Assembly: GCA_017744365.1 (NCBI GenBank)
Contig: JAGIBL010000003.1
Coordinates: forward strand, 1 to 64,000
Origin: Nocardioidaceae bacterium
Lineage (GTDB): Bacteria > Actinomycetota > Actinomycetes > Propionibacteriales > Nocardioidaceae
Length of the DNA: 64,000 nt
Reading direction: 5' to 3'
Under the pieces are notes generated by a model. It was not told the origin of the DNA. It saw nothing but the letters and a program-made list of their open reading frames with translations, and ran no database searches. The position numbers and the translations under genes are program-made. Positions 1 through 64,000 of the stretch are shown here, in pieces (the stretch's first letter is position 1; each line of letters opens with the position of its first letter).

Positions 1-130
1 CCCCGTCGCACGCCGGGTTGCGGCAGAAGCCGCTCGTCTGCGGGAAGAACACGGTGCCGCAGGTGGTGCACCGCGAGGCCAGCAGCGCGGGCTCGTCCCC
101 GGTGGTGAACCAGCCCTCGGGCACCGTCAC
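1..130 (-). CDS. DUF35 / OB-fold zinc-ribbon protein, N-terminal part (cut by window edge)
   Basis: The reading frame starts at a GTG whose last bases form the GTGA overlap with the nitrilase stop codon, so it is the next gene of the same leftward operon. Only about 43 residues are visible. They hold a zinc ribbon: Cys21-x2-Cys24 and Cys36-x4-Cys41, in the context ASRCTTCGTVFFPQ that is typical of DUF35 (rubredoxin-like ribbon before an OB fold). DUF35 proteins act as partners of thiolase-fold enzymes or of MaoC hydratases in acyl-CoA degradation. A thiolase or aldolase gene just outside the window would fit, but this is inference. Confidence 0.75.
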   Translation of the reverse strand, partial: MTVPEGWFTTGDEPALLASRCTTCGTVFFPQTSGFCRNPACDG

Positions 131-1044
131 AGCTCGTGCTCCCGGGCCAGCTCGCCACGCAGCGCCCGGTAGGTCTCGTCCCGGCGGTCGCGCTGGAGCC
201 GGGCACCCGAGGTGTTCGCGTAGGCCGCCTCGATGCCGGCACGGACCTCGATGTCCGCCACCGCCAGGCCGACCTCACCGGTCGGGGTCGCGGCGACCAC
301 CCGGCCCATCGGGTCGAGGATCGCGCTGTCGCCCGGGAAGGTCGACTCACCGAACGAGCCCGCGTAGTTGGCCGAGACGACCCAGCGCGCGTTCTCCGCC
401 GCACGCACCCGGTCGAAGAGCCGGAAGTACTCGACCCACGCACTGCGGTCCCACGACTCCACCGGCGGACCGGCGCCCCAGGCCGAGGACGTGACCAGGA
501 TCTGCGCGCCGCGGAGCACCAGCTCGCGGGCCGCCTCGGGCCACATCTTGTCGTAGCAGATCATCAGGCCGATCCGGCCCAGAGGCGTGTCGAAGACCGG
601 CCAGTCGTCGCCGCGCGCCCAGGTGACGTGCTCGACCACACCCATGTGCACCTTGCGGTAGCGGCCGATGAAGCCATCGGGCCCGGTCAGCACGACGGTG
701 TTGTAGACGACGCCCGCGGACCCGGAGTGCTCGTGCAGCCCGTAGACCACGTGCAGCCCGCGCTCGCGAGCCCGCTCCGCGATGCGCACCACGCTCGGCC
801 CGTCCGGGACCGGCTCGGCCGCCGCGTACACGGCCGCCAGGTGGCGGGGGTCGAGACCCCCGCCACCACGCGGGTAGCCGTGCAGGCTCACCTCGGGGAA
901 GACCACCAGGTCCGCCCCGGCGTCGGCCGCCTCGTCGAGGTAGTCGAGGTGCCGTCGCAGGTTCTCGGCCAGGTCGTGGCTGCCCGGGTAGGAGCAGACC
1001 GCGACCCGCACCGCCGTCGACGTGGTGAGGCCGGCGACCGCCAT
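127..1044 (-). CDS. Nitrilase-superfamily carbon-nitrogen hydrolase
   Basis: The product is 305 aa and likely hydrolyses an amide, nitrile or N-carbamoyl bond. The catalytic triad of the family is visible: Glu51 (VVFPEVSLHG), Lys131 (YRKVHMG) and Cys163 (MICYDKMWPE). There is no signal peptide, so it is cytoplasmic. I chose the ATG that overlaps the stop of the upstream binding-protein gene (ATGA); the frame is open further upstream but only inside that gene. It sits between the solute-binding protein and DUF35 genes of the transporter operon, so its substrate is probably the imported compound. Amidase, nitrilase and carbamoylase activity cannot be told apart from sequence alone. Confidence 0.85.
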   Translation of the reverse strand: MAVAGLTTSTAVRVAVCSYPGSHDLAENLRRHLDYLDEAADAGADLVVFPEVSLHGYPRGGGGLDPRHLAAVYAAAEPVPDGPSVVRIAERARERGLHVVYGLHEHSGSAGVVYNTVVLTGPDGFIGRYRKVHMGVVEHVTWARGDDWPVFDTPLGRIGLMICYDKMWPEAARELVLRGAQILVTSSAWGAGPPVESWDRSAWVEYFRLFDRVRAAENARWVVSANYAGSFGESTFPGDSAILDPMGRVVAATPTGEVGLAVADIEVRAGIEAAYANTSGARLQRDRRDETYRALRGELAREHEL

Positions 1045-2222
1045 CAGTCGGCGCTGTAGGGGTAGTCGTACGGGCCCAGCGGCTTCAGCCGGCACAGGCC
1101 GACCTCCTCGTCTGGGAACCCGGCGTGGTCCGAGGCGCTGAAGCCGTAGGTGTAGGTCGGGGAGGTGTAGGAGAAGTCCGTCATGCCCTCGAGCGCCGCC
1201 CGCATCTTGTCGGGGTCGACCGACTTGCTGGTCTCGATGGCCGCCTTCACCAGGCCGAGGTCGTCGTTGAAGATGATCGCCGTCGGCGTCGACGGGGTGA
1301 CCCCGGTCTTGTCGCTGACCGCCTTGAGCACGGCCTCGGTCCCGGCGTCCGGCGAGGCGCCCTGGGCCAGCGGCACGTTGCAGTTGGCGAACGCGCTGCC
1401 CGACAGGTTGCCCAGGCTGTCGTAGCCGACGAAGTAGGCCACCGCGGTGGTGAAGATCTGCGGCGTCCAGCCGATGGTGCGCAGGCCGTCGTACACGTGG
1501 TCGAGCCCGGCCGTGGAGAGCACCGCGAGCGCGTCGGCGCCGTCGGACTTGAGCTGGCGCAGCTGCGAGGTCACGTCCACCGCGCTGGCGGCGTAGGTGA
1601 CCTTCTTGGTCACCGCGAGGTCGGCCTCCTCGGCCGCGGTCCCGAGGAACTTCGCGATGTTGTCGCCGTACGGGAGGCCGTCGCTGATGATCCCGAGCTT
1701 CTTCGACCCCCGGCTCTGGGCGGCGGAGACCAGGTTCTTCATGGTCTGCTCGTCGCTCGGGTAGGTGGTGAACATGTACGGGTACTTCGACGGGTCCGCG
1801 TAGGCGGTGTTGCTGTCCAGCGAGACGATCGGCACCTTCGACTTCATCAGCACCGGGATCGTCTGGCCGCTCACCGCGGAGGTGCCGGCGTAGACCACGG
1901 CGGCGACGCCCTGGTCGACCAGCTTCTTGGCACCGGAGACGGCGACGGCCGGATCGCCCTGGTCGTTGACGGCGAGGAACTTCACCTTGCGACCGGCGAT
2001 GCCGCCCGCCGCGTTGAGACGCCCGACCAGGACGTCGAACGCCGCCTTCTGGGCCCCGCCGATCGCGGCCGACGGACCGCTGAGGGTGAACAGGGCACCG
2101 ATCTTGATCTCCCCCTTCGGCAGCCCCTCGCTCCCCGACTTGTCGCTGGAGCCGCAGGCGGCGAGACCTCCCACTGCCGTCGAGGCCGCGACCGCGGCGA
2201 CGACAACCTTGAGCTTCTTCAT
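1044..2222 (-). CDS. Branched-chain-amino-acid-type ABC transporter solute-binding lipoprotein
   Basis: The product is 392 aa. It starts with a lipoprotein signal (MKKLKVVVAAVAASTAVGG, then lipobox LAAC with Cys about residue 23), followed by a periplasmic-binding type I fold of the LivJ/Peripla_BP_6 kind (GEIKIGALFTLSGP near the mature N-terminus). It would be anchored outside the membrane and deliver ligand to the LivH/LivMG/LivF system encoded just upstream. Although the family is named for amino acids, actinobacterial members also bind aromatic acids, amides and steroid-like acids. The CoA-pathway neighbours favour an organic acid or amide. The longer open frame upstream of the chosen ATG overlaps the cyclase gene and lacks a signal peptide. 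Confidence 0.88.
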   Translation of the reverse strand: MKKLKVVVAAVAASTAVGGLAACGSSDKSGSEGLPKGEIKIGALFTLSGPSAAIGGAQKAAFDVLVGRLNAAGGIAGRKVKFLAVNDQGDPAVAVSGAKKLVDQGVAAVVYAGTSAVSGQTIPVLMKSKVPIVSLDSNTAYADPSKYPYMFTTYPSDEQTMKNLVSAAQSRGSKKLGIISDGLPYGDNIAKFLGTAAEEADLAVTKKVTYAASAVDVTSQLRQLKSDGADALAVLSTAGLDHVYDGLRTIGWTPQIFTTAVAYFVGYDSLGNLSGSAFANCNVPLAQGASPDAGTEAVLKAVSDKTGVTPSTPTAIIFNDDLGLVKAAIETSKSVDPDKMRAALEGMTDFSYTSPTYTYGFSASDHAGFPDEEVGLCRLKPLGPYDYPYSAD

Positions 2223-2284
2223 GGATGTGTCCCTTTCGATGTACGACGGCTGGACGCCGCCCGGGGTGGGTGAGAACGAGTGGG

Positions 2285-3265
2285 TTAGAAGGTGGCGATC
2301 GGGTTCACCGGGCTGCCGGACCCGCCGACCAGGCGGAGCGGGCTGACCGTGAGCAGGAACTCCCAGCGACCGAGCTCGGCGCAGCGCCGCGCCAGCTCCT
2401 CGAGGTCGCAGTTGTCGATCAGGCAGAGGCCGAGGGCCGAGATGCCCACCGCGTGCAGGGGAAAGCGCACTTCGTCGTACCCGGACGGGATCGCGTCCTG
2501 GCTGACGTCGGCGCCCACGACGGCGGTGTCGTGGTCGTGGAAGACGGGGAGGCAGGAAGCCTGCCAGCCGGGCTGGCCGGCCGCCTCGACGTCGTCGGCA
2601 CCCCGCTCCCGGCGCGCCCGCGCCGCCCCGGTGCGCAGCAGGACCGCGTCCCCCGGGCCGAGCTCGACGTGCTGCTCGCGCAGGATCTCGCGGAGCTCCT
2701 CGGCGCCGACGCTCTCGCCGGGCCCGAGCCAGTCGACCCCGCGATGACGCGCGGCGTCGACGAGGACGCCGCGGGTGGTGATGCCGTGGCGCAGTCGGTG
2801 CACCGAGTTCGCAGTGGCGCCGTCCGCCGCGGTCACCAGCTCGGCCGGGCGGTCGTTGTACATCCGCGCGTCCCAGAAGATGTGCGCCAGCCCGTCGAGG
2901 TGGGTCTGGGAGTAGCCGTGGAACTGCAGCCCCACCCACTCGTGCGCGGAGGCCTGCCGCTCGCCCGGGCGCATGTAGTCGGAGTACACCCGGTTGCCGT
3001 CGCAGAGCCCCTGCCCGGTCTGCAGGTACATCCGCAGCGGCGGCGGGCTGTGCGGGTCGGCGCGGTCGCGCGGGTCGATGTCCCAGCCGCACGAGACCGA
3101 CTCGCCGAGCCGCACCAGCCCGGCCGCCCGGACGCGTACGTCGGGAGTGATGTGGTTGATCGTGCCCAGCTCGTCGTCGGTGCCCCAGCGGCCCCAGTTC
3201 GAGAGGGACTCGAAGTAGCCGAGCACCTCGGCCTCGGCGGGGTCGGTCCGGCCGGCCGCGGTCAT
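2285..3265 (-). CDS. Cyclase-family (Cyclase_2, kynurenine-formamidase-like) metal-dependent hydrolase
   Basis: The product is 326 aa. The metal site of the cyclase/KynB family is visible as HGYSQTHLDGLAHIFWD, around residue 120 (the H-x4-T-H-x-D-x2-H pattern). The C-terminal half carries FHDHDTAVVGAD and the family's GISALGLCLIDN stretch. Family members hydrolyse N-formyl bonds, cyclic amides, lactones or isatin. The start ATG overlaps the stop of the livF-like gene (ATGA), and 62 bases separate this gene from the binding protein. Together with the nitrilase gene it suggests that the imported compound carries a hydrolysable amide, lactam or lactone. A precise substrate cannot be read. Confidence 0.8.
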   Translation of the reverse strand: MTAAGRTDPAEAEVLGYFESLSNWGRWGTDDELGTINHITPDVRVRAAGLVRLGESVSCGWDIDPRDRADPHSPPPLRMYLQTGQGLCDGNRVYSDYMRPGERQASAHEWVGLQFHGYSQTHLDGLAHIFWDARMYNDRPAELVTAADGATANSVHRLRHGITTRGVLVDAARHRGVDWLGPGESVGAEELREILREQHVELGPGDAVLLRTGAARARRERGADDVEAAGQPGWQASCLPVFHDHDTAVVGADVSQDAIPSGYDEVRFPLHAVGISALGLCLIDNCDLEELARRCAELGRWEFLLTVSPLRLVGGSGSPVNPIATF

Positions 3266-3993
3266 CGGGCTCCTCCGTGGATCGTCTCGGTGAGCTCGCC
3301 GCTGACCAGCAGCTCCTCGGACCGGCCGGCCACGACCACCCGGCCGTTGTCGACCAGCAGGCAGCGGTCGGACTGGCGCAGCGCGATGTCGAGGTTCTGC
3401 TCGACGACCACGACCGCGGTGCCGGACTCGCGCAGCGTCCGCAGGGCCGCGTAGATCTCCGCGATCACGACCTGGGCCAGGCCCGCGGAGGGCTCGTCGA
3501 CCAGCAGCACCCGCGGCGATGCCATCAGCGCCTGGCCGAGCGCGACCATCTGCTGCTGGCCGCCGGACAGCGCGGCGGCCGGCCGGTCCGCGAAGTCGGC
3601 GAGGATCGGGAACAGCGCGTGCACCCGCGCCAGGCTCTCCTCCAGGCTGCGGGTCCTGCTGCGCCGCCACGGGAAGAACCCGAGCATCAGGTTCTCCGCC
3701 ACCGTCAGGCCGCCGAAGACACGATGGCCCTCCGGGACCAGGGCGAGCCCGCGTCGGGCCATCGTGTCGGCCGGCGCGCGGGAGACGTCCGCGCCGTCGA
3801 GGAGGACCTGGCCGCTGTTCGACCCGGCCCGGACACCGGCGATCGCCTTGAGCAGGGTGGTCTTGCCGACCCCGTTGCGGCCGACGACCGCGAGCGCCTC
3901 GCCGGGCGCGACCTCGAGGTCGATGTCGCGGACCACGGTCATCCGGCCGTAGCCGGCACTGAGGCCGCGAACCTGGAGAACGGCTGCGCTCAT
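3262..3993 (-). CDS. livF: LivF-type ABC transporter ATPase
   Basis: The product is 243 aa, a usual LivF length. It shows Walker A GRNGVGKTT near residue 37, an intact signature LSGGQQQMVALGQAL and Walker B VLLVDEPSAGL, followed by the switch region VVVVEQN of the Liv subgroup (Glu-Gln-Asn in place of the usual His). It pairs with the ATPase half of the LivMG fusion to drive uptake on the cytoplasmic face. Start and stop overlap the neighbouring genes by four bases on both sides, so it is translated as part of the operon. Confidence 0.92.
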   Translation of the reverse strand: MSAAVLQVRGLSAGYGRMTVVRDIDLEVAPGEALAVVGRNGVGKTTLLKAIAGVRAGSNSGQVLLDGADVSRAPADTMARRGLALVPEGHRVFGGLTVAENLMLGFFPWRRSRTRSLEESLARVHALFPILADFADRPAAALSGGQQQMVALGQALMASPRVLLVDEPSAGLAQVVIAEIYAALRTLRESGTAVVVVEQNLDIALRQSDRCLLVDNGRVVVAGRSEELLVSGELTETIHGGAR

Positions 3994-5807
3994 GCCATCG
4001 CTCCCAGGAAGGAGCCGCGCACGCGCTCGTCCGAGCGGACCTCGTCGGCCGGGCCCGAGGCCAGGCAGCGGCCCTGGTGCAGGACGGTGACGTCGGTCGC
4101 GCACCCGAAGACGAAGGCGAGGTTGTGCTCGATCAGCAGCACGCCCACGCCGGCGGCGGTGACGCCGTCGATGACCTCGCGCAGCTGCTCGAGCTCGGCC
4201 TCGGACAGGCCGGCGGCCGGCTCGTCGAGCATCAGCGTGGCCGGCGCGACGGCCAGGGCGCGCGCGATCTCCAGCGTCCGTCGTACGCCGTGCGACTGCT
4301 TGTCCGCGAGCTGGTCGGCACGGTCGGCCAGGCCCACCGCGTCCAGGCACTCGAGCGCGCGCTCCCGCGCCGCCCGGTCCGCGCGCACGCCGCCGGGCAG
4401 GCGCAGCACCGAGCTCGCCGCGCTGCACGGGTGCACCTGCGAGGTCGCGCAGACCACGTTGTCGAGCAGGCTGAGGCCTTCGACCAGCTTGGGGGTCTGG
4501 AAGGTCCGGGCGAGCCCGGTGCGCGCGACCACGTGCGCGGGCAGGCCGTCCACCCGGCGCTGGTCGTGCCAGATCTCACCGGCGTCGAGCGCGTAGTAGC
4601 CGGAGATCAGGTTGAGCAGGGTGGTCTTGCCCGACCCGTTCGACCCGATCAGCCCGTGCACGGTCCCGGGAGCCACGGCGAGGTCGACCCCCGCCACCGC
4701 CTGCACGCCGCCGAAGGCGCGGCTCGCTCCGAGCACCCGCAGCCCGGTCGTCGCCGCGGGAGCCGGGGTGAGCACGGCGCGAGCCCGGGCCACCGGGCTG
4801 GGCTGGTTCCCCGCGGCCCGACCGGCCGGGGCCGGCACGCCGATCTCGGCGGCGGTCCGGCGCAGCAGACCGCGCCAGTCCCGTCCCCCGGCCTCGAGCG
4901 CCTCCCCGACCACGCCCTTGGGCAGCCCGAGCGCGAAGACGATCAGCGCGATGCCGAAGTAGATCCCGGCGTGGGCCTGCAGGCCGCCGAGGAACTGCAT
5001 CAGGCAGAGCACCAGCAGGCTGCCGACCAGCGGTCCCGCCACTGTGCCGAGCCCGCCGATGACACAGGCGGCGACCAGGTAGATGGACAGGTTCGCGCTG
5101 GCGCTCTGCGGGCTCATGAACTGCTGGCTGTAGACGTAGAACGCACCGCCGAGCCCGGCGGGCAGGGCGCTGAGCACGAACGCCAGCAGCTTGGTCGAGT
5201 ACGGCCGCACGCCCAGGGAGGCGGGCAGCTCGTCGCCGCCGGCGATGAGCAGCAGCCGCCGGCCGAGCCGGGAGCGCAGCAGCAGCCAGGACAGCACGGT
5301 GACCGCGATCAGCACGCCGGTGGTGAGCTCGTAGAGCGGCACCCCGGTCCAGCGCGGGGTGAAGTCGAGGATCGAGACCAGCGAGATGCCGGTGGTCCCG
5401 CCGGTGACGTCCCACGAGCCCGCGATCACCGGCACGAGCAGCGCCAGGAACAGCGTCACCATCGCCAGGTAGAAGCCGCCGATCCGCAGCGCCGGGATGC
5501 CGATGACGGCGCCGCACAGGGCCGAGACGACCAGCGAGACCAGGCACATCAGCCCCAGGTCCGCGCTGTGGTGGTGCTCGACGAGGAGCGCCGCGGCGTA
5601 GCCGCCGACCGCGAAGATCGCCCCCGGCCCGAGCGAGAGCAGGCCGGCGTAACCGGTGACGATGTTGAGGCCGACGGCCACCATCGCCAGCGCCAGCACG
5701 TACTGCATCGAGTTGAGCAGGTAGGTGTCGCCGGGCGCCACCACCGGGACCAGGGCGAGCCCGATCCCGATGAGCGCGACCAGGCCGAGCTCGACGCGCG
5801 CGCTCAT
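3990..5807 (-). CDS. LivM permease fused to LivG ATPase (single-chain importer subunit)
   Basis: The product is 605 aa, with two proteins joined in one frame. Residues 1 to about 320 are a LivM-type permease with about ten hydrophobic segments (GLNIVTGYAGLLSLG near residue 45; GGLGTVAGPLVGSLL near 260). A Pro/Ala-rich linker at about 330-370 leads to a LivG ATPase with Walker A GSNGSGKTT near residue 390 and Walker B LMLDEPAAGL. The usual LSYGQ signature is altered to QSHGVRRTLEIARAL. The start ATG overlaps the livH stop (TGATG). LivM-LivG fusions occur in actinobacteria and proteobacteria. I found no stop or frameshift between the halves, so it is a true fusion. Confidence 0.9.
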   Translation of the reverse strand: MSARVELGLVALIGIGLALVPVVAPGDTYLLNSMQYVLALAMVAVGLNIVTGYAGLLSLGPGAIFAVGGYAAALLVEHHHSADLGLMCLVSLVVSALCGAVIGIPALRIGGFYLAMVTLFLALLVPVIAGSWDVTGGTTGISLVSILDFTPRWTGVPLYELTTGVLIAVTVLSWLLLRSRLGRRLLLIAGGDELPASLGVRPYSTKLLAFVLSALPAGLGGAFYVYSQQFMSPQSASANLSIYLVAACVIGGLGTVAGPLVGSLLVLCLMQFLGGLQAHAGIYFGIALIVFALGLPKGVVGEALEAGGRDWRGLLRRTAAEIGVPAPAGRAAGNQPSPVARARAVLTPAPAATTGLRVLGASRAFGGVQAVAGVDLAVAPGTVHGLIGSNGSGKTTLLNLISGYYALDAGEIWHDQRRVDGLPAHVVARTGLARTFQTPKLVEGLSLLDNVVCATSQVHPCSAASSVLRLPGGVRADRAARERALECLDAVGLADRADQLADKQSHGVRRTLEIARALAVAPATLMLDEPAAGLSEAELEQLREVIDGVTAAGVGVLLIEHNLAFVFGCATDVTVLHQGRCLASGPADEVRSDERVRGSFLGAMA

Positions 5808-6691
5808 CAGACGGTCCTCGCCTTGGCGGAGCCGAAGATTCCGTGCGGGCGCACGGTCAGCACGACCAGCAGGAGCAGCAGCGCAGCGAGCAGCTCGTAG
5901 TGCGGGTCGGCGTACAGGTCGAAGACCTGCTCGGCCACGCCGAGGCTGAGCGCTCCGGCGAGCGCGCCCCGGGTGCTGCCGAAGCCGCCCACGGCGAGCG
6001 CCACGAAGCCCTTGATGCTGTAGCTGAGGCCGAGGCTCACGTCGGCGTAGACGACCGGTGCGATCACGAACGCCGCCAGGCCCGCGATGACCCCGCCGAG
6101 CAGGAAGGCGATCCGGCTCATCCGCACCGCCGAGATGCCGCGCAGCGCGGCCACCTCGCGGTCCTCGGCGGTGCCGCGGAGCGCGTGGCCGAGCCAGGTC
6201 CGCCGGTAGAACAGCTCGAGCAGCACGGTGACCAGGACGAGCGTGGCGAACGCGAGCAGCAGCTGCGGCGTGGTGGTCACCGACCCGATCCGGATGGCGT
6301 CCTTGGTCAGCGGGCTGGCCACCGGCAGCGGCGGCCGGTTGCCGTACAGGTTGGTGGCGATGGTCGCGATCACCAGGCCGAACGCCAGCGTCGAGATGAA
6401 CCACCCGATGTCGTCGACGCCGCGACCGAGGAAGGGCCGGACCGCGATCCGCTCCTCGACGAGGCTCAGCGCGCAGACCACGCCGATCACCACCAGGAGG
6501 GCCACGACCTGCGGCCAGTGCCGGATCTCGATCGCCCAGAACGAGACGAGCACGCCGACCATGACCAGGTCGCCCTGGGCCAGGTTGAAGACGCGGGTCG
6601 CGACGAAGACGACGGAGTAGGCCATCGCGATCAGGCCGTAGACCGCGCCGATGGCGATCCCGGTCACGATCGCGTTGAGAAGGAGGCTCAC
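5807..6691 (-). CDS. livH: LivH-type branched-chain ABC permease
   Basis: The product is 294 aa with about eight membrane segments and the LivH-type motifs NAIVTGIAIGAVYGLIAMAYSVVF at the N-terminus and ALRGTAEDREVAALRGI in the cytoplasmic coupling loop. I chose GTG at 6691, preceded by GGAG at a spacing of seven bases. The in-frame ATG at 6736 lies on the operator and upstream of the likely transcription start, so it cannot be used. This is the first gene of the leftward operon livH, livMG, livF, cyclase, binding protein, nitrilase, DUF35. It should be controlled by the divergent TetR through the palindrome at 6722-6735. Confidence 0.9.
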   Translation of the reverse strand: MSLLLNAIVTGIAIGAVYGLIAMAYSVVFVATRVFNLAQGDLVMVGVLVSFWAIEIRHWPQVVALLVVIGVVCALSLVEERIAVRPFLGRGVDDIGWFISTLAFGLVIATIATNLYGNRPPLPVASPLTKDAIRIGSVTTTPQLLLAFATLVLVTVLLELFYRRTWLGHALRGTAEDREVAALRGISAVRMSRIAFLLGGVIAGLAAFVIAPVVYADVSLGLSYSIKGFVALAVGGFGSTRGALAGALSLGVAEQVFDLYADPHYELLAALLLLLVVLTVRPHGIFGSAKARTV

Positions 6692-6721
6692 GGGTTCTCC
6701 GGGGGTGTGACGTGGGTCATG

Positions 6722-6735
6722 TGAACAAGCGTTCA
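6722..6735. promoter_or_regulatory. TetR operator candidate, copy 1 (livH promoter)
   Basis: TGAACAAGCGTTCA is an inverted repeat TGAAC-N4-GTTCA. The identical 14-mer recurs at 11894-11907 between the divergent racemase-like and CoA-transferase genes. It overlaps the predicted livH start point. Confidence 0.7.
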
Positions 6736-6739
6736 TACA

Positions 6740-6767
6740 ATAATCTCGGGCGGGGGCCGGCCGTCAA
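6740..6767 (-). promoter_or_regulatory. Candidate promoter of the livH operon
   Basis: On the minus strand TTGACG (6767-6762), a 16-nt spacer and GATTAT (6745-6740) form a fair sigma-70-like promoter. The predicted start falls in or next to the palindrome TGAACAAGCGTTCA at 6722-6735, so a bound repressor would block initiation. Visual prediction only. Confidence 0.5.
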
Positions 6768-6786
6768 GGGATTCGGCCGAGGTTTA

Positions 6787-6804
6787 TGAACGAATGTTCG
6801 TTCA
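6787..6804. promoter_or_regulatory. TetR operator candidate, autoregulatory site
   Basis: TGAACGAATGTTCGTTCA has perfect 8-bp arms (TGAACGAA and TTCGTTCA) around a 2-nt centre. It shares the TGAAC/GTTCA ends with the sites at 6722 and 11894. It lies 29 bases before the tetR start codon, where it could repress tetR itself. Confidence 0.65.
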
Positions 6805-6832
6805 CAAGCCTCCGAGCGTCTAGGATCAGCGC

Positions 6833-7435
6833 GTGCCACGCCGTAGCAGCACCTCCCCGGTGTCCTCCCGAGACGCGATCCTGACCGTCGCCGTGGAGCT
6901 CTTCGCCGAGCGCGGCTACCACGCGACCTCGATGCGCGAGGTGGCGCAGCGGGTCGGCGTGGTGCCCGCCGCGCTCTACAACCACTTCGACGGCAAGGAC
7001 GCGATCTTCGTCGAGCTCGGGACGCGGTACTTCGATGCGATGTACCCGGCCCTGGAGGCGGCACGCCATGCCGAGGGCGATGCGGCGGACCGGCTCGCGG
7101 CGATGGTCGCGGCCTCGGTCAACACCGCCGCCGGGCTCCGCGCCGAGCACATGATGCTCACCGACGAGTGGCGCACCATCCGGCGCAGCGAGGCGCTCTC
7201 GGTGCTCGCCGCCCGCCGGCGCGCGTGCATCGACCTGTGGCACGAGGTCCTCGCCGAGGGTGCCGTCGACGGCAGCCTGCGCACCGACGTCGACGACTCC
7301 TCGATCATCTGGCTGCTCTTCGCGGCGATCACCTCGCTCGTCGACTCCGGCTACTGGTCCGACATCGCGGTGAAGCCGAGCCCGCCGCTCGACGACGTGT
7401 GCTCGGTCATCCTCGACGGCGTACGACGGAGCTGA
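6833..7435 (+). CDS. TetR-family repressor, likely local regulator of the catabolic genes
   Basis: The product is 200 aa. The N-terminal helix-turn-helix is clear (ILTVAVELFAERGYHATSMREVAQRVGVVPAALYNHF, about residues 15-50), followed by a variable ligand-binding domain of the kind seen in TetR regulators of acyl-CoA degradation (KstR2/FadR-like). The start is GTG at 6833 with little room for a leader, so the mRNA may be leaderless. The gene is divergent from livH and ends 12 bases from the convergent acyl-CoA dehydrogenase gene. The palindromes at 6722, 6787 and 11894 are its probable operators. The inducer is likely a CoA ester of the pathway; that part is inference. Confidence 0.88.
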   Translation: MPRRSSTSPVSSRDAILTVAVELFAERGYHATSMREVAQRVGVVPAALYNHFDGKDAIFVELGTRYFDAMYPALEAARHAEGDAADRLAAMVAASVNTAAGLRAEHMMLTDEWRTIRRSEALSVLAARRRACIDLWHEVLAEGAVDGSLRTDVDDSSIIWLLFAAITSLVDSGYWSDIAVKPSPPLDDVCSVILDGVRRS

Positions 7436-7447
7436 CCGCCAGGAGCC

Positions 7448-8653
7448 TCAGAAGCTGCGCGGCAGCCCGAGCCGCCGGCGGCTGATGATGTTGCGCTGCA
7501 CCTGCGAGGTCCCGCCGCCGATGGTGTCGATGACCGTGTAGCGGTACGTCGACTCCGCCCGCCCGCGCATCGGCGCCGAGCCGGTGCCGACCCTCAGCTG
7601 CGTGCCCGGCCCGCCCAGGTCCATCGAGGCGTCCGCGAGCCGCTGGGAGAACTGGGTCGCGTAGAGCTTGTACTCCGAGGCCTCCGTGGTCGGCGGCGCA
7701 CCGCCGTCGCGCTCGCTGCGCATGGAGGCGTCCAGCACCCGCAGGCCCAGCAGCCGGGCGACCTCGGCCTCGGTGACCAGGCGGGCCAGCCGGCGCCGGG
7801 TGCCGGAGTCCTCGCGCACCGGCACGCCGTCGACGGTCGCGGTGCGCACGTGCTCGACCAGCGTCTCCAGGCGCTCGTCGATCGGCCCGAAGGTGAACAT
7901 GCTGAACCGCTCGAGGTCCAGGGCCTGGGAGATGTACTGGAAGCCCTTGTCGACCTCGCCGACCACGTAGTCGTCGGAGACCCAGACGTCGTCGAGGTAG
8001 ACCTCGTTGGTCCGCTCGGCGCCCATCGGCGCCCCGCCCATCGTCCAGATCGGCTTCACGGTGATGCCGGGATGGTCCATCGGCACCAGGAACAGGGTGA
8101 TGCCGTGGTGCTTGCTGTCCGGGTTGGTCCGCGCGCCGACCCAGTACCAGTCGGCGAAGTGCGCCGAGGTCGTCCAGACCTTCTGCCCGTCCAGCCGCCA
8201 GCCGTCCCCGTCGCGGACCGCGCGCAGCCGCATCGAGGCCGCGTCGGACCCGGCCTCGGGCTCGGAGTAGCCGACCGCGAACTCGATCTCCGCGGCCAGG
8301 ATCTTCGGCAGGAACTCGCGCTTGAGGCGCTCCGAGCCGTGGGCCAGGATCGTCTTCCCGATGATCCCGACGCCCTTGCCGGTCTGCGGTCCCCCGCGGT
8401 GGGCCAGGGCCTCGTTGAGCACGTACTCGTAGACGCCGGGCCGCTCCTGCCCGCCCCACTCGCGCGGCCAGGTCATGCCGAGCCAGCCGCGCTCGGCGAG
8501 CTTCTTCAGGAACGCACGCCGCGCCGGGGTGTCGACGATCTGCGCCATGTTCTCCCGGGTGACGTCGAAGACGTCGGGGTCGTGGTGCGCGTCGAGGAAC
8601 TCCTCGACCTCGCGCGCGAAGGCGACGATCTCGTCGTCCAGCTCGAAGTCCAT
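7448..8653 (-). CDS. Acyl-CoA dehydrogenase (larger subunit of a likely heteromeric pair)
   Basis: The product is 401 aa with the full acyl-CoA dehydrogenase fold: the flavin-site strands FAVGYSEPEAGSDAASMRLRA (middle domain) and WTTSAHFADWYWVGARTN, and the C-terminal TIGGGTSQVQRNIISRRRLGLPR. The residue before GTSQ is Gly rather than the Glu used by medium-chain enzymes. The only obvious alternative base is in ALDLERFSM, the position used by isovaleryl-type and ChsE-type enzymes. It lies 21 bases downstream of a second, dissimilar dehydrogenase, the arrangement of the alpha2-beta2 FadE28/FadE29 type. It probably dehydrogenates a branched or bulky acyl-CoA. Confidence 0.88.
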   Translation of the reverse strand: MDFELDDEIVAFAREVEEFLDAHHDPDVFDVTRENMAQIVDTPARRAFLKKLAERGWLGMTWPREWGGQERPGVYEYVLNEALAHRGGPQTGKGVGIIGKTILAHGSERLKREFLPKILAAEIEFAVGYSEPEAGSDAASMRLRAVRDGDGWRLDGQKVWTTSAHFADWYWVGARTNPDSKHHGITLFLVPMDHPGITVKPIWTMGGAPMGAERTNEVYLDDVWVSDDYVVGEVDKGFQYISQALDLERFSMFTFGPIDERLETLVEHVRTATVDGVPVREDSGTRRRLARLVTEAEVARLLGLRVLDASMRSERDGGAPPTTEASEYKLYATQFSQRLADASMDLGGPGTQLRVGTGSAPMRGRAESTYRYTVIDTIGGGTSQVQRNIISRRRLGLPRSF

Positions 8654-8674
8654 GGGTCTCGCTCTCTCTCGGTC

Positions 8675-9796
8675 TCAGGCGGTCAGCAGGTCGTCGGCGA
8701 TGCGGTCCTCCAGCTCCGGCGGCGACCACCAGGAGAGCTCGAGCTGCTTGGCGCGGCGGAAGTAGAGCTGGATGTCGAACTCCAGGGTGAACCCGACGCC
8801 CCCGAAGATCTGCTCGCCGGAGCGGGTCACGTGCCGGAAGGTCTCGCAGGCGTAGAGCTTCGCCATCGCCGCCAGCCGGCCGGCCTCGGGCGCACCGCGG
8901 TCGAGCGCATCGGCGGCGCGGTAGGCGATCAGCTCCGCCCCGGAGACCTCGGTCGCGCAGTCGGCCAGCTCGTGCGCGAGCGCCTGGAACGCCCCGAGCG
9001 GCTTTCCGAACTGCTCACGCGTCCGGGCGTAGTCGACGGTCAGCTCCAGCGCCCGCTCGGCACCGCCGACCGCGTACGCCGCGAGCGGGGCCAGCGCCTC
9101 GCCCAGCGTCGCCGACCAGTGCGACCAGCCCTCACCGGGGCGGCCGACGAGATCGTCGTCGGCCACGTGCACGTCGTCGAGCCGGACGTCGTACTGGGTG
9201 TCCGAGGCGAGCGAGAAGGCCTGCTCCAGGTCGACGCCGGGCCCGGCCGGGTCGACCAGCGCGATCGCGGTGCCGGCGTCGGTCCCGAAGAGCACCAGCA
9301 GGCGATCGGCGCTCGACGCGCACGGGACGTGCCGCTTGAGGCCGGAGAGCCGGTAGCCACCCGGAACCTTCTCCCCGCGCAGGGCGATCCCGGTGGCACG
9401 CGCACTGCCGCCGGGTTCCAGCCAGGCCGGGACGACCAGCCGGCTGCCGTCGGCGATGCCGGGCAGCCAGGCCCGCTGCACGTCCGTGGTCGCCGTACGG
9501 GCGAGGAGCCGGGCAGCGAGCACCGAGCTCGCGAACCACGGCCCCGGCGCCAGCGCCCGGCCGAGCTCGGCGTGCACCACCGCCATCTCGGTCCAGGTCA
9601 GCGCGCTGCCACCGAACCGCTCCGGGACCGCCATGCCGAGGATCCCGGCCTCGGCGAGCGCCTTGCGCAGCTCGGGGTCGTAGCCGACCGGGTCGTCCTC
9701 CAGGGCACGCACCCGGTCCAGCGGCGCGGCGTCGGCACAGATCCGCCGCACCATGTCCCGTACGGCGACCTGGTCGGCGTTCAGCTGGGTCTCCAT
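8675..9796 (-). CDS. Acyl-CoA dehydrogenase (smaller subunit of a likely heteromeric pair)
   Basis: The product is 373 aa. The N-terminal helical domain (NADQVAVRDMVRRICAD), a poorly conserved middle domain, and the C-terminal ARTREQFGKPLGAFQALAHELAD with QIFGGVGFTLEFDIQLYFRRAKQLE identify an acyl-CoA dehydrogenase. FTLEFDIQLYFRRAK matches subunits of the ChsE2/FadE29-like kind rather than the usual GGxGY..E..vER pattern. The middle domain lacks the typical SEPxAGSD motif, as in partner subunits. ATG at 9796 was chosen; GTG at 9799 in the same frame is equally possible. It is co-transcribed with the MaoC genes upstream, with a 12-base gap. Confidence 0.85.
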   Translation of the reverse strand: METQLNADQVAVRDMVRRICADAAPLDRVRALEDDPVGYDPELRKALAEAGILGMAVPERFGGSALTWTEMAVVHAELGRALAPGPWFASSVLAARLLARTATTDVQRAWLPGIADGSRLVVPAWLEPGGSARATGIALRGEKVPGGYRLSGLKRHVPCASSADRLLVLFGTDAGTAIALVDPAGPGVDLEQAFSLASDTQYDVRLDDVHVADDDLVGRPGEGWSHWSATLGEALAPLAAYAVGGAERALELTVDYARTREQFGKPLGAFQALAHELADCATEVSGAELIAYRAADALDRGAPEAGRLAAMAKLYACETFRHVTRSGEQIFGGVGFTLEFDIQLYFRRAKQLELSWWSPPELEDRIADDLLTA

Positions 9797-9808
9797 CACT
9801 CTCTCCTC

Positions 9809-10276
9809 TCAGGGCTTCCAGTCGTCACCGGTCAGCGACCAGGGGTTGTCCCCCTCGGCGGCCGGGATCGCGATGCGCGCGGTGCCGGCGGTGCTGAGCT
9901 CGCCGGCGGCACGGACCTCGATCTCGACCTCGACCCAGGCCACGCCGGCCTGGCCGGTGTCCACCCCGGTGACGGTCGCTCCGATCGTCATCTCCTCGCC
10001 GGGGAAGACCGGCCTGCTCATCCGGAACCGGAGCCGGCCGATCCGCGCCAGCGGGCCGAACCAGTCGGTCAGGTAGCGCTCGATCCAGAGCGCCTGGTGC
10101 GGGGTGTTCAGGAAGATGTCCGGCACGCCGTTGCGCTCGCGCGCGAAGCCGGGGTCGTGGTGCATCGGGCGCCAGTCCCGGCTGGCCAGGGCGCCGAGCA
10201 CCACCGAGGTGACGGTGACCTCGTGGCGCAGCGGCGGCAGCGTGCTGCCGACCTCGAGCAGTCCGCGCGCCGCCAT
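9809..10276 (-). CDS. MaoC-type hot-dog enoyl-CoA hydratase, catalytic subunit
   Basis: The product is 155 aa, a single hot-dog domain. The MaoC catalytic pair is present: Asp34 and His39 in RDWRPMHHDP, which activate water for hydration of a 2-enoyl-CoA. The preceding gene encodes a MaoC-like chain that lacks these residues, and the two overlap by one base (TGATG). In the ChsH1-ChsH2 hydratase of steroid side-chain degradation a catalytic short MaoC chain pairs with a non-catalytic one in just this way. Expected to act on the product of the adjacent dehydrogenases in the cytoplasm. Confidence 0.85.
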   Translation of the reverse strand: MAARGLLEVGSTLPPLRHEVTVTSVVLGALASRDWRPMHHDPGFARERNGVPDIFLNTPHQALWIERYLTDWFGPLARIGRLRFRMSRPVFPGEEMTIGATVTGVDTGQAGVAWVEVEIEVRAAGELSTAGTARIAIPAAEGDNPWSLTGDDWKP

Positions 10277-10788
10277 CAGGCAGCCCTCCGGTAGCCGAAG
10301 CCGGCGATGACCTCGCGGCAGCAGAGCAGGTCGTCCTGGTTGCGGTACTCGACGGCGATGTTCCAGAAGCGACCGCGGCCGACCGCGGTCGTCTTCTCCT
10401 CGCTCACCGAGAGCAGCACCTGCGTGCTGGTCAGCCGGTCGCCGACGCGCACCGGCTCGTGGAAGACCAGCTCGTCGGAGCTCATGATCGCCTCCGGGAA
10501 GCCGAGCGCCTCCTTGAGGTCGAAGTGCACCTGCAGCGGGAGCGACGGCTCGCTCGGGTCCGGCGTCCAGTGGAACGGGCGCGTCCACGCCGAGACCATC
10601 GCCTGCGGCGCGACCGGGCTGCCGGCCAGCTCGGTGGCGAGCTGCTCGTCCCAGTAGAGCGGGTTGCCGTTCTCGACCGACGCGCAGGCGTTCCTGATGG
10701 TGGTCACGTCGACGACGAGCGGCCCGGTCTGCCGGTACTGCCGGACGCCGACCATGCGCGCGACCTCCTCGGGCAGATCGGTCGTCAT
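10276..10788 (-). CDS. MaoC-like hot-dog protein, probably non-catalytic hydratase partner
   Basis: The product is 170 aa, an N-terminal-type MaoC / FAS1-like dehydratase hot-dog domain (FHEPVRVGDRLTSTQVLLSV; GRGRFWNIAVEYRNQDDLLC). At the position of the catalytic Asp-x4-His the sequence reads ENGNPLYWDE, so Glu and Tyr replace the active pair. This is how the ChsH2 N-terminal domain is built, which supplies substrate-pocket residues to ChsH1. Unlike ChsH2 it has no C-terminal DUF35; the separate DUF35 gene at the left edge may fill that role. The start ATG overlaps the stop of the racemase-like gene (ATGA). Confidence 0.82.
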   Translation of the reverse strand: MTTDLPEEVARMVGVRQYRQTGPLVVDVTTIRNACASVENGNPLYWDEQLATELAGSPVAPQAMVSAWTRPFHWTPDPSEPSLPLQVHFDLKEALGFPEAIMSSDELVFHEPVRVGDRLTSTQVLLSVSEEKTTAVGRGRFWNIAVEYRNQDDLLCCREVIAGFGYRRAA

Positions 10789-11849
10789 CCGCGCACCCCG
10801 TCGGCGAGCAGGTCCTCGGCGGCGACGCGCTCCGGTGGCGGCAGCGGGCCGGTGAGCTCGTGCCCGGCGAGACCGGACCCGGCCGGGTCGCCGATCTCGT
10901 CGAGCGTCAGCACCGGCGCGACGCAGGTGTCCGCGGCCGCGAGCAGCTCGACCCACGCGTCGCGGGTCCGGGTGCGGAAGACCTCCGCGAGGTCGCGGCG
11001 GATGTCCTCCTGACTGGCGCGGTCGAGCTGGTGGTCGGCCCAGCGGTCCAGGCCGAGCGCCCGGCACAGGTTGCGCCAGAAGCGGTCCTCGATGACGCCG
11101 ACCGCGACCTCGCCCCCGTCCGCGGTCGGGTAGGTGGCGTAGCAGGCGAAGGCGCCGGTGGTCAGGTCGAGCAGGCCGGTGTCGCCCGACCCGTCCTCCG
11201 CCGCGGCGTGGGCCTCGAGCCGCAGCGCCATCAGCTGGGCGACCCCCGCGACGACCGCGACGTCCAGCCAGGCTCCGCGGCCGGTGCGGGCCCGGGCCAG
11301 CAGCGCGGCCTGGATCGCGATGACCGCCTGCATCCCGCCGGCCGCGGCGTCGGCGATCGTCGCCGGCGGAACCGCGGGCGAGCCCGGGACGCGAGCCCCG
11401 AGGTAGCCGCCGGCGGCGAGGTAGTTCAGGTCGTGCCCGGCCCACTCGCGCCGCGGCCCGTCCTGCCCGTAGCCGGTGGTCGAGCACAGCACGATCCCGG
11501 GGTTGGCCTCGGAGAGCACGTCGTAGCCGAGCCCGAGCCGGGCGAGCACGCCGGGCCGGAACGACTCCAGCACGACGTCGGCGTCGCGGACCAGGGCCAG
11601 GAAGACCCGGGCACCGCGCTCGTCGCGCAGGTCGAGGTCCAGGTACCGCCAGCCACGACCGCCCCGGTAGGCGTACGGCGCCGGCCCCGGGTCGCCGGGC
11701 CGGCCGATCTTGACCACCGAGGCGCCGTAGTCGGCCAGCCAGCGCGCGGCGCGGGTAGCCGGGCCCACCCGGGACAGGTCGAGCACGGTGATCCCATCGA
11801 GCAGCCCGCCCTCCGCCTCACCAAATGAACGCTTGGTTTTCTGGGTCAA
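10785..11849 (-). CDS. Alpha-methylacyl-CoA racemase-like protein (CoA-transferase family III fold)
   Basis: The product is 354 aa from the TTG at 11849. The fold is family III, but the key segments match alpha-methylacyl-CoA racemase: VGPATRAARWLADYGASVVKIGRPG at the N-terminus, WAGHDLNYLAAGG (His-Asp) and ATIADAAAGGMQAV (Asp), the His and Asp bases of the racemase. It would interconvert (2R)/(2S)-methylacyl-CoA before dehydrogenation. The open frame reaches back to ATGs at 11891/11894, but these lie in the operator and -10 region. TTG has GGGAG eight bases upstream and is the likelier start. A plain CoA-transferase remains possible. Confidence 0.75.
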   Translation of the reverse strand: MTQKTKRSFGEAEGGLLDGITVLDLSRVGPATRAARWLADYGASVVKIGRPGDPGPAPYAYRGGRGWRYLDLDLRDERGARVFLALVRDADVVLESFRPGVLARLGLGYDVLSEANPGIVLCSTTGYGQDGPRREWAGHDLNYLAAGGYLGARVPGSPAVPPATIADAAAGGMQAVIAIQAALLARARTGRGAWLDVAVVAGVAQLMALRLEAHAAAEDGSGDTGLLDLTTGAFACYATYPTADGGEVAVGVIEDRFWRNLCRALGLDRWADHQLDRASQEDIRRDLAEVFRTRTRDAWVELLAAADTCVAPVLTLDEIGDPAGSGLAGHELTGPLPPPERVAAEDLLADGVRG

Positions 11850-11889
11850 GACTCTTGCTCCCTCATGATCGGCGGGCGTACTCTCGGCC

Positions 11890-11918
11890 ATCATGAACAA
11901 GCGTTCACTTTGTGTCAA
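11890..11918 (-). promoter_or_regulatory. Candidate promoter of the racemase / MaoC / dehydrogenase operon
   Basis: On the minus strand TTGACA (11918-11913) and CATGAT (11895-11890) are separated by 17 nt, close to the sigma-70 consensus. The spacer contains the palindrome at 11894-11907, the ideal place for a repressor. Predicted transcription would start near 11883, downstream of the in-frame ATG codons. Confidence 0.55.
11894..11907. promoter_or_regulatory. TetR operator candidate, copy 2 (divergent racemase / CoA-transferase promoters)
   Basis: TGAACAAGCGTTCA is identical base for base to 6722-6735. It sits between the -35 and -10 of the leftward promoter and about 20 bases before the rightward CoA-transferase start, so one bound dimer could silence both directions. 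A weaker relative, TGAACGCTTGGTTT at 11826-11839, matches the reverse complement at 11 of 14 positions. Confidence 0.7.
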
Positions 11919-11927
11919 GGAGGTCCG

Positions 11928-13187
11928 ATGAGGTCGCCGGAGCCCGGACTGCTCGCCGGCCTGCGCGTCGTCGAGTGCACCCTGCTCGAGCCGGGCAGCG
12001 TCGGCATGATCCTGGGCGAGCTCGGGGCCGACGTGGTCAAGGTCGAGCCGCCTGGCGGCGACTACGTGCGCACCCTCGGCTGGCCGTTCGTCGACGGCGT
12101 CTCGATCCTGCACTGGCACGTGAACAAGGCCAAGCGCAGCGTGCAGGTGGACCTGCGCGACCCCGACGGCGTCGCCGTCTTCGAGGACCTGGTCCGCTCG
12201 GCCGACGTGGTCGTCGAGGGAATGCGACCCGGTGCGCTCGCCCGGCGCGGGCTCGGCTACGACCGCCTCCGCGCGCTCAACCCCCGGGTGGTGCTCTGCT
12301 CGATCTCCGGCTTCGGGGCCACCGGGCCCTACCGCGACCTGCCCTCGCACGGCGTCGGCTTCGACGCCTGGGCCGGGGTCGCGCCCCCGGCGTACCGCGA
12401 GGACGGCACTCCCTACCTGCCCGACCACGCCACCATCGGCACCAAGGTCGGCGCGGTCTGGGCGGCGCTCGCGATCAGCGCCGCCGTCCTGCGCGCCCGC
12501 ACGTCCGGGCAGGGCTGCCACCTCGACATCGCGCAGAGCGACGCGGCGGCGTACGCGAACTGGCTGCCGATCGAGGGCACCCAGGCCTACCGGCGACCCG
12601 AGCCCGAGGTCACCGGCAACCCCGCGGACGGCGGCGCCCGGCGCCCGGCCGGGCCCGGCGGGATGGAGCCGGCCGTGCGCTACCAGTACTACGCGACCGA
12701 GGACGGCCACGTGCTGTTCATGGCGTCGGAGCAGGAGTTCTGGCGCAACTTCTGCGAGGGCGTCGGGCGCCTCGACCTGTACGACGCCCACCCCGGCCGC
12801 CGGTACGGCGACCACGCGACCGGCGAGGTCGCGCTGCGCCACGAGATCGCCGCGATCTTCGCGACCCGGACGACCGCCGCCTGGACCGAGTTCGGCCTGG
12901 AGCGCAACTGCCCGATCGTCCCGGTCAACGACGCCGCCACCATCGCCGCGGACCCGCAGTTCGCCGACCGGCTGCCCTGGCTGCCCGCGCGCGAGTACCA
13001 CGCCGACCTGCTGCCGATCCCGGTCAACGTCGTCGGCACCGAGCGCGTCCGGCCCCGGGTCGCGCCCCAGCCCGGCGAGCACAGCGCCGAGATCCTCGGC
13101 GAGCTCGGCTACCCGACCGAGCGGATCGCCGCCCTGCTCGCGTCCGGGGCCGTCACCCGTCCCCCCCACTCCGAGGAGCAGCAGTGA
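11928..13187 (+). CDS. CoA-transferase family III (CaiB/BaiF type)
   Basis: The product is 419 aa. The N-terminus (LLAGLRVVECTLLEPGSVGMILGELGADVVKVEPPGGDYVR) and RRGLGYDRLRALNPRVVLCSISGFGATGPYRD are classic family III, and the acyl-bearing Asp fits in HGVGFDAWAG near residue 145. It would move CoA from a donor thioester to a free acid. The ATG is preceded by a near-perfect AAGGAGGT ribosome site. It is divergent from the racemase-like gene and shares its operator. It overlaps the acyl-CoA synthetase gene by GTGA, so activation of the substrate may be possible by two routes. Confidence 0.87.
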   Translation: MRSPEPGLLAGLRVVECTLLEPGSVGMILGELGADVVKVEPPGGDYVRTLGWPFVDGVSILHWHVNKAKRSVQVDLRDPDGVAVFEDLVRSADVVVEGMRPGALARRGLGYDRLRALNPRVVLCSISGFGATGPYRDLPSHGVGFDAWAGVAPPAYREDGTPYLPDHATIGTKVGAVWAALAISAAVLRARTSGQGCHLDIAQSDAAAYANWLPIEGTQAYRRPEPEVTGNPADGGARRPAGPGGMEPAVRYQYYATEDGHVLFMASEQEFWRNFCEGVGRLDLYDAHPGRRYGDHATGEVALRHEIAAIFATRTTAAWTEFGLERNCPIVPVNDAATIAADPQFADRLPWLPAREYHADLLPIPVNVVGTERVRPRVAPQPGEHSAEILGELGYPTERIAALLASGAVTRPPHSEEQQ

Positions 13188-15323
13188 GCACGAGCAAGCC
13201 CGTCCCCGATCTCGACCGGTTCTTCCGGCCCCGCGCGGTCGCCGTGGTCGGTGCCTCCGACACCGAGGGGCGGCCGACCACGATGAACTGGCGCCGGATC
13301 AAGGAGTGGGCGGAGCGGGTGCAGGCCACGGCCTACCCGGTGACGCCCAAGTACGAGACCGTCGACGGCCTGCGCGCCTACCCGCGGCTCGCGGACCTCC
13401 CCGAGCCGATCGACGTCGCGGTGCTGCTGATCTCCGACGTGCTCGGCATCATCCCCGACGTGATCGAGGCCAGGATCCCGTTCGCGATCAGCTTCGCCGC
13501 CGGTTTCGCCGAGACCGGCGCGGACGGCGCCGCCCGGCAGCGCGAGCTGGAGCGGCTGCTCGACGGATCCGCGACCCGGCTGCTCGGGCCGAACACGAAC
13601 CTCAACGCCTTCGAGACCTTCCGCGACGACCTGCCCGGCAAGGCGATCGCACTGGTCACCCAGAGCGGGCACCAGGGCCGGCCCGTCTTCCAGGGCCAGG
13701 AGCTGGGGATCCGGTTCAGCCACTGGGCGCCGACCGGCAACGAGGCCGACCTGGAGTCGGCCGACTTCGTCCGCTACCTCGCCGGGCTCGAGGAGACCGG
13801 CGCCATCGCGGCCTACATCGAGGGCTTCAAGGACGGGCGGGCGTTCCTCGACGCCGCGCGCTACGCCGCCGGCAGAGGCGTCCCGGTCGTGGTCGTCAAG
13901 GTCGGGCGGACCGACATCGGCGCCTCCTGGGCGCAGTCGCACACCGGCCACCTGGCCGGCAGCGACACCGTCGTCTCGGCCGCCCTGCGCCAGGCCGGCG
14001 TGATCCGCGTCGACGGCCTCGACGAGCTGCTCGACACCGCGGCCATGCTCGCCCGCTGCGCACCGCCGACGGCTCCGGGCGTCTGCGTCTACTCGATCTC
14101 GGGCGGCACCAGCGCGCACATGGCGGACATGCTCTCGGCCGCCGGTCTCGACCTGCCCGAGCTGAGCGAGCAGACCCAGGCGCAGCTCCACGAGTGGATC
14201 GCGCCGTACCTGCGGGTGACCAACCCGGTCGACAGCGGCGGCCACCCGAGCGGCGACTGGCGCGGGCCCAAGATCCTGGACGCGCTGCTGGCCGACCCCG
14301 CGGTCGGCGTGCTGGTGGTGCCGATCACCGGGGCGTTCCCGCCGATGAGCGACGTCTTCGTCAACGACCTCGTCGAGGCCGCAGCCCGCACCAGCAAGCC
14401 GGTCTGCGTGGTCTGGGGCTCGCCGACCGGGCTCGAGGAGGCCTACCGCACGGTGCTGCTCGGGTCGGGCATCCCCGTCTTCCGCACGTTCCGCAACTGC
14501 GTGACCGCGGTCGCGGCGTACCTCGGCCACCACGAGTTCCGGGCAAGGCTGCTCGCCTCCGGCCCGCTCCCGGAGCCCACGGCCGACCCCGTGCCGCTGC
14601 CGTCCTCCGGGGGCACCCTGACCGAGGCGGACTCCAAGGCCTTCGTCGCCCGGTACGGCGTCCGGGTCACCCGCGACGTGCTCTGCGCCGACGCCGGCCA
14701 GGCCGTCGAGGCGGCCTCCGCGCTGGGCTTCCCGGTGGTGCTCAAGGTCGCCAGCCCGACCATCGTGCACAAGTCCGACCACGGGCTGGTGCTGACCGGG
14801 TGCGCGAGCGCCGCGGAGGTCCACGCCGGGTACGAGCTGCTGATGACCCGCGCCGCCGCGGTGCCGGATGCCCAGGTCGACGGCGTACTCGTCTGCGAGC
14901 AGGTGGACGGCGGCGTGGAGACGGTCGTCGGGCTGGTCGAGGACCCGGTGTTCGGGCCGACGGTCATGTTCGGGATCGGCGGCACCGCGGTCGAGATCTA
15001 CCGCGACGTCGCCTTCCGGGTGGCGCCGTTCAGCCGGGACGAGGCGCTCGCGATGATCCGCGAGGTGCGCGGTTTCCCCTTGCTGGCCGGGGCACGTGGC
15101 ACCGCTCCGGCCGACCTGGAGGCCCTCGCCGACGTGGTCATGGCCGTGCAGCAGATCGGCCTGGACCAGGCGGGGAGCGGGATCGAGCTGGACCTCAACC
15201 CGGTGGCCGCGCGGCCCGACGGGGCGGTCACGCTCGACGCCGTCCTCACCGTGAGCGGCCCGGCGGCCGTGAACTCTACGAACGCTACCTGCGGGTCACC
15301 TGGAAATTTGGCACGATCAAGTC

Positions 15324-15331
<8 letters not shown>
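13184..15331 (+). CDS. Acyl-CoA synthetase, ADP/NDP-forming (fused alpha-beta)
   Basis: The product is 715 aa. The alpha part (about 1-460) has the CoA-binding Rossmann fold (RAVAVVGASDTEG) and the phosphorylatable His253 in VGRTDIGASWAQSHTGHLAG. The beta part (about 490-700) is an ATP-grasp domain (ALGFPVVLKVASPTIVHKSDHGLVL). The enzyme makes an acyl-CoA from acid, CoA and ATP with ADP plus phosphate as products. GTG at 13184 overlaps the CoA-transferase stop, and the gene runs eight bases into the malic enzyme gene. Probable role: activation of the imported or hydrolysed acid; the acid itself is not known. Confidence 0.88.
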
Positions 15332-16733
<1,402 letters not shown>

Positions 16734-16736
16734 CTT

Positions 16737-17957
16737 TCAGCCCTCCTCCAGGAACTGCTGCCCCAGCCGGGCGTGCCGGACGAACGACTCCACCCAGACC
16801 GCGGTCAGTGCGCCGACCAGCACCGTCGCCAGCAACCACGGCTCCGGCCGCAAGGCCGCGGCCAGCAGCGCGACCGCGGCGGCGAGCACGAGCCCGGCCG
16901 GGACCAGCCGCACGCCGGGCCGCCGCTCGGTGAGCCGCATCAGCGCGGCCTCGCTCAGGCAGAGCACCGCGACCGCGCCGCCGACCAGCCAGGAGGTCCC
17001 GGCCGGCGTGCGCTCCTCGCCGGCGTGCTCGATCAGGCTGACCATGCCCGCCCCGGTCGCGGCGACCGCCATCGTCAGCGGCAGGTGGGTGACCAGCCAG
17101 AGCACCCGCGTCGACGTACGCGGACGCGGCGGCCGCTGACCGGCGAAGTCGAAGTAGGTCCACCAGATCCCGAACGAGACCAGCAGGCACAGCAGCCCGA
17201 CCGTGGTCGTGGCGGTGGTGTGCTCGGCGCTGGAGAGCCCGCCGACGATGCCGACGATGACCTCGCCGAGCACGATGATGGTGAGCAGGCCGAACCGCTC
17301 GACCATCGACGAGGACAGCTGGAAGGCCCGGTCGAGCGCGGCCTGGTGGTCGCCGAGCCGGGCGAACATCGGCAGCACGATCGCCAGCGCGGCCCCGGTC
17401 GCCCAGAGCAGCACCCGGAGGTCGTTCGACGCCACGAACGCGCTGGCCACGGCGGCGGCGAAGATGGCCGCCAGGCCGGCGAAGTAGGGCGTGGTGATCG
17501 CGGCCGACTCCGGGTCGTCCTGCTGGCGCACCACCCACCACTGGTAGGCCATCCAGGCGATGAACGCGGCCAGCAGCCCGCCGAAGACCCGGCCGTCGTG
17601 GGCCCGGTCCGGCGCGTGCCCGGCGTAGACCGCGAGCAGGCTGACGAACCCCATCTGCACGAACATGTAGGTCCGCGAGCGGCCGTCGTCGCTGCCGTGC
17701 AGGTCCTGGTAGCTGGTGCCGTTGAACCAGGCGAACCAGAGCACCGTGAACAGCACCACGAAGCTGCGCACGCCGGTCGCGTCCGGGTGCGCGGCCAGCG
17801 CGTGCGCCACCTCGGAGACGAAGACCACGAAGACCAGGTCGTAGAAGAGCTCCAGCGGGCTGACCACCCGGCCGTCGACAACGGTGCCGTGCGGGCGTGG
17901 CGGCTGGAACCAGGTGCGCAGCGCGGGACGGAGTCCGGGTTCCTCGGGAGCGGCCAT
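16737..17957 (-). CDS. LtrA-family (low temperature requirement) membrane protein
   Basis: The product is 406 aa with about ten to eleven membrane segments. The LtrA family signature is near the N-terminus (VSPLELFYDLVFVVFVSEVAHAL, residues about 32-54), followed by WFAWFNGTSYQDLHG and, later, SSSMVERFGLLTIIVLGEVIVGIVGG. Function in the family is poorly known; it is named for a Listeria cold-growth locus. It starts 17 bases after the DUF2156 gene, so the two are probably co-transcribed and may work together at the membrane. Confidence 0.88.
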   Translation of the reverse strand: MAAPEEPGLRPALRTWFQPPRPHGTVVDGRVVSPLELFYDLVFVVFVSEVAHALAAHPDATGVRSFVVLFTVLWFAWFNGTSYQDLHGSDDGRSRTYMFVQMGFVSLLAVYAGHAPDRAHDGRVFGGLLAAFIAWMAYQWWVVRQQDDPESAAITTPYFAGLAAIFAAAVASAFVASNDLRVLLWATGAALAIVLPMFARLGDHQAALDRAFQLSSSMVERFGLLTIIVLGEVIVGIVGGLSSAEHTTATTTVGLLCLLVSFGIWWTYFDFAGQRPPRPRTSTRVLWLVTHLPLTMAVAATGAGMVSLIEHAGEERTPAGTSWLVGGAVAVLCLSEAALMRLTERRPGVRLVPAGLVLAAAVALLAAALRPEPWLLATVLVGALTAVWVESFVRHARLGQQFLEEG

Positions 17958-17974
17958 GAGGAACTCTAAGCACC

Positions 17975-19765
17975 TCAGCGCCTGGTCGACTCCCGTACGT
18001 CGCTCGGCGTCGGCCTCTGTTCCGGGACCGCCGCGATCGACGGGATCTCCTCGACCGCGCCCGCCCGCGGCGCCTTGCGGCTGAGCCGGCGGTACCAGTC
18101 CGGGGCGACCAGCAGCGCCTCCGCGCGCAGCACCGCGGTGGCCACCCGGGGCAGGTCGGTGATGTCGCCGTACACGAGGAAGCGCGGCACCCAGTCGGGG
18201 TGGTACTTGGCGTTCGAGCGGTACAGCGCCTCGATCTGGGCGAACCGCGAGGCCCACAGCAGCACCGAGCGCCAGGCCCGCAGCACCGGCCCGGCGCCGA
18301 GCCGCTCGCCGCGCGCGAAGACGCTGCGGAACGCGGAGAAGTTCAGCGACACCTTGCTGATCCCGAAGTGCTCGGCCTCCTCCATCAACGTCGCGACCAT
18401 GAGCTCCACGATGCCGTTGGTGGCGTCGCTGGTACGCCGCATCAGGTCCAGGGAGAGGGCGTCGTCGCCCCACGGCACGAACGAGAGCAGCCCGGCCAGC
18501 TCGCCGTCGGCGTCGGTGGCGATGACCACCAGGCCGCCGTCGTCACGGGCCTGCCCGAACCGGCCCAGCGCCATCGCGAAGCCGCGCTCGATGGAGCCGT
18601 CGCGCCAGGCGATCGCCTTGCCGCGCAGGGTCTCCCGCTGTTCCGGCGCCAGGTCGCGCACCCGTCGTACGGACACGGTGATGCCGGCGCGGCGGGCCCG
18701 GGAGATGGCCTGCCGCACGTGCCGCATCGACCGGCCGTCGAGGCTGAACTCGGAGGCGTGCAGCACCGCCTCGTCGCCGACCTCGAGCACCTCGAGCCCG
18801 GCCTGGTGGTAGACGTGCGCGCCGCGCTCGCTGCAGCCCAGGTTGGCGGGCGCCCAGCCGTAGGAGCGGGTCTCCTCGAGCCAGGCCGCGACCGCCTGCG
18901 GCCAGTCGTCGGGGTGGCCGAGCGGGTCGCCCGCGGAGAACGAGACGCCGCCGATCACCCGGTAGGAGACCGCCGAGCGGCCGGTCGGGCTGAACACCAC
19001 CGAGCGGTCGTCGCGCGTGGCGAAGTAGGCCAGCGAGTCGACCCAGCCCCACTCGCGCAGCAGCCCGCGCACCCGGGCCTGCTCGGCGGCGGTGATCGGG
19101 TGCGGCCCGCCGGCCGGCGCGAGCGCGGTGACGACCGCGACCAGCAGCACCGCGGCGCCGAGGATCACCAGCCCGACCGCGGCCACGGTCCGCGAGCTGG
19201 TGGAGACGAAGTCGACCGGACCGGGGATGCCGAGCAGCCCGAGGGCGGCCTGGCTGAGCCGGTCCCAGCCGTCGGTGCCGGGCACCTGGCCGTCGCTGTC
19301 CAGGGTGAGCCAGAGCCAGCCGAGCGCGACCGCGAGCACCGGCCCGGCGACGAGCACCTGCACCACCCGGCGCAGCGAGCGCGGGTCCGGCCGGGCGGTG
19401 AAGCTGCGCCGGGCCGTGACCAGCAGCACCACCAGCAGCACCGAGAGGAACGCCTGCTCGGCCTGCAGGCCGCGGAGCAGGTGAATCCCGGCGGCCAGCA
19501 CGGTCAGCAGCAGCGCCAGCAGCCAGGCCCGGTACTTGCCCCGGCGCAGCCCGCGGGAGAGCACGATCAGGATCACGCCGATGGCGGCGCCGCCCGTGGT
19601 CGCCGCCGCCGGGAAGGAGTCCGGGACCAGCTCGTTGACGAGCCGGGTGCGGGCCGCGATCCCGGGCAGGTACGCGCTGGCCAGCACCACGACGCCGACC
19701 ACGAACACGATCCGGCTCACCCACAAGGGGGTGCGCACGGCCCCGAACCAGTTCCCCACGACCAT
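17975..19765 (-). CDS. Membrane protein with C-terminal DUF2156 (MprF/LysX-like aminoacyl-PG synthase domain)
   Basis: The product is 596 aa. The first 240 residues hold about six membrane helices (WVSRIVFVVGVVVLASAY near residue 15; TVAAVGLVILGAAVLLVAVV near 215). The rest is the soluble GNAT-like DUF2156 domain found at the end of phosphatidylglycerol lysyltransferases (GDPLGHPDDWPQAVAAWLEE; SMRHVRQAISRARRAGITV; FVPWGDDALSLDLMRR; KVSLNFSAFRSVFARGE). It may transfer an amino acid from aminoacyl-tRNA to a membrane lipid, though many actinobacterial members are untested. There is no tRNA-synthetase domain as in mycobacterial LysX. Confidence 0.82.
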   Translation of the reverse strand: MVVGNWFGAVRTPLWVSRIVFVVGVVVLASAYLPGIAARTRLVNELVPDSFPAAATTGGAAIGVILIVLSRGLRRGKYRAWLLALLLTVLAAGIHLLRGLQAEQAFLSVLLVVLLVTARRSFTARPDPRSLRRVVQVLVAGPVLAVALGWLWLTLDSDGQVPGTDGWDRLSQAALGLLGIPGPVDFVSTSSRTVAAVGLVILGAAVLLVAVVTALAPAGGPHPITAAEQARVRGLLREWGWVDSLAYFATRDDRSVVFSPTGRSAVSYRVIGGVSFSAGDPLGHPDDWPQAVAAWLEETRSYGWAPANLGCSERGAHVYHQAGLEVLEVGDEAVLHASEFSLDGRSMRHVRQAISRARRAGITVSVRRVRDLAPEQRETLRGKAIAWRDGSIERGFAMALGRFGQARDDGGLVVIATDADGELAGLLSFVPWGDDALSLDLMRRTSDATNGIVELMVATLMEEAEHFGISKVSLNFSAFRSVFARGERLGAGPVLRAWRSVLLWASRFAQIEALYRSNAKYHPDWVPRFLVYGDITDLPRVATAVLRAEALLVAPDWYRRLSRKAPRAGAVEEIPSIAAVPEQRPTPSDVRESTRR

Positions 19766-19770
19766 CGAGG

Positions 19771-20799
19771 CTAGCGCCAGCCGAGCTCGGGAGCGACGTG
19801 CTTCAGCACGCTCTCCACCACGTGCGCGTTGTAGTCCACGCCCAGCTGGTTGGGCACGGTCAGCAGCAGCGTGTCCGCGGCGGCGATGGCCTCGTCCTCG
19901 GCGAGCTGCTCGACCAGCGCGTCCGGCTCGGCGGCGTAGGAGCGGCCGAAGATCGCCTGGAAGTCGTCGATCGTGCCGACCTGGTCGCGCGAGTTCGTGT
20001 CGCCGCCGAAGTAGGCCCGGTCGCGGTCGTCGACCAGCGGGAAGATGCTGCGGCTGACCGAGACCCGCGGCTCGCGGTCGTGACCGGCCGCCGCCCAGGT
20101 CTCCCGGAACGCCTCGATCTGCTTGCGCTGCTGGACGTGGAAGGGCTCGCCGGTCTCGTCGACCTTGAGGGTCGAGCTCATCAGGTGCATGCCCTGCTCG
20201 GCGGTCCAGCGGGCGGTCGCGTCGGAGGCGGCGCCCCACCAGATCCGCTCGCGCAGCCCCTCGGAGTGCGGCTCGAGGCGCAGCAGTCCGGGCGGGTTGG
20301 CGAACATCGGTCGCGGGTTGGGCTGGGCGAAGCCCTCGCCGGTGAGCATCCGCAGGAACACCTCGGTGTGGGTGCGGGCCATCTCCGCGCCCGTCGGGTC
20401 GTCCTCGCCCGGCACGTAGCCGAAGTAGCGGAACCCGTCGATCACCTGCTCCGGTGACCCGCGGCTGATGCCGAGCTGCAGCCGGCCGCTCGCGATCAGG
20501 TCGGCCGCACCGGCGTCCTCGGCCATGTACAAGGGGTTCTCGTAGCGCATGTCGATGACCGCGGTGCCGATCTCGATGCGCGAGGTCCGGGCACCGACCG
20601 CGGCCAGCAGCGGGAACGGCGAGCCCAGCTGGCGGGCGAAGTGGTGCACCCGGAAGTAGGCACCGTCGGCGCCGAGCTCCTCGACCGCGACGGCCAGGTC
20701 GATCGACTGGTGCAGCACGTCCGCCGCCGTCCGCGCCTGCGAGTGCGGTGTGTCCGACCAGTGCCCGAACGAGAGAAATCCGATCTTCTTCACGCCCAC
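19771..20799 (-). CDS. Luciferase-like flavin-dependent monooxygenase (LLM class)
   Basis: The product is 342 aa from GTG at 20799 (GTG at 20793 gives 340 aa). The TIM-barrel LLM fold is recognised from KKIGFLSFGHW at the start, VEELGADGAYFRVHHFARQLGSPFPLLAAVGART and LQLGISRGSPEQVIDGFRYFGY. The large C-terminal segment (WWGAASDATARWTAEQGMHLMSS) is typical of FMN/F420-dependent members. Electrons would come from a separate reductase or from F420; no reductase is nearby. The DUF2156 gene lies five bases beyond its stop, so they may form one transcript. The start region is only 24 bases from the divergent SRPBCC gene. Confidence 0.82.
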   Translation of the reverse strand: MGVKKIGFLSFGHWSDTPHSQARTAADVLHQSIDLAVAVEELGADGAYFRVHHFARQLGSPFPLLAAVGARTSRIEIGTAVIDMRYENPLYMAEDAGAADLIASGRLQLGISRGSPEQVIDGFRYFGYVPGEDDPTGAEMARTHTEVFLRMLTGEGFAQPNPRPMFANPPGLLRLEPHSEGLRERIWWGAASDATARWTAEQGMHLMSSTLKVDETGEPFHVQQRKQIEAFRETWAAAGHDREPRVSVSRSIFPLVDDRDRAYFGGDTNSRDQVGTIDDFQAIFGRSYAAEPDALVEQLAEDEAIAAADTLLLTVPNQLGVDYNAHVVESVLKHVAPELGWR

Positions 20800-20823
20800 G
20801 GCAACGACGCTACCCTCCGATTC

Positions 20824-21288
20824 ATGCCCGAGAACCCGCGCGCCCGCGTCACCATCGACGCTCCGCTGGAGACCGTCTGGGCGGTGATGATGGACATCGC
20901 GGCGTACGGCGAGTGGAACCCCTTCCTCTTCAAGGCCGAGTGCCCCTCGCCGCCCGAGCCCGGCGACCCGATCCGGCTGCACGTGCGCTGGGCCAACGGC
21001 CGGACCACCACCTCACCCGAGCGGATCTCCCAGGTGGTCCCGCCGTACGACGACCACGGCACCGCCCGCGCGCTGCTCGCCTACGTCTACGAGGGCCTGC
21101 CCGCCCGGCTCGGCCTGGTCCGGGGCACCCGGCTGCAGCAGCTGACCCAGGAGCCCGGCGGGCCGACGACGTACGAGACCGTCGAGGAGTTCTCCGGGCC
21201 GCTGGTCCCCCTCGCCGGCCCGAAGCGGGTGGCCGAGGGGTTCCAGCGGCACGCGGAGGCGCTCAGACGCCGAGCGGAGACTCGCTGA
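20824..21288 (+). CDS. SRPBCC-family (polyketide cyclase / START-like) protein
   Basis: The product is 154 aa, a single helix-grip domain ([33 protein letters not shown] at residues about 7-39), the standard SRPBCC opening. The ligand and function are unknown. The chosen ATG leaves 24 bases to the divergent flavin monooxygenase start, so the promoters must overlap. The 3' end runs 26 bases into the end of the convergent cysA gene. Confidence 0.83.
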
Positions 21289-22246
21289 CCTTGCCGTTGG
21301 CGTGCGTCGGGGTCAGCCAGACGTCGATGCCCTCGCGCAGGCCCTGGCTGCGCTGGTGCGCCCGGGTCACCGTCACCTGGATCTCCTCGTGCGCCGCGTC
21401 CAGCAGCTCGACGGTCAGCCGCACCTCGAAGCCGACCCGCAGCTCGCGGACGATCCGCGCGGGCAGCGAGCCGGGCACGCCCGGGTGGGTGACGATGTCG
21501 ATGTCGTGCGGCCGGTGCAGCACCCCGTCGATCATCGTGGTCGGGCCGAGGAACGACATCACGAAGTCGTTGGCGGGGCTGTCGTAGAGCTCGCTCGGCG
21601 AGCCGACCTGCTCGATCCGGCCGTCGTTGATGACCACGATCTCGTCGGCGACCTCGAGGGCCTCCTCCTGGTCGTGGGTGACGAACACGGTGGTCACGTG
21701 CACCTCGTCGTGCAGCCGGCGCAGCCAGTCGCGCAGCTCCTTGCGGACCTTGGCGTCCAGGGCGCCGAACGGCTCGTCGAGGAGCAGCACGGTGGGCTCG
21801 ATCGCCAGCGCCCGGGCCAGCGCCATCCGCTGCCGCTGACCCCCGGAGAGCTGCGAGGGCAGCCGGTCGGCGAACTGGGACAGGTGCACCAGGCCGAGCA
21901 GCTCCTCGACCTTCTCCTTCACCTCGGCCTTGGGCCGCTTGCGGATCTCCAGGCCGAACGCGACGTTCTTGGCCACCGACATGTGCTTGAAGGCCGCGTA
22001 GTGCTGGAACACGAAGCCGACGTTGCGCTTCTGCGCCGGCAGGTGGGTGGCTTCGACGCCCTCGATGGTGACCGAGCCGGTGTCGGCGTTCTCCAGGCCG
22101 GCGATGATCCGGAGCAGGGTGGACTTGCCGCCGCCGCTGGGCCCGAGCAGGGCGGTCAGCTGGCCGGTCGGGATGGTCAGGTTGACGTCGTCGAGCGCCA
22201 CGAAGTCGCCGAACTTCTTCCCGACACCCTTGATCTCGATGCTCAT
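21263..22246 (-). CDS. cysA: Sulfate/thiosulfate ABC transporter ATPase CysA
   Basis: The product is 327 aa. It shows Walker [10 protein letters not shown] (residue ~36), Q-loop [29 protein letters not shown], signature [15 protein letters not shown], Walker [13 protein letters not shown] and the H-loop [17 protein letters not shown]. The [13 protein letters not shown] segment and [10 protein letters not shown] are CysA-like, and a short TOBE-like tail follows. It energises uptake with the CysT/CysW channel. It is the last gene of the leftward cysP-T-W-A operon, with an ATGA overlap with cysW. Confidence 0.93.
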
Positions 22247-23058
22247 GACTTGCCTTCTTGCTTGGGTCGCAGGATCGCGACGATGGCGATGCAGACCACG
22301 GATGCGAACGCGAGCAGGAAGGCGACCGCGTACGCCGTGGGCTGGTCGAAGTTCTGGTACCGCTCCTCGACGACGAGGGTCGCGGTCTGGGTGGAGCCGA
22401 CGATCTTCCCGGAGACGACGCTGACCGCGCCGAACTCGCCGAGCGACCGGGCCAGCGCCAGCACGACGCCGTACACGATGGCCCACTTGATCGCCGGCAG
22501 CGTGATCCGGCGCAGCGTCTGGACCGGGCTGGCGCCGAGGCTGCGCGCCGCCCACTCCTGCTCGTCGCCGATCTCCTCCAGCACCGGCACCACCTCGCGG
22601 ATCACCAGCGGCAGCGCCACGAACGTGGTCGCCATCACGATGCCGGGGGTGGCGAAGATGATCTGGTAGCCGGCGTCGGAGAGCCCCTGGCCGAACCAGC
22701 CGTTGCGCGGGTTGTAGACCAGCAGCAGGGAGAGGCCGACCACGACCGGGGAGATCGACAGCGGCACGTCCAGCAGCGCCGACAGCAGCCGCTTGCCCGG
22801 GAACTCGTAGCGCACCAGCAGGATCGAGATGGTCACGCCGAAGACGGTGTTGATGAGCACCGAGATCGCGGTGACCTGCGCGGTCAGCCAGAGCGCGTGC
22901 GTCACGTTCGGGTCCGCCAGCGCCTTGTCCAGCGCGCTGAAGCCGTGGTCGAAGGTGTGCGTGACCACCATCGAGACCGGCCAGCCGATCAGCAGCACCA
23001 GGTAGGCCACCACGACCAGGCGAAGGACCCAGCGCAGCAGCGGTGAGGTCCTCACCAT
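22243..23058 (-). CDS. cysW: Sulfate ABC transporter permease CysW
   Basis: The product is 271 aa with six membrane segments. The inner-membrane coupling motif reads [27 protein letters not shown], followed by [38 protein letters not shown], the CysW-type sequence. It forms the channel heterodimer with CysT. The start overlaps the cysT end by seven bases. Confidence 0.93.
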
Positions 23059-23918
23059 CGTCGCGCCACCCGCCTCTGGATCAGGTCCAGCGCCACGATC
23101 ACCGCGAGCGCGGAGACCAGCAGCACGGTGGCGATGACCGCGGCGCCGGCGGTGTTGTTGCCCTCGATGAACCCGACGATCCGCACCGACGCGACCTCGG
23201 TCCGGTTCGGCAGGTTGCCGGTGATCAGCACCAGCGAGCCGTACTCGCTGATCGCGCGGGCGAAGGAGAGTGCCGCCCCCGCCGCGATCGCCGGCACCAG
23301 GCTGGGCAGGATCACCCGGCGGAACGTGGTGAAGCCGCTGGCGCCCAAGGACGAGGCGGCCTCCTCGACGTCGGGCTCGAGCTCCTCGAGGACCGGCTGC
23401 ACCGTCCGCACGATGAACGGCAGCGTCACGAACGCGAGTGCCACGAAGACCGCGGTCCGGGTGCTGGCCACGTTGACGCCGAGCGGGCTCTTCGGCCCGT
23501 ACAGCGAGAGCAGCACCAGGCCGGCCACGATGGTGGGCAGCGCGAACGGCAGGTCGATGATCACGTCCAGGATCGCCGCGCCGGGGAACCGGTCGCGGAC
23601 GAGCACCCAGGCGATCATCGTGCCCATCACGACGTTGACCATCGTGACCAGCAGGGACTGACCGATGGTCAGCCGCAGGGCCGCCATCGTCTGGTCGTTG
23701 GTCAGGGTGTCGGTGAAACCACTCCAGCCGCCGGTGGTCGACTTGACCACGACGGCGGCAAGAGGGATCAGCACCAGCAGGCTGAACCACACCAGGGAGA
23801 TCCCCAGCGCCAGCCCGCTACCCCGACCGAGCGCGTTCACGGAGCGGGCCGAGCGGTGCCCTGGTTTCCCAGGGGGCACCACCCGGCCGGTCTCCGTCGA
23901 CAGGGTCGACGTGCTCAT
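23052..23918 (-). CDS. cysT: Sulfate ABC transporter permease CysT
   Basis: The product is 288 aa with six membrane segments after a short polar N-terminus. It carries the coupling motif [27 protein letters not shown] and the CysT-type [48 protein letters not shown] is also characteristic. It lies four bases from the cysP stop, within one operon. Confidence 0.93.
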
Positions 23919-23922
23919 GGAG

Positions 23923-24960
23923 CTACTGGGTCTTGCCGGTGGAAGCCTGGATCTTGGGCACGATCCCGCCGTCGTCGAAGAACTTCTTCTGCGCGGCCGG
24001 CCATCCGCCGAAGTCCTTGGCCACGGTGAGCAGCTTGGCCGGGGCCGGGAACGGGTTCGACGGGTCGTTGGCGCCCTCGACGTCGGTCTGGATGCCGTCG
24101 ATCACCGGGCGGTAGCCGGACTTGGCGAAGTCGGTCTGCGCCTCCTTGGTGAACAGGAAGTTCAGCCAGTCGGTCGCCACCTTCGGGGCCTTCTTGGTGA
24201 CCGCGGCCGGGGTCTCGATCAGCAGGGTCTGGTCCGGGACGATGTAGTCCAGGTCGGTGCCCTTCTGGCGAGCCAGGATGGCCTCGTTCTCGTAGGAGAT
24301 CAGCACGTCGCCGTTGCCGTTGGTGAACGAGGTGAGCGCGTCGCGCGCCGAGCCCGGCAGAGCCACCGCGTTCTTGAAGAACTTGGTCAGGTAGGCCTCG
24401 GCGTCCGCCTCGCTGCCGCCGTCGGCGATCACGTGCCCGTACGCCGCCAGGGTGTTCCAGCGCGCGCCGCCCGAGGAGGCCGGGTTCGGGGTGACGATGC
24501 CGACGCCCGGCTTCACGATGTCGTCCCAGCCGGTGATGTGCTTGGGGTTGCCCTTGCGCACGGCGATGACGACGACCGAGTCGGCGACGATGCCCTGGTG
24601 CTCGCCGGCGTTCCAGTCGGAGGCCACCAGGCCCTCGTCGACCAGGCGGGTGACGTCGCTCTCCAGGGAGAAGTTCACGAAGTCGGCCGGCTGACCACCC
24701 GCGACGGCGCGGCTCTGGTCACCGGAAGGGCCGTAGGACTCCTTGAAGGAGACGCCCTTGCCCTCGGAGGTCTTCTTGAACGCAGCCTCGATCGAGCCGA
24801 AGGCGGTCTGCGGGGTCGAGTAGGCGACCAGGTTGATCGCGCCACCACCGTCCGACGAACCGTCCGCGGAAGAGCCACATCCTGTCAGTGCCGCCACAGC
24901 AGCGGTCGCGGCGGCCGCTAGGGCCACCAGGCGACGACGGGAGCCCAGCTTGCTCGTCAT
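23923..24960 (-). CDS. cysP: Sulfate-binding lipoprotein (CysP/Sbp family)
   Basis: The product is 345 aa. It begins with a lipoprotein signal peptide (MTSKLGSRRRLVALAAAATA, then lipobox LTGC at about residue 28). It carries the family motifs SYGPSGDQSRAVAGGQPADFV, PNPASSGGARWNTLAAYGH and GNGDVLISYENEA, which line the anion site of sulfate-binding proteins. It is the first gene of the leftward cys operon. ATG at 24960 has AAGGAGAAG six bases upstream. The open frame further upstream lacks a signal peptide and crosses the promoter region. Confidence 0.92.
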   Translation of the reverse strand: MTSKLGSRRRLVALAAAATAAVAALTGCGSSADGSSDGGGAINLVAYSTPQTAFGSIEAAFKKTSEGKGVSFKESYGPSGDQSRAVAGGQPADFVNFSLESDVTRLVDEGLVASDWNAGEHQGIVADSVVVIAVRKGNPKHITGWDDIVKPGVGIVTPNPASSGGARWNTLAAYGHVIADGGSEADAEAYLTKFFKNAVALPGSARDALTSFTNGNGDVLISYENEAILARQKGTDLDYIVPDQTLLIETPAAVTKKAPKVATDWLNFLFTKEAQTDFAKSGYRPVIDGIQTDVEGANDPSNPFPAPAKLLTVAKDFGGWPAAQKKFFDDGGIVPKIQASTGKTQ

Positions 24961-25013
24961 CGTTCTTCTCCTTGGGTTCATTGTCCCGATCTCGGGCTTA
25001 GTCAGGTAATTTA

Positions 25014-25038
25014 CTACACTTAAGTAGGTCGATAGCAA
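25014..25038. promoter_or_regulatory. AT-rich palindromic region upstream of cysP (candidate promoter/operator)
   Basis: A short AT-rich island in GC-rich DNA contains the perfect palindrome ACTTAAGT (25018-25025) inside CTAC-N6-GTAG (25014-25027). A TTGCTA hexamer read leftwards (25038-25033) could be a -35 element for cysP. No regulator is visible nearby; a sulfur-status regulator is an inference. Confidence 0.35.
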
Positions 25039-25138
25039 ATTGAACCGGCAGTGAGCCTCGTCACCCGCGGATTCGGAGCGTGAGATCGGCCCCGGTTTGG
25101 CGCGCGGCGGACTATCGTGGACGACGGCTCCGGTGTAC

Positions 25139-25154
25139 GTAGAACGCGTTCTAC
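25139..25154. promoter_or_regulatory. Perfect 16-bp palindrome upstream of korA (KstR-like site)
   Basis: GTAGAACGCGTTCTAC is perfectly self-complementary. Its inner 14 bases, TAGAACGCGTTCTA, fit the published KstR consensus TnnAACnnGTTnnA at every fixed position. A candidate -10 TACGAT follows at 25164-25169, so a bound TetR-type regulator would cover the -35 region of korAB. Confidence 0.6.
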
Positions 25155-25207
25155 TTTTCGCCGTACGATGGGGCCGTAGCATCGACCAGGAAGTGAAGGC
25201 GTATCCC

Positions 25208-27115
25208 GTGGCCAAGCAGGTCCAACAGCTCGACCGGGTCATCATCCGCTTCGCCGGGGACTCCGGTGACGGCATGCAGCTGACCGGTGACCGGTTCACC
25301 CAGGAGTCGGCCGCCTTCGGCAACGACCTGGCGACGTTCCCGAACTTCCCCGCGGAGATCAGGGCGCCGCAGGGCACGCTGCCGGGCGTCTCGAGCTTCC
25401 AGGTGCACTTCGCCGACCACGACATCCTCACCGCGGGCGACGCCCCGGACGTGCTGGTGTCGATGAACCCGGCCGCGCTCAAGGCCAACCTGGCCGACAT
25501 GAAGCCGGGCACCTCGATCATCGTGGACTCCCACGACTTCACCACCCGCAACCTGCAGAAGGCCGGCTACGACGGCAACCCGCTCGAGGACGACTCGCTG
25601 GCCGACTACAACCTCTCGGTGCTGGACCTGACCGGGATGACGGTCGAGGCGGTCAAGGAGTACGGGCTCTCCCGCAAGGACGCCGCCCGGGCGAAGAACA
25701 TGTTCGCGCTCGGCCTGCTCTCCTGGATGTACGGCCGGCCGACCGAGACCACCATCGACTTCCTCACCGCGCGGTTCGCCAAGGCGCCGGACATCCGGGA
25801 CGCCAACATCACCGCGTTCAAGGCCGGCTGGAACTTCGGCGAGACCACCGAGCAGTTCGCCGTCCAGTACGAGATCAAGCCCGCCTCGCTGCCGGCCGGC
25901 ACCTACCGGAACATCTCCGGCAACCTGGCGCTGGCCTACGGCCTGGTCGCCGGTGGGGTGCAGAGCGGGCTGCCGGTCTTCCTGGGCACCTACCCGATCA
26001 CCCCGGCCAGCGACATCCTCCACGAGCTGAGCAAGCACAAGCGGTTCGGGATCACCACGTTCCAGGCCGAGGACGAGATCGCCGGCATCGGCGCCGCGCT
26101 GGGCGCCTCGTTCGCGGGCTCCCTCGGCATCACCACCACGTCCGGCCCCGGCATCGCGCTGAAGTCGGAGACCATCGGCCTCGCGGTGATGACTGAGCTG
26201 CCGCTGGTCGTCGTCGACGTGCAGCGCGGCGGCCCGTCGACGGGCCTGCCCACCAAGACCGAGCAGGCCGACCTGCTGCAGGCGATGTTCGGTCGCAACG
26301 GCGAGGCGCCGGTGCCGATCGTGGCCCCGCAGTCGCCGGGCGACTGCTTCAACGCGGCACTGGAGGCATGCCGGATCGCGGTCACCTACCGGACCCCGGT
26401 GATGCTGCTCTCCGACGGCTACCTGGCCAACGGGTCGGAGCCGTGGCGGATCCCCGAGGCCGACGAGCTGCCGGTCATCGAGCCGAACTTCGCCACCGGG
26501 CCCAACCACAGCACCGACAAGGGCGAGGAGTTCTGGCCCTACCTGCGTGACGAGGAGACGCTGGCCCGGCCGTGGGCGATCCCCGGCACCAAGGGCCTGG
26601 AGCACCGCATCGGCGGCCTGGAGAAGGGCGACGGGCACGGGAACATCTCCTACGACCCGGCCAACCACGACTTCATGGTCCGCACGCGCCAGGCCAAGGT
26701 GGACCGGATCGCTGACTCGCTGCCCCCGACGGTCGTCGACGATCCCTCGCAGAAGGCGAAGGTGCTCGTGCTCGGCTGGGGTTCGACGTACGGGCCGATC
26801 GGCGCCGCCTGCCGCCGGGTCCGCAAGGCCGGCCTCGACGTCGCTCAGGTGCACCTGCGCCACCTGAACCCGTTCCCCAAGGACCTCGGCGAGATCGTCA
26901 AGCGGTACGACGCCGTGATGATCCCCGAGATGAACCTCGGCCAGCTCTCCCTGCTGATCCGGGCGAAGTACCTGGTCGACGTGGTCGGCTACAACCAGGT
27001 CAACGGCATGCCGCTCAAGGCCGCCGAGCTCGCCCAGGCCATCACCGACCTGATCGCGCACACGACCGGCGAGGTTCCGACCGCGGACACCGGCAAGATG
27101 GAGACCGTCCAGTGA
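25208..27115 (+). CDS. korA: 2-oxoacid:ferredoxin oxidoreductase, fused gamma-alpha subunit (KorA)
   Basis: The product is 635 aa. An N-terminal gamma domain (RVIIRFAGDSGDGMQLTGDRF, residues about 9-190) is fused to the alpha domain (GLVAGGVQSGLPVFLGTYPITPASDILHELS; TTSGPGIALKSETIGLAVMTELPLVVVDVQRGGPSTGLPTKTEQ). This is the actinobacterial KorA layout. With KorB it oxidises 2-oxoglutarate (or a similar 2-oxoacid) to the CoA thioester and reduces ferredoxin, replacing or backing up the TCA dehydrogenase. GTG at 25208 was chosen because GAAGG lies eight bases upstream and the conserved fold begins right after it. The longer frame crosses the palindrome. Confidence 0.93.
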   Translation: MAKQVQQLDRVIIRFAGDSGDGMQLTGDRFTQESAAFGNDLATFPNFPAEIRAPQGTLPGVSSFQVHFADHDILTAGDAPDVLVSMNPAALKANLADMKPGTSIIVDSHDFTTRNLQKAGYDGNPLEDDSLADYNLSVLDLTGMTVEAVKEYGLSRKDAARAKNMFALGLLSWMYGRPTETTIDFLTARFAKAPDIRDANITAFKAGWNFGETTEQFAVQYEIKPASLPAGTYRNISGNLALAYGLVAGGVQSGLPVFLGTYPITPASDILHELSKHKRFGITTFQAEDEIAGIGAALGASFAGSLGITTTSGPGIALKSETIGLAVMTELPLVVVDVQRGGPSTGLPTKTEQADLLQAMFGRNGEAPVPIVAPQSPGDCFNAALEACRIAVTYRTPVMLLSDGYLANGSEPWRIPEADELPVIEPNFATGPNHSTDKGEEFWPYLRDEETLARPWAIPGTKGLEHRIGGLEKGDGHGNISYDPANHDFMVRTRQAKVDRIADSLPPTVVDDPSQKAKVLVLGWGSTYGPIGAACRRVRKAGLDVAQVHLRHLNPFPKDLGEIVKRYDAVMIPEMNLGQLSLLIRAKYLVDVVGYNQVNGMPLKAAELAQAITDLIAHTTGEVPTADTGKMETVQ

Positions 27116-28194
27116 CCACCACAGAGCTGCCCTTCCCCGGCCTGGCCGGCGTCCCGACGAACGCCGAGCCGCAGAACCGCAAGGAGTACACCTCGGACCA
27201 GGAGGTCCGCTGGTGCCCCGGCTGCGGTGACTACGCCGTGCTCGCCGCGGTGCAGGGCTTCTTGCCCGAGCTCGGCCTGCGCCGGGAGAACATCGTCTTC
27301 GTCTCCGGCATCGGCTGCTCCTCGCGGTTCCCGTACTACCTGGACACCTACGGGATGCACTCGATCCACGGCCGTGCCCCGGCGATCGCCACCGGCGTCG
27401 CCACCGCGCGCGAGGACCTGTCGGTCTGGGTGGTCACCGGCGACGGCGACGCGCTCTCCATCGGCGGCAACCACCTCATCCACGCGATGCGGCGCAACGT
27501 GAACCTGAAGATCCTGCTGTTCAACAACCGGATCTACGGGCTCACCAAGGGTCAGTACTCGCCCACCTCCGAGGTCGGCAAGATCACCAAGTCCACCCCG
27601 ATGGGCTCGGTCGACCAGCCGTTCAACCCGGTCTCGCTGGCCCTGGGCGCGGAAGCCTCCTTCGTCGCCCGCACCATCGACTCCGACCGCAAGCACCTGA
27701 CCAGCGTGCTCTCCGCGGCCGCCGCCCACCGGGGCACCGCGCTGGTGGAGATCTACCAGAACTGCCCGATCTTCAACGACGGCGCCTTCGACGCGGTCAA
27801 GGACAACGACACCAAGGCCGACGCGATCATCCCACTGGTGCACGGCGAGCCGATCCGCTTCGGCACCCTCGGCGAGGACGGCCTGGGCTCCAAGGGCGTC
27901 GTCCGCGCGGCCGGCGGCGGTGTCGAGGTCGTCGAGGTGACCGAGGCCAACGTCGGTGACCTCCTCGTCCACGACGAGCAGAACCCGGACCCGTCCACCG
28001 CCTTCGCGATCTCCCGGCTCACCGACGCCGGCGTCCTGCACCAGTCGCCGATCGGCATCTTCCGGTCGGTGCAGCGCCCGACGTACGACGACGGCGCCCG
28101 GGAGCAGATCGCCACCGCCTCCGCCGGCCTCGACGACCGCCCCGCCGCCCTGGCGAAGCTCATCCAGGGCAGCGACACCTGGACCGTCGTCTAA
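27112..28194 (+). CDS. korB: 2-oxoacid:ferredoxin oxidoreductase, beta subunit (KorB)
   Basis: The product is 360 aa. Cys35-Pro-Gly-Cys38 (WCPGCGDYAVL) binds the [4Fe-4S] cluster with a later Cys. The thiamine diphosphate motif is GDGDALSIGGNHLIHAMRRN (about residues 105-124), followed by NNRIYGLTKGQYSPTSE. The C-terminal extension of about 80 residues is usual for the actinobacterial branch. It overlaps korA by four bases (GTGA), which keeps the subunits in step. It converges with the SRPBCC gene across the mirrored repeat array. Confidence 0.94.
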   Translation: MTTTELPFPGLAGVPTNAEPQNRKEYTSDQEVRWCPGCGDYAVLAAVQGFLPELGLRRENIVFVSGIGCSSRFPYYLDTYGMHSIHGRAPAIATGVATAREDLSVWVVTGDGDALSIGGNHLIHAMRRNVNLKILLFNNRIYGLTKGQYSPTSEVGKITKSTPMGSVDQPFNPVSLALGAEASFVARTIDSDRKHLTSVLSAAAAHRGTALVEIYQNCPIFNDGAFDAVKDNDTKADAIIPLVHGEPIRFGTLGEDGLGSKGVVRAAGGGVEVVEVTEANVGDLLVHDEQNPDPSTAFAISRLTDAGVLHQSPIGIFRSVQRPTYDDGAREQIATASAGLDDRPAALAKLIQGSDTWTVV

Positions 28195-28310
28195 CGCTGA
28201 CCCGTCGCAAAAGTACTCATCTGAACGCTGACCCGTCGCAAAGGTGCACGTGTACGTGCACCTTTGCGACGGGTCAGCGCAATTACGTGCACCTTTGAGC
28301 CGGGTCAGCG
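28193..28310. repeat. Mirror-symmetric repeat array A (2 direct + 2 inverted copies, 31-bp period)
   Basis: Direct copies of CGCTGACCCGTCGCAAA lie at 28195-28211 and 28226-28242. Inverted copies lie at 28263-28279 (exact) and 28294-28310 (two mismatches). Each outer/inner pair is separated by exactly 14 nt, and all four are symmetric about 28252.5. The centre GGTGCACGTGTACGTGCACC is itself palindromic, so 28226-28251 and 28254-28279 form a perfect 26-bp inverted repeat with a 2-nt loop. The array fills the gap between convergent korB and SRPBCC genes and contains the SRPBCC stop codon. It could act as a bidirectional terminator or as a REP-like element. Confidence 0.9.
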
Positions 28311-28763
28311 TTGCTCAGCCTGCTGCTTCAGCCCGGCGAGTCCCTTCTCGAAGTCCTTGCCGACGAGCTTGTCCATGTTCATGAACAGGGCGAACAAGCG
28401 GCCCAGGCCGCGGTGCTCGCCGGCCATGGTCCAGGTGACCTCGGTGGACTGTCCCTCGGAGGTCACTTCGAAGTGCACCTGGTTGGTGGCCTTCCAGGGC
28501 TTGAGGAACGCCAGCGTGATGTCGATCCGCTCGGGGGTGATCCCGGTGATCTCCATCGAGCCCTGGCCGGCCTTGCTGTTGCCCTTCCAGGCGTAGTGCG
28601 CACCCACGCCGGAGTCGGGGCCGGTGTAGGTCCGCTCCAGGTTCGGGTCCAGGCCCTCCCACGGCGACCAGGACTGCCAGGCGTGGAAGTCCTCGATCAG
28701 CGGGCGGACCTTCTCGGCGGGTGCGGCGATCGTCGTACGACGGCTGACGGTGAACTCGCTCAT
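28305..28763 (-). CDS. SRPBCC-family (polyketide cyclase/dehydrase-like) protein
   Basis: The product is 152 aa with a helix-grip fold: FTVSRRTTIAAPAEKVRPLIEDFHAWQSWSPWEG at the N-terminus and AGEHRGLGRLFALFMNMDKLVGKDFEKGLAGLK at the C-terminus. These are typical of small actinobacterial SRPBCC proteins of unknown ligand. Its stop codon lies inside the last copy of repeat array A. Its first nine codons and promoter lie within the left 81-bp direct repeat, and the same stretch is duplicated at 35501-35582. Confidence 0.87.
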   Translation of the reverse strand: MSEFTVSRRTTIAAPAEKVRPLIEDFHAWQSWSPWEGLDPNLERTYTGPDSGVGAHYAWKGNSKAGQGSMEITGITPERIDITLAFLKPWKATNQVHFEVTSEGQSTEVTWTMAGEHRGLGRLFALFMNMDKLVGKDFEKGLAGLKQQAEQR

Positions 28764-28818
28764 GCCCGCCACCTTAGGAGCCCGAGCGCCGCCTAGGGTG
28801 ACCTCGTGTCCGAGCAGC
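28738..28818. repeat. Left direct repeat flanking the Rhs block (DR-L)
   Basis: These 81 bp recur at 35501-35582 (82 bp) with one indel (CC here, CCC on the right) and no other difference that I can see. The repeat holds the start of the SRPBCC gene (28763, minus strand), the divergent promoter region and the first codons of a RarD-like frame (GTG at 28806), which then runs into foreign sequence. That rarD start is therefore a dead remnant; the intact gene begins in the right copy. Confidence 0.92.
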
Positions 28819-28998
28819 ACCGGCGATGTCCAGCAAACTCATTAACAGAACGATAAACTGTCGATATATCTGTTCTGCTCGGTGATCTGCCTGCACGGTT
28901 GGAAGATTTTGACACTCTTGTATACGCCCGAGTTTCGATTGCCCTAGCATCGCTGCCAAACCGTGTGAACCGCCCATGGACTCCTTCTGGAGGGCTCG
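28819..28998. other. AT-rich upstream region of rhs inside the inserted block
   Basis: These 180 bases contain no gene that I can support. They are notably AT-rich (stretches such as GATAAACTGTCGATATATC) and hold a 6-bp inverted repeat CAGAAC/GTTCTG (28846-28851 and 28872-28877). A TTGACA hexamer at 28909-28914 has no clear -10 at 17 nt. The rhs promoter is probably here. Confidence 0.5.
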
Positions 28999-31900
28999 AT
29001 GCTGCGACGTTCGGCTTCTTTCATTCTCATTGGCCTGGCCCTGACGCTCGCGCTCGAGTCGTCGCCGGCTGTCGCGACGCCGATTCTTTCCCGATCAGGC
29101 TCCAGCCTGGTCCTTCAGAACCCCCATTCCGGCCAGGAGACGACAAAGACGAAGGCACCACGCATCGCAGGTACGCAGCGAAACTTGCATCCACGTAGGG
29201 TCACGGCGCCGCGAACGGACTGGCGCGCCGCGCGGAAGACCGAGGTCCCGACCTGGTTCGGGCGACGTGCGAAGCATGGAACGGATGTGCCGGCCGTCGT
29301 CCCCGTCTCGGGCGGTGGGAAATACCACGCGACGCAGACTCCGCAGGTGCAAGGCGCTCCGGCCCCGGAGTTGGCGCCCAAGGCCCAGGTTCGTAGTTCG
29401 GTGGCGACGGACGATCCGGTGGTGGTTGGCGGTGGGACTCGAGGTGGTATCAATCCCAACGCCGTTGGCTGTTCGTCATCCTATTCACTGGACTTCGAGC
29501 AGTTTGCAAACGCCGACTACACCAAGCTCGACCTGCTCGGCCCGATCCATGGGTTCACGTTCACTGGGAACTCGACGATGTGGCGCAGTATCCGCTACTA
29601 CAACCACCCGGCTTACACCACGCAGCTGACCGGTGGGGCTTGGATGGACTTCGCCGGCACCTCCGGCACGATCACCTTCGCGAAGGGGCCCGTCTCGTCG
29701 TTCAGCCTATTGGCTTCAATCGGCACGAGTTCCTACCTGGATGCCTACGACTCGTCGGGCAACCTGCTGGCAACTGCTGGGCCCTCGGGGTCGAATGTCT
29801 ACAGCGGAACCGAGACCGAGTTCCGGATCGTGGCTTCTGCTCCGGTGATTGACCACGTGGTCTGGCACCAGGACTGGTCAAACTCCGGAATCATCGACAT
29901 GTTCTGCGCTAACGGATCCTACTTCGGTGCGCTGCCCTTGGCCCAGACCTTCGGCAACGGCACCTGCAATTGCGACTCTCCCAAGCAGTTCCAGACCGGC
30001 CGCCCGGTGAACACCGCGACCGGCGCGCTGACGGAGCAATTCACCGACATCTCCGTGCCTGCCCCGGGCGTGAACTTCGAGATGAGTCGGTCCTACACCT
30101 CGGCAGACACCACATCGGGCGCAATGGGGCCAGGATGGACATTCGGGTATAACGCATCGCTGGCGTTCGTCGGGAGCGACATTGTGGTCCGCAGCGAGGA
30201 CGGCCAGCAACTCTACTTCACCGCCCCAGCAAGTGGAACCAACTACACCCCGCCCCTGGGCACGACCACGCGACTGAGCGGAAGTTCCTCCACCGGATGG
30301 ACCTTCACCAAGACCGATCAATCAACTTTGAGCTTCAACTCAGCCGGCAAGCTCACCGGAACCTACGACCGACTCGGACAAGGCCTGACCTTCAGCTACA
30401 GCGGCGGCAACCTCGTCACCGCCACCGACGCTGCCGGCCGCGTCTTCAGCTTCACCTACTCCGGGGGTCTGCTGACCCAAGTGGCACTCGCGGATGGACG
30501 CACCGTCGTGTATGGCTACACGAGTGGACGGCTCACCAGTGTCACCAATATGCGCGGGAAGACCTCCACGCTCGCCTACGACAGTGCCGGTCGGCTGGCA
30601 TCAATCCTCGACCCGAACGGCCACTACCTGTTCCAGACGGTCTACGACTCGACCGGCCGGGTGATCCAGCAAACCGATCCTCGCGGCAAGCTCACGTCGT
30701 TCGCCTGGGACCCCGGCACCCAGACATCTACTCGCACCGATCCGCGCGGCAAGGTCTGGACCGAGGTCTACAGCTCGAACGTGCTGCTCCAGCAGACCGA
30801 CCCCCTCGGTAACACGACCAGCTACGAGTACGACGACCAGCTCAACAAGACAGCGATCATCGACGCGCGCGGCAAGAAGACGACGATGACCTACGACGCC
30901 GCGGGCAACATGCTGACCCGCAAGGGCCCGGCGCCATCGTCGGTCTCCGAGACGTGGACCTATACGCCGTTCAACGCGGTCGCAACCTACACAAACGGGC
31001 GCGGGAAGACGACGACCAACGAGTACTACGCGAACCAGCTGCCCAAGAAGGTCACCGATCCGCTCGGTCGCGCCACTTCATACACCTGGACCAGCAGCGG
31101 GTTGTTGGACACGGTGACCGACCCGCGCGGCAAGGTCACCGACTTCGGTTACAACGCCGCCGGCAACCGGACATCGATGCTTTCGCCAGAGGGAAACCTG
31201 ACGACCTTTGGGTATGACGGCTATGGGCGGCGGACCTCGATGGTCGAGCCACGGGGAAATGTCTCGGGGGCTGATCCCAACCAATACAAGACGACCTGGC
31301 AGTTCAACGCCGAAGACCAGGTCACGAAGGTCACGGACGCCCTCGGACGGGACACGACGAATACCTATGACGACACCGGAAACCTGATCAAGGTCACCGA
31401 TGCCGACCTGAAGGACACCAAGTTCGAATACGACGAGGACAATCAGGTCACCAAGGTGACCGATCCGCGCGGCTCGGAGACCACCACCAGTTACGACAAC
31501 AACGGCAACGTCTCGAGCGTATCGACACCCGCAGGTTCGACCACGTACACCTACGACAACGTGAACCGGGTCGCCACCGAGGTCATGCCACGTGGCAGCA
31601 CCCCAGGCGAGACGCCGAGCGTATTCACCCGGACCTACACCTACGACGGCAACGGCAACCTCCTCACCAAATCCAATCCGACCGCGGGCACAACGACGAT
31701 CGCCTACGACGAACTCAACCGGCCAGTCAGCATCACCGATGCCCACGGCAAAGTGACTACGAAGGCCTACAACGCCGACGGCAAGCTGACCTCCTCGACC
31801 GATCCGCTGAACCACACCACCACCTACACCTACGACGACGCCGACCAGCCAATCTCGATGACCGACCCGCTCAGCAAGGTCACCCAGTACGGCTACGACC

Positions 31901-34542
31901 TCACCGGCAACCTCACGTCGACGACGACTCCACTCGGAAACGTGCAGAAGTGGACCTACGACGGCGACGGGCGCCAGGTCACCAGCGTCGACCCGCGCGG
32001 AAACGTCACGGGCGGAACTCCGAGTCAATACACGACCACGAACACCTACGACCCCGCGGGTCACTTGCTCACCGTCACCGATCCACTGAGCCACGTCACC
32101 ATTTACAGCTATGACCGTGTGGGGAACCTGACTAGCAGAAAGGACCCGCGCAACAATTCCACGACGTACAGCTACGACGTCATGAACCGGCTCAAGACCG
32201 TCACCGACCCGCTCAGCAAGACAACGACCTATGCCTACGACGCTGGCAGCAACGTGACCAGTCGGACCGACGCCAACTCACACGTCACGACCTACACCTA
32301 CGACCAGGCCGGCCGGATGACCCAGAAGACAACTCCGATCGGAACCTGGAAGAACGAATACGACGCCGCCGGCAACCTGACCAAGACAGAGACAGCCGCT
32401 GGCGTCGCTACACCGACCGCTGGCGATGGCACCGTCGTCAAGACCTACGACGCGCTCGACCGCCTCACCAGCATTGACTACTCAGACACCACACCCGACG
32501 TGACGTTCGGCTACGACGAACTCCATCCGACATCGATGACCGACAACGCGGTTTCCGGAGCAGCCAGCGAGACCTACACGTACGACGACGCAGGACAACT
32601 GACCGGGATCGCACGCGGCACCTCAGCCTTCACCTACACCTACGACAACGACGGTCGCCTGACCAGTCGTGTCGTTCCCGACGGCCGCACGATCACCCAG
32701 ACCTGGGACGACGACTCCCGTCCAACCGGCGTCACCAGCGGCTCGGTCACGACGAGCTACACCTACGACGCTGCCGGGAACCGAACCGGTACGACGTTCG
32801 GCAACGGCGTCTCCGAGACGAGGACCTACGACGAAGCCGGCCGACTCGCGAACCTGAGCACCAAGAAAGGCACAACCACGATCTCGACCCACACCTTCAC
32901 CCGAGACGCCAACGGCAACCCGACCAGCATCGGCCGGACCTACCCGGGCGGTCAGGGCGAGACCTACACCTACGACGAGAACAACCGCGTCGCCAGCATC
33001 TGCTGGTCCGGGAACTGCATCCCCGGCACGACCCCCGAGAGCCGCTACACCTACGACGCCGTCGGCAACAAGGTCGCCGAGTTCCGAAGGCAGGGCGGAT
33101 TCATCGGCACGATCACCTCGACCTACAACGATGCCGACCAGCTGACCCACACGCACAAGCCGCCGTACGCGCTGAACCAGGCAGTCGACGTCGACTTCAC
33201 CTACGACGCCAACGGCAACCAGATCACTGCGGGGTCCAAGACGTTCACCTACGACCTGGAGAACCGGCTCAAGACCTCGACGACCGGCGCGACGACGACC
33301 ACCTACACCTACGACGGCGAGGGAACTCGTCTGAAGGCGGTCACCGGCACCAGCACGACCAACTTCACCTGGGACAAGAACTACCCACTGCCCGAGCTCA
33401 TGGCCGAGGCGATGCCGACCGGAACCCGGACGTATCTCGATGACCCGGACGGCGATCCGATCGCCATCGTGAACCCCGGCACCGGGACCGGCTCCGGTAT
33501 CCAGTACCTGCATCCCAACGGCAACGGCTCGATCTCCGCGCTGACCGACTCCGCGGGGGTGCGCGACAACAGCTACAGCTACGAGCCGTTCGGCTCCAAC
33601 CGGCCCAGCCCGACCAACCAGGACAGCGTCGCGAACCCGATCCAGTTCGCCAGCGAGTACCTGGACTCCAACAGCAACCGCTACCACCTGCGGGCCCGCG
33701 ACTACGACCCCACGACCGGTCGCTTCAACTCCCTGGACCCGCGGGCCCAAGACATCACCGACCCATACGTGAGCGAATACATCTACGCCAACGATCAGCC
33801 CGCTACCCGGATCGACCCCAGCGGCATGCGCGATTGCTCTCGATACGACGTGTGGTGTCAGGTCGGCTTGCCGAATCCCTTCGAAAAGGGTCCGAGCGCG
33901 GCAAAGGACGGGCTGAACACGATCTGGGAGCTCGACAAGAAGATCGGCCAATACCTCCCGGATCCCATGATGCCCAGCCAGACCATGGGCGACGAACTCC
34001 AAGGACTCGAGGACACCGCCAGAGGCATCGTCAACAGCGTCACCGGCTGTGCAGACCACCAGAGCCTTCAGTGCGGATTGCTCTTCATCTACACTTTCAC
34101 GGCCCTTCTCTCGCGTGGCCGCAGCGCCGAGATCGAAGGCGAGGCGTCGACCTTCTGCGAAAGGCTGTTTGGACTATTCAGGAGCTCCGGACCGATCACG
34201 ACCGCAAACGCGGTGGACATCGGCGGCGCCCGATTCGCGCAGAAGTCCTTCACCGAGATGTTCAGCAGTGGCGGGCGATTCGCAGGCAAGAGCATCGATG
34301 ATGTAGCTAGTTTGCTCAGGTCGGGGGCCTTGTCCCCGAAGGACGTCCCGATCGACGTCATCGTGCGAGACGGGAACACCCTGATCCTCAACACGCGCTC
34401 AGCGCAGGCTCTCATCAGGGCAGGCATCCCGCGATCGTCGTGGAACGTGATCGATCGGACCGGGCAGGCGGCTTACGAAGCTCGGCTCACGGGCCAGCTC
34501 AATCGCAATGGGCTCACGAGTTCTGGGACTGAGCTGCCATGA
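28999..34542 (+). CDS. Secreted Rhs/YD-repeat polymorphic toxin
   Basis: The product is 1847 aa. It has a Sec-type signal peptide (LRRSASFILIGLALTLAL, cleavage near AVA-TP, residue 26). A DUF6531-like segment (GRPVNTATGALTEQ; RSYTSADTTSGAMGPGW) is at about 333-400. Dozens of YD repeats of the form TYDxxGNLxxxTD run from about 430 to 1500. The Rhs core (HLRARDYDPTTGRFNSLDP, about 1565) ends at the DPSGM motif (about 1607), where Rhs proteins are often cleaved to release the toxin. The last 240 residues differ in character and form the toxin tip; I cannot assign its fold. The stop overlaps the next gene (ATGA). Codon use is less GC-biased than in the neighbours, so it is foreign. Confidence 0.92.
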   Translation: MLRRSASFILIGLALTLALESSPAVATPILSRSGSSLVLQNPHSGQETTKTKAPRIAGTQRNLHPRRVTAPRTDWRAARKTEVPTWFGRRAKHGTDVPAVVPVSGGGKYHATQTPQVQGAPAPELAPKAQVRSSVATDDPVVVGGGTRGGINPNAVGCSSSYSLDFEQFANADYTKLDLLGPIHGFTFTGNSTMWRSIRYYNHPAYTTQLTGGAWMDFAGTSGTITFAKGPVSSFSLLASIGTSSYLDAYDSSGNLLATAGPSGSNVYSGTETEFRIVASAPVIDHVVWHQDWSNSGIIDMFCANGSYFGALPLAQTFGNGTCNCDSPKQFQTGRPVNTATGALTEQFTDISVPAPGVNFEMSRSYTSADTTSGAMGPGWTFGYNASLAFVGSDIVVRSEDGQQLYFTAPASGTNYTPPLGTTTRLSGSSSTGWTFTKTDQSTLSFNSAGKLTGTYDRLGQGLTFSYSGGNLVTATDAAGRVFSFTYSGGLLTQVALADGRTVVYGYTSGRLTSVTNMRGKTSTLAYDSAGRLASILDPNGHYLFQTVYDSTGRVIQQTDPRGKLTSFAWDPGTQTSTRTDPRGKVWTEVYSSNVLLQQTDPLGNTTSYEYDDQLNKTAIIDARGKKTTMTYDAAGNMLTRKGPAPSSVSETWTYTPFNAVATYTNGRGKTTTNEYYANQLPKKVTDPLGRATSYTWTSSGLLDTVTDPRGKVTDFGYNAAGNRTSMLSPEGNLTTFGYDGYGRRTSMVEPRGNVSGADPNQYKTTWQFNAEDQVTKVTDALGRDTTNTYDDTGNLIKVTDADLKDTKFEYDEDNQVTKVTDPRGSETTTSYDNNGNVSSVSTPAGSTTYTYDNVNRVATEVMPRGSTPGETPSVFTRTYTYDGNGNLLTKSNPTAGTTTIAYDELNRPVSITDAHGKVTTKAYNADGKLTSSTDPLNHTTTYTYDDADQPISMTDPLSKVTQYGYDLTGNLTSTTTPLGNVQKWTYDGDGRQVTSVDPRGNVTGGTPSQYTTTNTYDPAGHLLTVTDPLSHVTIYSYDRVGNLTSRKDPRNNSTTYSYDVMNRLKTVTDPLSKTTTYAYDAGSNVTSRTDANSHVTTYTYDQAGRMTQKTTPIGTWKNEYDAAGNLTKTETAAGVATPTAGDGTVVKTYDALDRLTSIDYSDTTPDVTFGYDELHPTSMTDNAVSGAASETYTYDDAGQLTGIARGTSAFTYTYDNDGRLTSRVVPDGRTITQTWDDDSRPTGVTSGSVTTSYTYDAAGNRTGTTFGNGVSETRTYDEAGRLANLSTKKGTTTISTHTFTRDANGNPTSIGRTYPGGQGETYTYDENNRVASICWSGNCIPGTTPESRYTYDAVGNKVAEFRRQGGFIGTITSTYNDADQLTHTHKPPYALNQAVDVDFTYDANGNQITAGSKTFTYDLENRLKTSTTGATTTTYTYDGEGTRLKAVTGTSTTNFTWDKNYPLPELMAEAMPTGTRTYLDDPDGDPIAIVNPGTGTGSGIQYLHPNGNGSISALTDSAGVRDNSYSYEPFGSNRPSPTNQDSVANPIQFASEYLDSNSNRYHLRARDYDPTTGRFNSLDPRAQDITDPYVSEYIYANDQPATRIDPSGMRDCSRYDVWCQVGLPNPFEKGPSAAKDGLNTIWELDKKIGQYLPDPMMPSQTMGDELQGLEDTARGIVNSVTGCADHQSLQCGLLFIYTFTALLSRGRSAEIEGEASTFCERLFGLFRSSGPITTANAVDIGGARFAQKSFTEMFSSGGRFAGKSIDDVASLLRSGALSPKDVPIDVIVRDGNTLILNTRSAQALIRAGIPRSSWNVIDRTGQAAYEARLTGQLNRNGLTSSGTELP

Positions 34543-34940
34543 CAGCCATCGGAACGAAGCGAGTAGTCGGGCCACTATCTCCGCCGCCGTCGGCCTTCAC
34601 CGAGGACGTCGTGTTCACTCACCCGGGCGGGGATGCTGAACTACGGTGCCGCTACGAGCGAAGCGGATCGATGTACATCGGCGGCCTTCGGTTTCAGCGG
34701 GTGCGCGCCTACAGGTTCCGAGCAGAAGGGCACTGCACGCCCTGGCACATTGAAGACGCCTATGACACCCTCGTCGAGGTGGAACAGTCCGAATGGGTCG
34801 CGGAGCTGCTGGCGGCTGAGCCGAGCGAGACTTGGGGCCACTGGAAGATCCGGCATTTTCTGATCTACCTGGACGGCGCGGGTGCTTATGAGGTCGCTTC
34901 CGAGGACGTCGAGTGGCTGCCGGAGGAACCGGCATCGTGA
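34539..34940 (+). CDS. Candidate immunity protein for the Rhs toxin
   Basis: The product is 133 aa. I recognise no family. It is small, soluble and rich in aromatic and acidic residues, with no signal peptide or membrane segment. The C-terminal pattern HFLIYLDGAGAYEVASEDVEWL resembles many small cytoplasmic immunity proteins in general style only. Its ATG overlaps the rhs stop by four bases, and its own stop overlaps the kptA GTG in the same way. A small orphan gene directly after an Rhs C-terminus is the normal place for cognate immunity. The function is inferred from position. Confidence 0.65.
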   Translation: MTAIGTKRVVGPLSPPPSAFTEDVVFTHPGGDAELRCRYERSGSMYIGGLRFQRVRAYRFRAEGHCTPWHIEDAYDTLVEVEQSEWVAELLAAEPSETWGHWKIRHFLIYLDGAGAYEVASEDVEWLPEEPAS

Positions 34941-35488
34941 CGGTGACCGACGCTGAGCTGAGCCGGGTCGTGTCTCATGCCCTTCGCCACGAGCCCTGGG
35001 TATACGAGCTGGAATTGGACCAAGAAGGCTGGGCCCCGGTCGATCAGCTGCTTACCTCATTACGCGAGAAAGGCGGCGACTGGGATGCCGTCGACCGCGA
35101 CGCGCTGGAGCGAATGGTCACGACCGGCGCGAAGGAGAGGCACGAGCTCCATGGCGATCGGATCCGAGCGCTCTACGGCCACTCGGTGCCTGGCCGTATC
35201 CAGTTGCAGCCCGCGATCCCGCCCACTCGTCTGTTTCACGGAACCGCGCCACAGACCTGGGCGGCTATCCGGGCCGGTGGCCTGCTGCCGATGCAACGCC
35301 AGTTCGTGCACCTGTCCATGGATCGCGAGACCGCACTGATGGTGGGCCGACGCAAGACCTTCAGCCCAGTCCTGCTGGTGGTCGACGCATCGGCGGCCGC
35401 TGGAGCTGGGACAGCGTTCTACCGAGGCAGCGAGTTGGTCTGGCTCACTGACAGCGTTCCTGCACGATTCATCGACACCGCGGAGTAG
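34937..35488 (+). CDS. kptA: RNA 2'-phosphotransferase (KptA/Tpt1 family)
   Basis: The product is 183 aa, a normal KptA length. The winged-helix half opens with LSRVVSHALRHEP (Arg17-His18, a conserved catalytic pair) and EGWAPVDQLLTSLR. Then come AKERHELHGDRIRALYGHS, LFHGTAPQTW, FVHLSMDRETALMVGRR and GTAFYRGSELVWLTDSVPARF, the complete Tpt1 signature with its NAD-binding Arg/His residues. The enzyme uses NAD+ to remove a 2'-phosphate from RNA, releasing ADP-ribose 1'',2''-cyclic phosphate. GTG at 34937 overlaps the immunity gene. It is a full-length gene within the inserted block, not a fragment. Whether it aids immunity, repairs toxin-damaged RNA or is a passenger is open. Confidence 0.9.
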   Translation: MTVTDAELSRVVSHALRHEPWVYELELDQEGWAPVDQLLTSLREKGGDWDAVDRDALERMVTTGAKERHELHGDRIRALYGHSVPGRIQLQPAIPPTRLFHGTAPQTWAAIRAGGLLPMQRQFVHLSMDRETALMVGRRKTFSPVLLVVDASAAAGAGTAFYRGSELVWLTDSVPARFIDTAE

Positions 35489-35500
35489 CCAGCATGACGG

Positions 35501-35526
35501 CGACGGCTGACGGTGAACTCGCTCAT
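35501..35526 (-). pseudogene. Duplicated 5' stub of the SRPBCC gene
   Basis: The first nine codons of the SRPBCC gene (start 28763) are repeated here in the right direct repeat. Beyond 35501 the frame continues into unrelated kptA-side sequence with no SRPBCC similarity. Any transcription from this copy of the promoter would run antisense into kptA. Confidence 0.8.
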
Positions 35527-35582
35527 GCCCGCCACCTTAGGAGCCCGAGCGCCGCCTAGGGTGACCCTCGTGTCCGAGCAGC
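35501..35582. repeat. Right direct repeat flanking the Rhs block (DR-R)
   Basis: These 82 bp match 28738-28818 apart from one extra C. The repeat contains the working start of rarD (GTG 35570) and, on the minus strand, a duplicated start of the SRPBCC gene (ATG at 35526, first nine codons MSEFTVSRR). That frame then reads into unrelated sequence and is non-functional. Confidence 0.92.
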
Positions 35583-36478
35583 GCCGCGGTTTCCTGTACG
35601 GCGCCGCGGCGTACCTGCTCTGGGGCGCGTTCCCGCTGTACTTCCCGCTGCTCGAGCCCGCGGGCGCGATCGAGATCCTCAGCCACCGGGTCTCCTGGGC
35701 GCTGCTCACCATGGCCGCGATCACCGTGGCCGCCGGCCGCCGGGCGCAGCTGCGGGCGATCCTCGCGGACCGGCGCGCCCGGACCCTGCTCGCCGGCGCG
35801 GCCGCGGTCATCGCGGTGAACTGGGGCACCTACATCTGGGGCGTCAACAACCACCGGGTCGTCGAATCGGCCCTGGGCTACTTCATCAACCCGCTGGTGA
35901 CCGTGCTCATGGGCGTGCTGGTCCTCGGCGAGCAGCTGCGCCGGTGGCAGTGGGTGGCGGTCGGCATCGCGTCGGTCGCGGTCGTCGGGCTCGCCGTCGA
36001 GTACGGCCGGCCGCCCTGGGTGGCGCTGGTGCTGGCGTTCTCGTTCGGCACCTACGGCCTGTTCAAGAAGCAGGCCGGGGCCGGCGCGGTGGAGAGCCTC
36101 ACCTTCGAGACCATGCTGCTGGCCCCGCTGGCCATCGCCTTCCTGGTCTGGCAGGGCGCCGCCGGCCAGAGCCACTTCACCTCCGACGGGACCGGGCACG
36201 CGCTGCTGCTGGTCTCGACCGGCGTGGTCACCGCGATCCCGCTGATGTGCTTCGGCGCCGCCGCGATCCGGGTGCCGATGACGACCCTCGGGCTGCTGCA
36301 GTACGTCACTCCGACGCTGCAGTTCCTGCTCGGCATCACCCTCCTCGACGAGCACATGTCCGCGATGCGCTGGGCCGGCTTCGGCCTGGTCTGGCTGGCC
36401 CTGGTCGTGTTCACCGTGGAGTCGGTGCGCCACCACCGCCGCGAGCTGGCCCTGGCCGCCGAGGCCAGCGCCCTCTGA
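35570..36478 (+). CDS. rarD: RarD-like EamA/DMT-family transporter
   Basis: The product is 302 aa with ten membrane segments and the RarD pattern: RGFLYGAAAYLLWGAFPLYFPLL, AIEILSHRVSWALL, NWGTYIWGVNNHRVVESALGYFINPL and MTTLGLLQYVTPTLQFLLGI. The family is linked to chloramphenicol resistance but its substrate is generally unknown. GTG at 35570 is preceded by AGGG, nine bases upstream. An earlier in-frame GTG at 35561 is possible. Its promoter region and start lie in the right direct repeat, so insertion of the Rhs block left this gene intact. Confidence 0.88.
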   Translation: MSEQRRGFLYGAAAYLLWGAFPLYFPLLEPAGAIEILSHRVSWALLTMAAITVAAGRRAQLRAILADRRARTLLAGAAAVIAVNWGTYIWGVNNHRVVESALGYFINPLVTVLMGVLVLGEQLRRWQWVAVGIASVAVVGLAVEYGRPPWVALVLAFSFGTYGLFKKQAGAGAVESLTFETMLLAPLAIAFLVWQGAAGQSHFTSDGTGHALLLVSTGVVTAIPLMCFGAAAIRVPMTTLGLLQYVTPTLQFLLGITLLDEHMSAMRWAGFGLVWLALVVFTVESVRHHRRELALAAEASAL

Positions 36479-36513
36479 GGTCCCCGGCACCGAGCCTTGG
36501 CTTGGAGACACCC

Positions 36514-36532
36514 TGTCGTTAAGATATCGACA
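36514..36532. promoter_or_regulatory. Near-palindrome upstream of the ABC exporter operon
   Basis: TGTCGTTAAGATATCGACA has TGTCG/CGACA ends and further internal symmetry, and is AT-rich in its centre. It lies 43 bases before the permease start. The operon ends in a TetR gene, so this is a candidate autoregulatory operator. Confidence 0.45.
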
Positions 36533-36574
36533 CAGCGTCACCAACACCGGGGGCTGCATTCTTTTGGGGGGCCG

Positions 36575-37663
36575 ATGTACGTCGCCATCAGAGACCTGCG
36601 CGCCGCGCGCGGCAGGTTCGCGCTCGTCGGGGTGGTGATCGCCCTGATCGCCCTGCTGTCCACGCTGCTCAGCGGACTCGCCGCCGGCCTGGTCGACGAC
36701 GGCATCTCCGGTCTGCGCCGGATGCCGCTGACCCACCTGGCCATGGAGCCGGACTCGGGCGGCACCTTCAGCCGCTCCACCCTGACCCTGCAGAACCTCA
36801 CGCCCTGGCAGAACCTGCCGGAGGTGGAGGCCTCGCCGCTCGGCGTCTCGTTCGCCAACGCCAAGCGAGAGAACGGCAAAACGGTGAGCATCGCGCTCTT
36901 CGGCGTGCCCCAGGACAGCTTCCTGGCCACCCGGAAGGCAGCCCGGGAGGCGCTCGCCGGGCCCGACGGCCTGGTGCTCAGCAGCGAGCTGCGCGACGAG
37001 GGCATCCGCGTCGGCGACGAGCTGACCATCGCGGGCAGCGACATCAAGCTCCCGGTCCTCGGGTTCACCTACACCGGTTCCTACGGCCACGTCGACATCG
37101 CGTTCACCCAGCTGAACACCTGGCAGCACCTCTACTTCGGCTCCGACGCGCGCGGCCGGGTCTCCGCGGTGGCGCTCAAGGTCCACGACCCGTCGGTGCT
37201 CGAGAGCATGGACGCCACCACCGGCACCGAGACGCTGACCAAGGAGGCCGCGTACGCCGGGTCGCCGGGCTACACCGGCGAGACCCAGACGATGAACCTG
37301 ATCCGCGGCTTCCTGCTGGTGATCTCGGCCCTGGTCGTCGGCGCGTTCTTCGTGGTCTGGACGGTGCAGCGGACCCGGCAGATCGCGCTGCTCAAGGCGC
37401 TCGGGGCCTCCACGTCGTACGTCGTGCGCGACGCGCTCGGGCAGATGACGATCGTCCTGCTCGCGGCGACGGCCGTCGGCGCCGGGCTCGGCTGGCTCGG
37501 CGGCCTGGCCATCCAGGGCGGCGCGGTGCCGTTTCGGCTGCAGGCCGGACCGGTGCTGCTGGCGATGGCGCTGCTCGTCGTCCTCGGCCTGGGCGGCTGC
37601 CTGGCCGCCGTACGCCGGATCACCCGCGTCGACCCCGCCGGCGCGCTGCGCCTGGTGGACTGA
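36575..37663 (+). CDS. ABC transporter permease (FtsX/MacB type)
   Basis: The product is 362 aa. It has one N-terminal membrane helix (FALVGVVIALIALLSTLLSGLAAGL), a large extracytoplasmic domain of about 200 residues, and three C-terminal helices with the FtsX-like QRTRQIALLKALGASTSYVVRDALGQ coupling helix. Such proteins act in efflux or in transmitting force to extracytoplasmic partners. It is followed after ten bases by its ATPase and then by a TetR regulator. The start ATG is preceded by a GGGGGG-type ribosome site. Confidence 0.87.
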   Translation: MYVAIRDLRAARGRFALVGVVIALIALLSTLLSGLAAGLVDDGISGLRRMPLTHLAMEPDSGGTFSRSTLTLQNLTPWQNLPEVEASPLGVSFANAKRENGKTVSIALFGVPQDSFLATRKAAREALAGPDGLVLSSELRDEGIRVGDELTIAGSDIKLPVLGFTYTGSYGHVDIAFTQLNTWQHLYFGSDARGRVSAVALKVHDPSVLESMDATTGTETLTKEAAYAGSPGYTGETQTMNLIRGFLLVISALVVGAFFVVWTVQRTRQIALLKALGASTSYVVRDALGQMTIVLLAATAVGAGLGWLGGLAIQGGAVPFRLQAGPVLLAMALLVVLGLGGCLAAVRRITRVDPAGALRLVD

Positions 37664-37673
37664 GGAGGCCGCG

Positions 37674-38345
37674 ATGTCCCTGGTCCTGGAGAACATCACC
37701 GTGACCGTCCCGGACGGCCGGGAGACGCTGACCGTGCTCGACCGAGTCTCGCTGCGGGTGCGCCCGAAGGAGCTGGTCGCGCTGACTGGGCCGTCCGGCT
37801 CGGGAAAGTCGACCCTGCTGGCCGTCGCCGGGCTGCTGCTCCGGCCGACCGAGGGCCGGGTGAGCATCGGCGGCACCGACGCCAGTGCCCTGGCCGACCG
37901 GGACCGGACCCGGCTGCGCGGGACCGGCATCGGGATCGTCTACCAGTCGGCCAACCTGCTGCCCTCGCTGACCGCGCGCGAGCAGGTCGAGGTGGTCGCG
38001 CACGTCAACGGCCGGCTGGGTCGCGGGACGCGCGCCCGTGCCGAGGAGCTGCTGGTCCGCGTCGGGCTGGAGAGCCGGATCGACGCCCGGCCGAGCGGCC
38101 TGTCCGGCGGCGAGCGGCAGCGGGTCGCGCTCGCCCGGGCGCTGATGATGGAGCCGGCGGTGCTGCTGGCCGACGAGCCGACCGCCTCCCTGGACCCGAG
38201 CCGTGGCGCCGAGGTGATGCGGCTGCTGCGCGAGGAGGGTCGCCGGATCGGGGCCGCCACCCTGCTGGTCACGCACGACCCCGACGAGACCGCGAACGCC
38301 GACCGCGAGGTCCGGCTGGAGCGCACGCCCACGACGGTGGCCTGA
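37674..38345 (+). CDS. ABC transporter ATPase (MacB/LolD type)
   Basis: The product is 223 aa. It shows Walker A GPSGSGKST, Q-loop YQSANLLPSLTAREQVEV, signature LSGGERQRVALARAL, Walker B VLLADEPTASLD and the switch His in VTHDPDE. It is the short single-domain type that pairs with FtsX-like permeases such as the one just upstream. One base separates it from the TetR gene. Confidence 0.9.
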   Translation: MSLVLENITVTVPDGRETLTVLDRVSLRVRPKELVALTGPSGSGKSTLLAVAGLLLRPTEGRVSIGGTDASALADRDRTRLRGTGIGIVYQSANLLPSLTAREQVEVVAHVNGRLGRGTRARAEELLVRVGLESRIDARPSGLSGGERQRVALARALMMEPAVLLADEPTASLDPSRGAEVMRLLREEGRRIGAATLLVTHDPDETANADREVRLERTPTTVA

Positions 38346-38346
38346 G

Positions 38347-38940
38347 GTGCCGCGGATCAACGCGGCGACGATCGCCGAGCACGTCGCCCAGCAGGAGGCC
38401 GCGGTCATCGAGGCCGCGCGCCGGCTCTTCGACGCGCGTGGCTTCCGCCAGGTCTCGCTCTCCGACATCGCCGCCGAGGTCGGCCTGGGCCGCACCTCGC
38501 TGTACCGGTACTTCCCCACCAAGGCGCACCTGGTCCAGGGCTGGTTCGAGCAGGCGATGACCCCGCTGGTCGAGCGCAGCCGGGCCGCGGTCGACGCCCC
38601 CGGCACCGACGCCGAGCGGCTGGAGGCCTGGCTCGACGTCCAGCTGGCCTTCCTGCTCGAGGACGAGCACACCGCCCTGGTCGCCGCGTCCCTGGAGTCC
38701 GAGGACCTGCCCGACGACGTACGGGAGCGGCTCGGGGCGCGGCACCGGGAGCTCTACGCCACCGTGTCTCCGCTGCTCGCCGGGCCCGCCGGCGACGATC
38801 CGGCGCTGGTCCGGGTCCGCACCGTTCTGGTCGCCGGCCTGGTCCGCTCGGCCGCCGACCTGGTGCGCGCCGGAGCGGACCGCGCCGGGGTCCGCGCCGA
38901 GCTGGGGCGTTCTGCCCGGCTCACCGCCGGGCTTGCCTGA
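38347..38940 (+). CDS. TetR-family regulator of the ABC exporter operon
   Basis: The product is 197 aa. The helix-turn-helix reads ARRLFDARGFRQVSLSDIAAEVGLGRTSLYRYFPTKAHLVQ (about residues 24-64). The ligand domain ends in a C-terminal TetR segment of unknown specificity. GTG at 38347 comes one base after the ATPase stop, so it is co-expressed with the exporter it probably controls. The near-palindrome at 36514-36532 is the likely operator. Confidence 0.87.
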   Translation: MPRINAATIAEHVAQQEAAVIEAARRLFDARGFRQVSLSDIAAEVGLGRTSLYRYFPTKAHLVQGWFEQAMTPLVERSRAAVDAPGTDAERLEAWLDVQLAFLLEDEHTALVAASLESEDLPDDVRERLGARHRELYATVSPLLAGPAGDDPALVRVRTVLVAGLVRSAADLVRAGADRAGVRAELGRSARLTAGLA

Positions 38941-38959
38941 TTTCTCCTTCCCGAACTCG

Positions 38960-38988
38960 TTGACAGTCCCTACCCCCGGACCTACATT
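38960..38988 (+). promoter_or_regulatory. Strong candidate promoter of the IclR-linked catabolic operon
   Basis: TTGACA (38960-38965) and TACATT (38983-38988) are separated by exactly 17 nt. This is the clearest sigma-70-type promoter in the window. Transcription would start near 38995, inside the 37-bp operator that follows. Confidence 0.7.
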
Positions 38989-38992
38989 CCTC

Positions 38993-39029
38993 AGTACGAA
39001 ATCTCGGGTGCTGTTCGAAATCTCGTACT
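38993..39029. promoter_or_regulatory. Complex operator (inverted plus direct repeats), candidate IclR site
   Basis: AGTACGA (38993-38999) and TCGTACT (39023-39029) are perfect inverted arms. Inside them CGAAATCTCG occurs twice as a direct repeat (38997-39006 and 39016-39025), 19 bp apart, about two helical turns. The element covers the predicted start point, a repressing position. The IclR gene at 42154 in the same operon is the natural candidate. Confidence 0.65.
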
Positions 39030-39045
39030 ACGGAAGGCAATCCTC

Positions 39046-39957
39046 GTGACCTCACGACAGATCTGGCGCATGGCAACCGTGGGTGCGATGGCGGCGGCGC
39101 TCTCGCTCAGCCTGGCCGCCTGCGGCTCCTCCTCGAAGGACGCCTCGAGCTCGGCCGGCTCGCTGGCGACCCTGAAGAAGTCCGGCACCATCCGGTCGGC
39201 GTTCATCAACGCCAAGCCGCTGGCCTTCATGGACGAGAAGTCCGGGAAGCTCGACGGCAGCGGCCCGACCGTGCTGCGGGAGATCATGAAGCGGATCGGG
39301 GTGGCCAACGTCGACCCGGTGCTCACCGACTTCGACGCGATCATCCCGGGGCTGAAGGCCGAGCGCTGGCGGATCTCGGCCTTCCCGTTCTACGTGACCC
39401 CGGAGCGGTGCAAGGAGGTGGCGTTCACGAACCCGACCGCGCAGTACCTCGAGGGCGCGCTCGTCCAGGCCGGCAACCCCAAGCACCTGGCGAGCTACCA
39501 GGACCTCGCCAAGGACGGCGTGAAGGTCGGCATCCAGTCCGGCAACGCCGAGATCGACTGGGCCAAGCAGAACGGCGTCAAGGACTCGCAGATCAAGCTC
39601 TTCTCCGAGGAGGCGCTGGCGGTCCAGGCCGTCAAGAACAAGCAGATCGACGTGTACCTCAACGCCGAGTTCGCGATCATCCAGGCCATGAAGACCTACG
39701 GCAGCTCCGGGCTGGAGATGGCCTCGCCGTTCGAGGGACCGATCATCGACGGCAAGGAGGTCGTCGCGTACGGCGCCTGGGCACTCGGCAAGGACGACAC
39801 CGAGCTGCGCGACGCGTTCAACGCCGAGCTGAAGAAGCTGCTGGAGAGCGGCGAGCTGCTCAAGCTGCAGGAGCCCTTCGGCTACAACGCCGACGCGATG
39901 CCGGACCCGTCGGTCACCTCGGCCTCGCTCTGCCCGGACGCCACCTGGGCCAAGTGA
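39046..39957 (+). CDS. Polar-amino-acid-type ABC transporter binding lipoprotein
   Basis: The product is 303 aa. A lipoprotein signal (RMATVGAMAAALSLSLAAC, Cys about residue 25) is followed by a type II SBP_bac_3 domain (LKKSGTIRSAFINAKPLAFMDEKSGKLDGSGPTVLREIMKRIG), similar in style to ectoine- and opine-binding proteins (EhuB-like). GTG at 39046 has GGAAGG nearby. It is the first gene of the operon and should recognise the compound that the downstream enzymes degrade. The ligand is not readable from sequence. Confidence 0.87.
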   Translation: MTSRQIWRMATVGAMAAALSLSLAACGSSSKDASSSAGSLATLKKSGTIRSAFINAKPLAFMDEKSGKLDGSGPTVLREIMKRIGVANVDPVLTDFDAIIPGLKAERWRISAFPFYVTPERCKEVAFTNPTAQYLEGALVQAGNPKHLASYQDLAKDGVKVGIQSGNAEIDWAKQNGVKDSQIKLFSEEALAVQAVKNKQIDVYLNAEFAIIQAMKTYGSSGLEMASPFEGPIIDGKEVVAYGAWALGKDDTELRDAFNAELKKLLESGELLKLQEPFGYNADAMPDPSVTSASLCPDATWAK

Positions 39958-40022
39958 ACCGGGCCAGCTGAGAGCCGGGTAGCAGCCACCATGTCCACGA
40001 GCGACGGTGCGGGAGGAGCGGA

Positions 40023-40676
40023 GTGAACGAGGTCGTCGTCCGGTCGATGCTCGACGGCGCGCTGGTCACCACCGAGGTGGTGGTCCTGGCCCTCGCGGTG
40101 GCCTCGCCGCTCGCCCTCACCGTCGCCCTGGCCCGGGGCAGCAGGTTCCGGCTGGTGCGCGCGATCGCGCTCACCTACGTGGAGTTCCTGCGCGGCACCT
40201 CCGCGCTGGTGCAGCTGTTCTGGGTCTACTTCGTGCTGCCGGAGCTGGGAGCCACGATCTCGTCGTTCGTCGCCGGGTTCGTGGTCCTCGGCGTCAACGC
40301 GAGCGCGTACGCCGCCGAGATCATCCGCGGCGCCATCCAGGCCGTGCCGGCCGCCCAGTCCGAGGCCGCCCAGGTGATGGGCCTCTCGACGGCCACCACG
40401 ATGCGCCGGGTGATCCTGCCGCAGGCCTGGCCGATCATGCTGCCGGCGCTGGGCAACGTCGCCATCGACGTGCTCAAGGCCTCCGCGCTGGTCTCGCTCA
40501 TCACGGTCTCCGACTTCACCCGCGAGCTGACCCAGTGGGCCACCACCGGGGTGCTGGACGTGACGCTCGCGTTCACGCTGCTGCTGGCCGGCTACCTGGT
40601 GCTGTCCCTGCCGATCACCTGGCTCGGGCACCTGCTGGAGAAGCGGTCCCGGCGCCACCTGGGGGCGGTGGCCTGA
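40023..40676 (+). CDS. Amino-acid-type ABC transporter permease 1
   Basis: The product is 217 aa with about five membrane helices of the His/Glu/Gln/Arg permease family. It carries VEFLRGTSALVQLFWVYFVLP and the EAA loop EAAQVMGLSTATTMRRVILPQAWPIMLPAL. GTG at 40023 is preceded by GGAGCGGAG. It overlaps permease 2 by one base (TGATG). Together they form the heteromeric channel. Confidence 0.89.
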   Translation: MNEVVVRSMLDGALVTTEVVVLALAVASPLALTVALARGSRFRLVRAIALTYVEFLRGTSALVQLFWVYFVLPELGATISSFVAGFVVLGVNASAYAAEIIRGAIQAVPAAQSEAAQVMGLSTATTMRRVILPQAWPIMLPALGNVAIDVLKASALVSLITVSDFTRELTQWATTGVLDVTLAFTLLLAGYLVLSLPITWLGHLLEKRSRRHLGAVA

Positions 40677-41335
40677 TGAACCTCGACTACCTCGCCTCCG
40701 TCGACGGCGTCCTGCTCGACGGGCTCCGGCTGACCGTGGTCGCCACCCTGCTCGGCGCGGCGATCGCCCTGGTCCTCGGGCTGCTGATCGCCTGCGTGCA
40801 GCTCGCCCGGGTCCCGGTGCTGTTCCAGGCGATCACGGTGCTGGTCATCGTCATCCGCAACACCCCGCTGCTCGGCCAGCTGTTCTTCATGTTCTACGTG
40901 CTGCCGCGCTACGGGATCCGCCTCGATGCGCTCACCGTCGGTGTGCTCGCCCTCGGGGTGCACTTCTCCTGCTACGCAGCCCAGGCACTGCGGGGTGGCT
41001 TCCTCGCCGTGCCGCGCGGGCAGTGGGAAGCGTGCTCGGTGCTCGGACTGAGCCGGACCACCACGCTGTGGAAGGTGGTGCTGCCGCAGGCACTGCCGCC
41101 GGTGGTGCCGACCCTGACCAACCTGCTCATCTCCATGTTCAAGGACTCCGCGGTGCTCTCCGCGATCACCGTGCTGGAGCTGCTCGGCACCACCCGGAAC
41201 CTGGCCTCGACCTCGTTCCAGTACACGACCCTGTTCACCGCGATGGGCCTGATGTACCTGGCCATCGCGCTGCCGGCGTCCCTCGCGGTCCGGCGCCTCG
41301 AACACCGACTCAGCAGGAGGACGGCGCGCGCATGA
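40676..41335 (+). CDS. Amino-acid-type ABC transporter permease 2
   Basis: The product is 219 aa with the same family layout: IVIRNTPLLGQLFFMFYVLPRYGI, HFSCYAAQALRGGFLAVPRGQWEACSVLGLSRTTTLWKVVLPQALPPVVPTL and a C-terminal helix. The ATG overlaps the stop of permease 1, and its stop overlaps the ATPase start (ATGA). Confidence 0.9.
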   Translation: MNLDYLASVDGVLLDGLRLTVVATLLGAAIALVLGLLIACVQLARVPVLFQAITVLVIVIRNTPLLGQLFFMFYVLPRYGIRLDALTVGVLALGVHFSCYAAQALRGGFLAVPRGQWEACSVLGLSRTTTLWKVVLPQALPPVVPTLTNLLISMFKDSAVLSAITVLELLGTTRNLASTSFQYTTLFTAMGLMYLAIALPASLAVRRLEHRLSRRTARA

Positions 41336-42117
41336 CCGAGCTCGTCAACGACCGGGGCAGCGGCATCTCGCTGGCCGGTGTCACCAAGCGGTACGGCGAC
41401 CACGTGGTGCTCGACGGCATCGACCTCGAGGTGCCCGCCGGCGAGCGGGTCTCGCTGATCGGGCCCAGCGGCTCCGGCAAGACCACGGTGCTGCGCTGCA
41501 TCGCCCGGCTCGAGGCGATCCAGTCCGGCTCGATCACCGTCGAGGGCACCGAGGTCGCGCGTCGTACGGAGAAGCGGACCGGCCCGCCCGCCGCGGACGT
41601 GGCCGCCGCGATGCGCGGTGTCGGCATGGTCTTCCAGCAGTTCAACCTGTTCCCGAACATGTCGGTGATGGACAACCTCACCATCGCGCCGACCCGCGTC
41701 CTCGGGCTCGGCGCCGAGGAGGCCCGTGCCCGCGCCGAGGGGCTGCTCGAGCTCGTCGGCCTGGCCGCCAAGGCGCGGGCCTACCCGAGCCAGCTCTCCG
41801 GCGGCCAGCAGCAGCGGGTCGCGATCGCGCGGGCCCTGGCGATGCGGCCCTCGGTGCTGCTGTTCGACGAGGTCACCTCCGCCCTGGACCCGGAGCTGGT
41901 CGGCGAGGTGCTCGAGGTGATCCGGGGCCTGGCCGCGGCCAGCGACGTGACCATGCTCATCGTCACCCACGAGATGCAGTTCGCCCGCGACGTCAGCGAC
42001 CGGGTGATCTACATGGAGGGCGGCTCGGTCGTCGAGCAGGGCCCGCCGGACGCCGTCCTCGCCGACCCCGCCGACGAGCGCACCCAGCGGTTCCTCCGCC
42101 GGCTGCTCGACCACTGA
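41332..42117 (+). CDS. Amino-acid-type ABC transporter ATPase
   Basis: The product is 261 aa. It shows Walker [11 protein letters not shown]-loop [22 protein letters not shown], signature [17 protein letters not shown], Walker [21 protein letters not shown] and the H-loop [21 protein letters not shown], the GlnQ/HisP pattern. The insert [15 protein letters not shown] between Walker A and the Q-loop is a little longer than usual. It powers the two preceding permeases. Confidence 0.92.
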
Positions 42118-42153
42118 CCCCCGAGAAGAACTGCCGAGAAGAGAGGAGTCCTC

Positions 42154-42936
42154 GTGCGCAGAGTCCCCGCCCTCCAGCGAGCGATCGCGATCCTGGACGC
42201 CGTCACCGCGGCCGGACCACCCCGCAAGGTGGCCGACCTGGCCACCGCGCTGGAGATCCCCCGCAACAGCGCCTACGAGCTGATCGGCACCCTGGCCGAG
42301 GCCCGGCTCGTCGACCTGCTCGACGGCGGCCTGGTCGTCGCCGGGCCCAAGCTGCTCGAGTGGGGCAGCGCCTACGCCAGGGGCATCGACCTGGTCGCCG
42401 AGGCCAGCGACCTGGCCGGTGCGGTGGCCCGGCGCGCCGACTCCACGGTGCACGTGGCCCGGCTGGACGGCGACGACGTCGTCTACCTGGTCAAGGAGGA
42501 GGGCAGCCAGCACATCCGGATGGGCTCCGAGGTCGGTGGCCGGGTGCCCGCGCACGCGACCGGTGTCGGCAAGGCCATCCTCGGCGCGCTGCCGGCCGAG
42601 GAGCTGACCGCGTTCCTGGACCGATCGCCGCTGACCAGGCTCACCCCCGCCACCATCACCGACCCGGACGCGCTGCGCGCCGACGTCGCCTCGGTGGCCC
42701 GCGAGGGCGTCGCCTACGACCGCGAGGAGTCCAGCGCCGACGTGTGCTGCGTGGCCAGCCCGGTGCGCGACAGCCGCGGCCGGGTCGTCGCCGGCGTCAG
42801 CATCTCGACGCTCGCGCACCGGATGGACGCCGAGACCGAGCGCCGGCTCGGCGGGCTCGTCGTCGAGGCGGCCGGCGAGCTCTCCGCCCGGCTCGGCTTC
42901 GTCGCCCCGGCCACCACGAACGGAGCGGAGCGATGA
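42154..42936 (+). CDS. IclR-family regulator of the operon
   Basis: The product is 260 aa. The N-terminal winged helix (VPALQRAIAILDAVTAAGPPRKVADLATALEIPRNSAYELIGTLAEARLVDLL) and C-terminal effector domain (VGGRVPAHATGVGKAILGALP; VAYDREESSADVCCVASPVRDSRGRVVAGVSIS) are complete. GTG at 42154 is preceded by GAGAGGAG. It is the fifth gene of the run and overlaps the PLP-enzyme start. It probably senses a pathway intermediate and binds the operator at 38993-39029. Confidence 0.9.
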   Translation: MRRVPALQRAIAILDAVTAAGPPRKVADLATALEIPRNSAYELIGTLAEARLVDLLDGGLVVAGPKLLEWGSAYARGIDLVAEASDLAGAVARRADSTVHVARLDGDDVVYLVKEEGSQHIRMGSEVGGRVPAHATGVGKAILGALPAEELTAFLDRSPLTRLTPATITDPDALRADVASVAREGVAYDREESSADVCCVASPVRDSRGRVVAGVSISTLAHRMDAETERRLGGLVVEAAGELSARLGFVAPATTNGAER

Positions 42937-44072
42937 GCCTCTACGAGCGCCTGGGCGTGCCCCGGGTCGTCAACGCGGTGGGACCCGCGACCCGCTTCGG
43001 CGGCGTGCCGCTGAGCGCGCCGGTGCTGGCGGCGATGGCCGAGGCGACCACGCTCGCCGTCGACGTCGAGGAGCTGCAGCGCACCGCGGGCGCGCACCTG
43101 GCCCGGCTCCTCGGGGTTCCCGGCGCCTACGTGACCCCGGGCGCCTCCGCGGCACTGCTGCTCGGCACCGCCGCCGTGCTCACCGGCACCGATCCGGGCC
43201 TGGTCGACGCGCTGCCCGAGGTGCGCGGACCCCGGGACACCGTCGTCGTGCAGGCCGCGCACCGCGATCCCTACGACCACGCGGTCACCGCCACCGGCGC
43301 CCGGCTGGTCTCCGTCGGCTACCCGGCCTCGACCCGGCGCGACGAGCTGGCCCGCGCCCTGGACGAGTGCACCGCGGCGGTGCTCTACCGGCCGGGCCGG
43401 CCGGGCGAGCACGTCGGGCTGCACGAGACCGCCGCGCTGGCCCACGCCGTCGGCGCCCGGGTCATCGTCGACGGCGCCCTGCACGTCCCGCCGGCCGACC
43501 GGCTGCGCGCGTACGTCGACCAGGGCGCCGACCTGGTCGCGGTCAGCGGCGGCAAGGTCTTCCGCGGGCCGCAGGCCAGCGGGCTGCTGCTCGGCGACCC
43601 GGACCTGCTCGCGGCGGTCGCGCTGCACCACCAGGACATGGACGTGCGCGACGCGACCTGGAGCCGGCCCGGCGAGCGCGACCCGCGGGGGGCACCCCGG
43701 CAGGGGATCGGCCGGTCGCTCAAGATCGGCCGCGAGCAGCTGCTCGGGCTGGTCGTCGCGGTCGAGACCTACCTGGAGCACGGACCCGACCCGGTCGGCC
43801 GCGACGAGCTCGAGGTCGTGATGACCGCGCTCACCGGTGCCGGCGTCGCGGCGCGCTGGCACCACGACACGGCACTCGACGTGACCAACCTCGAGGTGGA
43901 CGTCACCGGGGTCGACGCGAACGCGGTGCTCGCCCGGCTCGCGGACCGGGCGCCCGCCATCTTCGTGGAGGAGGGCGCGGTCTGGCGCGGTGCGCTGCTG
44001 CTCAACCCGATGGCCCTGCTGCCCGGCGACGGCGCCCTCCTCGCCGATGCCCTCCTGACCGAGCTGACCTGA
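42933..44072 (+). CDS. SelA/DgaE-like PLP-dependent enzyme (putative ammonia-lyase)
   Basis: The product is 379 aa with a fold-type I PLP family layout. The N-terminal YERLGVPRVVNAVGPATRFGG resembles selenocysteine-synthase-like proteins (INAxGtxTxLGG). The PLP Lys lies in LVAVSGGKVFRGPQASGLLLG, with ARVIVDGALHVPP as the cofactor Asp segment. It is too short and in the wrong context for a true SelA. DgaE-like members remove ammonia from 2-amino acids with a 3-hydroxyl, giving a 2-keto acid through an enamine. The partner amidohydrolase (47463) belongs to the family that neighbours such enzymes in other bacteria (EF_0837/EF_0838). Confidence 0.78.
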   Translation: MSLYERLGVPRVVNAVGPATRFGGVPLSAPVLAAMAEATTLAVDVEELQRTAGAHLARLLGVPGAYVTPGASAALLLGTAAVLTGTDPGLVDALPEVRGPRDTVVVQAAHRDPYDHAVTATGARLVSVGYPASTRRDELARALDECTAAVLYRPGRPGEHVGLHETAALAHAVGARVIVDGALHVPPADRLRAYVDQGADLVAVSGGKVFRGPQASGLLLGDPDLLAAVALHHQDMDVRDATWSRPGERDPRGAPRQGIGRSLKIGREQLLGLVVAVETYLEHGPDPVGRDELEVVMTALTGAGVAARWHHDTALDVTNLEVDVTGVDANAVLARLADRAPAIFVEEGAVWRGALLLNPMALLPGDGALLADALLTELT

Positions 44073-44082
44073 GAGGACGACG

Positions 44083-45018
44083 ATGACGGACATCATCACC
44101 GTGAACGGCACGATCGCGGCGGCGGACCTCGGGGTCACGCACAGCCACGAGCACATCCTCTGGGACTACTGGGACCTGCTCCCCTCCTACAACCACATCC
44201 ACGACGACGTCGCGGTGGCCAGCGCCGAGCTGGCCCTGTTCAAGGCGGCCGGCGGCGGCGCGATGGTCGACGCCAGCACGGTCGGCATCCGGGTCGACCC
44301 GGTGAAGATCCGGGAGGTCTCCCGTCGTACCGGGGTGCACGTCGTGGCCGGCACCGGCTGGTACCGCGAGCGGCTCTACCCGCAGGTCGTCCAGGACCGG
44401 ACCTCGGAGGCTCTCGCCGACGTGCTGGTCGCCGAGATCGAGCAGGGCATGGACGGCACCGACGTGCGCGCCGGCGTGATCGGCGAGATCGGCACCGAGC
44501 GCTACCGGATCACCCCGGCCGAGGAGCGGGTCTTCCGCGCCGCCGCGATCGCCAGCCAGCGCACCGGGGTCTCGGTGCTCACCCACACCACGCACTTCGG
44601 CGAGCTGGCGCTCGAGCAGATCGCGCTGCTGACCGCGACGGGCCTGGCGCCGGAGAAGATCATCGTCAGCCACCTCGGGGACCGGCACGACCCCGAGCAC
44701 CTGCTGCGGATCGCCGAGACCGGGGTGTACCTGAGCATCGACAACATCGGCTACCAGGGCGACGGCTACCCGGAGGACGCGGTGCGGATCGCGAACATCC
44801 GGACCCTGGTCGAGCGCGGGCACCGGGCCCAGGTGGTGCTCGGCACCGACATCTCCACGATGGACGCGCTGCGGGCCGGTGGTGGCCGTGGCTACGGCTG
44901 GCTGCTGGAGAGCTTCGTGCCCCGGCTGCGCGAGTCCGGCCTGCCCGGCGACGTCGTCGAGGACCTGCTGGTGCACAACATCGCCGCCGCCCTGTCGGTG
45001 ACCGGAGGTGCCCGATGA
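44083..45018 (+). CDS. Phosphotriesterase-like (PTE/PHP family) metal hydrolase
   Basis: The product is 311 aa with the amidohydrolase TIM-barrel. The first metal motif is THSHEH (residues ~20-25). The bridging residue is the Glu of GVIGEIGTERYRITPAEE rather than a carbamylated Lys, as in the PHP/lactonase-like branch. Further ligands are THTTHF, SHLGDRHD and GTDIS. Family members hydrolyse lactones or phosphate triesters; a lactone or cyclic intermediate is most plausible here. Its stop overlaps the FAH gene (ATGA). Confidence 0.82.
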   Translation: MTDIITVNGTIAAADLGVTHSHEHILWDYWDLLPSYNHIHDDVAVASAELALFKAAGGGAMVDASTVGIRVDPVKIREVSRRTGVHVVAGTGWYRERLYPQVVQDRTSEALADVLVAEIEQGMDGTDVRAGVIGEIGTERYRITPAEERVFRAAAIASQRTGVSVLTHTTHFGELALEQIALLTATGLAPEKIIVSHLGDRHDPEHLLRIAETGVYLSIDNIGYQGDGYPEDAVRIANIRTLVERGHRAQVVLGTDISTMDALRAGGGRGYGWLLESFVPRLRESGLPGDVVEDLLVHNIAAALSVTGGAR

Positions 45019-45860
45019 GGCTCCAGCGCCTGGGCACCCCGGCCGCGCCGCTCCCCGTGGTCCGCGACAACGCCGGGACGACGTACGACCTGCGTCCGGT
45101 GACCGCCGACGTGGACGCCGCGTTCTTCGCTGCCGACGGCCTCGACCGCACCCGGTCCGCGCTCGCCGCCGGCGAGCTGCCGTCCCTGGACCCGGCCGGC
45201 CTCGGCGTGCTCGCGCCGATCGCCCAGCCGCCGACGGTCGTCTGCGTCGGAATGAACTATGCGGCGCACGCGGCCGAGTCCGGCGACCTGCCCCCCACCG
45301 AGCTGGTCTTCTTCCTGAAGAAGCCGAACTCCGTCGTCGGCCCGTACGACGACGTGCTGATGCCCCGGTCCGCGGACCGGCTGGACTGGGAGGTGGAGCT
45401 CGGCGTGGTGATCGGCCGCGCGTGCGACCACGTCGAGGACGACTCCACCGCGCTGGCCGCGGTCGCCGGCTACGTGCTGGTCAACGACGTCAGCGAGCGG
45501 CGCTTCCAGCTCGAGGGATCCGGCGGCCAGTGGTCGAAGGGCAAGTGCTGCCCGACCTTCAGCCCGCTCGGCCCGTGGCTGGCCACCGCCGACGAGGTGG
45601 ACCCGACCGCGGTGCCGCTGCGCAGCTGGATCAACGGCGACCCTCGCCAGGACTCGACGACGGCGGACATGATCTTCGGTGTGGCCGAGACGATCCGCAC
45701 GCTGAGCCGGTACATGACCCTGGAGCCCGGCGACCTGGTGCTCACCGGAACCCCGCAGGGCGTCGCACTCTCCGGCCGGTTCCCCTACCTGGTCCCGGGC
45801 GACGAGATCCGGATGCAGGGCGGCGGACTCGGCGAGATCCGGCAGCGGGTGGTCGCATGA
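45015..45860 (+). CDS. Fumarylacetoacetate hydrolase-family protein
   Basis: The product is 281 aa. The FAH C-terminal domain is clear: [34 protein letters not shown], the metal ligands in [12 protein letters not shown] (two Glu) and [13 protein letters not shown] (Asp), and [25 protein letters not shown]. Members cleave acylpyruvates or hydrate/decarboxylate 2-oxo acids. It may process the 2-keto acid made by the PLP enzyme. It overlaps neighbours by ATGA on both sides. Confidence 0.9.
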
Positions 45861-46240
45861 GCCGCGTCGCCGGGAACGGCGAGGGGCTGGCCCCACCGGC
45901 CGGGCCGTACTCCCCCAGCGTCCGCGTCGGCGCCATCGTGGCCTGCTCCGGCCAGGCGGCGATCGACGCCGACGGCCAGATCGTGCGCGCCGGCATCGAG
46001 GAGCAGACCGCGCTCACCCTGACCAACGTGGTGGCCGCCCTGGCCGCCTCCGGGGCGACGCCCGCGGACGTGCTGCACGTCCGCGTCTACCTCACCGACG
46101 TGGCGCACTTCGCGGCGATGAACGAGGTGTACCGGCAGTTCTTCGACGATCCCTACCCGGCCCGGACCACGGTGTACGTCGGCCTCCCCGAGGGCCTGCT
46201 CGTCGAGGTGGATGCGCTGGCCGCGGTGGGAGAGCAATGA
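45857..46240 (+). CDS. ridA: RidA-family enamine/imine deaminase
   Basis: The product is 127 aa, a usual RidA length. It includes [53 protein letters not shown] and the C-terminal [23 protein letters not shown] with the conserved Arg that holds the substrate carboxylate. RidA proteins hydrolyse the enamine/imine products of PLP lyases or amino-acid oxidases, which suits the flanking PLP enzyme and FMN oxidase. It overlaps both neighbours by four bases. Confidence 0.92.
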
Positions 46241-47466
46241 GGCGACGCGTCCCGCGGCCGCGCGAGCTGGCGCCGCTGCTCAAGCTGCGTCGTCCCCGCT
46301 TCGGCCGGCGACGACGGCTCGAGCTGGCCCTCACCGTCGAGGACCTGCGCAGGCTGGCCCGGCGCCGCACCCCGAAGGCCGCCTTCGACTACACCGAGGG
46401 CGGCGCCGAGTCGGAGGCCTCGATCGCCCGCGCGCACGCCGCGTTCGACGACATCGTCTGGCACCCCTCGGTGCTGCGCGACGTCACCGAGGTCCGCCTC
46501 GGCACGGACGTGCTCGGCAGCCCGAGCGCGCTGCCCGTCGGCATCGCGCCGACCGGGTTCACCCGGCTGATGCACGCCGAGGGCGAGATCGCCGGCGCCA
46601 CGGCGGCCCGCGACAAGGGCATCCCGTTCGCGCTCTCGACGATGGCGACCACCTCGATCGAGGACGTCGCCGCGGCGGCGCCCGGAGGCCGGCACTGGTT
46701 CCAGCTGTACATGTGGAAGGACCGCGACCGGTCGATGGCCCTGGTCGAGCGGGCCCGGGTGTCCGGCTACGAGGCCTTGGTGGTGACCGTGGACGTGCCA
46801 GTCGCGGGCGGCCGGCTCCGCGACGTCCGCAACGGGCTGACGCTGCCCCCGACCCTGACCGCGCGCACCCTGGCCGACATCGCGCGGCACCCGTCGTGGT
46901 GGTTCGACCTGGTCACCACCGAGCCGCTCGCGTTCGCCTCCCTGGACCGCTGGCCGGGCACGGTCGCAGAGCTGCTGGACAGCATGTTCGACCCGAGCGT
47001 CGAGCTGGCCGACCTGCGCTGGATCCGGGAGCAGTGGCCCGGCAAGCTCGTGGTCAAGGGCGTCCAGTCCGTCGCGGACGCCGAGCGCGTGGCCGGCTGC
47101 GGGGTGGACGCGATCCTGCTGTCCAACCACGGCGGCCGGCAGCTCGACCGGGCACCGGTGCCGTTCCTGCTGGTCCCCGAGGTCCGCCGCGCGGTCGGCC
47201 GCGACGTCGAGGTGTGGGTCGACGGCGGCATCCGGCGCGGCCAGGACGTGCTGGCCGCGCTCGCCGCCGGCGCCGACTTCACCCTGGTCGGGCGGACCTA
47301 CCTCTACGGGCTGATGGCCGGCGGCCGTGCCGGGGTGGACCGGTGCCTGGCCATCCTGGAGAACGAGATGACCCGCACCCTCAAGCTGCTCGGCGTCACC
47401 GACGTGGCCGACCTGGGGCCGGAGCACGTGACCCAGCTCGGCACCCAGCTCGGGAGCCGCCGGTGA
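46237..47466 (+). CDS. FMN-dependent alpha-hydroxy-acid dehydrogenase/oxidase (LldD family)
   Basis: The product is 409 aa. It carries the TIM-barrel FMN motifs: [24 protein letters not shown] at the N-terminus, [20 protein letters not shown], the catalytic His in [17 protein letters not shown] (about residue 290) and [30 protein letters not shown]. It oxidises a 2-hydroxy acid to a 2-keto acid with electrons to quinone or oxygen. The Arg-rich N-terminus ([10 protein letters not shown]) may help membrane contact. It is the penultimate gene of the operon, overlapping ridA. Confidence 0.9.
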
Positions 47467-48599
47467 TCCTGGACGGCGGCCGGGTGCTCTCCCCCGGGGG
47501 TGCCCTCGAACCCGGACGGGTGCGGGTCGACGGACCCGTGCTCGGTGACCCGCGGCCTCCTCCGGCCAGCGACGAGGTGGTCGTCGACGTCGCCGGCCTG
47601 CTGGTGCTCCCGGGTCTCGTCGACCTGCACACGCACGTCTTCTCCGGCCAGGACGCCGGGGTCGACGCGCAGGCGATCGGGCCGCCGACGGGCGTGACCA
47701 CGATGGTCGACGCCGGCAGCGCCGGGGCGCACCTGATCGGCGCCTTCCGTCGTACGTCGATGCCGGCGGACGGCCCGGTCCGGGTGCTGCCGTTCCTCAA
47801 CATCGCCACCATCGGCATCACCAGCCTGACGCTCTCCGGCGAGCTGCACCACCCGCCGTACCTGTCGACCGAGGCCGCGCTCTCCGCGATCGCCGACGGC
47901 GGCGACATCGTCGGCGTGAAGGTGCGTGCCTCCGCCGACGTGGCCGGGCCGCGCGCGGTCGAGGCGCTCGACACCGCTCGCGCCGTGGCGGACGAGACCG
48001 GCCTGCCACTGATGGTCCACCTCGGCCCGTCGCCCGCCGACGCGGCCGAGATCCTGGCCCGGCTGCGTGCCGGCGACGTGCTCACCCACTGCCTCACCGG
48101 GTTCGGCAACGACCTGGCCCGGCCCGGTCTCGGCCCGGCGCTGCTGGCCGCCCGGGAGCGCGGGGTGGTCTTCGACGTCGGGCACGGCAAGTCCGGCTTC
48201 GACGCGACGGTGGCCTCCCGGCTGCTGGCGCAGGGCTTCGCGCCGGACACGATCAGCACCGACCTGCACGCCTACTCGCTGGACACGGTCGGCGGGCTGC
48301 CACGGGTGATCGCGGGCCTGGTCGCGCTCGGGATGCCCCTGGCCCAGGCGCTCCGCGCCGCCACCGAGATCCCGGCCCGGGTGCTCGGCCGGCCCGAGCT
48401 CGGCATCCTCGCGCCCGGCACGCCCGCGGACGTCGCGGTGCTCGCCTGGACGGAGGCCGAGACCGACGACGAGCACGACCACGTCGACGGCTTCGGGCAC
48501 CACTACCGGGCCGGCCACGCGCTGGTGCCGGTGCTCACCCTCAGCGCCGGGAGGGTCGTCTTCGACCCGACCGGGCTGGCGGGTCTCCGCAGACCCTGA
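47463..48599 (+). CDS. Amidohydrolase/deacetylase (EF_0837-like metallohydrolase)
   Basis: The product is 378 aa. It shows [14 protein letters not shown] (H-x-H), the bridging-Lys segment IVGVKVRAS, metal His in [10 protein letters not shown] and [12 protein letters not shown], and the final Asp in [21 protein letters not shown] is the usual composite-domain end. The EF_0837/AHA_3915 branch is deacetylase-like and commonly neighbours a DgaE-like PLP enzyme. It could deacylate the imported N-acyl compound. GTG at 47463 overlaps the FMN-enzyme stop. It is the last gene of the operon. Confidence 0.83.
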
Positions 48600-48659
48600 C
48601 TCCCTCGCGAACCCTCACCCGGCTGCCCGCGTGGCCGGGCTTCTCTTTGTCCGCACCCG

Positions 48660-48688
48660 TTGCGGGCCACGAAGCGCGGTGCTATAAA
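48660..48688 (+). promoter_or_regulatory. Candidate promoter of the peptide-type ABC operon
   Basis: TTGCGG (48660-48665) and TATAAA (48683-48688) are 17 nt apart. The -10 hexamer is close to consensus. Two palindromes follow directly. Confidence 0.55.
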
Positions 48689-48692
48689 CGTC

Positions 48693-48724
48693 CTAGTTTC
48701 TGAACTAGTATTCACGTATGTGAA
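48693..48724. promoter_or_regulatory. Tandem palindromes downstream of the promoter (candidate operator pair)
   Basis: CTAGTT-N4-AACTAG (48693-48708) and TTCAC-N4-GTGAA (48711-48724) are both perfect inverted repeats, 18 bp apart from start to start. They cover the predicted transcript start and leader. No regulator gene is adjacent; the binding protein is unknown. Confidence 0.55.
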
Positions 48725-48741
48725 CGATTCGAGGAGCAGCC

Positions 48742-50349
48742 GTGAACAGATCCCTGACAGCCACAACCGCCCTGCTGCTGGTGACCTCGGTCGGCGTCGC
48801 GGCGTGCTCGAGCGATGCGAAGAAGGACCCGGGGGCAGCGCCGACCGGGTCGGGAGCCCAGGCAGCCGCCTGCGAGGGAACGCCGACTCCGGGCGGGACC
48901 CTGGTGGCCGCGAAGCAGAACGAGACGCTCTCGCTCAGCCCGTACAACACCCCCGGCGGCTTCGGCGACACCGAGGCGCTCAACATGATCTACGAGGGCC
49001 TGGTCCGGATGGACCCGAGCGGCAAGACCCAGGACATCGTCCCGGCCATCGCCGAGAAGTGGGAGACCGCCGCCGACGGGAAGTCCTACACCTTCCACCT
49101 GCGCGGCAACGCGAAGTTCTCCGACGGTGCCCCGGTCACCGCGGCCGACGTGAAGTACTCGCTGGACACCTGGGCCGACCCGAAGAAGAACTCCTGGGCC
49201 GCCTTCGCCGCCGGCTACAAGTCCGCCACCGTGCTCGACCCGGCCACCGTGCGCATCGACCTCTCCGAGCCGACCGGCGGGTTCCTGTACTCGCTGGCGA
49301 TGGTCGCCGCCTCGATCCTGCCGGCGAAGGCCGAGGCCCAGGGCAAGGCGTTCTTCGAGAAGCCCGTCGGCAGCGGCCCGTTCAAGGTGCTCTCCTGGAC
49401 CAAGGGCTCCTCGATCACCTTCGGCAAGAACGACCAGTACTGGGAGCCCGGCGTCCCGCGGCTGGACAAGATCGTCGTGAACTTCGTGACCGACGACAAC
49501 ACCCGGATGCTGGCGCTGCGCTCCGGCCAGGCCCAGCTGGTCGACTCGGTGCCGTTCGCGCAGTCCGCCTCGCTGCAGTCGGAGAAGGGCGTGCACATCG
49601 ACGCCTTCAAGATCGCCTCCTGGATCCTGCTCTCGCTCAACCACCAGAAGCCGCAGTTCAAGGACCTCGGCGTCCGGCAGGCGCTCTCCTCCGCCATCGA
49701 CCGCGCGGCGGTGAACGAGAAGATCTACAACGGTCTCGGCGAGATCCCGAACAGCCCGCTGCCGCGGCTCAAGTACGACGCCTCCGACTCCGAGGTCGCC
49801 CCGGCCGCGTTCGACGTGGCCAAGGCCAAGGACCTGATGGCGAAGTCCGGCTTCGCGGACGGCTTCAAGGCCAAGCTCGAGTACCCCAGCGGCAACGCCG
49901 CGTTCCAGAGCCTCGCGCTGGTGCTCAAGGAGGCGTGGTCGCAGCTCGGCGTCGACCTGTCCCTGCACCCCGAGGACCAGGCCACCCTGAGCAAGAGCTT
50001 CAACGGCGGCACGTACGACGTGATCCTGCCCTACGCCTTCGCGGCCAGCGACGTCCCGATCCCCGACGAGTTCGCGACCTTCTACGCGATCCCCGGCGGC
50101 ACCAACGGGTTCTTCTCGTGGTGGTCCGACCCGAAGATCGCGGCGATGACGACCGCGTTCGTGCACACCACGGACGAGGCGTCGCGGGCCGAGCAGTGGC
50201 CGAAGATCCAGGCCGCGCTGCAGGAGCAGCAGCCGGTCATCAACGTCCTCGACCTGCCGCTGCTGGAGGCACGGCGCGACGCGGTCTGCGACTTCGCCGC
50301 CAACGCCACCGGCAACAGCTCCTTCGGCCGGACCTGGCTGGTCAAGTGA
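48742..50349 (+). CDS. Peptide/nickel-type ABC transporter binding lipoprotein (SBP_bac_5)
   Basis: The product is 535 aa. A lipoprotein signal (RSLTATTALLLVTSVGVAAC, Cys about residue 22) is followed by the family 5 fold: LSLSPYNTPGGFGDTEALNMIYEGLVRMD, VPAIAEKWETAADGKSYTFHLRGNAKFSDGAPVTAADVKYSLD, VRQALSSAIDRAAVNEKIYNG. Besides peptides, members bind glycosides and opines. The operon's SDR and Gfo/Idh genes suggest a sugar-like or hydroxy-acid ligand. GTG at 48742 is preceded by GAGGAG. Confidence 0.9.
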   Translation: MNRSLTATTALLLVTSVGVAACSSDAKKDPGAAPTGSGAQAAACEGTPTPGGTLVAAKQNETLSLSPYNTPGGFGDTEALNMIYEGLVRMDPSGKTQDIVPAIAEKWETAADGKSYTFHLRGNAKFSDGAPVTAADVKYSLDTWADPKKNSWAAFAAGYKSATVLDPATVRIDLSEPTGGFLYSLAMVAASILPAKAEAQGKAFFEKPVGSGPFKVLSWTKGSSITFGKNDQYWEPGVPRLDKIVVNFVTDDNTRMLALRSGQAQLVDSVPFAQSASLQSEKGVHIDAFKIASWILLSLNHQKPQFKDLGVRQALSSAIDRAAVNEKIYNGLGEIPNSPLPRLKYDASDSEVAPAAFDVAKAKDLMAKSGFADGFKAKLEYPSGNAAFQSLALVLKEAWSQLGVDLSLHPEDQATLSKSFNGGTYDVILPYAFAASDVPIPDEFATFYAIPGGTNGFFSWWSDPKIAAMTTAFVHTTDEASRAEQWPKIQAALQEQQPVINVLDLPLLEARRDAVCDFAANATGNSSFGRTWLVK

Positions 50350-50381
50350 GCCGGTGACGTGATGCGTGTGAGGAGGTCCCG

Positions 50382-51329
50382 GTGACGACGTACCTGGTCC
50401 GGCGGCTGTCGACGAGCCTGCTGCAGCTGGTGTTCCTGGCGATCGTGGTGTTCCTGGTGATGCACCTCGTGCCCGGCGACCCGGTGCGCACCATGCTCGG
50501 CGACCGGATCCCGGCCGGCTACGTCGAGCAGGTACGAGGCGAGCTCGGGCTCGACCGGCCTCTCCCGGCCCAGCTCGTGTCGTTCCTGCGGGACCTCCTC
50601 ACCGGTGACCTCGGCCAGTCGGTCACCTTCAACCAGTCGATCGGCTCGCTGCTCGGCGGCCGGGTCGAGCCGAGCATGTTCCTGATCGGCTACGGGATGC
50701 TGGTCGCCGTCGTGCTCGGCGCCCCGCTCGCGATCGTCGCGGCCCTGCGTCCCGGCAGTGCGGTCGACCACGTGATCCGGGTGCTGGTCACCGCCACGTT
50801 CACGATGCCGGCGTTCTGGCTCGGCCTGGTGCTGGCGCTGGTCTTCGGGCTCCGGCTCGGCTGGTTCCCGGTCTCCGGCTACGAGCCCGGGTTCGCCGGG
50901 CACGTGCGCTCGACGACCTTGCCCGCCTTCGCGCTCGGGCTCTCCCTGCTGGCCGTCGTGGTCCGCACGCTGCGCGGCAGCATGCGCAAGGTGCTCGCCA
51001 CCGAGTACGTCGAGGCGGCCACCGCGCGCGGTCTCGGCAGCCCCCGGATCGTGGGCCGGCACGTGCTGCGCAACGCGGCGATGCCCACCGTCTCGGTCCT
51101 CGCGGTCAGCGTCGGCGCCCTGGTCGGCGGCACCGCCGTGCTGGAGCAGGTCTTCCAGATCCCGGGGATCGGCTCGCTGCTGATCCAGGCGGTCCAGCGA
51201 CGCGACTACCCGATCATCCAGGTGATCTCGGTGATGGCCGGCGCGGTCGTGGTCGTCGCCGGGCTGGCCGCCGACCTGCTCCAGGCCGCGGTAGACCCGC
51301 GGGTCCGGGTGGCGGTGTCCCGTGGCTGA
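50382..51329 (+). CDS. Dpp/Opp-type ABC permease (DppB-like)
   Basis: The product is 315 aa with six membrane helices. It has the DppB start ([32 protein letters not shown]), [30 protein letters not shown] and the coupling loop [37 protein letters not shown] at 50382 follows AGGAGGT. It overlaps the next permease by eight bases. Confidence 0.92.
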
Positions 51330-52152
51330 CCGCTCCTTCCTGCGCCGGCTCCCCCGGGAGACCATGGTCGGCGCCGTCATCGTGCTGGTGATCGGCGCGG
51401 CCGCGCTGCTGGCGCCGCTGCTCGCGCCGTACGACCCGAACCGGCCGAGCGTCCTGGACAGCCTGCTGGCTCCCTCGGGAGCGCACTGGATGGGCACCGA
51501 CTTCGCCGGGCGCGACGTGTTCTCGCGCGTCCTCTACGGCATGCGCGCCGACCTGGCCGTGGTGATCCTGGTGACCACGATCGGGTTCGTGGTCGGCACC
51601 CTGGCCGGCACCGTCGCCGCCTACTTCGGCCGCTGGCCGGACGTGGTGGTCTCCCGGCTCGCCGACACCGCCGTCGCGTTCCCGTTCCTGGTGGTCGTGC
51701 TCGCGATCGTCGCGGTCATCGGCGTGGGCACCTTCGGCGTCTGCCTGGGCATCGTCGCCGTCGGCTGGGCGGTCTACGCCCGGCTGGCCCGCAGCGAGAC
51801 GCTGGCCCTGCGCGAGCAGGAGTTCGTGCTCGCCGCCCGCGCGCTGGGCTACAGCCACCCCCGGATCATCGTCCGGCACGTGCTGCCCAACGTCACCCAG
51901 GCCGGGCTCACCTACGCCACCCTGGACTCGGTCGCGAACCTGGTCGCGCTGGCGGCGATGTCCTACCTGGGCTTCGGCGCGCAGCCCCCGGCGCCCAACC
52001 TCGGCTCGATCATCGCCGGCGGGCAGCCCTACCTGCTCACGGCGTGGTGGATCTGCACGCTGCCGGCACTGATGCTGGTGCTGCTCGGCATCGGCATCGG
52101 TCTCATCGGCGACGGGCTCACCGGGCGCGACCTCGAGGTGGGCCGGCGATGA
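51322..52152 (+). CDS. Dpp/Opp-type ABC permease (DppC-like)
   Basis: The product is 276 aa. [26 protein letters not shown] and [27 protein letters not shown] are the DppC hallmarks, with about six membrane helices. It forms the channel with the DppB-like protein. GTG at 51322 lies inside the end of the previous gene, and the stop overlaps the ATPase ATG. Confidence 0.92.
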
Positions 52153-53123
52153 GCGTGCTCCTCACGCTGGAGAACATCGCCATCGGCTTCGGCGACGACG
52201 GTCCGCTCGCGGTGCACGACGTGAGCCTCACCGTCGGGGAGGGCGAGGTCGTCGGCCTGGTCGGCGAGTCCGGCTCCGGCAAGAGCCTCACCTGCCGCTC
52301 GGTGCTGCGACTGATTCCCGGTCGCGGCCGGATCCGGTCGGGGACGGTCCGGATGGCCGGGCGGGACGTGCTCGGCCTGTCCGCGCCCGAGCTGCGCGAC
52401 CTGCGCGCGCACCAGGTGGGGATGATCTTCCAGGACCCGTTCACCTCGCTGAACCCGACGCTGCGGATCGGTGCCCAGCTCGTCGAGACGCTGCGGGTCA
52501 ACGCCGGCCTGACCCGCGACGCCGCGCGCCGGCGTGCCGTCCAGCTGCTCGACCAGGTCGACATCCCGCGGCCCGAGGAACGGCTGCGTGCCTACCCGCA
52601 CGAGCTCAGCGGCGGCATGCGCCAGCGGGTGATGATCGCGATGGCGATGGCGTGCGACCCGCTGCTGCTCATCGCCGACGAGCCGACCACGGCGCTCGAC
52701 GTCTCCACCCAGGCGCAGGTGCTCGCGCTGCTGCAGCGGCTGCGGCGCGAGCGCGGCATGTCGGTGCTGCTGGTCTCGCACGACTTCGGCGTGATCGCCG
52801 CCGTGTGCGACCGGGTCGTGGTGATGTACGGCGGCTTCGTGGTCGAGTCGGGCACGGTCGAGCAGGTCTACCGAACGCCGGCACACCCCTACACCCGGGC
52901 ACTGCTGGACGCGGTGCCGAGCCTGGAGGTGCCCGAGCCGGGCGAGCGCCGCCGGGCCATCCCCGGGCCACCGCTGGGCTCGACGTCGTACGACGGGGGC
53001 TGTCCGTTCGCGCCCCGGTGCGCGCTGGCCGGCCCGGCGTGCGCGGAGGTGGACATGTCCCTGCGGCCGGCCGGCGACGGGCACCTGTCCGCCTGCCCGT
53101 TCGCGGAGGGGGATCCGCGATGA
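52149..53123 (+). CDS. Dpp/Opp-type ABC ATPase 1 (DppD-like)
   Basis: The product is 324 aa. It shows Walker A GESGSGKSLT, Q-loop MIFQDPFTSLNPTLRIGAQLVE, signature LSGGMRQRVMIAMAMA, Walker B LLIADEPTTALDVSTQAQVL and an oligopeptide-type C-terminal cysteine motif (CPFAPRCALAGPAC...C) that may hold an Fe-S cluster. It overlaps ATPase 2 by ATGA. Confidence 0.93.
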   Translation: MSVLLTLENIAIGFGDDGPLAVHDVSLTVGEGEVVGLVGESGSGKSLTCRSVLRLIPGRGRIRSGTVRMAGRDVLGLSAPELRDLRAHQVGMIFQDPFTSLNPTLRIGAQLVETLRVNAGLTRDAARRRAVQLLDQVDIPRPEERLRAYPHELSGGMRQRVMIAMAMACDPLLLIADEPTTALDVSTQAQVLALLQRLRRERGMSVLLVSHDFGVIAAVCDRVVVMYGGFVVESGTVEQVYRTPAHPYTRALLDAVPSLEVPEPGERRRAIPGPPLGSTSYDGGCPFAPRCALAGPACAEVDMSLRPAGDGHLSACPFAEGDPR

Positions 53124-53959
53124 CGCCCGTGCTCACGGTCACCCACCTGGTCAAGGAGTTCCGGCTGCGCACCTCGCTCGCGCACCGGCTCACCGGCCGG
53201 CAGCCGGAGGTCGTCCGAGCCGTCGACGACGTCAGCTTCTCCCTGGGCCGCGGCGAGATCCTCGGCCTGGCGGGCGAGTCCGGCAGCGGGAAGTCGACCA
53301 CCGCGCGCTGCCTGAACCGGCTCGTCGAGCCGGACAGCGGCCGGATCCTGTTCCACGGCGAGGACATCGGCGACCTGCGCGGCCGCGCGCTCAACGAGGT
53401 GCGGCGCCGGATCCAGATGGTCTTCCAGGACCCGTTCTCCTCGCTGAACCCGCGGATGTCGATCGGCGACGCGATCCTCGAGGCCGGCCGGGTGCACCGC
53501 CGGCTCGGCACCGCGACGCCGGACCAGTTCGTCCGCGACCGGCTCGACATGGTCCGGCTGCCCGCGTCGTTCCGCGATCGCCGGCCGCGCGACCTCAGCG
53601 GCGGCCAGCGGCAGCGCGTCGCGATCGCCCGCGCCCTGGCGACCTCGCCGGAGGTGATCGTCGCCGACGAGGCGGTCAGCGCCCTGGACGTCTCGGTGCA
53701 GACCGAGATCGTCAACCTCTTCCTCGACCTGCGCGACGACCTGGGCCTCTCGATCGTCTTCGTCTCCCACCAGCTGCCGGTGCTCGCAGCGATCACCGAC
53801 CGCATCGCCGTGATGCGGTCGGGCGCGATCGTCGAGCTGGCTCCCACGCACGACCTGCTGCGAGCACCGGCGCATCCCTACACGCAGAGCCTGCTGGCCG
53901 CGCACCCGCACCCGCCCTTCCTGGACCGCACCAAGAACGAGATGAGGACACATCCATGA
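53120..53959 (+). CDS. Dpp/Opp-type ABC ATPase 2 (DppF-like)
   Basis: The product is 279 aa. It shows Walker A GESGSGKSTT, MVFQDPFSSLNPRMSIGDAI, signature [16 protein letters not shown] and Walker B VIVADEAVSALDVSVQTEIV. The C-terminal cysteine motif usual in this family is absent, so the protein ends earlier than the average DppF (about 320 aa). The stop overlaps the SDR start. Confidence 0.92.
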   Translation: MTPVLTVTHLVKEFRLRTSLAHRLTGRQPEVVRAVDDVSFSLGRGEILGLAGESGSGKSTTARCLNRLVEPDSGRILFHGEDIGDLRGRALNEVRRRIQMVFQDPFSSLNPRMSIGDAILEAGRVHRRLGTATPDQFVRDRLDMVRLPASFRDRRPRDLSGGQRQRVAIARALATSPEVIVADEAVSALDVSVQTEIVNLFLDLRDDLGLSIVFVSHQLPVLAAITDRIAVMRSGAIVELAPTHDLLRAPAHPYTQSLLAAHPHPPFLDRTKNEMRTHP

Positions 53960-54714
53960 GTCGCACAGTCATCGTCGGAGCGGCGCGCGGCATCGGCCGC
54001 GCGATCGCGGACACCCTCGCGTCCTCGGACCCGGGGCGTTCGTACCTGCTCGCCGACATCGACGACACCGCGGTGAAGCGGGCCGCGGCCGAGCTGGAGG
54101 CAGCCGGCGCGGACGTCTCCGCGCAGGTCGTCGACGTGGCCGACGCCGACTCGGTCGCCGCACTGGTCGCCACGAGCACGGACGCCGACCAGGTCGCCAT
54201 CGCGGCCGGCATCTTCCGCAGCTCCTCGGCGCTGGTCACCCCGCGTTCGGAGTTCGACGACCTGCTCGCGGTCAACGCGGTCGGCAGCTTCCACGTCGCC
54301 CAGCTCTACGCCGCCGAGATGGTGACCCGCGGCGGTGGCGCGATCGTGGCGGTCGCCTCGATCGCCGCCCGGATGCCGCGGATGCGCCAGGCCGCCTACT
54401 CGGCCTCGAAGGCCGCCCAGCGCCAGTCGCTGCGGGTGCTCGCGATGGAGGTCGCCAGCCAGGGCGTGCGGATCAACACCGTCTCGCCGGGTCCGACGGA
54501 CACCGAGATGATGCGCGAGCTGGCCACCGACCACGCCAACGTCGCCGACCTCGCCCAGGGCTCGCTGGAGGCGTCCCGGCCGCGGATCCCGGCCGGCCGG
54601 GTGGCCACCGCGCACGACATCGCCACCGCGGTCGCCTACCTGCTCTCCCCCGCCAGCGAGCACGTCGTGATGGCCGACCTGGTCGTCGACGGCGGCGAGC
54701 TGCTGGGCATGTGA
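53956..54714 (+). CDS. Short-chain dehydrogenase/reductase (SDR)
   Basis: The product is 252 aa. The NAD(P) motif reads VGAARGIGRAIAD near the start and the catalytic Ser, Tyr and Lys lie in VASIAARM and QAAYSASKAAQRQS. NTVSPGPTDTEMM and EHVVMADLVVDGGELLGM end the fold. It oxidises or reduces a hydroxyl group; the co-operonic Gfo/Idh suggests a sugar or cyclitol. It overlaps dppF-like and Gfo/Idh genes by four bases each. Confidence 0.9.
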   Translation: MSRTVIVGAARGIGRAIADTLASSDPGRSYLLADIDDTAVKRAAAELEAAGADVSAQVVDVADADSVAALVATSTDADQVAIAAGIFRSSSALVTPRSEFDDLLAVNAVGSFHVAQLYAAEMVTRGGGAIVAVASIAARMPRMRQAAYSASKAAQRQSLRVLAMEVASQGVRINTVSPGPTDTEMMRELATDHANVADLAQGSLEASRPRIPAGRVATAHDIATAVAYLLSPASEHVVMADLVVDGGELLGM

Positions 54715-55685
54715 CGGTGGCGGCGATCCGGCTCGGCGTCGTGGGCGCCGGGATCATGGGCCGCCGGGTGGGCGCGGTGGCCGCGGCGTCTCCGCGGTTC
54801 GAGCCGGTCGCGGTCGCGGACAGCGATCCGGGTCGTGCCCGGGCGCTCGGGTCCGAGCTCGGCGCGGCGTCGTACGGGAGCGTGCGGGAGCTGTGCGCGG
54901 CCGGCGGCCTGGACGCGGTGTACGTCGGCCTGCCGCACCGGCTGCACCTGGAGGCCTGCCTGGCCGCCGCCGAGGCGGGCCTGCACGTGCTCGTCGACAA
55001 GCCGCTGTGCACCACCGTCGCCGAGGCCGACGCGATCCGCGACGCCGCGGCCACCTCGGACCGGGTCTGGATGGTCGGGTTCAGCTACCGCTACCGCGCC
55101 GAGTGGCAGCTCGCGCAGGCGCTGGTCTCCACCGGCGCGCTGGGCCGGCCGTACTTCGCCTCCGACACCTCCGTCGAGGCCTATGCCGCCACGCCCGGCT
55201 GGTACTGGGAGGAGGGCGGCGGCGCGCTGCACCTGCAGTCGCACCACTCCTTCGACCGGCTGGCCTGGATCCTCGGCAGCCGGCCCGCCGAGATCGCCTG
55301 CCGGGTGGTGCGCCCGCCCGGGTCGGCCGACGTCTCCGCCCAGATCGCGGCGCGCTACGAGTCGGGCGTCCAGGCCGGGATCGCGCTCTCCTTCGGCCGC
55401 TCGTACGACGCCGCGCCGCGCTCGCTGTTCGTGGTGCAGGCCGAGCGCGGCATGCTCGAGATCGACGAGCGCCGGGTGCTCCGGGTCACCACGGCCGAGG
55501 GCACCGTCGAGGAGGACCACGGCACCGACGACTGGCTGCGGCGCGAGCTGGCCGCCTTCGCGGCCGCGGTGGACGGCAGCGGTGCGGGCTACCCCGGTCT
55601 CGCCGAGGGCCGGGCAGCGGTCCTGGCCGCGGCGGCCGCGGGTGAGGCCGCCGAGCAGGACCGGTGGGTGCGCCCCGGTGCCTAG
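54711..55685 (+). CDS. Gfo/Idh/MocA-family NAD(P)-dependent oxidoreductase
   Basis: The product is 324 aa. It has an N-terminal Rossmann fold (IRLGVVGAGIMGRRVGAVAAA), then VYVGLPHRLHLEACLAAAEAGLHVLVDKPLCTTVAEAD (the conserved EKP-like DKP) and a C-terminal alpha/beta domain with GGGALHLQSHHSFDRLAWILG, the family's active-site His. It probably oxidises a sugar or inositol-like compound. GTG at 54711 overlaps the SDR stop, and the gene overlaps the next by eight bases. Confidence 0.9.
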   Translation: MTVAAIRLGVVGAGIMGRRVGAVAAASPRFEPVAVADSDPGRARALGSELGAASYGSVRELCAAGGLDAVYVGLPHRLHLEACLAAAEAGLHVLVDKPLCTTVAEADAIRDAAATSDRVWMVGFSYRYRAEWQLAQALVSTGALGRPYFASDTSVEAYAATPGWYWEEGGGALHLQSHHSFDRLAWILGSRPAEIACRVVRPPGSADVSAQIAARYESGVQAGIALSFGRSYDAAPRSLFVVQAERGMLEIDERRVLRVTTAEGTVEEDHGTDDWLRRELAAFAAAVDGSGAGYPGLAEGRAAVLAAAAAGEAAEQDRWVRPGA

Positions 55686-56454
55686 CAAGACGTTCACGGT
55701 CACGGCCCTGCTCGCCGGGGTGCTGCCGACGCCGCGCTGGGCGACCACCTTCGGCGCGCACGACACCGCCCTGGTCGACCTGGCGTTCTACGTCTGGGTG
55801 GTCAGCGACGGCCGCACCACCGGGCTCGTCGACCTCGGCCTGCCGCTGGACCCTGCGGACGCGGCGCTGCTGAGCACCTCGAACCGGGCCTTCGGCGACG
55901 ACGGCTTCCGCGACGTGCGGCTGCTGCCCGAGCTGCTCCGCGAGGCTGGCCTCGAGGGCGGCGACGTCGACTTCGTCGCGATCACCCAGACGGTGACCTA
56001 CCACACCGGCGGGCTGGACGCCGGGCTGCTGCCGAACGCCACCGTCTACCTGCCGTACGCCGGGGTGCGCGAGCTGCTCGTCGACCCGCCCGGGCACCCG
56101 GCGCCGGAGCTGTACTTCACCGACCGGTCCTGGACCGCCCTGCGCCGGCTGGCGGTCGAGGGCCGGCTGCGGCTGGTCGAGGACGCGGCCGACATCGCCG
56201 ACGGCGTCCGCTACGAGGTCACCGGCGGGCACCACCCCGGCTCGGCCGCCGTCCAGGTCCGCACCGCCGCGGGTCTCGTGGGACTGCTGGAGACGTCCTT
56301 CCTGCAGGCCGACCTCGACGCCGGCACCCCCATCGGGATCGCCGAGGACGTCGCCGCCGCCCGGCGGGCGATCCAGCGCTACCGGGCTGCCTGCGACCAC
56401 GCGGTGGCTGTGCACGACCCCGGCAACGCGGAGCGCTTCGGCCCTTCCGTGTGA
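55678..56454 (+). CDS. Metallo-beta-lactamase-fold protein with degenerate metal site
   Basis: The product is 258 aa with an N-acyl-homoserine-lactonase-like layout (TTGLVDLGLPLD; DFVAITQTVTYHTGGLDAGLLPNATVYLPYAGVRELL; YEVTGGHHPGSAAVQVRTAAGLVGLLETSFLQ). The canonical HxHxDH is replaced by QTVTYH, so three of four metal ligands of that motif are gone; GGHHPGS keeps a His. It is therefore unlikely to be a normal dinuclear hydrolase. GTG at 55678 overlaps the Gfo/Idh gene. The stop codon lies inside the CRP-type box at 56450. Confidence 0.75.
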   Translation: MPSKTFTVTALLAGVLPTPRWATTFGAHDTALVDLAFYVWVVSDGRTTGLVDLGLPLDPADAALLSTSNRAFGDDGFRDVRLLPELLREAGLEGGDVDFVAITQTVTYHTGGLDAGLLPNATVYLPYAGVRELLVDPPGHPAPELYFTDRSWTALRRLAVEGRLRLVEDAADIADGVRYEVTGGHHPGSAAVQVRTAAGLVGLLETSFLQADLDAGTPIGIAEDVAAARRAIQRYRAACDHAVAVHDPGNAERFGPSV

Positions 56455-56465
56455 TCTGGGTCACA
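56450..56465. promoter_or_regulatory. CRP/FNR-type binding site (TGTGA-N6-TCACA)
   Basis: TGTGATCTGGGTCACA matches the CRP/GlxR consensus TGTGA-N6-TCACA at all ten fixed positions. It begins inside the last codons of the MBL-fold gene and ends 48 bases before the chosen sigma-factor start, where a cAMP receptor could act on that gene. Confidence 0.65.
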
Positions 56466-56512
56466 GCGCTTTCCGCGTGACGAGGCCCGATGTCGGGCGT
56501 CTCCCCTGTGTC

Positions 56513-58075
56513 ATGCCTCCCGAGCAGCAGGCGTCGCTCACCATCGACGCCGTCAGCGACCACGAGCTCCTCGCGCTCGTCCGGGACGGCGACCTCGCGG
56601 CCTACGACGAGCTGTTCCTCCGCCACCGCGACGTCGCCTTCCGGCTCGCGCGCCGGCTCACCGACGCCGAGCGCGCCGACGACCTGGTCGCGGAGTCGTT
56701 CGCCCGGATCCTCGACCTGCTGCGCCGCGGCAAGGGGCCCGACATCGCGTTCCGCGCCTACCTGCTGACCACGGTCCGCTCGCTCTACCTCAACCAGGTC
56801 CGGCGTGGGCGCGAGACCGCGACCGACGACGCCGACCTGGAGGGGCTGACCACCCCGGTGACCGAGGACCCGGACGCGCGCTTCGACGCCACCGCGATCG
56901 CGCGGGCGTTCCGGGAGCTGCCCGAGCGGTGGCAGAGCGCGCTCTGGCTGACCGCGGTCGAGGGCCGCCCGACCGAGGAGGTCAGCCGGCACCTGGGCAT
57001 CCGCAGCAGCGCGGTCGCCTCACTCGCCTTCCGGGCCCGCGCCGGGCTGCGTCAGGCCTACCTCGCCGAGCACCTGCGGCTGAGCGCGGACGCCGAGTGC
57101 ACCCGCACCGGCGAGCAGCTGCCGGCGTACCTGCGCGGCACGCTGGCTCCGCGCCGGCGCGCGGTCGTCGAGGCGCACCTGGATCGCTGCTCGCGCTGCT
57201 CCGTCGCCGCGGCCGAGCTCGCCGACGTGGACCGCCGGCTCGGCGCGCTGCTCGCGCCCGCACTGCTGGGGTCCGCTGCCGTCGCGCTCTGGCCGGCCAC
57301 GGCCGGTGTGCCTGCTGTCCCCGTCGTCGCGGGGGTGCTGGCCGGGCACGGGGCCGCCGCCCCGGGCTTCCTGGGATTCGTCTCCCGGGGCACCGACATC
57401 GTCCGCAGCGCCGGGGTGGGGGCCGTCGCCGCGGCCGTCGTCGTGGCCGGGGCGGCGTCCGTGCCCGGCCCGTCCCCTTCCGGCCCGTCCTCCTCCCGTA
57501 CGGCGGACAGCCTCACGTCCCTGGGCGGCGGAGCGGTCGTCGCCGCGCCCGCACGCGCCGCGGTCACACCGAGCCCGGTCGCGGCCCGCGTCACGTCCAC
57601 GCCCGCGGCGACCCCGACGGCGGTCCCGGCCCCGGCGACCGCGCCGGTGCTGGCCAAGCCCGTCGCGCCCGCGACGCCGCGCCCGAAGGCTCCGCCGACC
57701 CCGCCGCCGACCCCGCCGCCGGCTCCGCCGCCCGGTCCGGCGATCACCGCGCTGACCGCGACGGCCGTCGATCACGGCAACGGCACCTGGTACGAGGTCG
57801 GCGTCACGGTCAGCGGCGCCGTCACCGGCAGCACCCTGCGGCTGACCAGCGCGCACACCACCGGCGTGCACGTCACCGGGACGGACACCCGGGGCTGGAC
57901 CTGCGACAACCCTGCGACCACGGACGGAGTCACGGTGCTGACCTGCACCTACGACGGCCACGTCGGCCCCGAACCCGACGCCGGGAACTCCCTCACCCTG
58001 GACTACGAGATCGACGCCCCGACGAGCGTCACCGCCACCCTCGGATCCAGCCAGAGGACGATCACTCTCCCCTGA
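56513..58075 (+). CDS. ECF-like sigma factor fused to zinc-finger, membrane and Pro-rich sensor regions
   Basis: The product is 520 aa. It has sigma region 2 (DHELLALVRDGDLAAYDELFLRHRDVAFRLARRL; AFRAYLLTTVRSLYLNQVRRGR) and region 4 (ALWLTAVEGRPTEEVSRHLGIRSSAVASLAFRARAGLRQAY). An anti-sigma-type zinc finger, His222-x3-Cys226-x2-Cys229, follows. Hydrophobic stretches lie at about 247-280 and 303-320, then an Ala/Pro-rich linker (PKAPPTPPPTPPPAPPPGP) and a C-terminal beta-rich domain of about 100 residues with two Cys. Thus regulator and anti-sigma-like sensor are in one chain. ATG at 56513 was chosen; in-frame GTG at 56477 adds 12 residues. Neither has a good ribosome site, so it may be leaderless. 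Confidence 0.85.
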   Translation: MPPEQQASLTIDAVSDHELLALVRDGDLAAYDELFLRHRDVAFRLARRLTDAERADDLVAESFARILDLLRRGKGPDIAFRAYLLTTVRSLYLNQVRRGRETATDDADLEGLTTPVTEDPDARFDATAIARAFRELPERWQSALWLTAVEGRPTEEVSRHLGIRSSAVASLAFRARAGLRQAYLAEHLRLSADAECTRTGEQLPAYLRGTLAPRRRAVVEAHLDRCSRCSVAAAELADVDRRLGALLAPALLGSAAVALWPATAGVPAVPVVAGVLAGHGAAAPGFLGFVSRGTDIVRSAGVGAVAAAVVVAGAASVPGPSPSGPSSSRTADSLTSLGGGAVVAAPARAAVTPSPVAARVTSTPAATPTAVPAPATAPVLAKPVAPATPRPKAPPTPPPTPPPAPPPGPAITALTATAVDHGNGTWYEVGVTVSGAVTGSTLRLTSAHTTGVHVTGTDTRGWTCDNPATTDGVTVLTCTYDGHVGPEPDAGNSLTLDYEIDAPTSVTATLGSSQRTITLP

Positions 58076-58092
58076 GCACCCCTGAGATCGCC

Positions 58093-58285
58093 GAGGCGTC
58101 TCATCTGAAAGCCCCCGGCACGCTGAGGCGTCTCATCTGAAAGCGCAGAACCCGCTGAGGCGTCTCATCTGAAAACGACAGGTCTGCTCGATGCCTACTG
58201 GAGTTTCATCCGCGACGCCTCGGGGGGCTCAGGAGTTTCAGATGAGACGCCTCGGCGTGAGGTGGGGTTTCAGATGAGACGCCTC
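58093..58285. repeat. Mirror-symmetric repeat array B (3 direct + 3 inverted copies, 32-bp period)
   Basis: GAGGCGTCTCATCTGAAA occurs at 58093-58110, 58125-58142 and 58157-58174. Its reverse complement occurs at 58236-58253 and 58268-58285, with a degenerate copy (13 of 18) at 58204-58221. Both halves have an exact 32-bp period with 14-nt spacers, and all six copies are symmetric about 58189. Four to five flanking bases (CGCTGA/CGCCGA) are also shared. The array fills the gap between the convergent sigma-factor and polyprenyl-synthase genes. It resembles array A at 28193-28310 in plan and shares CGCTGA-N2-CGTC and CTCATCTGAA with it. Confidence 0.92.
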
Positions 58286-58300
58286 GGCGGGTGCAGGGAT

Positions 58301-59308
58301 TCAGGCGGAGCGGTCGGCGACGACGTCGGCGAAGGCTTCCAGGGCAGTGCGGACGGGGCCCTCGGGGAGCACCGCGAGCAGGGCCTTGGCGTCGGCGGCC
58401 TCGGCGGCCACGTACTCCTTGGCCGCGGCCATCGCCGGGTGCACACGGAGCAGTCCGAGGGCCTCTGCGTGCAGGGCGTCGTCGGTCAGGTCGCCGGTGA
58501 GCAGCTCGCGCAACCGGGCGTCGACCGGGTCGGCCGAGCGCAGCGCGATCAGCACCGGCAGCGTGGGCACGCCCTCGCGCAGGTCGGTGCCGGGGGTCTT
58601 GCCGGACTCGGCGCTCTCCGAGGCGATGTCCAGGATGTCGTCGGAGAGCTGGAAGGCGACGCCGACCTTCTCGCCGTACGCGGTGAGAGCCTCGACGACC
58701 TCCTCCGAGGAGCCGCCGAACGTCGCGCCGTAGCGCGCCGAGGTCGCGATCAGCGAGCCGGTCTTGCCGGCCACCACCCGCAGGTAGTGCTCCAGCGGGT
58801 CGTCCTCCGATCCCGGGCCCAGCGTCTCGAGGATCTGGCCCTCGACCAGCCGCGAGAAGGTCTGCGCCTGGATGCGGACGGCGTCGGGGCCCAGGTCGGC
58901 GGTCAGCTCGGAGGACTTCGCGAACAGGAAGTCGCCGGTGAGGATCGCGACGTGGTTGTCCCAGCGCGCGTTCGCGGACTCGGCACCGCGGCGCAGCGCG
59001 GCCTCGTCCATCACGTCGTCGTGGTACAGCGAAGCCAGGTGGGTCAGCTCGACGACACAGGCCGCGGTCAGCACGCGGTCCCCGTCGGTCGTGCCAGCCG
59101 CCTCAGGGCCGGACTCGGCGGCCAGGAAGCACAGCAGCGGCCGGAAGCGCTTGCCGCCGGCCTCCATCAGGTGCCGGGCCGCCTTGGTGACGAACGGGGC
59201 CTCGCTCTCGACGTGACCCAGCATCGCCTCCTCGACCTGCTCCATCCGGGCACGCAACCGGGCCTCGAGCTCGGCGTCGAGGATGGGCAGGGCGAGGGCG
59301 GTGCTCAC
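58301..59308 (-). CDS. Trans-polyprenyl diphosphate synthase (menaquinone side chain)
   Basis: The product is 335 aa. It has GGKRFRPLL, the first Asp-rich motif in LYHDDVMDEAALRRG (DDxxD), KTGSLIATSARYGA and the second motif in FQLSDDILDIASE with GTDLREGVPTLPVLIAL. It makes the long isoprenoid chain of menaquinone from IPP and an allylic starter. The small residues before the first DDxxD suggest a long-chain product. GTG at 59308 overlaps the nuoN stop by four bases, so quinone synthesis is tied to complex I expression. The end lies 16 bases from repeat array B. Confidence 0.92.
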   Translation of the reverse strand: MSTALALPILDAELEARLRARMEQVEEAMLGHVESEAPFVTKAARHLMEAGGKRFRPLLCFLAAESGPEAAGTTDGDRVLTAACVVELTHLASLYHDDVMDEAALRRGAESANARWDNHVAILTGDFLFAKSSELTADLGPDAVRIQAQTFSRLVEGQILETLGPGSEDDPLEHYLRVVAGKTGSLIATSARYGATFGGSSEEVVEALTAYGEKVGVAFQLSDDILDIASESAESGKTPGTDLREGVPTLPVLIALRSADPVDARLRELLTGDLTDDALHAEALGLLRVHPAMAAAKEYVAAEAADAKALLAVLPEGPVRTALEAFADVVADRSA

Positions 59309-60894
59309 CTGATGAATTCTGCAGTACGGCCGAGCATGTCCAGCAGCGGGCCCGGGAACACGCCCAGGACCAGGGTCGCGGCGACGCCGACCGCGATGAC
59401 CGCGCTGGTCATGATGCTCGGCACCGCGACCGTGGGACCGTCGCCGACGGGGTCGGCGAAGAACATGACCACGATGATCCGGACGTAGAAGTACGCGGCC
59501 ACCGCGGACATCAGCACGGCCACGATCACCACCGGCCACGCGTTCGCGGAGAGCGCCGACGCGAAGACGGCCCACTTGCCGGTGAAGCCGCTGGTCAGCG
59601 GGATGCCGGCCATGCCGAGCAGCAGGAAGGCGAACGAACCGGCCACCAGCGGCGACTCCTTGCCCAGGCCGGCCCACCGGGACAGGTGGGTGGCCTCGCC
59701 GCCGGCGTCGCGGACCACGGTGACCAGCGCGAACGCGGCCATCGTGGTCAGACCGTACGTCGTGACGTAGAACAGCACCGCCTGCACCGGGTTGATGTCC
59801 CCGGCATGGATGTCCCCGAGCGAACGGGCGCCCAGGAAGCCGGTGAGCAGGAAGCCGGCGTGCGCGATCGAGGAGTACGCCAGCAGCCGCTTCACGTCGG
59901 TCTGGCTCAGCGCCAGCACCGAGCCGACCACCATGGTCAGGATCGCGACCACCCAGAACATCGGCCGCCAGTCCCAGCGGTCCGCGCCGAAGGCGACGTA
60001 GAACAAGCGCAGCAGCGCGCCGAAGGCGGCGACCTTCGTGGCGGCGGCCATGAACGCGGTCACCGGGGTCGGAGCGCCCTGGTAGACGTCCGGGGTCCAG
60101 GTGTGGAACGGCGCGGCGCCGACCTTGAAGAGCAGGCCGACCGCGACCAGGCCCATGCCGCCGAGCAGCAGCGCGTGGCTGCCCGCGCCGGCGGCGACCG
60201 CGTCCGCGATCCGCTCGAAGCGCATCGAGCCGGCGTACCCGTAGACCAGCGCGATGCCGTACACGAAGAAGCCGGAGGAGAACGCGCCGAGCATGAAGTA
60301 CTTCAGCGCCGCCTCCTGGCTCAGCAGCCGGCGCCGGCGGGCCAGGCCGCAGAGCAGGTACAGCGGCAGCGAGAGCACCTCGAGCGCGACGAAGAGGGTG
60401 AGCAGGTCGTTGGCCGCCGGGAACATCAGCATGCCCGCGACCGCGAACATCAGCAGCGGGAAGACCTCGGTGTGCTCCAGGCCCTTGGCGGACGCCTCGC
60501 GCTCGGCCTCGGTGCCCGGCAGCGCGGCCGCCTGGCCGGCGAACGCGGTCACGCCGCCCTCGAGCCGGCGCTCGGCGAAGAGCAGGACACCGAGCAGGGC
60601 CAGGCCGAGGATGAGCAGCCAGGCGTAGAGCGTCGGCCCGTCGATGGCCAGTGCCCCCTCGGCGGAGAGGAAGCCCGGCTTCGGGTTCTCGGCGCGCGGG
60701 TGGATCCGGTTCAGCACCAACACGGCGGCCACGATCGCGGCGACGATGCCGACGGCGGCGAGCACGGTCTGCACCAGGTAGCGGTGCACCCGCGGGACCG
60801 CGGCCTCGATGAGGACGCCGAGGACGGCCACGCCGAGCACGATCAGGATCGGCGCGACGAGGTCGTACTCGATGTGCGGGGCGGTGAACTTCAC
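59305..60894 (-). CDS. nuoN: NADH-quinone oxidoreductase subunit N
   Basis: The product is 529 aa with about 14 membrane helices, an antiporter-like proton-pumping subunit of complex I. Typical motifs are LLTLFVALEVLSLPLYLLCGLARR (TM5 Glu), LLFKVGAAPFHTWTPDVYQGAPTPVTAFMAAATKVAAF (TM7 Lys and neighbours) and DVKRLLAYSSIAHAGFLL. GTG at 60894 overlaps the nuoM stop. It is longer than the E. coli protein at its N-terminus, as usual in actinobacteria. Confidence 0.95.
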   Translation of the reverse strand: MKFTAPHIEYDLVAPILIVLGVAVLGVLIEAAVPRVHRYLVQTVLAAVGIVAAIVAAVLVLNRIHPRAENPKPGFLSAEGALAIDGPTLYAWLLILGLALLGVLLFAERRLEGGVTAFAGQAAALPGTEAEREASAKGLEHTEVFPLLMFAVAGMLMFPAANDLLTLFVALEVLSLPLYLLCGLARRRRLLSQEAALKYFMLGAFSSGFFVYGIALVYGYAGSMRFERIADAVAAGAGSHALLLGGMGLVAVGLLFKVGAAPFHTWTPDVYQGAPTPVTAFMAAATKVAAFGALLRLFYVAFGADRWDWRPMFWVVAILTMVVGSVLALSQTDVKRLLAYSSIAHAGFLLTGFLGARSLGDIHAGDINPVQAVLFYVTTYGLTTMAAFALVTVVRDAGGEATHLSRWAGLGKESPLVAGSFAFLLLGMAGIPLTSGFTGKWAVFASALSANAWPVVIVAVLMSAVAAYFYVRIIVVMFFADPVGDGPTVAVPSIMTSAVIAVGVAATLVLGVFPGPLLDMLGRTAEFIR

Positions 60895-62429
60895 TCGTGG
60901 GCTCCTTCCGGAGTCGACTCGGCCACGGTCGGCGCCGGGTCGTGCTTGTCCACCTTGCTCAGGGTGTGGTCGACCGAGGGGTTGATGATCGAGAGCAGCG
61001 GCTTCGGGAAGAACCCGAGCACCACCACCAGCACCAGCACCGGCGCCAGCGCCAGCACCTCGCGCGGGCGCAGGTCCGGCAGGCCGGCGACCTCCTCGCG
61101 CGTCGGGCCGGTCATCGTGCGCTGGTACATGAGCAGGATGTAGATCGCGGCGAGAACGATGCCGCTGACCGCGAACGCCGCGGCCACCTTGCTGTGCACG
61201 AACGCGCCGACGATGACCAGGAACTCGCTGACGAACGGCGACAAGCCGGGCAGCGAGAGCGACGACAGGCCGGCGACCAGGAAGAACCCGGCCAGCACCG
61301 GCGCCACCTTCTCCACGCCGCCGAAGTCGCTGATGAGCGCGGAGCCGCGCCGCGAGATCAGGAAACCGGTGACCAGGAAGAGCGCCGCGGTGGAGAGGCC
61401 GTGGTTGAACATGTAGAGGTTCGCACCGGACAGGCCCTGGCTGTTCATCACGAAGATGCCGAGCACGATGAAGCCGAAGTGCGACACGCTCGTGTACGCG
61501 ATCAGCCGCGGGATGTTGTCCGAGCCGATCGCCATCAGGGCGCCGTACACGATGCTGATCACGGCCAGTACGACGACCACCGGGGTCGCCCAGCGCGAGG
61601 CCTCCGGGAAGAGCTCGAGGCAGAACCGGATCATCCCGAAGGTGCCGATCTTGTCGAGCACGCTGACCAGCAGCACCGACGTACCGGGGGTGGCGTTCTC
61701 GGTGGTGTCCGGCAGCCAGGTGTGCACCGGGAACATCGGCGCCTTGATCGCGAACGCGACGAAGAAGCCGAGGAACAGCCAGCGGCCCACGTCGGTGCCG
61801 AAGTCGATCTTGGCCAGCTCCGAGACCAGGTAGGTCGCGCCGCCATCCGTCTTCGCGCTCTCGACGTACAGGCCGATCACCGAGGCCAGCATGATCAGGC
61901 CGCCGGCCAGCGAGTAGAGCAAGAACTTCACCGCGGCGCGGGCCCGGTTCGGACCGCCGTACCCGCCGACGAGGAAGTACACCGGGATCAGCGTCGCCTC
62001 GAAGAAGACGTAGAAGAGGAACACGTCGGTGGCCGCGAAGACGCCGATGGACAGGCCCTCCAGGGCCAGCATCCAGGCGAAGAACGCACGCGGCGACCAG
62101 CGGCCGGCGTCCCCGTCGTTCCAGGACGCCAGGATCACCACGGGCGCCAGGATCACGGTGAGCATCACCAGGGTCAGCCCGACGCCGTCGACGCCGAGGG
62201 CGTAGTGCGCGCCGAAGGACTTGATCCACTCGACGTTCTCGGTGAACTGGGTGCCGCCGTCGGGCGAGTAGTCGATCGCGATCGCGATGCCCAGCGCCAG
62301 GGTGAGCAGGCTGACGCCGAAGGCGACCTGCTTGGCCAGCGGCCCCTCCTTGGGCAGGAACATCACCGCCACCGCGCCGACGAGCGGCAGGAACAGCAGC
62401 ACGCTGAGCCAGGGGAAGTCGTTGCTCAT
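60891..62429 (-). CDS. nuoM: NADH-quinone oxidoreductase subunit M
   Basis: The product is 512 aa with about 14 membrane helices. It carries [25 protein letters not shown] (TM5 Glu), [47 protein letters not shown] (TM7 Lys) and [22 protein letters not shown]. The C-terminal extension ([17 protein letters not shown]) is polar. ATG at 62429 overlaps the nuoL stop (ATGA). It forms the membrane arm with NuoL and NuoN. Confidence 0.96.
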
Positions 62430-64000
62430 GAGAAGTTCACCGCCAGGAGGGCCAGCAGCACCATCGCGGCGCCGGCGAGCAGGGCCAGGGCATAGGAGCG
62501 GACGAAGCCGTTCTGCGCGAGCCGGAACCGCGACGAGATGCCCGCGAACGACGCCGCGGTGCCCTCCACGATCCCGTCCACGAAGCCGCGGTCGAAGACC
62601 GCCAGCCCGCGGACGCCGGACCAGCCGGGCTTCACGATCACTTCCTCGTTGAACGCGTCGCCGTACAGCTCGGCACGAGCGGCCCGGGTCACGAAGGAGA
62701 CCTTCACCGGCGCCTCGCGCGGCACGTCGCGCTGGCCGACGAAGACCCAGGCGACCAGCACGCCGAGCGCGACCACGAGCAGCGCGATCAAGCTCATCAC
62801 CAGCGGGCTCACCGACAGGTGCTCCTCGGCGTGCTCGCCGACCACCGGGGTCAGCCAGTCCACGATCCAGTCGTTGACCAGCAGCAGGCCACCGGCCGCG
62901 GAGAGGACCGCGAGGCCGATCAGCGGCCAGGTCATCACGTTCGGCGACTCGTGCGGGTGCACGCCCTTCTCCCAGCGCTTCTTGGTGAAGAAGGTCAGCA
63001 GCATCAGCCGGCTCATGTAGAACGCGGTGACGCCCGCGCCGACCAGCGCGCACAGGCCGACCACGAAGTTGTCCGCGAACGCGGACTCGATGATCTTGTC
63101 CTTGGACCAGAAGCCGGCGAACGGCGGGACGCCGATGATCGCGAGGTAGCCGACCGCGAACGTCGCGAAGGTCAGCGGCATCGCCTTCTGCAGCGCGCCG
63201 TAGTGGCGCATGTTCACGTCGTCGTCCATCCCGTGCATCACCGAGCCGGCGCCGAGGAACATGTTCGCCTTGAAGGCACCGTGGGTGAGCAGGTGGAAGA
63301 TCGCGAACGCGTAGCCTGCCGGGCCGAGACCGGCGGCCAGCACCATGTAGCCGATCTGGCTCATCGTGGAACCGGCGAGCGCCTTCTTGATGTCGTCCTT
63401 GGCGCACCCGATGATCGCGCCCATCAGCAGCGTGATGCAGCCGACCACGATGACCGCGGTGCGGGCGTCCTCGGTGAGGCTGAAGATGAAGTTCGAGCGG
63501 ACGATGAGGTAGACGCCCGCGGTCACCATCGTCGCCGCGTGGATCAGCGCGGAGACCGGGGTCGGGCCCTCCATCGCGTCCAGCAGCCAGGTCTGCAGCG
63601 GGAACTGCGCCGACTTGCCGCAGGCGGCGAGCAGGAGCAGCAGGCCGATCGCGGTGAGGACTCCGTCGCCGGCGTGCTCCGAGGCCGCCGAGACCACCGT
63701 GAACGAGGTGGACCCGAAGGTGACAAAGATCAGCGCGGCGCCCAGGGAGAGGCCGATGTCGCCGACGCGGTTGATGACGAAGGCCTTCTTGGCGGCGGCC
63801 GCCGCGGACGGCTTGTGCTGCCAGAACCCGATCAGCAGGTACGACGCGAGACCCACGCCTTCCCAGCCGAGGAAGACGCCGACGTAGTCGCCGGCCAGGA
63901 CCAGCACCAGCATCGCGGCGACGAAGAGGTTGAGGTAGCCGAAGAACCGGCGCCGCCGCTCGTCGTGGGCCATGTAGCCGACCGAGTAGACGTGGATCAG
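62426..64000 (-). CDS. nuoL: NADH-quinone oxidoreductase subunit L (N-terminus outside the window)
   Basis: 525 residues of the C-terminal part are visible. The frame is open to the window edge, and the bases beyond the first in-frame ATG (63973) still encode the NuoL sequence [10 protein letters not shown]. It has [41 protein letters not shown] (TM5 Glu), [36 protein letters not shown] (TM7 Lys) and [17 protein letters not shown]. The lateral helix region near the C-terminus is also present. It is the first of the three pump genes here; more nuo genes should lie to the right. Confidence 0.96.

Follow-up and report, generated by a model that had tools for sequence, protein, structure and literature searches.

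Results

Organization of the locus

The window (the whole 64-kb stretch of DNA analysed, 71% G+C) carries between positions 127 and 15331 a catabolic cluster that comprises one regulator gene, tetR, and three enzyme and transport units in which the genes overlap or nearly abut. No regulator gene other than tetR (6833-7435, forward strand) was seen in the cluster; the tetR product, the proposed repressor, has a TetR_N and a TetR_C_24 domain, and the TetR_N helix-turn-helix is recognized well above threshold (PF00440, 68.2 bits against a cut-off of 24). Unit 1 (127-6691, reverse strand) encodes livH, a fused livM-livG, livF, a PF04199 cyclase, a substrate-binding protein and a carbon-nitrogen hydrolase, the fusion being a single open reading frame (3990-5807, reverse strand) with the permease domain followed by the ABC ATPase domain. 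Unit 2 (7448-11849, reverse strand) encodes a family III CoA-transferase with a likely TTG start at 11849, two MaoC-type hydratases and two acyl-CoA dehydrogenases, and unit 3 (11928-15331, forward strand) encodes a second family III CoA-transferase together with an NDP-forming acyl-CoA synthetase. What the preliminary description had called a racemase is instead a family III CoA-transferase (PF02515). tetR diverges from the livH operon and palindromes at 6722 and 6787 lie in their common intergenic region, which is the layout of a local repressor.

A near-unique palindrome at two intergenic regions

The sequence TGAACAAGCGTTCA is found at 6722-6735 and again, base for base, at 11894-11907, and these are its sole matches in the window at up to two mismatches, where shuffled sequence gives a mean of 0.12. 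In the whole genome (4,757,382 bases in 15 contigs) the exact 14-mer is likewise confined to these two positions, so that the identity claimed in the preliminary description is borne out and no scatter through unrelated coding regions was found genome-wide. Its designation as a 14-bp palindrome holds for the arms, TGAAC-N4-GTTCA, and not for the central AAGC, which is not self-complementary. The genome scan for TGAAC-N4-GTTCA that had been proposed returned one third exact copy, on another contig and within an unrelated small open reading frame (C8:596943). With up to one mismatch this motif occurs at 26 places in 4.76 Mb, or about one per 183 kb, as against 12 places for the reversed control; three of the 26 cluster within 5.2 kb here, for which a Poisson estimate is about 4e-6. 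The shorter AAC-N4-GTT occurs four times in the 64 kb, three of them being the sites at 6722, 6787 and 11894. The genome holds three relatives of TGAACAAGCGTTCA with two mismatches, one of which makes up the final codons of a gene that belongs to a ribosomal-protein operon; all three lie in open reading frames and were rejected as regulon members.

Repetition of a 14-mer is by itself unremarkable in so G+C-rich a window, since 864 repeated 14-mers were counted there. However, only five of these, TGAACAAGCGTTCA included, have 5-bp palindromic arms, and TGAACAAGCGTTCA far exceeds the other four in A+T content; order-1 Markov copies of the two intergenic regions had a 14-mer in common in about 7.5e-5 of trials, which agrees with the earlier view that chance identity is unlikely. 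What does stand out is that palindromic structure, base composition and position come together in one repeat. No relevant paper came up in a literature search for the exact operator strings.

The related longer palindrome described before tetR, TGAACGAATGTTCGTTCA at 6787-6804, is real and unique in the genome at up to two mismatches, but it departs from the motif as written. It consists of the arms TGAACGAA and TTCGTTCA around a 2-bp centre, and its outer TGAAC and GTTCA are separated by N8, as opposed to N4 in the 14-mers. Given a fixed half-site spacing, a single dimer could presumably not use these outer arms as it would those of the 14-mers. Within the 18-mer, TGAAC-GAAT-GTTCG (6787-6800) and CGAAT-GTTC-GTTCA (6791-6804) nevertheless form two overlapping registers of the AAC-N4-GTT type, offset by 4 bp, and we take the 18-mer as candidate operator 2, that of tetR.

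Placement relative to predicted promoters

Promoters were predicted by consensus, using a sigma-70-like scan over 5.4 kb. The scan gave just two, where 0.1 would be expected, and both touch the 14-mers. The predicted livH-operon promoter, TTGACG-N16-GATTAT (6740-6767, reverse strand, 9/12), ends 4 bp before the 14-mer at 6722-6735, candidate operator 1, which lies downstream of its -10 and thus covers the predicted start. The predicted unit 2 promoter, TTGACA-N17-CATGAT (11890-11918, reverse strand, 10/12), contains the 14-mer at 11894-11907, candidate operator 3, in its -35/-10 spacer, between the unit 3 start codon and the upstream region. For the rightward CoA-transferase of unit 3, whose start codon follows operator 3 at a distance of 21 bp, the scan gave no convincing consensus promoter. 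For tetR, the likely -10 read from the sequence is TAGGAT (6821-6826, forward strand), and the gene likely starts, leaderless, at the GTG codon at 6833 with the 18-mer farther upstream. A possible extra half-site, TGAACGCTTGGTTT, falls among the opening codons of the CoA-transferase gene of unit 2 (11826-11839); it matches at 11 of 14 positions, near background, ranks only eighth by weight matrix, and was left as a weak candidate for a fourth operator.

Three further features of the window were recorded. A perfect palindrome, TAGAACGCGTTCTA at 25140-25153, precedes a gene whose first residues resemble those of a 2-oxoacid:ferredoxin oxidoreductase subunit, and it fits the KstR-type consensus, TNNAACNNGTTNNA. 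At 48701-48724, TGAACTAGTATTCACGTATGTGAA lies just upstream of a predicted lipoprotein-type solute-binding protein gene (48742); it is one mismatch from TGAAC-N4-GTTCA, overlaps a TTCAC-N4-GTGAA palindrome, and may mark an additional member of the regulon or serve a different regulator. Between 58097 and 58280 there are short CGTCTCATCTGAAA-type repeat units in both orientations, 32 bp apart.

Conservation in other genomes

A related TetR (35-37% identical) and an orthologue of the second CoA-transferase (67-68%) are both present in six genomes that belong to a different genus of the family. There tetR diverges from an orthologue of the acyl-CoA synthetase (about 60%), which is followed by a different ABC transporter and then by the CoA-transferase; as two of these six loci hardly differ, they count as about five independent ones. 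The intergenic region between tetR and the synthetase gene carries an invariant ACTAACGATCGTTAGT, and each of the five genomes searched has a single copy of CTAACGATCGTTAG, which lies in this intergenic region every time. CTAACGATCGTTAG has the AAC-N4-GTT spacing and, when the promoters are aligned, falls on the left register of the 18-mer at 6787, with TAGGAT kept downstream before tetR. The outer bases differ, CTAAC in the other genus against TGAAC here.

A second conserved site, AGCAAATGCTTGGT, which is KstR2-like, precedes the synthetase gene in the same intergenic regions (L119-L124) and recurs elsewhere in those genomes, and the orthologous cluster may be under dual control in the other genus. 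The genome of the window has AGCAAGTGCTTGGT twice, 9 kb apart (G000:C7:987929 and 996748).

One genome of the same genus as the window (G087) has a homologous CoA-transferase/synthetase/MaoC cluster, in which neither operator was found; no TetR domain was detected among the proteins scanned, and the best TetR match, at 27%, lies on another contig. A genome contig search gave TetR homologues of only about 30-34%, mostly from Streptomyces, plasmid relatives were only 27-31% identical, and no close orthologue appeared in the phylum sample at E 1e-30. The motif was absent from all 78 of the 78 upstream regions of distant TetR homologues. With the acyl-CoA dehydrogenase as a cluster marker only matches of 46-52% in distant families were obtained; the CoA-transferase proved the useful marker, and an order-wide search added no genome to those already found.

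Discussion

We propose that the three palindromes are very probably the operators of the TetR encoded at 6833-7435, which would act as a ligand-released, autoregulated local repressor of four transcription units, tetR and the three others. The preliminary description had drawn a single TetR regulon made up of the transporter and hydrolase genes, the beta-oxidation-like operon and the CoA-transferase/synthetase genes. This proposal is supported because the sites are near-unique in the genome, lie on predicted promoters, and keep their AAC-N4-GTT spacing next to a related TetR in another genus; the overlapping genes within each operon agree with it, as do the presence of tetR as sole regulator gene seen in the cluster and the lack of such sites in the same-genus cluster where no TetR was found. 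Against it speak the modest identity of the related TetR (35-37%), the different outer bases of the operator in that genus, the outer spacing of the 18-mer, which suits the model only when read as overlapping registers, and the absence of the motif upstream of more distant TetR homologues. We infer binding, repression and ligand from the sequence, and the promoter positions from consensus. The TetR dimer would recognize AAC-N4-GTT, with a preference for TGAAC-N4-GTTCA. In the ligand-free state it would block RNA polymerase by occupying three places: the region where transcription of the Liv-transporter operon is predicted to start, an upstream position at the tetR promoter, where the two overlapping registers might admit two dimers, and the -35/-10 spacer in the divergent promoters of the CoA-transferase genes. 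Binding of a ligand to the C-terminal domain, either the substrate itself or, with greater likelihood, a CoA thioester intermediate, would cause TetR to leave the DNA, whereupon the uptake, hydrolase, CoA-transfer/ligase and beta-oxidation-like genes would rise together. A CoA thioester or the free acid is the likely ligand given the chemistry of the cluster, with its CoA-transferases, NDP-forming ligase, acyl-CoA dehydrogenases and hydratases.

Since exact 14-mer repeats are so common in the window, the repeated palindrome might be taken for a coincidence or a non-regulatory repeat, yet its palindromic arms, intergenic placement, overlap with predicted promoters and spacing conserved across genera make this very unlikely. 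A less improbable alternative, though still one to which we give little weight, is that the 18-mer in front of tetR is the one site bound by the local TetR, with livH added by proximity, while the 14-mers serve a different regulator encoded elsewhere. The different outer spacing of the two kinds of site, N4 and N8, would fit such a division of labour, as would the resemblance of the 18-mer to the FadR box of Bacillus subtilis. However, the N4 spacing of the 14-mers is also that of the site before the related tetR, and a register of this kind is present inside the 18-mer; moreover, a remote regulator dedicated to TGAACAAGCGTTCA would control nothing but these two places, since the genome has no further copy. 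A few TetR-family proteins, such as FasR of mycobacteria, are activators, and this TetR might conceivably be one; but the operators overlap a predicted start region or a -35/-10 spacer, which is the geometry of repression, and activation at these sites is therefore hardly to be expected.

The system we propose, a local TetR repressor acting on three palindromes, has several parallels. KstR2, a TetR-family regulator of mycobacteria and rhodococci, controls a small regulon of CoA-dependent catabolic genes through 14-bp operators, with the consensus AnCAAGnnCTTGnT and a CoA-thioester ligand. The cluster here would share the small CoA-dependent catabolic regulon and the 14-bp operator length, and KstR2 is among the closest solved sequences to this TetR (4w97, E 2.3e-14), although the query spans only part of KstR2 at low identity, and no steroid ring-degradation genes were identified in this cluster. 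We do not file this TetR as KstR2, since none of the curated equivalog models compared with it reaches its cut-off and these promoters lack the KstR2 operator, whose one match in the window with a single mismatch (6003) lies inside livH. The FadR box of B. subtilis, TGAATGAnTAnTCATTCA, is as long as the 18-mer before tetR and differs from it at three positions, whereas the 14-mers do not fit this box, and the NCBIfam FadR equivalog scores this TetR at 41.2 bits, below its cut-off of 200.

In its divergent, probably autoregulated arrangement the locus matches that of BkaR (Rv2506), a TetR repressor that controls its own gene and a divergent catabolic operon, with repeated palindromes in the promoter region that the two have in common; it differs in the operator core, which for BkaR is GTTA(N)T(N4)A(N)TAAC, and in the pathway, which for BkaR is branched-chain keto-acid metabolism (PMC3920632). 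Divergent TetR genes are a general pattern in mycobacteria, to which the layout here conforms, and QacR binds a 28-bp palindrome as a tetramer (PMC4482099). The two overlapping registers of the 18-mer could similarly take two dimers, although here the registers overlap more closely, with an offset of 4 bp, and the 14-mers are single sites.

A more speculative extension, which we hold only tentatively and think rather doubtful, is that two operator architectures exist by design, single 14-bp sites serving the catabolic promoters and, at tetR, an 18-bp site doubled by overlap for two cooperating dimers, and that this TetR belongs to a clade with its own AAC-N4-GTT operator class, tied to an uncharacterised CoA-transferase/NDP-forming synthetase pathway. 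If the two-architecture reading were true, the response threshold of the repressor gene would differ from that of its targets.

As a control circuit, the arrangement is solid but ordinary, a further case of a familiar type. Its value is that separate transcription units can be read as a single predicted pathway, and that the operator together with its TetR would offer a cheap handle for the inducer, and hence the substrate, of an uncharacterised catabolic cluster.
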